Below, piece by piece: positions 1 through 33,266 of a stretch of 33,266 bases of DNA. The stretch's first letter is position 1, and every line of letters begins with the position of its first letter. This DNA comes from Rodentolepis nana. Its lineage: Eukaryota > Platyhelminthes > Cestoda > Cyclophyllidea > Hymenolepididae. The notes below the pieces were generated by a model. That model did not search any database. It saw only the letters and a program-made list of their open reading frames with translations, and had not been told where the DNA came from. A program made the translations under genes and the position numbers. The stretch spans positions 4,920-38,185 of the forward strand of contig UZAE01012534.1 of the NCBI GenBank assembly GCA_900617975.1, read 5' to 3'.

Positions 1-219
1 GGGGGGGGGACAGAATAGTGTTTCAAAGATGTAAAATGGGTCGACACAAAGGTAGAAAAAGGGGAGGTAAGTACTGTGGAAGCAGTCGAATATGGCATAC
101 AGTCGGGTAATGGTAGTTTGAAGTCAGAAGTCAACTGCCGATTTATGGACTTTTTGCCGTATGAGTATACTTTGCCCAGGATGCACTACATGGAGGTAAG
201 TCTATCGCGAACACCCCTT
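1..219 (+). repeat. Dispersed repeat, right-hand part, cut by window edge
   Basis: This stretch is a diverged direct copy of 32741-32953. Both begin with a G-rich run, share a GTGTTTCAAAG block, a GGAAG(C/T)AGTCGAATATG block and a block ending in GGAGGTAAGTCTATCGC. The left half of the element, seen at 32634-32733 and 7466-7568, would lie outside the window here. One frame is open through the copy from about 58 to the TAA near 229, and it contains a sequence that looks like a splice donor (GAG|GTAAGT, near 197). No transposase or reverse transcriptase is visible. It could be a short mobile element or a duplicated exon-bearing segment. Confidence 0.75.
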
Positions 220-3200
220 ATTGATATTTAAGTGCACTTAATATGCTTGTCAGCATGAACTTTAAGCAAATTTCAAGACCCCCCAGAAAGCTAATTAGCG
301 AACTCGTAACTACAATAGGTTGCAAATATTTTAATTTGCTTTCTGTGCTGGGGAGAATTAATAAAATATCGGTGGGATTTATTTAAAATAAAAAATTATA
401 CTTGATGGAACCATATGCAGTCTTCTTATTATTCTATTAAAGCAACTGTTCTCAAATGAGTGGTTTAATCGATACCTAACGGTAATTAAAAACCAAGATT
501 AATCTTATTGCGAACAAAAAATATTCATCAAATTTAAATTCATGTTTTAAACAAATTTATGAAAAAATATTTAATGCCTGATTATTGTCGCTATTCAGGT
601 GGCATTCCCAAGTTTCTTTTCAAACTAGTCAGTTATCATAAGTAAGAACGGGAATGACAACTTTTGAGATCAATTAAAGGGAATCTTAATCTCTTCCTTC
701 ACCACAACACCTTTTATGTTTGTTCAAAATGAGTTTGATTCATTTTCTTGAACTCGTTTGTTTACTAATCAATTGTGTTAATAATGAGTGAATTTTAGCA
801 AGCTTTGCTATCTTAAAAATATCTTAACGTTCTCCAAATAGCCCCTTTTGGTCATAAGAAGTGGGTAAATTTCTCCAGTTAGATTTCTCAATCTTTTAAT
901 CTAGCGATTTCAGAAATAGGACTTTCACCTTTTGGAAATAAATAGATCCATGAACCTGGAGCTCACGCCATAAAATGGAACGGATGGGCATCAAATTGTG
1001 ACCTCTATCCGATTAAGTAAAGGTGGCCAAAAAATCTAATTGAATTTAGCGTTCAAATTAACTCAGATTTTAATGGTATCAAGCTTATTTCCTCATCACT
1101 TCCTCCCATATTAGTGCCATTTACTACTTCCCTTGAGGAAAATCAGTGCTTTTCCTTGGATGGATGGTTAAAATACTACTAATAATGCTTTTGATGATAT
1201 GCACAAGAATAAACTTCTTCCTCTAGTAGTAGTCATGAAAGAATGAGGTATAAACTCTACTAATGTCTCTATATCAATTTTCATCGGGTCATGATAAATT
1301 GAAAGATTGAATTGCAAATGAATCGATTAAATTGTTTGACATTGCTTATTCGAATGAGTACGATCTTGATGTTGGTCAATGTTCTCCATACTACTTAAAA
1401 TATTATATTACATTAAAATCGTGTTGCTTTAAGGACAACGTGTAAAATCCTTGCAAATGAACTTTTGACTGTCTATATAGTGGCTAAAGAGAATTTCTAA
1501 ATTGAATAATAATTAGCTTTAATGATAATTTGAAACTGAGATAAAAATATCAAAAAATAGAACATAACTATTCTTCTCTAGTTTCCTCAACTGTTCAGGA
1601 TCTCATTTGGGTAATGTGCCTTTATCCTCATTATACTGGAATGGCCGAAATCTGTATTTCATTTCATATTAACAAGTTGGTACGTTCTTAAGCATTTGTA
1701 CATTTGTGGATCTCAGCGGGAACTTTGCAGTTCAACCATTTTATATTGCCCACTTTATGTTCTTCAGAACACAATTAATGCGGATGTAGGAGTGGTATTT
1801 GCTCTCAAATCTTTAGATACTGTAGTGGCTTTTCTCTATCTGATCTAATGGAATGCTTTGCATACTCTCAAAATCTAGCCCAGATGCCTGTTTTGGCAAT
1901 TTTTTCTCAAAAAAATTTCAATTAACATTCGATCACATTAATTTCTGGTCTTTTTTAATGTAATCTCAACTTTTAATCCATTTTCTACACCGAATCCGAA
2001 TTTGAATGAATCTATGTTATAAACGCAGTTCTACAGACTAGATGACAATCACTTTTTTCATCTAGTTGTCACAAAACTTGTAATTTCGTGTAATTGATAT
2101 TTTGTGATTACTTTTATTTGACGAACTGGGCGGTCTCCATTTTGTCATTTAATTTTCCTTAATTTCAATACTGATGCTACTTAATGCATTCTGCCTATTT
2201 TTGAATTTTGTTTGTCATTTACAATTCTCACGTATTAGAAAACAAAATAAAAGAGATTTATTAATGACACAATTATTCATTTCTTGTAGCTTTCCAATTT
2301 TAGTTGTTGCCATTTGGTGATTGGAATGAGTTATTTAATCGTATGAAATTTTTATTTGTAATTCAGCTATTTCGTTCTATTTTTAAATTAGTCTTTTACT
2401 TTATTTTACTCAATGTATTTCATATGGATTCTCGACATTTGCCACAAAATCAGCTGATAATATTGTGAAATATTCAAATAAATCTCAATAATTCAGTAAT
2501 ATTATTTCTTTGCTTAAAGTGTAATTGAAATAATATCATTTTCTGTGTTTCCTACAATCAGATAAAATTATTTAAGCCCTTTTTTCATGCCAGCGGAAGT
2601 GCTGATATCTATGTTATGTTTAACGCTGAAAAGTTGAGTGAACTGCCCTCCAATAAAAACAGCACTAATACGAGGATTGAAATCTGATTGAAAGATCAGA
2701 ATTTTAATTCTATAATTCTAAAATACCATATACCACTCCATTAAACTATTAGATGTGTGGTAACTATTGGGTATTGCTTTAATGTCATTGATTTAACTAG
2801 AATTATTGATTTCTCACGGTAAAACGTGAATTTCAAGTGATAGTTTTTTATCAGTATGATTTATCCATCGAATTGATTTCAAGTTATCTAATAAATTCAG
2901 TTTTCATCTCTCAAGCCTTTTCCATTTCTCCATAAATCGTAAAATTAAATTAAATCAAGCCGGTAAATTAGATGAAAATTAAATCATTCTGTTGATTTTT
3001 TCAATAAGACGTCCAAATTTTAGTCTCAGCAGACTTCAACTAACGTTCAGACATCTATGTTTCCATGATCTACTCGTGAGGATTTACTTGCCAAATGTAT
3101 TGTTATAATTCAATCACAACTTTAACATTTCCGTATATATCATCTTAACCTAATTATGTACGTAAAGGCCATTGAAAAGCTTAAAGTTTATATACTATTT

Positions 3201-3720
3201 TCCTTCAACGTTTTTTGGAAAATTGCAGTTAAACCTTATTAATATTCACTTATGAGATTTTCCATCCATTTAGTTCATTTTCATTGAGCTAAAATATTCC
3301 AAATGCAAGCACATTGTGTTTCTCTTAAAATAGTGCATTCAAAATGAACGCGCTGATTTCACTTTCTCGAGCCGTGACACTGACTCGTAACTAAACAAGG
3401 TTTTTCCCATGAAATTGGTCTATAAATGATGTCCTTACGAATAAATGTCAATTTACCATTGTCATTTATCCTAGATGTAATTAGTACATTAAGAGATCTC
3501 ATGGCATTCGTTTATAAATCGATAAAAGCTGCCATTATTGTGTGATTCAAAGTATACTACATTTTAATTGATCAAAATTCAAACATAAAACTAATTTAAA
3601 TTTCTGCATTTAGCATTTTTAAGTAATCAATACTAAGAATAAATGCCAGTTTTATTCAAAAACCTAATTATTAGAAGCTAAAAGTAGGAATCGCTTTCCC
3701 GTTCCAAATTAATGTTCTGT
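220..3720. other. AT-rich non-coding stretch
   Basis: I see no open frame with coding character, no repeat array and no RNA gene I can support. The sequence is AT-rich with many short T and A runs, like intergenic or long-intron DNA. Confidence 0.6.
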
Positions 3721-3724
3721 GGCT

Positions 3725-4345
3725 AGTAAAGCCTGACCGACTCAGAAATCTCTATGGCAGACCCTAAGTAAAGCCTGACTGACTTAGAAATCTCTATGGC
3801 AGATTCTCCTGACTCAGAAATCTCTTTGGCAGATTCTCCTACATCTAGACCGACTCAGAAATCTCCATGGCAGATTCTCAAACATCTAGCTACCGGCTCA
3901 GAAATTTCTATGGCAGATTCTCCAACATCTAGCTAGGAATCAGAAATCTCTATGGCAGATTCTCCAACCTCTAGCTAGAGAACAGCTAAGCTATAGCTCA
4001 GCTATAAAGAAAACAGACGTGTAGCACGGAGCGCGTTTATATCTGTGGCAGATTCTCCTACATCTAGCTAGACTCCCAGAACGGCAGATTCTCCAACGTC
4101 TAGCTAGACTCCCAGAACCAGGGAGATTCTCCTACATCTAGCTAGACTCCCAGAACCAGCTAAACCATAGCCCAGCTATAAAGGAAACAGACGAGTAGCA
4201 CGGAGAATTCTCCAACATCTAGCTAGACTCCCAGAACAAGCTAAGCTATCGAACCAGCTAAGCTATAGCCCAGCTATAAAGGAAACAGACCGAAACCAGC
4301 TAAGCTATAGCCCAGCTATAAAGGAAACAGACGTTTAGCACGGAG
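3725..4345. repeat. Degenerate minisatellite A
   Basis: The block CAGATTCTCC followed by an ACATCTAGCT-like segment recurs at least eight times at irregular spacing of about 30-90 nt. In the first half it alternates with a GACTCAGAAATCTCTATGG block. From about 3980 it alternates with a longer segment containing GCTAAGCTATAGCCCAGCTATAAAGGAAACAGACG, in pieces. Copies differ by point changes and whole-segment insertions, so this is a compound tandem repeat rather than a clean array. It has no coding sense. Confidence 0.85.
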
Positions 4346-4439
4346 CACGTTTATCCAGTACGGGTATTGCGGATCAAGTGTACACGCATGGAGCTACTCA
4401 TGATCAGGATGGGGGAATAGGTTAAACAGAGGTTACTTT

Positions 4440-5058
4440 ATGATCACTGTTTGTACAGTCGCTGCACACAGAGTTGTAAGGCCGCACCTTTTTGTTTGTA
4501 CGATCGCTGCACACAGAGTTATACGGCGCACCTCCCAATCCTGGCGAACTGCACACAAAGTTGTACGGCCGCACCTCCCAATCCTGGCATCTCCCAGTCC
4601 TGGCGTGCAGGCATGCGATGACGTGTCCCACAAGGCTTGTCCCGAGGTTATACGGCGCACCTCCCAATCCTGGCGAACTGCACACAAAGTTGTACGGCCG
4701 CACCTCCCAATCCTGGCCTAGTGATTGGCCACTGTTTGTACGGTCGCTGCACACAGAGTTGGCCGTACCTCCCAATCCTGGCAGCAGACATGCAGGCATA
4801 CGATGCACTGTACGGTCGCTGCACACAGAGTTGTACGGCCGCACCTCTGCTTGTACGATCGCTGCACACAGAGTTCTAGTGATTGGCCACTGTTTGTACG
4901 GTCGCTGCACACAGAGTTGTGGTCGCTGCACACAGAGTTGTACGGCCGCACCTCCCAATCGTACGGTCCCTGCACACAGAGTTGTACGGCCGCACCTCCC
5001 AATCCTGGCGAGCAGACATGCAGGCATACGATGACGCACACAGCGATAACGTGTCCCA
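4440..5058. repeat. GC-rich minisatellite B
   Basis: About ten diverged copies of a roughly 45 nt unit are present. The unit combines GTCGCTGCACACAGAGTT, GTACGGCCGCACC and TCCCAATCCTGGC. Some copies carry inserts such as AGACATGCAGGCATACGATG or GTGATTGGCCACTGTTTGTA. The block is much richer in G+C and CpG than its surroundings. Because the unit has few stop codons, several overlapping frames stay open on both strands, the longest at 4422-5093 on the minus strand (223 residues). They encode only repeated cysteine-rich peptides from the repeat unit, and I do not annotate them as genes. Confidence 0.9.
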
Positions 5059-7465
5059 CAGTTCAGTTCGAAGACCCTGAAATCTTTGAACATTACCCAT
5101 GTGGTGTTGGACTTTAATTTTCGTTATCAATAACTTTTGAACTGTAATACATTCAACGAATGGGGATTTCTACTATTTTTGCAGACAGTATCGGTATTAT
5201 AATAGTTGATGCTTCTAGTTTCGCAGCAACAAACATCTGTCTTACTTGGAAGACACCATATTTTGTCAGGGTTGAAATTGGAGTAGTTTATATTTCAGGA
5301 CTTTTAGGAGGGCAAAACCGAATTTGTTCCAACGCTTCAATGGTACTGATTTTAGGCTGAGTCTTCAAGAGTACATTTGTATATTTATTTATAATTATAA
5401 TAATTATATATATATACAATTAGTTCTTATCAAAAATCAATAATTAATTCTAAAGTTCGCAGGCTTTTTTGCTCTTAAGATTTCCTTTAGCCAGTAAGAA
5501 TTTATAATACAATAAAGCACTAACTAAGGCATCTAGAATAGCTAAACCCCATCTTAGGATTACTTCTATTCCTGATGTCCCAAGGTTAGAAAATGTGCCA
5601 CTAGGAATTCACCCGAAATGTCTTCTTTTAAAAGATAAGGTTGTGGCGCAACTCATGTCGTTAGAGTTATGAATTCGTTAGCAAGGCACAGACACAAATG
5701 CTAAGATTTCCTTAAATACATTATAACTCTCTAACAAGTGGTAAGTTGTCACAGTTGACACTGTATACTCAATGGCCAGTGGTGAAATTGTCCCTCCAAG
5801 TGAGAGTTAAATATCTTCAGATGTGTGGGTGGTGTATTATATTACGAGCGTGCAACAGAATTTTAAATAAAAGTCAGAAGGAAGGAGTCGATAAAATTCT
5901 CACCTCTCTCAATGCACATTTTCCTGTCTATAAATCTTCACTTGTATTAAAATAAAAGTATTAATGCCCAAGAAAATATATATATATAAGGCTTTTTAAA
6001 TTTCACGCGTGGGACAGAATCTGAAAATATAGAAACAAAACAGAATACTTCAATAAGGAATTAGGGGAATATTGTGAAATTAATTTATTTGAACTTTAAA
6101 TGATTTAATTTGTTCACTTGCTCAATTAGGTTTGTAAAATTTAACCTTTTCACTCTTAATTTCCATTAATTGGATTTCAGTTTATCTAGGTACGCTCTTA
6201 TACGCTATATTCAGTGCATATTGACCAATTGTCATGACACTTTTATTCGCTCATCTACTTAAAGCCATAAGTAGGTAGATGAGACTAGCCATGACATTGT
6301 AACGGTAGCAGAAATCAAGCAAAACAGTTATAATGTAATTGTACTTTAACTAAGTACGTTATCGAGTGCACAGATTTCGAGAGCAGGGTAGGAGGGGAAT
6401 CCGTCTTTTGAAACTTCCGCGCGTGTTTATGGGATAAATCACGCAAAACCCAACGTTAAAAAACCCCAATCCCCTCAAGATTGCTAGTTTTGAAGTTTCC
6501 GCGCAATAGACCGGTCCTAAGAAACATCAATTACAACGATTTTGGGATTGGTGAAAAAAAGCACTGACAAAAATTAATATAGTTTTTTTCCTGTGTAACT
6601 ATGTGCGAAAGCGTTTGAACTTAAAAGATTTATATGAGCTGTTCTTCAACGCAGTCATTGATTAGACTGGATTACACTCCAACAAGCTGTAAGTTTAGTT
6701 CAGCTTATCAACATCATTACCTATAACCTACCAATACCAGTGAAGGTCTAATGGGGTTTGTTTTTTCTCTGCTTTCCAGTAAGCTAGTGTGCTGTTAGAA
6801 TGGAGGAAGACTGGCTTAAATGTCAAAGGACACTTCAACGAGGTTAATAGCTACAAGATCAAGCAATTCCGCATTTGAGTGACCGACAAAATCAGACAAA
6901 ATTGAGCAACAGATGAGATAACAGAATATATATAGTTCTTATTCACAATGGATTTGAGATGTCTGCCTTATTCAAGGCATATGTGACCAGAATAATTACT
7001 TCATGGTTAACTTGGTACGTGGATCAATAGCGCCACTGAAGATAAATAATCAATCTTGCCTTCAGCTCAGTTAAAGTGAACCGTTTATAGTTCTTGAAAA
7101 TAGTGTTAAAGCCGACTAGAAAATTGCATTTTGATAAATAAATTGTATCAGTTGTTGGCTGAAGAGCCCTTTGCCTGGCTTTTTAATAAATGGCATATGC
7201 TGCACCATGAAAAAGTTCAACGCCCCTGGGTTGGCCTAACAGAAGTTTATTTAAACAAAAAGAACTTTTAATTCAAGTAAATACGAGCCTTACTGCTAGT
7301 TTTTTTAATTGAATAAAACTACTTTGGTGGAAGATGTGAGAAGTAAATGTGAACCAATAAGATCTTCGTAGCACACTTATAACGAATGAATTAAACGAAC
7401 TTAAGCAATTCAGTTTTTAAAAATTCAAATCTTGCCAAACGCCATCAATGTAATAATCGATAACT
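5059..7465. other. Non-coding stretch between minisatellite and repeat copy
   Basis: Only short frames of under 70 codons without coding character are present. An A/T dinucleotide-rich patch lies at about 5385-5420 and a TATATATATA patch near 5976. Near 6409 and 6496 a short TTCCGCGC-containing segment occurs twice in the same orientation about 90 nt apart. I can support no gene. Confidence 0.55.
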
Positions 7466-7568
7466 TTATTTATATCAAACGGTAGGCGTTTTGATAGTTA
7501 TCATTCGCCTTTTAGTTGACTTCAGGCTTTACAGAGGGGAAGGAACATCAAAGTGACAAAAGTCGTCT
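7466..7568 (+). repeat. Dispersed repeat, left-hand part
   Basis: This is a diverged direct copy of 32634-32733. Shared blocks include AGGCGTTTTGAT, GTTATCATT, TTTAGTTGACTTC and ACAGAGGGGAAGGAACATCAAAGTGA. The right-hand part that follows in the 32.6 kb copy is not clearly present here, apart from a GTGTTTCAAAG block near 7585. This copy is therefore truncated or strongly decayed. Confidence 0.85.
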
Positions 7569-7599
7569 TTTGAATTAGCAATCGTGTTTCAAAGGTAAT

Positions 7600-10500
7600 T
7601 ATATCAAAACGATTTGTTATTTGGAAGCCTAATTTTTCTGTCTTCGGGTAGTAGAGGAAAGATTGAATATGGGGTTCTGAAAAGGAGGAGCTTCTAAGAG
7701 TCCTACATTTGTGGTCTTTATGAGTTCTGATATAGCACGTTCCCCCAATGGGTCACGAATTCTATTTTGAAAAAACAAATCTTAAAATACTTGGATTGTT
7801 GGCTCCTCTCTGGTATACGTTTTTAGCTAAGGCAACCACTTCCGAGGTAGCAACATGGTTCACACATGGTTTCGCTCAGCAATTACTCCCAATCCAAAGG
7901 ATGAAGAAGTGAATTAACTTGCCAAAGGTCTCAAGTGATTTGATAAGAAATAACACCAATCATTTTGGTATACACAACTGTCAATTTTACTGTTTCGCTA
8001 TTCTAAAGCATTCAGGGGAGGTTGATGTACACCTAGCTTTCAATCCCACTGAATGAGTACTAGAACCGTCTAGTGAGGCGGCATTTATTCTCTTTTATTC
8101 CCCCCCCCCCGACTTACGTGACTCATAACTCACACCCATAAATTACCATTGAAAGTTGGTTGATAACCATCATCTCATCGCTACTACCACCTACAAATTC
8201 TAATATATATATCATCCACTGCAAGTATTATAGTGACTCACTGGGCTATCAATAGTGGAAAAATGGAAATGCGATAAGAAGCCATCTATTTTTTTGTTTT
8301 GTAAATTGATTCAAAGGTCTAATGGTAAGATGTTTATCAGGGGATGCAATAAGGCAGAATTTATGAATGGGAAATAATCCAAAAGTGTGAAGCATTTCGG
8401 AGAGGAGAAGAGCTACAATTAGTAAGCGGCTCGAAATTCATCGAATTTGCCTAGCTCTAACTTGGCTTCAATTTTAATATACCTTTTTATTGATAACGTT
8501 AGCAAATATTCGTTTTAATTATGAGCATTGCCTTTTAAAGATCCACAATTTGCCTCCATCACTATGTGCTAAATTAAAATCTTAACATTAAAAAATAGTG
8601 ATTCTCATTGCAGGAAACATGAAGTGGTTTTTAATCGGTTCTTCCTCCGGAAGGATTCTTTTTGGAAGAGGAAAATGGGAAAAATTAGTAATAACCTGAA
8701 ATCTCATTCGATTCACGTTAATGCGTTTGTCTACTTCCATCTACCTCGCAGCATCTTATTCGGAAAATCTCCCCACTTTCACCTCGCTTGAATTCGTCAC
8801 CCGCATAAGTGGTTTAATGTAAAAACTATTGTCTAGGAGAGTTAAGTAAATTATCCTAAAGAAAGTCCTGTATTTAGAGCCTTATCGATTGAAATAAAGA
8901 CATTAAACAATAAACGAAATAGCATTTACTTTCAACAAATCTTTTAACCATCTTGTTTTCTCCCCAATTAAACTTATAATTTGATTAATATGAAAATGGA
9001 TTGACTTTCTTAAATATAGCAGCCTTCAGTCACTTTCTCTTGCATTTTAGAAGAAAGTCAAATTTTGATTGACTTACACAAATACAAACCACTTTTTTCG
9101 AAGCCAATTCAACTCTTGCCATAATTAAGAAATATATTTACCATACAAAATCTTTAATTGATTTTTCATTTTCCACTTAATGGATATAAATCATCCCACC
9201 ATATTCCAGTGCCCCAAAGATCACATTTCAATTATTATCTTCTGGAAAGAGTCACTTCGAGAATTTTCGGTCCTCTAAATTAAATGGCTTTACATTACTT
9301 TGTCTCTCATCATGCTCAAATCATCTTGTTTGTCACCATTTTATCCCCCTCCCCCAACTTCCCTCCTTAAAATCATAAACTTAAAGTAAATCTTGGTTAG
9401 AGGAGCAGGATCATGGAACCACCTAAGCTGAATGAGTGTTACCATCGGTCATTCCACTGACTGGATGTGCATCGACCGTGATTTCTGGCTCCATTGAGCA
9501 AGTTAGTTACTATTTCATTGAGACACGCTTTTCATCTTCATAGTCGCATAGTCAGAAATTCAACAACTTCGTAAAGCGATGTCTTGACATACCCTCTTAT
9601 TAGGAAGAAATGGTTTAAAAGTTCATTCTTTCCTAATATTCATTAAGAAGTAAATTCATTTTATTCCACAATACATTGTTGTGCTAGTGTTAAACCTCCC
9701 GCGTATATTAGCCCCTCTAACGCATAGGATTTTTTTAGGAAAACTGCGTCCCTTAGTCACGCTTGCCACTTGACGATGAGTAAATCAGAGTTCACTTATA
9801 TTTTTCAAAAAAATAACTCTTCGTTTTAAAACACGGCTGCAATGTGCTGCGCTGCATTACAATGTAATGGATGTCTTGCATTCTTAATGTCCTTAAAGTG
9901 AGTGCATTAGAGGTACGGAGTGAGTGAGGTTTTTCCTATCACATCAGGAGTGGAATATTAGTAGAAAATGCGTCCTAATTTAGAAAGACGCTTTAAAGTG
10001 ACAGCCGATTCTTAGAGTTTGACAACTTAACTTGGAGTAAAACTTTGCGTGAAATTGAAAATAATGGGGGGGGGTACCTGACAAGATTAATGATTTCCTT
10101 GTGGATAACAAAAGAGGGAGCATCGGCAGGCCAAAACCTATTATTGGAAATCAATGAAACCAAAGCGGTGGTAAAATCAGAGCCACTGTGTAGAGATGAG
10201 AATTAATCAATAATCGATTGCATAGAGCGGTGCATTGACACAAAGAGGGGGGTGGGAATATGTTACTCAGGAACTCAAACAAAAACTAATTCCTCCAGAG
10301 ACTATATGAATTGAAATGTGGTTCAAATATGATTCTTCTAAAACGTTGTAAGGTAATTGATTGATACTTTCCTTCATCAAGTTAATTCAAAAGCTAACAA
10401 TGAAATTCACTAAATTGCAAAGTGTAGTTGTGATGCAGAATTCTTTTGAGCAATAAAAGCAATTTTTACTTGCTAACCTAATAACAGCTCATTCATACTT

Positions 10501-11990
10501 GGGGTGTAATACAACAGTTGATTCGGTCCCATGGGTAAGGACATTTGAGCCATCGACTCAAGTAACAAAGTGGCTTTGAGGTCCCGTAAATTCTTTCTCC
10601 TCTACCCCCCCCCATACCCCTAACCCACCCCTCTCCACCTCGATTCCCTTTCTCCAGTATTGTCCCTTGAGACACTTAGTTGGGGTAAGCATCTATTTGA
10701 ATTCATTATCTCTTAATCGTCAATTCTATTCCCACGAGGAGACCCAACCAGTCACCTAAGTCCTACTTGTTGTCATTGAGAAGAAAGAGATCTCTGACCG
10801 TAATCTTTGTTATGATTTTTGTAAAGATGGTAATAGTAAAAGGTATTACATTATCCTATTCCAATTGCTATTTAAATTTGTGTTGCATATTTACTTAATG
10901 AAGAAATCTTGCATAAAGTTCAAAACTCTTTTCTGTCCATTTGGAATAGCAAGAAATAACGACATCAATTGCCAGATGAACTCTAAGCTGAAACCTTTGG
11001 AATCAAATTTTCAAGTGTTGGTTAATGGTCGAATTAATCACATTAATTAGTTAAAAAGAAGCCCACTTGATGTTTATAATATCTGTAAAACGAAAGTTAG
11101 CAAATTTGAAATAGGTCTAAACAGCCGTTTTGTTAGGAAGCATGTCAATCACAATTGGAGTCCTTATTTAATGACAGGCCCCTTCAAATTATGCATGACA
11201 ATGGTTAGCTGACCTTGAGACTTCCTCTGAATCATTGATTCTGAGCAGAAACTGTAGAGTAAACTCGGTCGGTGAAGTGAATTCTCAGATATGGAGAAAA
11301 GTCTAATGTCTATATTCATTACCAAACATCTTTTATTCAAAATTTCATTAAGTTTGTGTCAAATAGTTTCGCATAAAATATTATATTTATATATACTTGT
11401 ATCATATGCATTGTTAATATATAATATTTACGTAAACATTATAAGAGAGGTGGAAAGAATTATAAATATATAGTAATATTTATCTACTACTCATTCACTA
11501 TCGTTGAAGCAATGTTTACGACTTCACTCAACCTTCGTTTTATGGTAAATTTTGCCCAACCCTCATTCAAAGCTCTCTCATGGCCGAAACAGGCAGATTC
11601 CTCAAGGGCTGTCACGGCAAATAAAGTTAAAGCAGATTTTACTCAAGCGAAACAGAGCTGACTATAGATAAGCTCAGAAGAAATGGATGCCATTTTGCGG
11701 TGAATTGCATGAATGCTTTGCAGATACAAGTTGGTGTTAATGTGACTTCTGTCACTCTTGAGCATTTCGCTTGAGTGATTTGTTTTTTCCGTCATTAAAA
11801 AGGGTGAGCAAAAATAGGCATTGTTTAATTTTATTGTTCTCTTCCTATTATGTGGAAATCTATTGATCATTCAACTTCAGTCGCTTTTATTTTCGGACAT
11901 AATTCCCACTAAGCTGTGACTTGATGGGTAATGCTTATTAAAATGTGCGACAAGGGCTACTGAAATATATTAAGTAACAACATATGATAA
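7600..11990. other. Non-coding stretch with homopolymer runs
   Basis: There is no convincing gene. A C run of 11 lies at 8100-8110, a G run of 9 at 10066-10074 and a C run of 9 at 10605-10613. The open frames here are short and overlap on both strands without codon structure. Confidence 0.55.
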
Positions 11991-12003
11991 CTTGTGGGTT
12001 TCA

Positions 12004-12771
12004 GTGATTGGAACAAATGGAGCCATGAATGCCTACATGCAGCCATCACCAGCCCCAACTACTCTGATCAAAGCCTCAGCGGGAGTTTGCTCAGATTCCA
12101 TTAGCCCACCTTCACCTTCCTCTTGGCATTTAATTACCGCGTACCCAACCAACGTTGTTGCCGCGTCAGTTGCAGGAACGCCCCATCGTTCCACCCCATT
12201 GGCTAATAATGCAGTTGCGGTGAAGCGGCATTTTGGTTGGCTATTTTTGGCAGCGTGCTTTTCGATGCTCATTCCTTCTTTGTTCTTGCTCATTTTAGGC
12301 TCTTCCTGATACGCAAACAGTGAGGAAATCGTTCACTTCTAGGGTTTCAGAAATGCTATTTCCGCAAAAAATGGTTAAAGGCATGTTTATTTATACCATT
12401 TGTTATTATTATGAGAAGAAAAACAAATAGGGTGCTAATAGAATGCCTTTTGCTCAAAGGTCATGGCGATGGCTGCAAATTTATTGCCTCTCCACCTCCT
12501 TCTTCGATGTTACTACTTACACCAAGTCCCGCATCACCCATTACCGTCAAATCGAAAAGCCTTTCTGACCATCGGCAACACCACCACCACGACATTCAAG
12601 AACTCGAGCCACAACCGGCATACAGTGATGGATCAAATACTTATTACGTCATCAATATCGATCGTCGATGGGCAGCCTCTTCTACTGCATATCCCGCTAC
12701 CCCAAAGACTAACCCTTTAAGCCCTCACCCCCCAATGGTCATCCCAGGACCTGACACAAGTTATGTCTAGA
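12004..12771 (+). CDS. Possible 3' exons of a membrane protein gene (tentative)
   Basis: I do not recognise this gene. After a plausible acceptor (GGGTTTCAG, ending 12003) one frame is open to a TGA at 12307-12309. It is Ser/Pro/Thr-rich and ends in a hydrophobic stretch (FGWLFLAACFSMLIPSLFLL), which could be a membrane segment. A second open stretch follows an acceptor-like CTCAAAG at 12461 and runs to TAG at 12769-12771. In that frame it encodes a His- and Pro-rich tail with QPAYSD and the C-terminal residues TSYV, a class I PDZ-ligand pattern. An AATAAA lies 55 nt after the stop. I could not find a donor that joins the two parts in phase. An alternative reading treats 12215-12299 as an intron (GTGAAG to TTTTAG), which would remove the hydrophobic segment. 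Opposite-strand frames are also open here. Treat this as a candidate only. Confidence 0.3.
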
Positions 12772-12826
12772 CACTTAACTGTCTCCATAATCCTCAATCA
12801 AGCATTCCTTCGGCTATGTGTAGCAA

Positions 12827-12832
12827 AATAAA
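12827..12832 (+). promoter_or_regulatory. Candidate polyadenylation signal
   Basis: A perfect AATAAA lies 55 nt downstream of the stop of the tentative plus-strand exon ending at 12771. It supports a transcript end here, but the hexamer is common in AT-rich DNA. Confidence 0.35.
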
Positions 12833-12929
12833 AGCACTATTGTTTTATTATTCTACTTTCTGCGAATCAATCGTGGTGGTGATGCGTCTATGTGTACACT
12901 AATAAATTCTCTACTTACTTCAATAGCTT

Positions 12930-12972
12930 CCTTATAAATGGTGGGTAAAATGTTAACGTCTAGTTTTTATAT
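12930..12972 (+). repeat. Short direct repeat, copy 1
   Basis: The segment CCTTATAAATGGTGGGTAAA and the following ATGTTAA recur with one change at 13502, about 570 nt downstream. Similarity fades after about 35-40 nt. The nature of the repeat is unknown. Confidence 0.6.
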
Positions 12973-15429
12973 GCACTCTTGACCTCATTTGCTTCCTAGT
13001 GCCGTCACTATTAGGTCCTCACGTTCTAGAATTATAGGCCACACAGGGGATTCTTTGGTTCAGCCATGTTAGCGCTGTGTTCCTCACAGATTTGACAGTC
13101 ATTCTCTTTGACAGCAATTGTTTCCCAGATAATGAGCTTAACACTCCTTCGTGGATTTATTGCCGCTCCTCTTTGTCAAACTGCCAATGTAATAGCTTGA
13201 ATTAGTGGGCAAAATAAGCTAGGATATAATTGGAGAAAAACGCACTTTATAATTATGGTTATTATCTATTTGAACCAAGAATTCAATAATTTCTTACAAT
13301 TTTATAACTATTTAATTGGGCTTCCTTTGAAAGTTGTCAGTGAGGAGAGATTCACAGCAGTTCTGAATATTCTACTTTTGAGCTAATCTGTATTTGTCGA
13401 AGACCCCACATTCAGCTCCACTATTTTCTACCCACCTCCCCATGATTGTTCAACCTCGTTAGCTAGACAACGAGTGATCCCATCTTATCCTACAACAAAC
13501 ACCTTATAAATGGTGGGTCAAATGTTAATATCTACTCTTAATATGAACGTTAGCTGAGGGAGACTTGATTACATAAACCTTGAGACAGGTTGTTATATCG
13601 CTTTGAACCAAAGTTACTGTTAGACCGTTCTATTGTAGTAATTCCAAGGCCATTAGTATATGCAAAAATGTCAATTTTATACAAATTTTTTGTATAAAAT
13701 TGAGCAACAGCGTGATACCTAAGTTTTAAAGAAGACAAACGAACTTCAATATCCTATTTTCGGTACATTGAACTGAAATATTACAGCCGCATAGTGCACT
13801 GGCTACCGTTGTAGCCACGAAACTCCACCCCTGCACAACTCCTTTTATATTAAGCTTGCTCTTCCAAAAGCTGAAATACTTGAATTTTCTCAATATTATT
13901 ACACTAAGTATCGTATTGAAAGCGGTATACTCTTCTGTACGGCCAATATTTTACTTCCTATTCATTTAATCAGATGCAATAAATGAATTAAAAATGAATT
14001 CGAGGCAAAATAAACAGAGCTATTGGTTATATAGTGCGCATCCTTAGATGCACTTCAATTATATTAGCAAAGATCTGACATCGAAATGCTAGTAAGGTTT
14101 TTTTAAATAGAATAAATATATAAAATGCATGTATAAGTGTCGTTTCGGTGATTTTGTGCTTCAAGTGACCGAAAGTGGTAAGAAACTCGACCAATGGGAG
14201 GGGTTCATGCCCTGGACTGTTGACCTTGAAGGGAGAAGCAAAATGAATTTTTTTCCTCTCAAATTGAAACCTCGACATTTTCTTCGGTTGGAGAATCGTC
14301 ATCGACAAAAATACTGAGAAAGACATGCCCTTGACCACTACAATTGTAAACTGGAAACATAATAGCGCAAAATATTTAAAGTAACGTAATAAAGCTCAAC
14401 AAGGAATATACCGATTCGTTTGGTGCATTATCTATGATTTTGGTCATTCTCCTACTGCCTTACTGCTTCTTGCCTTAATCAAATGGGTTTTCCTCTAGAG
14501 CCTTTCCTCAATAACGAAATGGGTTTACTATGATAACTCATTCTAATTTATTTTCTAAGCGTTCCTCATTCTTGAAGCGATCTGCCGCTTTATATCCACA
14601 AGTGCATATGAACAGCCTTCTAGCTTGATCTTATCGAATCAAATGCTACAAGGTAGACCTTTGCAATCTTCCCCTAATCTTCATTCTCTACCCATTCTCG
14701 TGCTGCAATTTGACATTAGCTTCGAAAATTAAACAATATTTTAACTCACAGTCGTAATTATTAAAAAAGAGGTGTTAAATGTTTCCCCTGCTATTTTAAT
14801 CTTTGTTTCTAAGGCAACTGGTTAGGTTGGCTTTTGTTCTGAACGCTGCATAATCGCATCCTACATTTCTAAAAGGTGTTACATGCCATTCAATATAAAA
14901 TTTTTTGATAAAACAGCTCTAAAATAAACAATAAATTAGAGACATAAGTTATCAATAATCGACACCCTCAGGATATCCCACAGTAACTCCCTCTCTCCCC
15001 CTCTTCTATACAGCTTGGCATGTAGTGCTTGCGATTAATTAAACGCGAAGAAGGAAGGCAGGCTGGGAAATAAGAGTGCCCAATTTAGAAAATGTAAATA
15101 AGTTTTTATCGCGATTGGTAGCATAATAATTGGTAGCATTAATAATTTTTTTGATTTAGGCTAATAAAAGTTGGCCTCTTCTGCGAATTTTTTAGCTGAA
15201 TCAGATATTACATAGATCAATATCTCACAGTTCGACTTTATCGGTTTTTATCTTTTAACTTAAAAGTTTATTATATAATTTTGAAATAATGATTAGCCAA
15301 TATCTAATATGGGCTCCGGATACCTCTTTTGAGGCAGAATGAAAGAGTTGCAAGAGTTATTAACTTAGATTTCAAGACAGAAAAAAACTCTATAAAGTGC
15401 TAATTTAATGATTTAATATAAAGTATGAC
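12973..15429. other. Non-coding stretch downstream of the B''-like paralogue
   Basis: Apart from the short direct repeat at 13502-13545 I see no supportable gene. Open frames at 14027-14338 (minus) and 14129-14317 (plus) overlap each other and show no recognisable motif. A possible extra 3' exon of the minus-strand paralogue could lie just below 15430, for example an acceptor CAAAAG near 15331 followed by a very short frame ending in TAG. It does not carry the conserved C-terminal motif. Confidence 0.5.
13502..13545 (+). repeat. Short direct repeat, copy 2
   Basis: This is the second copy of the segment at 12930-12972, with TCAAA in place of TAAAA in the core. No other feature lies between the copies. 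Confidence 0.6.
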
Positions 15430-16730
15430 TCACGAATTAAGCAGTTCATTTAGAGTAATATATTCTGGATCCTTCAGTTTAAATTTATCAAAGACAAAAC
15501 TATAAAAATTACGAAATTCCTTCAAGCCGGATTCTCGATCAGATTCATTGAATATATCCTCAATCATCGAAATTTTTAGTTTCCCATGACCGGCAATATC
15601 AAAAGCATTAAAAAGATATCGTATCGATTGAGTCGATTCTCGATTTTCTAGAGCCAATACGAGATCCATATAAGTTCGATAATCCTGTAAACATGTTAAG
15701 TAATAAAGTAGCTGCGTTCTGACATTAAATCATAGCCAACCAAAGAATCTTAACTTACAATAACGCCATTCCTTGACGGATGTGTGGCAAAGAAGAAATC
15801 AACGAAAAATTTACTTAAGTGTCCAATTCCAGTAGGCATTCGAAAGAGTTCATCTCGGGAAAGTGATCCGTCCTTATTAATATCTAATTTGACAAAGTTA
15901 TCATATGCACGTTTGACTGAAGATAGCGTGAAATGGTTATTCGCTGATTTTTTCTCTTTCTTAAAACCAAGAGCAAAAAATGATTCTAGTAATCCAGAGG
16001 CCATAACATCACAAATTCGGACACGTCCAACGCGAATTGGATCAAGAAAAAAGAAGAATCTTCTAGAAATCGTGCATATGTAGTATGGGATGAACCACCG
16101 TTCAATCTTTTTAATTTGCTGCAGAAAGGGAAGTTGGCTTTGCAGGTAATGTTCAAGTTCATGTTCAACTAAATAACCCTTTCCAATCGCATCGTATTTC
16201 GATATTTCAACACGTGTTCGATTAAGCCATGTCATTTTGCTAACATAGGCACAAAAATCGGATAATTTCACTCTTGAAAATTGATCCATTTTCGATAACT
16301 TAGCAAAGACAATTGGTGAGAAAAATTGACTGAAGGAGAAAATTTACATTTAAGAATCTTGAGAAAAGCACCCTTGTGAAGAAAAGCTTTGCAAATCGAA
16401 ACTTACTGCGCTTTAACGCAAATTCGTTGTTTAGCTTGGAGAAAAAGCGGATAACTAATATATTTTTCACTGGTTGGAGAAGACGCTATAGTGCATTCAT
16501 CCAAAGTGGTAAAAATGTTCTACAAAATTATTATCGTTCAAAGTACCAAACTTTGATTTCTTCGTCAGTAAGAATTTCAGAGGCTTTCTTTTTTCTGAGA
16601 GCATGCGCATTTTCCTTACTAATTTCAAAAACTGAATTATCAAAACTCTATGAGGAAAACCATATTTAGAAGGACGACATACTGTCGATTTCATTTTCAG
16701 CTTTTTAAAACCGGGCGAGTTCTTAATCAT
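15430..16730 (-). CDS. Divergent PP2A B'' gamma-like paralogue, probably truncated
   Basis: This is a diverged relative of the intact gene upstream (PPP2R3C family, EF-hand regulatory subunit of protein phosphatase 2A). The best-supported exons are 16329-15759 (starts mid-codon, reads QFFSPIVFAKLS) and 15684-15430 (DYRTYMDLVLALENR), joined by a 74 nt intron. A further exon ends at 16407 with the donor GTAAGT and encodes YISYPLFLQAK. The first EF-hand loop is degenerate (DAIGKGYLVEHE, with Ile and Lys at positions 3 and 5). The second is canonical (DINKDGSLSRDE). The signature RRFFFFLDPIRVGRVRICDV is kept. The 5' exon appears frame-shifted by one base near 16498-16508, and the ATG at 16730 is only a guess. 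At the 3' end the reading TCG TGA coincides with a donor-like TC|GTGAGT at the same place where the intact gene splices to its last exon. The conserved C-terminal YENREA segment is not visible. It may be a short functional protein or a decaying gene. The micro-exon insertion point of the intact gene is uninterrupted here. Confidence 0.7.
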
Positions 16731-17178
16731 ATAAAATAATAAATATTCAGTATTTCCGACGGATGAAGCAACTATCAAGAGAAAACCTCGGTGAATAGTG
16801 ATCATACAAGTTTGATAACATTTTCATAAATTATTGATAAAACCTAAGTTCTCTTAGAATAAAGATATTAGTATCAAAGTTGAGACTTTTTGTTTCATCC
16901 AAAAATTTCCCGACTAAATTGAAGCGATGATATTTTTAAATTAAAATCTAAGTAGATTCTATACCTTGACTAAATTGGAAAGTAAATGAAATAGACTAAA
17001 AATAAATAATTTAATTTTAGTTTATGATTTACATGTTGTATGTTATTACAAGGGTTTGCTGATAGTCAGAGGCCCATGACGCGTTTGTTTAAAATTACTG
17101 ATTAGATCGCAGCAGATTTTTCTCGATTACGCAAAAGTTGTCTGTCACGTTTTCATCAGGTCTACGCTTTCGCTAGAG
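16731..17178. other. Intergenic region between the paralogue and the small plus-strand gene
   Basis: I see no coding feature. The region would contain the 5' ends of both the minus-strand paralogue and the plus-strand gene starting at 17179, so it is a candidate two-way promoter. No specific element is recognised. Confidence 0.4.
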
Positions 17179-17484
17179 ATGACTCATCCTAACAATGCCA
17201 AGTCTCAACGGAGCTCTAAAAAACGGCTTCGCAAGAAGCAAGCTGTTCTCGTTAAACGCTGTGTCCAGGCCTTGAATTCTAATGCTGACATCTTCCGCTC
17301 TAAAATGTCAAATGCTGAACCATCTCAATCAGCTAAAGCTCAATCAGATGGAACGCTAAAGCATTTCAAGCCTATTCGAATAGAAACTGTAGATCAATCG
17401 ACCATTTCTGATGCCGTTGACATGTTGGAGAACAAATTTACAATTGATGAACCCGGCCAAGAAGAAAAGAGGGAAAAAGTATGA
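17179..17484 (+). CDS. Small basic hypothetical protein (single exon or first exon)
   Basis: I do not recognise a family. The frame begins with ATG in the context CTAGAGATGA and encodes 101 residues. The N-terminal third is strongly basic (SSKKRLRKKQAVLVKRC), which suggests nuclear or nucleolar location or nucleic-acid binding. The middle is Ser/Gln-rich. The C-terminal part is more acidic and amphipathic (VDMLENKFTIDEPGQEEK). No signal peptide or membrane segment is visible. Codon use looks coding and the opposite strand is not open at length. The end GAAAAA|GTATGA could be a splice donor as well as the stop codon TGA, so further exons are possible, though I found no convincing one downstream. 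The gene lies between the two B''-like genes on the opposite strand. Confidence 0.45.
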   Translation: MTHPNNAKSQRSSKKRLRKKQAVLVKRCVQALNSNADIFRSKMSNAEPSQSAKAQSDGTLKHFKPIRIETVDQSTISDAVDMLENKFTIDEPGQEEKREKV

Positions 17485-17782
17485 AATCTTTATTTTCATA
17501 AATATCCCTTTCATATTTCATATAAAGATATTATTTGTATCCAACACCTGTACATTATCGTTGTTATTTCTAAACAGATTTAAAATGCATATCTTTTATT
17601 ATTTATTTGTATTCCATATTACGGTAAAATTAAACCAATATTGGAATAACCGAAGGCTAAAAAATGGGTGGACATTTCAGTTATGAGTTTAGTTACATTT
17701 TCACGGGGTTTATACATGTTCAATTTGGATAATCCGAGTTGATGTTTGTAGAGGTAAGATTCTAGAAACGTTCCGAAATCAA

Positions 17783-20700
17783 CTACATATCAGCTTGAAT
17801 ACCAGCTGCAAGGGCTTCGCGATTCTCGTACAACATGAAGCATTGAACGTCGGTCAAAATTCCTAAAACAGTGTCGCCTTTACCTCTGGATCAAAAATAA
17901 GAAAATATTTTGTTAGGTGCCTCAATGAACAGCCAGAAAGTAATGATTGCTCTACTTACGATCTGAGTAAATCGTCCAGTGTAATATAGTCAGGATGCTT
18001 AGGCCGGATCATATCGAAGATTTCATTGATTATATCACATGTTCTTGGAGTATCTGGCCCATCTCCGAGGCTCTCTAAAAGTGAGTTGAGGTAGTACTCA
18101 ACAGTTTTGACGCACAACCGGCCCTGACCCCCTAAATCAACAATTCGGAAGATATAAGCGATTGATTGGGGTTCACTGCGGTTCTCCATTGCTAGGACAA
18201 AATCTAAGTAGACTTTGTAATCCATCTCACCCTCATAAGTGAGACATTCCTGGAAGACGCGATCGAGAAAGGCATCTGTCAGCGACTCGTTATTGTAGCT
18301 TCAAAAGAACGAAAAAATCAGCAACTACTTATTTAGTTTCAGCGAAGAATAGATAGCTAACAAAAACGTCGTTTATGAAGGGGCAGTCAATCTCAATTGG
18401 TTTATTACCCAATTAACTGACTAATTGATTCAATTACAATGACAAATTGAGATTAATGGGCTTAATAAATTAAGGGAATAGCAAAATATACCCGGCTAAC
18501 TCCTTTCTTGAGAGCATGCCATTTTGATCAGTATCCAGTCGAAGATAACTCGCGTAGATACGTTTTGCTGATTCCAAAGAGAACCAATTTTCTTCCAAGC
18601 GTGCCTGAGTTGTAGAAGCTTCTCGTAGCTCTAAAATGTTGTCAAGGAAACCACAAGCAAGGATATCACAGATACGGACGCGTCCAGCACGCAAGGGGTC
18701 GAGGAAAAAGAGGAATTTGCGAACTGCGGTACAGACGTAAAAAGTTCTGAAGGCATCATCGACTCCGTTCAACTAGTGGGGAAAAAAGAAATTACGAGTA
18801 AAACTAATGGGCAATAGAAAATAGATATTGCATGTGACATGAACTTAGCATCAGCGTGCTTAATTTTCACTTGTTCGAGCTCCATCGAGTAATTGAATAA
18901 AGGATTCGAGTCAATTGTCTCATTTTTTAAGGCAGGCAAGACGGAGTTAAACAGAAAATTGTGTCAGCTTCCTCAGAGTAAAACAGCCGTTCTCAGATTT
19001 AGTTTACATGGTTCGACAGTTCAATAGTGAACAACAGAAGTTCATGAACTTCGAACACAAAAATGATGCTACTAACAACTATCAGCACGTCCAAAAATTT
19101 ACAAAAATCTACCAAAGAGTTACCTCTGTCAATTCTTCACCCTGTAATGAAGTCAGAGCGTATAGATTAAAGGGATAGAGGGAGAGCAGAAACAATTAAC
19201 AAAACGTGGGTTGGAAAAAAATACTTCACCTCGAGATAATTTTGGGCAATAGGGCTATATAAAGGAGCCCAGAATAGCTCAAAGACAGGCCACTGAAAGT
19301 AAAATGAAATAAAACAAAGACATGGGATTACTTTCAATAAAAAAACGGATTTAGCAAAAGATCCAATCTATAGGCAGAACATTTAAGTAGACTGAACAAA
19401 GGAACATATAGCTGATAGGGCTAGCGTTTACCGATGCACTGAGAGGGTATTGTTCGAGTTTCTTCAATTTAGTAACCTGGAAAGTGGCAAAAATTAAAGC
19501 GACCATAATAATGCTCAAGTAGAAAGTAAGCAGAGAGAAGGTATATAGTCATCACACAGTGGAGGGAATGTTGATATGCACAGTTGCGTACTAATGCAGT
19601 TATTGACTTACCTCCAATTCTTCGGTTTCTTCTTTCTGGTACGTGGTAAAAAGAGCACAATTAGATGAATATTACCGACTTGGAGTAACTTAAGTAGGCA
19701 TGGAAAGACATCTTAGGAATAGCTTATTTTAAGAAGCATTGAATGCTCGTTTTACCTTGGACGCACTAACAGATTCATCCGTCTATTAAATGAAATGGCA
19801 ACCATGATAAAATTGCGACAAAGACTATTCTAATTATGATAATTCAATTCCAGGGAGCTAGAGATTACCTGAAGAATATGGATACTATTTTTAGTGGGTC
19901 GTTCAGACTAGAACAAGAAAATTAAACTGATAAATAAAGAAAAATAAGTTGCCATTTATAGCAGGTCTCAAGCACTTCATCTTAGAAAGGAACAACTAGA
20001 GCTGAGAGGATAGAAATAAGACCAAGGCATTACTTCATACGAGCGTTCTGTGATAGTCGATAATAAACCAAGTTTACACCACTGATCACAATTATCCTAA
20101 AAAGCCATCTCGACATTTCAACGATTAACAAAAACTCTTAATCAAGAATGGAAGAGGTAGACCTTACTTCGACCTTGCTACTTGTACTCTCACCAACCTA
20201 TGACAATACAAAAAAAGAGTACGAAGGACTTCCCATTTTTTAAAGAGCACTTATTCAAAATACCTCGGATGTTGAAGACCCATCAACCAAAGAAGCATCA
20301 GTCTAGAGCATGACGGAAAGAGATAATCATTAAAGCGATAAAGTGTTAAAGTATAGGGGGGGGGGGGGGGGGGAGACAACCAATAGCTCACTTCTGGAGG
20401 CTTAACAATTACTTCTGGATTCCGAGTAGACTCCTCAGTCTAGTACAAAAAAATGTTAATTGGAATAACAATGCCTAAAAAACTGTGCCATGAGAGTATA
20501 GCATATTTTAAACCCATTAGAAAGGGTGAGAGAGAGAAAGAGCAAACAGGAAAATAATAGCCACCTTGGACTTTAAGGAACTTTCATTTGAAACAGTATC
20601 AACCTAGGGGGGCAGATAATTTAATGAGTTACAAATTGCTTAATAAAATCATGTTTTTTTTAATAGACCCAAAGCAAAGAAATAATATATTTAAGAGTTT

Positions 20701-22885
20701 GAATTATGCATTGAGCAAATGTATCGTTCTACCGTTCAGTCGATAAGAATCGATAAACATTCAAGGTCATCGGAGGAAAATAGGGAAGACAGGGAGACAG
20801 AAAAAAGGGTGACAATGAACGAATAGAGAAAACGTGAAATATGAACGGGGGGAATACTTAATAGGGTTACCAAAAAAAGAAGAAAATTTAGGACAGGATA
20901 CAAAAGACATATCTATTTAAAATTTATGAAAATTGGAAAGTACTTGGGAAAAGATAAAGGCATGGGTAAACCTTAAGAAGACAAATTACAGAAGCGAGAA
21001 TTATTAGATAAAAGGAAGAGTAGTCTAAAATAAAGCCTTAAAGAAAGTTATTTTTAATGACAATATCCAGAACTTAATAAAATAAACCATTATTGATATA
21101 TAGCTTTGTTTTTAGGATGACGAAACAATGAAAATAAGAGAGATTTGAGACTCGAAGTCCGCGCATTAATAGAGTAGTTGGTTGGCCACGAAGTTCAGTG
21201 AAATCAGGAAACAACAACATAAATCAGTACGGATAAGTAGAGGTTTAGACATTTTCACATGAAACTGAACATAGACGGAAGATATTAAATCAAAGCCCAC
21301 AGAGCAGACCACTTTACCTGACAATCGATTTCTATAAATTTGGAGGGGGCAACTCTCTGATTACCTAGACGAGAGTCCTAAAAGACAAAAACTGAATAAA
21401 TCCAACTTTTTCCTATGATCTATAAGACACCACATTATCATCCTAGTTTAAAAGGGGAAACCAATAGCTTTATTAACAAATAAGAGATGGACATAGATTA
21501 GCGTTACCAAAGAAAACTCATATTCAGTTGAAGGAGATTTAGAGCTCCAACTTGGTAAGGAAGAATTCTAAAGTAAAATAAATCGATGCAAAGGACGGAA
21601 TGAAGTCACAAGTGAATAAAACATCGTAGTCGAGATAATATATGGTGATAAATACTTTCCGATATTAAATACTAGCATAATAAAAAGTCTACAAGCTTAT
21701 GGATTATGAAACTGAGAATTGGATGGTATTTTAAGAGATTTCAAATTATACCACCTGTTAGACAATAAAATGTTAGCACACCATAATTCGAAAGTTGATC
21801 AAATTCAGATTACAAGAATGCTTAAAATCATGACCTCATTGACTTAAATTAAACCACATATTCGATTCGATAGTATGGAAATATTTGCACAAAAATAGTG
21901 TTCTCAAGGGCCAATACCAAGAAAGCTAACTTTGTTATTTAACAAAAAGGAAAAATTTAGTCCTCCACGAGCACAACCTATATAGAAGATGAAATTAATC
22001 TCAAAAGATGTCATTTTCAGCACATGCGAGGTTCAATTAGAAGCCGCTATCGACCATAAATCACCATAACAAGAACTCTGTAAAAAAACAGCCAAAACCA
22101 AGAAGAAAACACAATTACATGGGGATATAATTAAAAACATCCTAGTAAAAGAAAAATGATGAGAAAAGATGTAATGATTGTGTCTGTAAGGAATGACTAT
22201 GAATCATAAGATAATCCGAGCGCATCAAAATAGAACAAAGAAAAAAACCTACTTTACAGAGAGAAGGAATGAGTTCTGAAATGTAGCTTTCGAGATCACC
22301 TTCCCGAAGGTAACCGTCGCCATGAGCATCGTAGAGGGAAATTCCAATTCGCGTTTGCTGCAACCAGACAGTTTTCATGACGTAGTTGAAGAAACTTAGA
22401 ATGTTCACGCGAGAAAATCGCTCTCCGTGACAGAGTTTGGCGAATATTGTTGCAGTGAAGTATTGCCTAGAAGAACGAGAATAAATTATGCCAAATGGAT
22501 TAAATAAAGAATAGAGAGCCAAACATATAGATATTTTAGCACTTGGCTTTAGGACAGGCTTCATCTTTGGCCTTCAGGAAGTTTGGGTACGTAATAAAAC
22601 TTCTTCCACTATCAGTAGAAGTATCCTTGTATTTCTCAAGAATATTCCATAAATCCTACCAAAATCAAGATATAAATACGACAAAATACTAACAGCTAAG
22701 TCTTCATTATCAAGGAGTCCCGCACTCTTAGCCTCTAGAAGGGAGGCCCTGGCTTCATCCCGAACCTTCTGAGCTAACAAAGTGTTGTTTGTATTCTGAA
22801 TTTCACAGCTGAGAGAAGAAACCACATTTACCTTAGTAAATAGTTCGTCAAGACGAATAGGATCTGTGACTATGGGTTTGAACAT
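17783..22885 (-). CDS. PPP2R3C: Serine/threonine-protein phosphatase 2A regulatory subunit B'' gamma
   Basis: This encodes a homologue of PPP2R3C (G5PR), an EF-hand regulatory subunit of protein phosphatase 2A. Core exons on the minus strand are 22885-22832, 22795-22694, 22655-22543, 22466-22253, 18772-18492, 18298-17960 and 17885-17783. They total 1206 nt and encode 401 residues when joined; the human protein is about 450. Phases agree at every junction. Conserved segments in order are LLDNEDLADLWNIL, FNYVMKTVWLQQTRIGISLY, an EF-hand loop DAHGDGYLREGD (about residues 136-147), FYVCTAVRKFLFFLDPLRAG, a second EF-hand loop DTDQNGMLSRKE (about 241-252), DYKVYLDFVLAMENR and the C-terminal MLYENREALAAG before TAG. 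The start is the first ATG of the exon; the N-terminus is shorter than in vertebrates and an upstream exon cannot be excluded. The first introns are very short (36, 38 and 76 nt). The fourth is 3480 nt and contains the micro-exon array described separately, so longer isoforms of up to about 602 residues are predicted. Overall confidence in family and core exons is high. Confidence 0.93.
18871..21567 (-). other. PPP2R3C: Array of 14 in-phase micro-exons inside the PPP2R3C-like gene
   Basis: Within the 3480 nt fourth intron, small open segments are bounded by AG upstream and GT downstream. In transcript order they are: 21567-21508 (60 nt, NSSLPSWSSKSPSTEYEFSL), 21377-21318 (60, DSRLGNQRVAPSKFIEIDCQ), 20603-20565 (39, VDTVSNESSLKSK), 20439-20392 (48, TEESTRNPEVIVKPPE), 20302-20264 (39, TDASLVDGSSTSE), 20197-20168 (30, VGESTSSKVE), 20096-20034 (63, DNCDQWCKLGLL...), 19907-19869 (39, SERPTKNSIHILQ), 19782-19756 (27, TDESVSASK), 19635-19612 (24, KEETEELE), 19476-19432 (45, VTKLKKLEQYPLSAS), 19292-19230 (63, WPVFELFWAPLYSP...), 19141-19124 (18, GEELTE) and 18918-18871 (48, TIDSNPLFNYSMELEQ). 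Every one is a multiple of three and phase 0, matching the flanking core exons (ends CK, resumes LNGVDD). Together they add 603 nt, or 201 residues, mostly polar and Ser/Thr/Glu-rich. The last has the weakest acceptor. Individual exons could be constitutive or alternative; the sequence alone cannot decide. Confidence 0.8.
20356..20373 (+). repeat. G18 homopolymer run (C18 on the transcribed-strand sense)
   Basis: Eighteen consecutive G residues lie in the intron between two micro-exons (20439-20392 and 20302-20264). In the sense of the minus-strand transcript this is a C18 run about 54 nt upstream of the next exon, so it may act as part of a pyrimidine tract. Its length is likely to vary between individuals and may be uncertain in the assembly. 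Confidence 0.9.
21259..22141 (-). other. PPP2R3C: Additional tentative micro-exons in the same intron
   Basis: These weaker candidates are kept apart from the array. A 23 nt segment (22141-22119) and a 13 nt segment (22077-22065) have fair splice signals, are separated by a 41 nt intron and together make 36 nt in phase (DVFNYIPIVLVM). A 12 nt segment at 21442-21431 (DDNV) has a good acceptor but a weak donor (GTGTCT). A 6 nt segment at 21264-21259 (codons TTT CAT) lies between TTCAG and GTGAAA. Segments this small can arise by chance in pyrimidine-rich DNA. I would accept them only with transcript evidence. Confidence 0.3.
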
Positions 22886-23226
22886 ATTGCGTGCTTGATA
22901 TAAATACGGATATTAGACGTTAAGTTGACGGCTAACACAAATTCACAACGAAGCAAATTGAAAATATGAAGAGCTGTAGGTCAAAAGCAAAAAATAAAGT
23001 GGTCTTAGAAATTTATGCTAATATATAATTTTTCAAATAACGCCTAAAAATATAAGTTTCGAAGTCATTTTATTCTTTATCTGATACACTTTCAAATGGT
23101 TAACAGAGTTATTAAATCAATTAAAATTTAATTCACTGAAAGCAAATTAATTGTGAAAGTAGTTATTAAATCTATACAACAATTTTATTAGTCATTTTTA
23201 AGATATTTTGTTTAATTTCTCTTTAG
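22886..23226. promoter_or_regulatory. Divergent intergenic region
   Basis: About 340-500 nt separate the start of the minus-strand PPP2R3C-like gene from the first supportable exon of the plus-strand TSP1 membrane-protein gene. It is AT-rich. A TATAAAT-like motif occurs just upstream of the minus-strand ATG (around 22900). No signal-peptide exon for the plus-strand gene is visible here, so its true 5' end may lie elsewhere. If so, the head-to-head arrangement is only apparent. Confidence 0.3.
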
Positions 23227-23275
23227 TGTAGGCGTACCAAACAACTGCCTTTGAATAACTGTCCTCCTTATTTAC
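23227..23275 (+). CDS. Possible upstream exon of the TSP1 membrane-protein gene
   Basis: After TTTCTCTTTAG a 49 nt segment reads CRRTKQLPLNNCPPYL plus one base. That base joins in phase with the two leading bases of the exon at 23388. The cysteine spacing could be the end of a preceding thrombospondin type-1 repeat. The donor (GTTTGT) is weak, so the exon is tentative. Confidence 0.3.
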
Positions 23276-23387
23276 GTTTGTATCTTTTATTTCCTTCATT
23301 ACTTATCATTTCAAGGGTAATCTTATAAGCTTATTTTTTAGCAGCTTAAAAAATTATTTTCTGGTCTTGAAGTTTTATCCTTTTCAG

Positions 23388-26300
23388 TGGCTGACCTTAT
23401 TTTACGTATGATTTGGCCTTTTTCTTGGTGTGAATGGACCGAATGGTCCGTTTGTTCTGTGGAACCTTGTTATCCTGGTCGACGTCGCACATATCCCGCT
23501 GTTTCTCGCTCTCCAAAGGAATCTGCAATGCGAGAGTACTGTGTGAATTCTACCGAGCTTCCCATTACCGCTCTTCGCTGGCCAGAAACTGATGAAACTT
23601 ATTCGTCTGTACCGATTAACCCAATGCATATGCGCAGTCGGATTTGCAACTGTACCAGGAAAGGGTTCAGTTTTATCGGCCGTCTTCTGGGCTCCTGCAA
23701 AAGTAATTTTTATAACTGGAATTTCCGAATCCTAAAACTTTCTAATGAAGTAACAACCTCTGGTATCTAAATGCGGTTCTCAGTATTATTGCAGTTCCCC
23801 AATTTTGTTTTTCACGCTCAGAGCTACTTCATTGAACTATAAATTACAATTTTTTGGCATTACCTCGGGCGCTAAAACTAATTATCCTTATTGAAGCATT
23901 ACGTGAGTTAGTGAAAACACTTAATTGGTTCCACTCAGCATCGTCTTCTGCTTGATCTCTTTAATCTCTTAATTGATTTCTCGCACATGGCTTGATGGGA
24001 ACTGTTTTCTACATCATGTTCCCTTTTTATTAATATTAGTATAGGATTATCCGAAGTTCCCTATTCATTATTTTTTTCTGCAAATATTCGTCTATATAAG
24101 ATGCTTCCAACATAGCAGGCTTATTTCGTATTCATTCTATTTCATTATTGATGGGTCATTTGTGGCATTCGCTAATAGGAACGATTATATTGCGTTCTTT
24201 AAACCCATGTATCCAAGGTCCTCTATTAGTGGTGCCCACATCAGTTGGATCGCTCAGTTTACCTGGATTCGCTCCTGCTAAACTCACATTCTGCCGCTTC
24301 GCTTTTCGACCAGTTTTAGCATATGAAAACTCGCATCTCTGGATGGGCGTCAGTTGATATTGGCCTCGAGGCCTCTTATATTTCTTTTACCTAATTGGAA
24401 AAAGTGGATCTTAAGACTTCCTCTGAATTTCTATATATATTTAATCAAGTATAATTAGTCAACATTAATTAAAAACAGACAATTGATGTGATTGAGTATT
24501 TAGAAATCTCAGCAGTTTACTCTTCTAGGTTTGATTCTAATAATTCGACCTTATCGAATTAGCTTGCTTTGTTTAATTTTTAACCCATTCAAAAGGATGG
24601 GTACTTGTGTTAATGTACTCACAAGCGATTTGTCGTTGCTTGTTGGGCTTTTTTCCTCAGATATACGCTTAAGCAGACTAAATCATAATACACCAGTACT
24701 TAGTCACCAATTTTAACCCTTTTCTTTTTAGGGAATGACGAGGTTGTAGATTGTCACAGTTGTTTCCGTGCTAATTCCACAGTCTTCACTCACACCACAG
24801 GTGGTGGAGCCCTTCTATCTTGTAGCCAACTCGCTGATGTTCGTAACGCTGAAGCTGTGGCTAGTGCAGTGGCAAGCTCGAACCGGTTCTACGCCATCCT
24901 GGGTGGTGCCTTGGGCGCAGCCGCCTTCCTTGTTCTAGTCTTCTGTTGTGTTCGTTTCTTCCTTATCTCATCATCATCGAATTCCTCCGCATCCCGACGT
25001 AGGGCTGCTCGAAGGGCGGCTGAAAACACTGCTGGTGAAGGTGGCACTAGTCAAGGTTTAGTTGATGATGATGATCCTGCTCTTAGAAGATCCAGAGTTG
25101 GATTACCTTATTCACATTTGTGAGTCTCTTGTTTTACTATCGATATCACCATATACCTAATGACCTAGGGATGTATTTCATATCGGTAGTGTGCAATAAT
25201 GTTGTATCCAGGGTTTTGAACAATGGAATCCTTTCATTCTTCATTCCTTTTTAAGTTTTTTTTCTCTATTAAAACCAGCTCGGCTTAGATGAATGAATAC
25301 TGCTGCTTTTTGCATAAATCTTTTTAAATCTACCATAAACCCTGAAGATGACATTCTTGTATGTAGCCATGTCCTTTATTAGATGTGAAGCATCAACAAG
25401 CTTTGATATGGTGGTCCTTGCCTCATGTTACCTCAGTTTATATCTAGAAATGTCCCATGCTTCTTATTCCTTTTGGCATTCGATTAAGTTTAGGCCCCAA
25501 AACTGTCCGCTGTACTTATTAGCTTTCCTTTCTTCAGTTAATCTCTTCAGTAGCAAATTCCGTTCTTTTTTGTTAATTTACACGAGTTTATAGTGACTTT
25601 TTCAGAAACTGGTACTTTCGGTATACCCTCTGCCCACTGTCCCAGTAACCATCTTTCCTTGCAGTAATGAAGTTGAAATAACTTTCGATGATTTTCTACA
25701 TCTGTCATTGCCCATGGCACCTGAATAAAAATGAACAATAAATGAGTTCACTGTTTTTCCAAATCAGGAACTCAAGATTAATGGGCGCGAAAGGGAGTGT
25801 GCGTGTGCGAGAGAGAGAGAGCTTAAGGCAGGAAAACAAGTAAAGAGAACGAGGAAGAACACTAGAATTCACCGACTGTACCTTCTGTCTTGTACTCGTC
25901 GTATTCTCAGATTTACCAGGTGAATTTTGAGTTATTGGGAAAGAGACGAGTGCAAGTCTCCAATCAATATTCCCCCTGTCTCGATTAAACAAATTTCAAG
26001 CTAACTAAATCAACACGTGACCATAATTTTTAATCAAACTGAATTAAATGGTTTTCGGTTGGAAATTGTAGGAATGTTTTCTTGCGAATCCTTTAATGCT
26101 TGGAAACGATTTTGTTCATGGAATGAACTAGTACGGAAGTTTATGTCTAAAACAATCTTACGTTGCTTAAATTACTGAAGCATTTGGTTTGCATTCCCAT
26201 ATAGAATATGGTTCAATTTAAGTTCATGTTTATTGTGACATTTAAATCCCATGAATTGACAGCCAAATTACCGAGTGAGTTTATTTCCATTATATTCCAA

Positions 26301-29300
26301 ACCTCTTTGATTTGCCGTCGTGTTCGCGCAGGCCACATCAATTTATGTGTACCCCATTGTAGCTAAAAACAGCTCAATGAGATTAGCAAAGTTGTTTAAT
26401 TAAGCAATTGAAAAGTACTTTCCATGGGGTTTCAGTGTTCTGTTGGTTATAGATTGCATTGTGATTGGGGTATTATTGTTGTTCGAACAGTGGCACTTTG
26501 AACGGTGCAAGTTTTTTTTACAAGTTAGTATCGCACAGTCTTCTGCAATTTTGGACTAATTTCCTTTTTTGCATGTGTTTGGAATCAGACTATCATTTTA
26601 CTTCACGAATTTTCTTGATGCTGGCATTTCACGGATAATCTCCATCATCTGAATAAAATTAGGATATAAGGGGATATTAGGAGGTGCGTCATCGTTTTAG
26701 GCACCCCCATGGTGTATCGGTGTTAGTTACCCGGGCAAGGTCCGTTGAGGTAGGAGCGTTGCAACAGTTTTGGAGGGGGTGGGGTGGGGGGGGGGGGGGT
26801 TGAAGCATACCTGTTCTTATTGATTCGCCAGTCTTGCCCCAACCACTTCGATTCGACTCAGACATGTCCTCTTCTCGGTGCACTCTAGCTCTTCCCCTAT
26901 GAAGTGAAATAATCAAAGCTTTATTTAATCTGTAAGGTGTATTTTTTTTCATGCTCACATTGAGGCTGCAGCATTCACGACACGTGAGATAAAGGTTAGC
27001 CTTGAAAGCATCTTAATTGTCAAACCTATGTAGTGAAAAAGGTCATGTTATTACTTTTGAATTCCAATTTCGTTAGGTCAATCGCCTTATTGAATATTTA
27101 AGTGGTTTAACCCCTTAGTCATGCCCTATTCAATGTTTCAGGACTTGTTTCTCTAATAGTAAATTGTTACGATGCTCGTAATTAGCTGACAATTTGATTT
27201 ACCTGCATCGTTGTTCGTGTTGCCCAGATTCATGCATATCTTCTTGTAGCCAATAACGGTTAATCATGAGTTGTTAATTAAGGCTAATATTTTCCCCCCG
27301 AATCCTCTCTTCCATGGTCTCTAATTGTAATATCAATTGAAATTAGCCCCCTTGGCTCATCATTCTCCTTTCGCGTGATTGGATTATATTCGCTGTCATA
27401 TGTTCTTATTAAATCGTAGGCCACGAAATGCCCCCTAGGGCGAAAGCACTTTAAAAGTCCCTTGCTAGCGCAAATGTTAATGCTGATGGTGATGCTGTTT
27501 GCTGAACTATAATCGAGTGACTTGTTACATTTGTTTGGTAATTTTCCTTTTAACAGCCAACTTTTGGCCATGCCTATTCAAAATTCGTCAACTCATTTTT
27601 TTCTCCGAATTCTCAGAAATGCAATTTTTCCTGACTTTGAAATTAACCCCGTTTATGCGCTCTTAAGGTAAAGGTGAGTTTGAATAAATACTTCAAATTG
27701 CTAGTTGGGATATTCACGGCATTAAGCCGTTTAGCGGAATGCTAGAATAGCTAAAAGTTCATTCCTCTATAATCGTTTAACTATCTTCCTCAATATAGTC
27801 AAGGGTTAAAGCCAATGGAGATTAGCAATAAGAAGATATCTAGATTATGAGTACCTAGATCAATATTATCTTTTCATTTAGTTTACTTTTTTAATGATAG
27901 TCACTGAGCAATGTTTATCTTGCTTTCTCATGAAGTAGAAAATAGTATACCTCCACGCTATGAGATTCTCAGTTTAGTCTCACTAGGAAGCTATGTCTTC
28001 TTTGATATAATTTAGTATGATCTAGGTCGTTCGCTGAATATATATTTTTTACAACAGCAGTTGCCCAAACTCAAAAAAAATAGTGTGGAGCTTCAGTCTT
28101 GTAAAGACAGTACAACTGGTCAAACGTGTGTGGGGGGGGGGGGGGGAACGGGTATTGATTGCCGGTGACAAATTTGCCGCCCTCCGTTAAATCGATTTCC
28201 TAGCATGTCCTGAAAAATAGTTCAATTTCATTGTGGTTCAATTAAATTCAAAGTAGGCTCTAAGTAAAAAGCTGCCCGTGGGTGTAATGTCTGTGACAGG
28301 GTTTTTTTAAGCTTCGTTAGTAAAGTGCTAGTGCAAATTGACTTGTTCGACAGATTACCCGTGTCTAATCAAGGAAAAATGTGGTTTGTTTATTCACTCC
28401 ATCTTAATTTAGTCTGAAATTATGTCAACTGTGTGTGAATTTTAATTCAATCCTGTTAATTATTGGCAAGTCCCTTGATTCTGGAATTCGTTTTTAGGTG
28501 GCTAAATACAGCCCCATAAAAAAATGAACTTTTTTCTACCCAAGAAATGTGTTGAAAATCTACTTCCTCATTTATCATTTAGTAATAGTCAAGAGGTATT
28601 TCATATCTCGATTTGTATGCTTACGTTCCTTTATTTTTTGGTTTCTTTAGTCTACCGTATTTTACAGATTCCGGAGTTCAGTGGTTAAGAATAAGTTGGA
28701 ACTTGTGCAAAGTTAGAAATTGATCGAAATCCATTTTTAGCTTCTTTCTGAGGTTTGGCAGAACGGAATTTTGTTGTCTTACACATGATCTGTCATTGGC
28801 CACTCTTGTTAGGTATCTAGATGTTAACTACTACAACAATCAGCAATTCCCAATAGGCATCTGAACTCAATTTAGACTTCTCTTTAAAATAACTGCGGAT
28901 GGACACATTGCGTAACCCTTGGTGGAGTTGGACACATCCGAAAAACATGACAGATTGACAAATGTAGTCTGCATGAAACGAGGTGTGCTCTTTGGGTTGT
29001 ATGAAAGCCAAGCCATCTCAAGGTAAAAGTTGTTGTCATCGAAAAAGAACCAGTTTCTTTGTGCTTCAGAAGGATGCTTCACTTTGCTCGGAAGTTTTTT
29101 CATCCTTGGTTCTCTTCATGGTTCCACTTATGCGAGAATTTTAACTGGGTTGTAGAAGTAGAGGCCATAATTGAGTGCTAACTTCATGGTGGAAGTCGAA
29201 ACCTTGAATTGATGGAGATGACAAAGCCCGAATTCCGATGTTGAGCTATTTCACATCAGATGATTGTGGAAATCTGCTGTGGGAGCACAATCAGTCTGAA

Positions 29301-30641
29301 TACTCTGTTAATTTGCTTTCTTCTAGCCACAGTAGTCTCGTTGTCTCCATTGCAACTTTCAATTTCATGTTGGACTGCCTTCGAGGAGTGTTGAGGAACC
29401 ATAATCTTTTTATTTTGATGACCAAGACAGATCGCCTATGACTCAAATGGGCTCCAGTGACAATTTTTCGCTTCCAACACGTATTTGAATGGAAATGGGG
29501 GGGGGGTTGTAAACTTTTAAAAGAAACACAGTGTCCGAAAGCATCTTTAATTAGTGTGTACGAAAAAAAACGGCCAAATATTGTTCAGTTAAATTTATCC
29601 TGAACTCCTTATGTGCCCATTTACTGCATTTAGCATCGCATAGTATTTAATTAATATTACTAAATATATCATTAGTTATTTGTAATCACTTTTATGGAAC
29701 TGTATTTTGACGCCTTTTTTCTTTCGATCTTTCCTATCCATCATAATTACATTTTAGCTCGATTCGAAGTTTCAGATGAGTTTTTTTTCATAATTATGAC
29801 TTTATTTCTTCACTAGTTTCCCCTCAACACGCGTATTTGATATTTTCTGAGAGCAGGCATCTGACATCAACATTTTCATTTTAAAAATAAGGAATAATTG
29901 CATCCAATTCCACTTCAATTTGTTTAGGCAACATTTGCAACTCCCATAGACAACTTATTTTTTGTTGATTCATTATTTATTTTTGGTTATTGCTAGTAAT
30001 TGTTACATTTCAGTACAATTGCAGCCAAATATTTGAACATATTTACTTATGAGTAACTTCCATATATCGCCTTTTCTTTACTATAATTACATTTGAAAAA
30101 TCAAAAATAGCCACTTGTAGGTTTTAATCACATCTGATTACGTGAAATAACAAGATCATGAGGAGGTATAGAGTAGGAATATAAAATTGAGCAGTCATCC
30201 AGTGTCTTGGTTTATTTGAAATCATGAGTTATTTAGCAAGGCATTATTCATTTCAGTTGGAATTCTGAACTTCCACCGGCATATAAGGACGTAATGGGCA
30301 TGGCAGTTGTGCTTCCAATCGATCCGGACAATCCACTCACCGTTCAAGCCGACGAGTCTGCCAGAGGGTGTTTGTCTCCATCTACCATGCCACCTCTTCC
30401 AGATTCCACATCTCATACGCAATCTCATTTGCCTTCAATTCCGGTGCAACCAAATCCAATGCCCCCCGAAATTGGTGGAAAGCCCGACATTGATGGTGAC
30501 GAGTATTCAGATGAGCCCCCACCTCCCAGTTACCAGGAGGTCATCGCTTTCTCTCCTTCCGCAGCTGACATGCGCCAACGTATTATGGCTGCTTCTGCGG
30601 AGACCCCTGGAGCTATTCAACAGACACATTCACCTGCTTAA
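23388..30641 (+). CDS. TSP1-domain, single-pass membrane protein with PPxY tail (5' end missing)
   Basis: Three exons join with matching phases: 23388-23702, 24732-25119 and 30257-30641 (stop TAA), with introns of 1029 and 5137 nt. The first carries a thrombospondin type-1 signature, WCEWTEWSVC, followed by CYPGRRRTY and further cysteines (RSRICNCTRKG). The second has a short Cys segment (VVDCHSCFRANST) and a membrane helix (ILGGALGAAAFLVLVFCCVRF). A basic stop-transfer region with SRRRAARRAA and an acidic DDDD patch follow. The third is a proline-rich cytoplasmic tail with LPPAYKDV and PPPPSYQEV, two PPxY motifs of the kind bound by WW domains, including NEDD4-type ubiquitin ligases. The inferred role is a type I surface protein with adhesion or ligand-binding outside and WW-domain-regulated trafficking inside. 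No signal peptide is found, so at least one 5' exon is missing. I do not recognise an exact orthologue; the TM plus PPxY layout recalls Shisa-like adaptors, but that is only an analogy. Confidence 0.82.
25120..30256. other. Long intron of the TSP1 membrane-protein gene
   Basis: The intron begins GTGAGT and ends ATTTCAG. It contains G runs of 14 (26786-26799), 15 (28132-28146) and 10 (29497-29506), and a short GA-dinucleotide run near 25811-25821. Frames open on the minus strand at 27284-27571 and 28867-29103 look somewhat protein-like. The latter is listed as a possible pseudogene. Nothing else can be supported. Confidence 0.6.
28866..29402 (-). pseudogene. Possible decayed coding fragment, unidentified
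   Basis: On the minus strand, 29402-29256 is open from ATG (MVPQHSSKAVQHEIESCNGD) to TGA. Further along, 29103-28867 encodes a protein-like stretch including NWFFFDDNNFYLEMAWLSYN. The frame of the second part extends upstream, through two in-frame stops, into LNYGLYFYNPVKILA. The region is less AT-rich than its surroundings and lacks low-complexity sequence. It could be a broken gene copy or mobile-element remnant lying inside the intron. I recognise no family, and chance open frames are a real alternative. Confidence 0.25.
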
Positions 30642-32630
30642 ACTGACGAATTTCTGGTGTGTTTGTCTGTGTATGCGATTCTTCCTCACTCTCCATTATC
30701 TAGTCCATTCCCTCTTCGCTTGCACTCAAAATGCCCGACGATTAGTGTTATGGGCTTCTTTTATATTTTGTCATATTTGTATCTGAAACCTGATGACAAT
30801 GAAATTGGTTCGTGTGTGTGTGTATGTTTGTGCGTGCTGCTGTGTATGTACCTTTGTGATCCTACCATGATGACTACTCTTACGTAAAGTATGTGAATAA
30901 TTAAGAGCTATTCTAATCCCAATCCCGTTATGTGTTATAGAATTCGCCTATGTGTTAGTCTTTGAAGATGTCTGAGTGATGACAAACCTAGGGTATTTAC
31001 CAAATTGTGAGATAAAATGCCTTGAGGAGGTATGGTCACTGTATAAAATATTCTCTGCTTAATTTATCTTGAATCCAAAGTAGGGCTGTTTCTATGCCTC
31101 GTTCAAAGTGGTTCTAGGACTATCGTATGTCTCTGGTTGTCATAACGTTCCCGAGTATGATCGATGGAAATTGGCGAATGTCAGAATTTTCTGGAAAATG
31201 CGTGCGTGCTTGCAAAGGCCTAATTCAGTTTCCCACCTTTTTATAAATTCCCAATCTAAACCCTTCCACTCCATATCTTCCTGAATTTTGCTTGCATGTA
31301 ACATTTGTAGCTGTGAATACTTTGGAATACATCAAGTATAACGATAGCTTATCACAACATAGACCCGTCTCCAAAAAACCTCTCACTAGATGTGATTTAC
31401 TATAGAGACAAGCGGGATGTAAAAGGGAGGAAGCGGAGAGAGGCTTTGGAATCGAAAGAGACGGATAAAATGTCGGAACTGGTCTAGTGGAATCTGGGTT
31501 GTGATGTAGAGTGTCTATTGAAGTAGTGGGGAAGATTTTGAGTTCCAAATTCCTGGATGAGAAATCGATTAGAAGTCATCAATTGACTGGAGGCATTGGC
31601 CTATATGTGTGCAGAGCAAATTCATTCATGTTAGGGGGGATGTCCACAGAGGCGGGCCAATTCTTCGACTTCTGACGTTAAACACTGCTTCAACGATCAA
31701 CTTGAGGTGGCTAAATCTTTTCCTAGGCCATCTTAAATCCAGAAGGTTACATGTAGTGCGTGAAAGGCCTGAGTTTATATTTATTTGCGAAGTTTTAGCT
31801 GTTCCGTTTGAAAGCATGCACTTTTAAAGTTAATAAACACAAAGAACTGATGTGGGTTTCAAATTTGCCATTGATAGTACCTCCTCACAGTGACACTTTC
31901 CGTTGTTATCCAATAAATAAGAAAATTAGCAAATGACCATTTGGTATTCACCTTTCCGAAAATGCATTTGATGAGTATCGTTTACCATCTTGTTAAACCG
32001 TAGCCTACATAATTAGTTATTAAAATACCAATTGAATAAATTTCGAAATGAGTTGCTTAGTATCAAACAATTGACTTCGATCAATTGGGATCTCTCGTGC
32101 TGAGCATTAGTCTCCAGATGTCCTTTGTTTCACATTTCATCGCCTGGATTTATCCACCTACTCCATTCACCGCTTAATTCCAGCTGGACGGAAAAGAGGT
32201 TTCTGGCACAAGTGCAGGCTTTTTCGCCTTTAAATTTTCGAAATAATCGATGATATTTATTCCATTGATTTTCACATTTTTCATTTCCACCTTAGGCGAG
32301 ATTTCTTCGTAAATAAATATTGAAAATAGAATGCAAAAAAAATCGAACGGGTTGAATTTGTGGTTGGTTGGATTTACTTTTGGAAATTCACAAAATCGCC
32401 CATTATGAGGTTGAATGAAACGGTAAGATTGGTAAACCTCTACAAGAGGAAACATCGATTGTACTAAACAATACTTATTTTTCAATTGAACTTAACACTC
32501 ATTTGGGCCAAATTTTTTGTCACTATTTTCACTACCATGACCTGCTAAATGATATACTTAACCTAACAATACGAAACTGATTAAACTAGGCAAACCTGGG
32601 CATGAACGAATACTTAATCAAAGGAGATAT
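30642..32630. other. Downstream region of the TSP1 membrane-protein gene
   Basis: The beginning is probably the 3' untranslated region, with a GTGTGTGTGTATG stretch near 30812. No canonical AATAAA is obvious in the first few hundred bases. Short overlapping frames at 31225-31548 (minus) and 31609-31827 (both strands) show no recognisable motif and are not called. Confidence 0.5.
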
Positions 32631-32633
32631 TTT

Positions 32634-32953
32634 TTATTTATATCAAATGGCAGGCGTTTTGATGGTTATCATTAGCCCTTTAGTTGACTTCGGGCTTCAC
32701 AGAGGGGAAGGAACATCAAAGTGAAAAAAAGTCTCGAGGGGGTGGGGGAATGAACAGAAGAGTGTTTCAAAGACGAAGGTAGAAAGGTAGAAAAGAGGTG
32801 AGGTGAGAACTGTGGAAGTAGTCGAATATGACATACAGTGGGATCATGGCAGTTTGAAGTCAGAAGTCAACTGCCAAGTAATAGACTTTTTGCCGTATGA
32901 GTATACGTTGCCCAGGGTGCACCACGTGGAGGTAAGTCTATCGCACACCCCTA
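32634..32953 (+). repeat. Dispersed repeat, fullest copy
   Basis: The left part (32634-32733) matches 7466-7568. The right part (about 32741-32953) matches 1-219. The two parts are joined by an imperfect G run (GAGGGGGTGGGGG). As in the first copy, one frame is open through the right part, here from about 32783 to a TAG near 32982. It again contains GAG|GTAAGT. The differences between copies are spread over all codon positions, which argues against strong protein constraint. No terminal inverted repeats, target-site duplication or poly(A) tail could be identified by eye. Confidence 0.85.
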
Positions 32954-33266
32954 ATCAAAGAAGATATGAAATAAGCTTATAGGTGTCGTAGTGGTGGATT
33001 TTGGCCTGAGGTAGAGCGTTACTTATTTATCATATTAAAAAGTCTTACTTCATTAGATTTAAAAATATTACAAAATTACAGATTCCTATCTCAAAAATAT
33101 TCCAGTGTGTGATTTCGCCTGTATCGTTCAGAGAGTACCTACTTGTTATTCATTCAACTGGAATCCAGTAAATGAAACCCAGCTTGCCCCAGCTGTAATT
33201 TTTTCTCTAATCCATGAGTCTATTTGGAGATTTTGTTCATTTAGGGCAACCTTAATGTGATTTATT

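Follow-up and report, generated by a model that had tools for sequence, protein, structure and literature searches.

Does one large intron of a conserved phosphatase subunit gene hold an array of very small exons and, if so, what might such exons do to the protein? The gene lies on the minus strand of the window, a 33,266-nucleotide stretch of DNA from the dwarf tapeworm Rodentolepis (Hymenolepis) nana (Cyclophyllidea, Hymenolepididae) to which all coordinates below refer, and it is PPP2R3C, the gene for PP2A B''gamma. Its seven ordinary coding exons (54, 102, 113, 214, 281, 339 and 103 nt) encode 401 amino acids. Exon 1 (22832..22885, MFKPIVTDPIRLDELFTK) fits the N-terminus of the H. diminuta protein P0003; exon 2 (22694..22795) is preceded by a 36-nt intron and shares its start, NTNNTLLAQKV, with P0003; exon 3 (22543..22655) is preceded by a 38-nt intron; and exon 4 (22253..22466) ends with ELIPSLCK in phase 0. 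The remaining three, of 281 nt (18492..18772, starting LNGVDDAFRTFYVC), 339 nt (17960..18298) and, with the stop included, 103 nt (17783..17885), lie beyond a 3,480-nt GT-AG intron of phase 0 (18773..22252) that separates the 214-nt from the 281-nt exon and bears out the earlier note, which had claimed an intron of about 3.48 kb in a PPP2R3C-like gene. Exon 4 joined to the exon after this intron (ELIPSLCK followed by LNGVDDAFRTFY) aligns without gaps to other PPP2R3C proteins. In a homology search, homologs bear the name B''gamma (animal PPP2R3C), the Anoplocephala ortholog P0005 matches the human PR70 structure 4i5l at 9e-26, and a single R. nana exon matches the PR70 structure 4mew at 1.6e-4. 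By these sequence comparisons, the gene belongs to the PP2A B'' regulatory subunits and is nearest to B''gamma.

Comparison with H. microstoma shows that the intron carries at least 12 micro-exons, all in phase 0. In H. microstoma, the 571-aa protein P0001 contains an insert of 179 aa, placed precisely where the R. nana array lies; the 12 candidate exons M1-M12, joined, also give 179 aa, and the two align without a gap with 143 of 179 residues identical. When the H. microstoma insert was aligned to the R. nana intron by dynamic programming that admitted GT-AG, phase-0 introns only, the alignment returned 12 exons identical to M1-M12 at all borders, with a score of 626, whereas 10 shuffled versions of the query scored between -68 and -19.

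All of these exons lie on the minus strand, and residue identities are to H. microstoma unless another species is named. The array begins with M1 (21508..21567, 60 nt, NSSLPSWSSKSPSTEYEFSL; 17/20), M2 (21318..21377, 60 nt, DSRLGNQRVAPSKFIEIDCQ; 14/20) and M3 (20565..20603, 39 nt, VDTVSNESSLKSK; 11/13), and continues with M4 (20392..20439, 48 nt, TEESTRNPEVIVKPPE; 13/16), M5 (20264..20302, 39 nt, TDASLVDGSSTSE; 10/13) and M6 (20168..20197, 30 nt, VGESTSSKVE; 7/10). M7 (20034..20096, 63 nt, DNCDQWCKLGLLSTITERSYE; 17/21) has a weak acceptor (-3.5) and holds LSTITE, a match to the pattern LxxIxE. It is followed by M8 (19869..19907, 39 nt, SERPTKNSIHILQ; 8/13), M9 (19756..19782, 27 nt, TDESVSASK; 9/9), M10 (19612..19635, 24 nt, KEETEELE; 4/8), M11 (19432..19476, 45 nt, VTKLKKLEQYPLSAS; 14/15) and M12 (19230..19292, 63 nt, WPVFELFWAPLYSPIAQNYLE), the last identical at 19 of 21 residues in each of three relatives. 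M9, M1 and M3 are well kept too, and not just M11 and M12. The NCBI model for R. nana, P0002, which fuses most of the PPP2R3C core and a downstream paralog into one model, includes M4, M5, M6, M8, M10 and M11 (75 aa), or six of the 13 exons recognized here once the probable exon M13 is counted. Automatic gene models can evidently overlook exons of this kind.

Could these segments be chance open stretches of a T-rich intron and not exons at all? The earlier note had reasoned that 14 segments out of 14 were unlikely to be open and in phase by chance, an argument that is weak alone. Splice sites were scored by a generic consensus, and in-phase open segments were counted against 100 shuffles of the intron: with the cut-off set by the weakest true exon there are 15 such segments, and shuffles give nearly as many (mean 10.4, maximum 16); the other two length classes yield 11 and 13 at the same score. 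A cut-off of 0 leaves 12 segments (shuffles mean 4.7, maximum 9), a cut-off of 2 leaves 7 (2.2 and 5), and a cut-off of 4 leaves 3 (0.9 and 5). When non-overlapping segments are ranked on splice score and nothing else, the top 19 include 7 of the 12 true exons. A codon-preference score derived from the core exons averages +0.27 bits per codon for the claimed frame against -0.30 and -0.44 in the other frames and is positive in 12 of 13 exons, M1 being the exception; 49 control segments average -0.46, and their top value, 0.25, belongs to M14, the earlier note's fourteenth segment, which was left unmasked among the controls. We regard the splice signals as suggestive and the H. microstoma comparison as decisive for the array. 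Against the exact 179-aa match, and with six exons already in the NCBI model, the probability that the array as a whole is a chance pattern is negligible; that reading is refuted for M1-M12, stands for M14 and keeps some room for M13.

The count of 14 micro-exons, taken here as the segments between 21567 and 18871, holds in part: 12 have their match in H. microstoma, one more is probable and the last is unsupported. M13 (19124..19141, 18 nt, GEELTE) is probably an exon, having splice scores of 1.4 and 1.1 and a match at four of six residues to GKELAE, which sits at the corresponding place in H. weldensis; the models of H. microstoma and H. diminuta speak against it, as they run M12 directly into LNG. 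M14 (18871..18918) is unsupported as an exon. Its donor score (0.9) and codon score (+0.25) speak in its favour, but the acceptor scores -9.1, three relatives with an insert there have no counterpart at its place, and the H. weldensis residues after GKELAE, LKSAK, are unlike it. The complete insert of H. weldensis, aligned locally, does not discriminate: it scores 28 to the M13 and M14 frames alike, and 33 to an unrelated frame. A further candidate, segment 19367-19332 (IGSFAKSVFLLK), has fair splice scores but a negative codon score, and the three relatives covering its place join M11 straight to M12. The 14 array junctions have no alternative in-step GT/AG pair within 9 nt. Lengths divisible by three and phase 0, which had been claimed for 14 segments, are thus properties of the 13 exons M1-M13; the fourteenth drops out as an exon.

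Most of the small exons are kept in related species by protein alignment. In H. diminuta, P0003 carries an insert of 153 aa and 10 exons, nine of them corresponding to M1-M4 and M8-M12 and the other a 13-aa exon, X; in H. weldensis, the N-terminally incomplete model P0008 has X, M3-M6, M8-M12, GKELAE and LKSAK. Exons in both species were assigned by protein alignment, in which their order and borders are compatible with those of R. nana. Judged from the species models, exon X occurs in H. diminuta and H. weldensis, and M7 in R. nana and H. microstoma only; a search of the R. nana intron for exon X gave no convincing match. Public models for H. diminuta disagree with one another, P0004 joining K directly to LNG where P0003 carries its 10 exons, and such disagreement may merely reflect missed exons.

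Beyond these species the site appears to be almost uniformly uninterrupted. Of 711 candidates for a query made of the insert region (M1-M14 and some ten residues of the core), only four reach E <= 1, all of them Hymenolepis/Rodentolepis proteins: P0001, P0002, P0003 and P0008. Among the homologs listed (120 of 516), 119 span the array site, the partial P0008 being the one that does not, and 114 of these 119 have no insertion there. The five that do are P0001, P0002, P0003, the H. weldensis paralog P0006, with an 11-aa insertion, and the cuttlefish protein P0025, with 186 aa of LSLSVCLS-type repeats. The cuttlefish stretch looks like a retained intron, in which case the intron position would be old. 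Listed homologs free of an insertion include those of five tapeworms that are not hymenolepidids (Anoplocephala, Echinococcus, Taenia, Mesocestoides and Sparganum), along with seven from flukes. In the set of protein models found, then, the insert appears restricted to Hymenolepis/Rodentolepis, and annotations of other tapeworms may have missed micro-exons.

What the array might do depends on where its product enters the fold. In the PR70 alignment (4i5l chain B), the array site falls between chain positions 128 and 129, counted from the alignment. PR70 is described as two calcineurin-B-like domains comprising EF-hands 1-4 and 5-8, in which helix E4 packs on helices E5 and F6 and Arg260 and Tyr261 lie at the interface (PMC4090178). 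Directly following the array site the alignment has an Arg-Tyr pair, within FHSRYITTV, and from this pair and the published description of the interface we infer that the site is the linker between EF3 and EF4, immediately before helix E4. In Anoplocephala the site, which separates K161 from L162, lies within a Pfam match to EF-hand_13 (residues 135-211) that is below the cut-off, and the strongest stretch of EF-hand_7 (134-155) stops shortly ahead of it. The proposal that in-phase micro-exons lie inside a flatworm PP2A B''gamma gene, directly after an EF-hand, is therefore sustained. Serine and threonine make up 25% of the insert versus 12% of the core, and large hydrophobic residues 26% versus 36%; judged from composition alone, the insert is predicted to be a flexible loop, although M12 is hydrophobic, counter to uniform disorder.

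We propose that at least 12, probably 13, micro-exons are variably spliced into this predicted flexible loop, which would reach up to 185 aa and lie between two EF-hand units, a reading that we consider fairly probable. Since M1-M13 are all multiples of three and in phase 0, any of their 8,192 subsets stays in frame, which makes the very many isoforms of the earlier note possible, and alternative inclusion appears likely. It is also possible, if a good deal less probable, that the exons are constitutive, so that the gene always makes the same long protein, whose lineage-specific insert is by accident divided among many small exons; the H. microstoma model has 12 exons together, and R. nana has the same 12 in the same order. 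Symmetric phase 0 would be unnecessary if nothing were skipped, however, the strength of the splice sites is uneven (M5 donor, -2.4; M7 acceptor, -3.5), and the H. diminuta model that skips the entire array, which could be a prediction error, also argues against a single fixed form. Upstream of the 13 exons no regulator motif was found other than T-rich tracts, and TGC occurs in 9 of 13 windows upstream of the micro-exons versus 54% of intron windows.

Under the variable splicing that we favor, inclusion or skipping of an exon would alter the reach and the binding motifs of the phosphatase subunit and leave its fold untouched. The Ser/Thr-rich M1-M10, presumably disordered, would form a variable tether, and the conserved and partly aromatic M11-M12 would form a docking element ahead of the next helix of the domain; placed directly before E4, they could plausibly act on the E4 interface. 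The pattern of conservation permits another view. Core residues are 98% identical to H. microstoma (385 of 392 compared, omitting nine R. nana exon 2 residues that are missing from the H. microstoma model), whereas M1-M10 are 77% identical (110/143), and exon content varies between the species models, as exon X and M7 illustrate. The loop might accordingly be ballast tolerated in an exposed linker, drifting, with splicing that may vary to no effect. We hold this neutral reading to be rather doubtful, because M11-M12 are 92% identical (33/36), M12 keeps its 19 of 21 residues in each of three relatives, and the 12 frames have stayed open and are of the same length in R. nana as in H. microstoma.

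A more specific version of the variable-splicing proposal can be put forward only tentatively, and we think it unlikely as a whole: stage-specific choice among 13 skippable micro-exons would rewire a docking loop of PP2A B''gamma, in which the conserved, aromatic M11-M12 would dock and the LSTITE of M7 could recruit the competing PP2A-B56 holoenzyme. LxxIxE is a PP2A-B56 docking motif (PMC7108865), and LSTITE is kept in H. microstoma. As an LxxIxE match arises by chance in 8.9% of shuffled inserts, the M7 motif is only a lead.

How could such an array have arisen? If introns had cut into a ready-made insert, the chance that the 11 introns between M1 and M12 would share one phase is about 6e-6, and 2e-6 with M13, with equal phases assumed. 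By this reckoning, the array more likely arose from symmetric exons that were added step by step to an intron already present. Each micro-exon would be a symmetric unit, probably inserted singly into the pre-existing intron, as a folded domain would be expected to tolerate only in-frame, skippable units. Tandem exon duplication was considered as a source and found unsupported, the best DNA identity among exon starts being 0.50, a value matched by 586 of 1,000 shuffles; among the exon peptides the top-scoring pair reaches 23 (shuffles mean 23.5), and the tenth scores 19 (shuffles mean 17.4, maximum 20). The intron does contain 12 families of short direct repeats. Repeat D8 (16 nt, 81%) spans the starts of M4 and M5, and repeat D1 (26 nt, 73%) spans the acceptors of M4 and M8, which leaves room for an old duplication behind some exons. 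An origin of the intron as a repeat was rejected, since a search of the 107-Mb assembly that skips simple repeats and very common words found no second copy, the intron matching itself only. The M11-M13 peptide likewise matches this locus only, and a search for nested RNA genes found none.

An array placed in the subunit of a core signalling enzyme makes the origin and use of micro-exon arrays testable, aided by the solved fold of relatives, by models without the array in neighbouring families and by a laboratory tapeworm within the lineage. If the more specific and unlikely version set out above is true, a phosphatase subunit with a housekeeping role has become programmable by splicing in hymenolepid tapeworms.

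The known systems with which this locus can be compared are the micro-exon genes (MEGs) of flatworms, which have been treated mainly as genes for secreted proteins and whose role has been called poorly understood (PMC7653826). Olson et al. (2020) reported 52 MEGs in H. microstoma, defined as genes of seven exons or more, half or more of which are micro-exons (under 70 nt, with a length that is a multiple of three), including four in a row (PMC7653826). With M1-M13 included, the R. nana gene has 20 coding exons, 14 of which are micro-exons when the 54-nt exon 1 is counted, and a run of 13 micro-exons, or 12 without M13. R. nana PPP2R3C qualifies as a MEG by this structural definition, and PPP2R3C may already be among the 52 of H. 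microstoma. The ten-gene MEG family described in that report has a motif starting MRLFILLCF, whereas the R. nana gene encodes PP2A B''gamma (PMC7653826).

The architecture that it shares with MEGs as defined by Olson et al. raises the possibility that the R. nana gene is a secreted, antigen-varying MEG of the schistosome type, and small symmetric exons are indeed common to schistosome MEGs and the R. nana array (PMC4350168, PMC10526429). We regard this as highly improbable. The schistosome proteins are described as having signal peptides and their genes as mostly micro-exonic (PMC4350168, PMC10526429); the R. nana protein, in contrast, has no hydrophobic N-terminus as judged by hydropathy (within the first 50 residues the highest 12-residue mean is 0.93), and micro-exons make up 32% of its coding sequence (555 nt, versus 1,206 nt of core), the other two thirds or so being conserved PP2A B'' core. 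Since that core is ordinary and a hydrophobic N-terminus is lacking, the picture of small secreted variable proteins that had been carried over from schistosomes does not transfer to this gene.

Within the titles and abstract openings of a literature that lacks most subscription journals, no description of a micro-exon array in a PP2A subunit was found, and in other animals the PPP2R3C core aligns unbroken at the site, with no array among the protein models listed. By analogy, the closest precedent appears to be a composite gene, Schistosoma mansoni VAL-6 (SmVAL6), which has 38 exons, 17 of them under 20 bp, with the small exons in one phase, and no signal peptide (PMC2270263), and which has been proposed as a VAL/MEG composite (PMC4350168). 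Like SmVAL6, the R. nana gene combines a conserved domain with small exons of one phase, here 13 in phase 0. The small exons of SmVAL6 lie C-terminal to its conserved domain, whereas the R. nana array interrupts the EF-hand core; and alternative splicing has been shown for SmVAL6, where 67 cDNA clones gave 35 isoforms (PMC2270263), whereas in R. nana it is predicted from the exons. The R. nana array is thus a variant within the micro-exon genes of flatworms, one that is placed inside a conserved phosphatase subunit.

Comparison of the micro-exon array with protein models from related tapeworms, with exons in H. diminuta and H. weldensis assigned by protein alignment, points to differences in its composition. 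Between M2 and M3, the models of H. diminuta (P0003) and H. weldensis (P0008) carry an extra 13-aa exon, TDESSN.ISPKHE. Their M9 comprises 13 residues, as opposed to 9 in R. nana and H. microstoma; the latter two species have M7 instead of the 13-aa exon and longer M9. Array content seems to change by whole codons.

Other PPP2R3C-like genes provide further views of the array site. A diverged tandem paralog lies on the minus strand at 15440-16400 and shares 41% identity with the main copy over the 103 residues compared. The site that holds the array in the main copy is uninterrupted exon sequence in this paralog, and two public models, P0002 (R. nana) and P0004 (H. diminuta), fuse it with the main gene. 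In an H. weldensis paralog (P0006), 11 aa (SLFEIPDMKDE) are inserted at the site. A third copy, L016, on the minus strand of another contig of the R. nana assembly (C3559, 7000-9600), resembles R. nana P0019, with 81-84% across two long matches; a splice acceptor is present at the corresponding site, but the expected exon upstream of that acceptor was not found.

Near the 5′ end of the main gene are two very short minus-strand introns, of 38 nt (22656-22693) and 36 nt (22796-22831). The H. microstoma model passes directly from LFTK to KVRD, which lies nine residues further on.

Head-to-head with the main gene, plus-strand open frames at 23342-25123 look, by eye, like a cysteine-rich membrane protein with a thrombospondin-1-like motif (WTEWSVCS); a Pfam search returned no matches for frame 23342-23770 and nothing above threshold for 24704-25123, where all matches were sub-threshold. 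Overlapping tandem repeats occupy 3739-5004, with reported periods of 16 to 85 bases, mostly 36-45, and several frames are open over part of this stretch. A plus-strand frame at 30237-30641, which had no matches in a Pfam search, contains PPAY and PPSY, motifs of the type recognized by WW-domain ubiquitin ligases.
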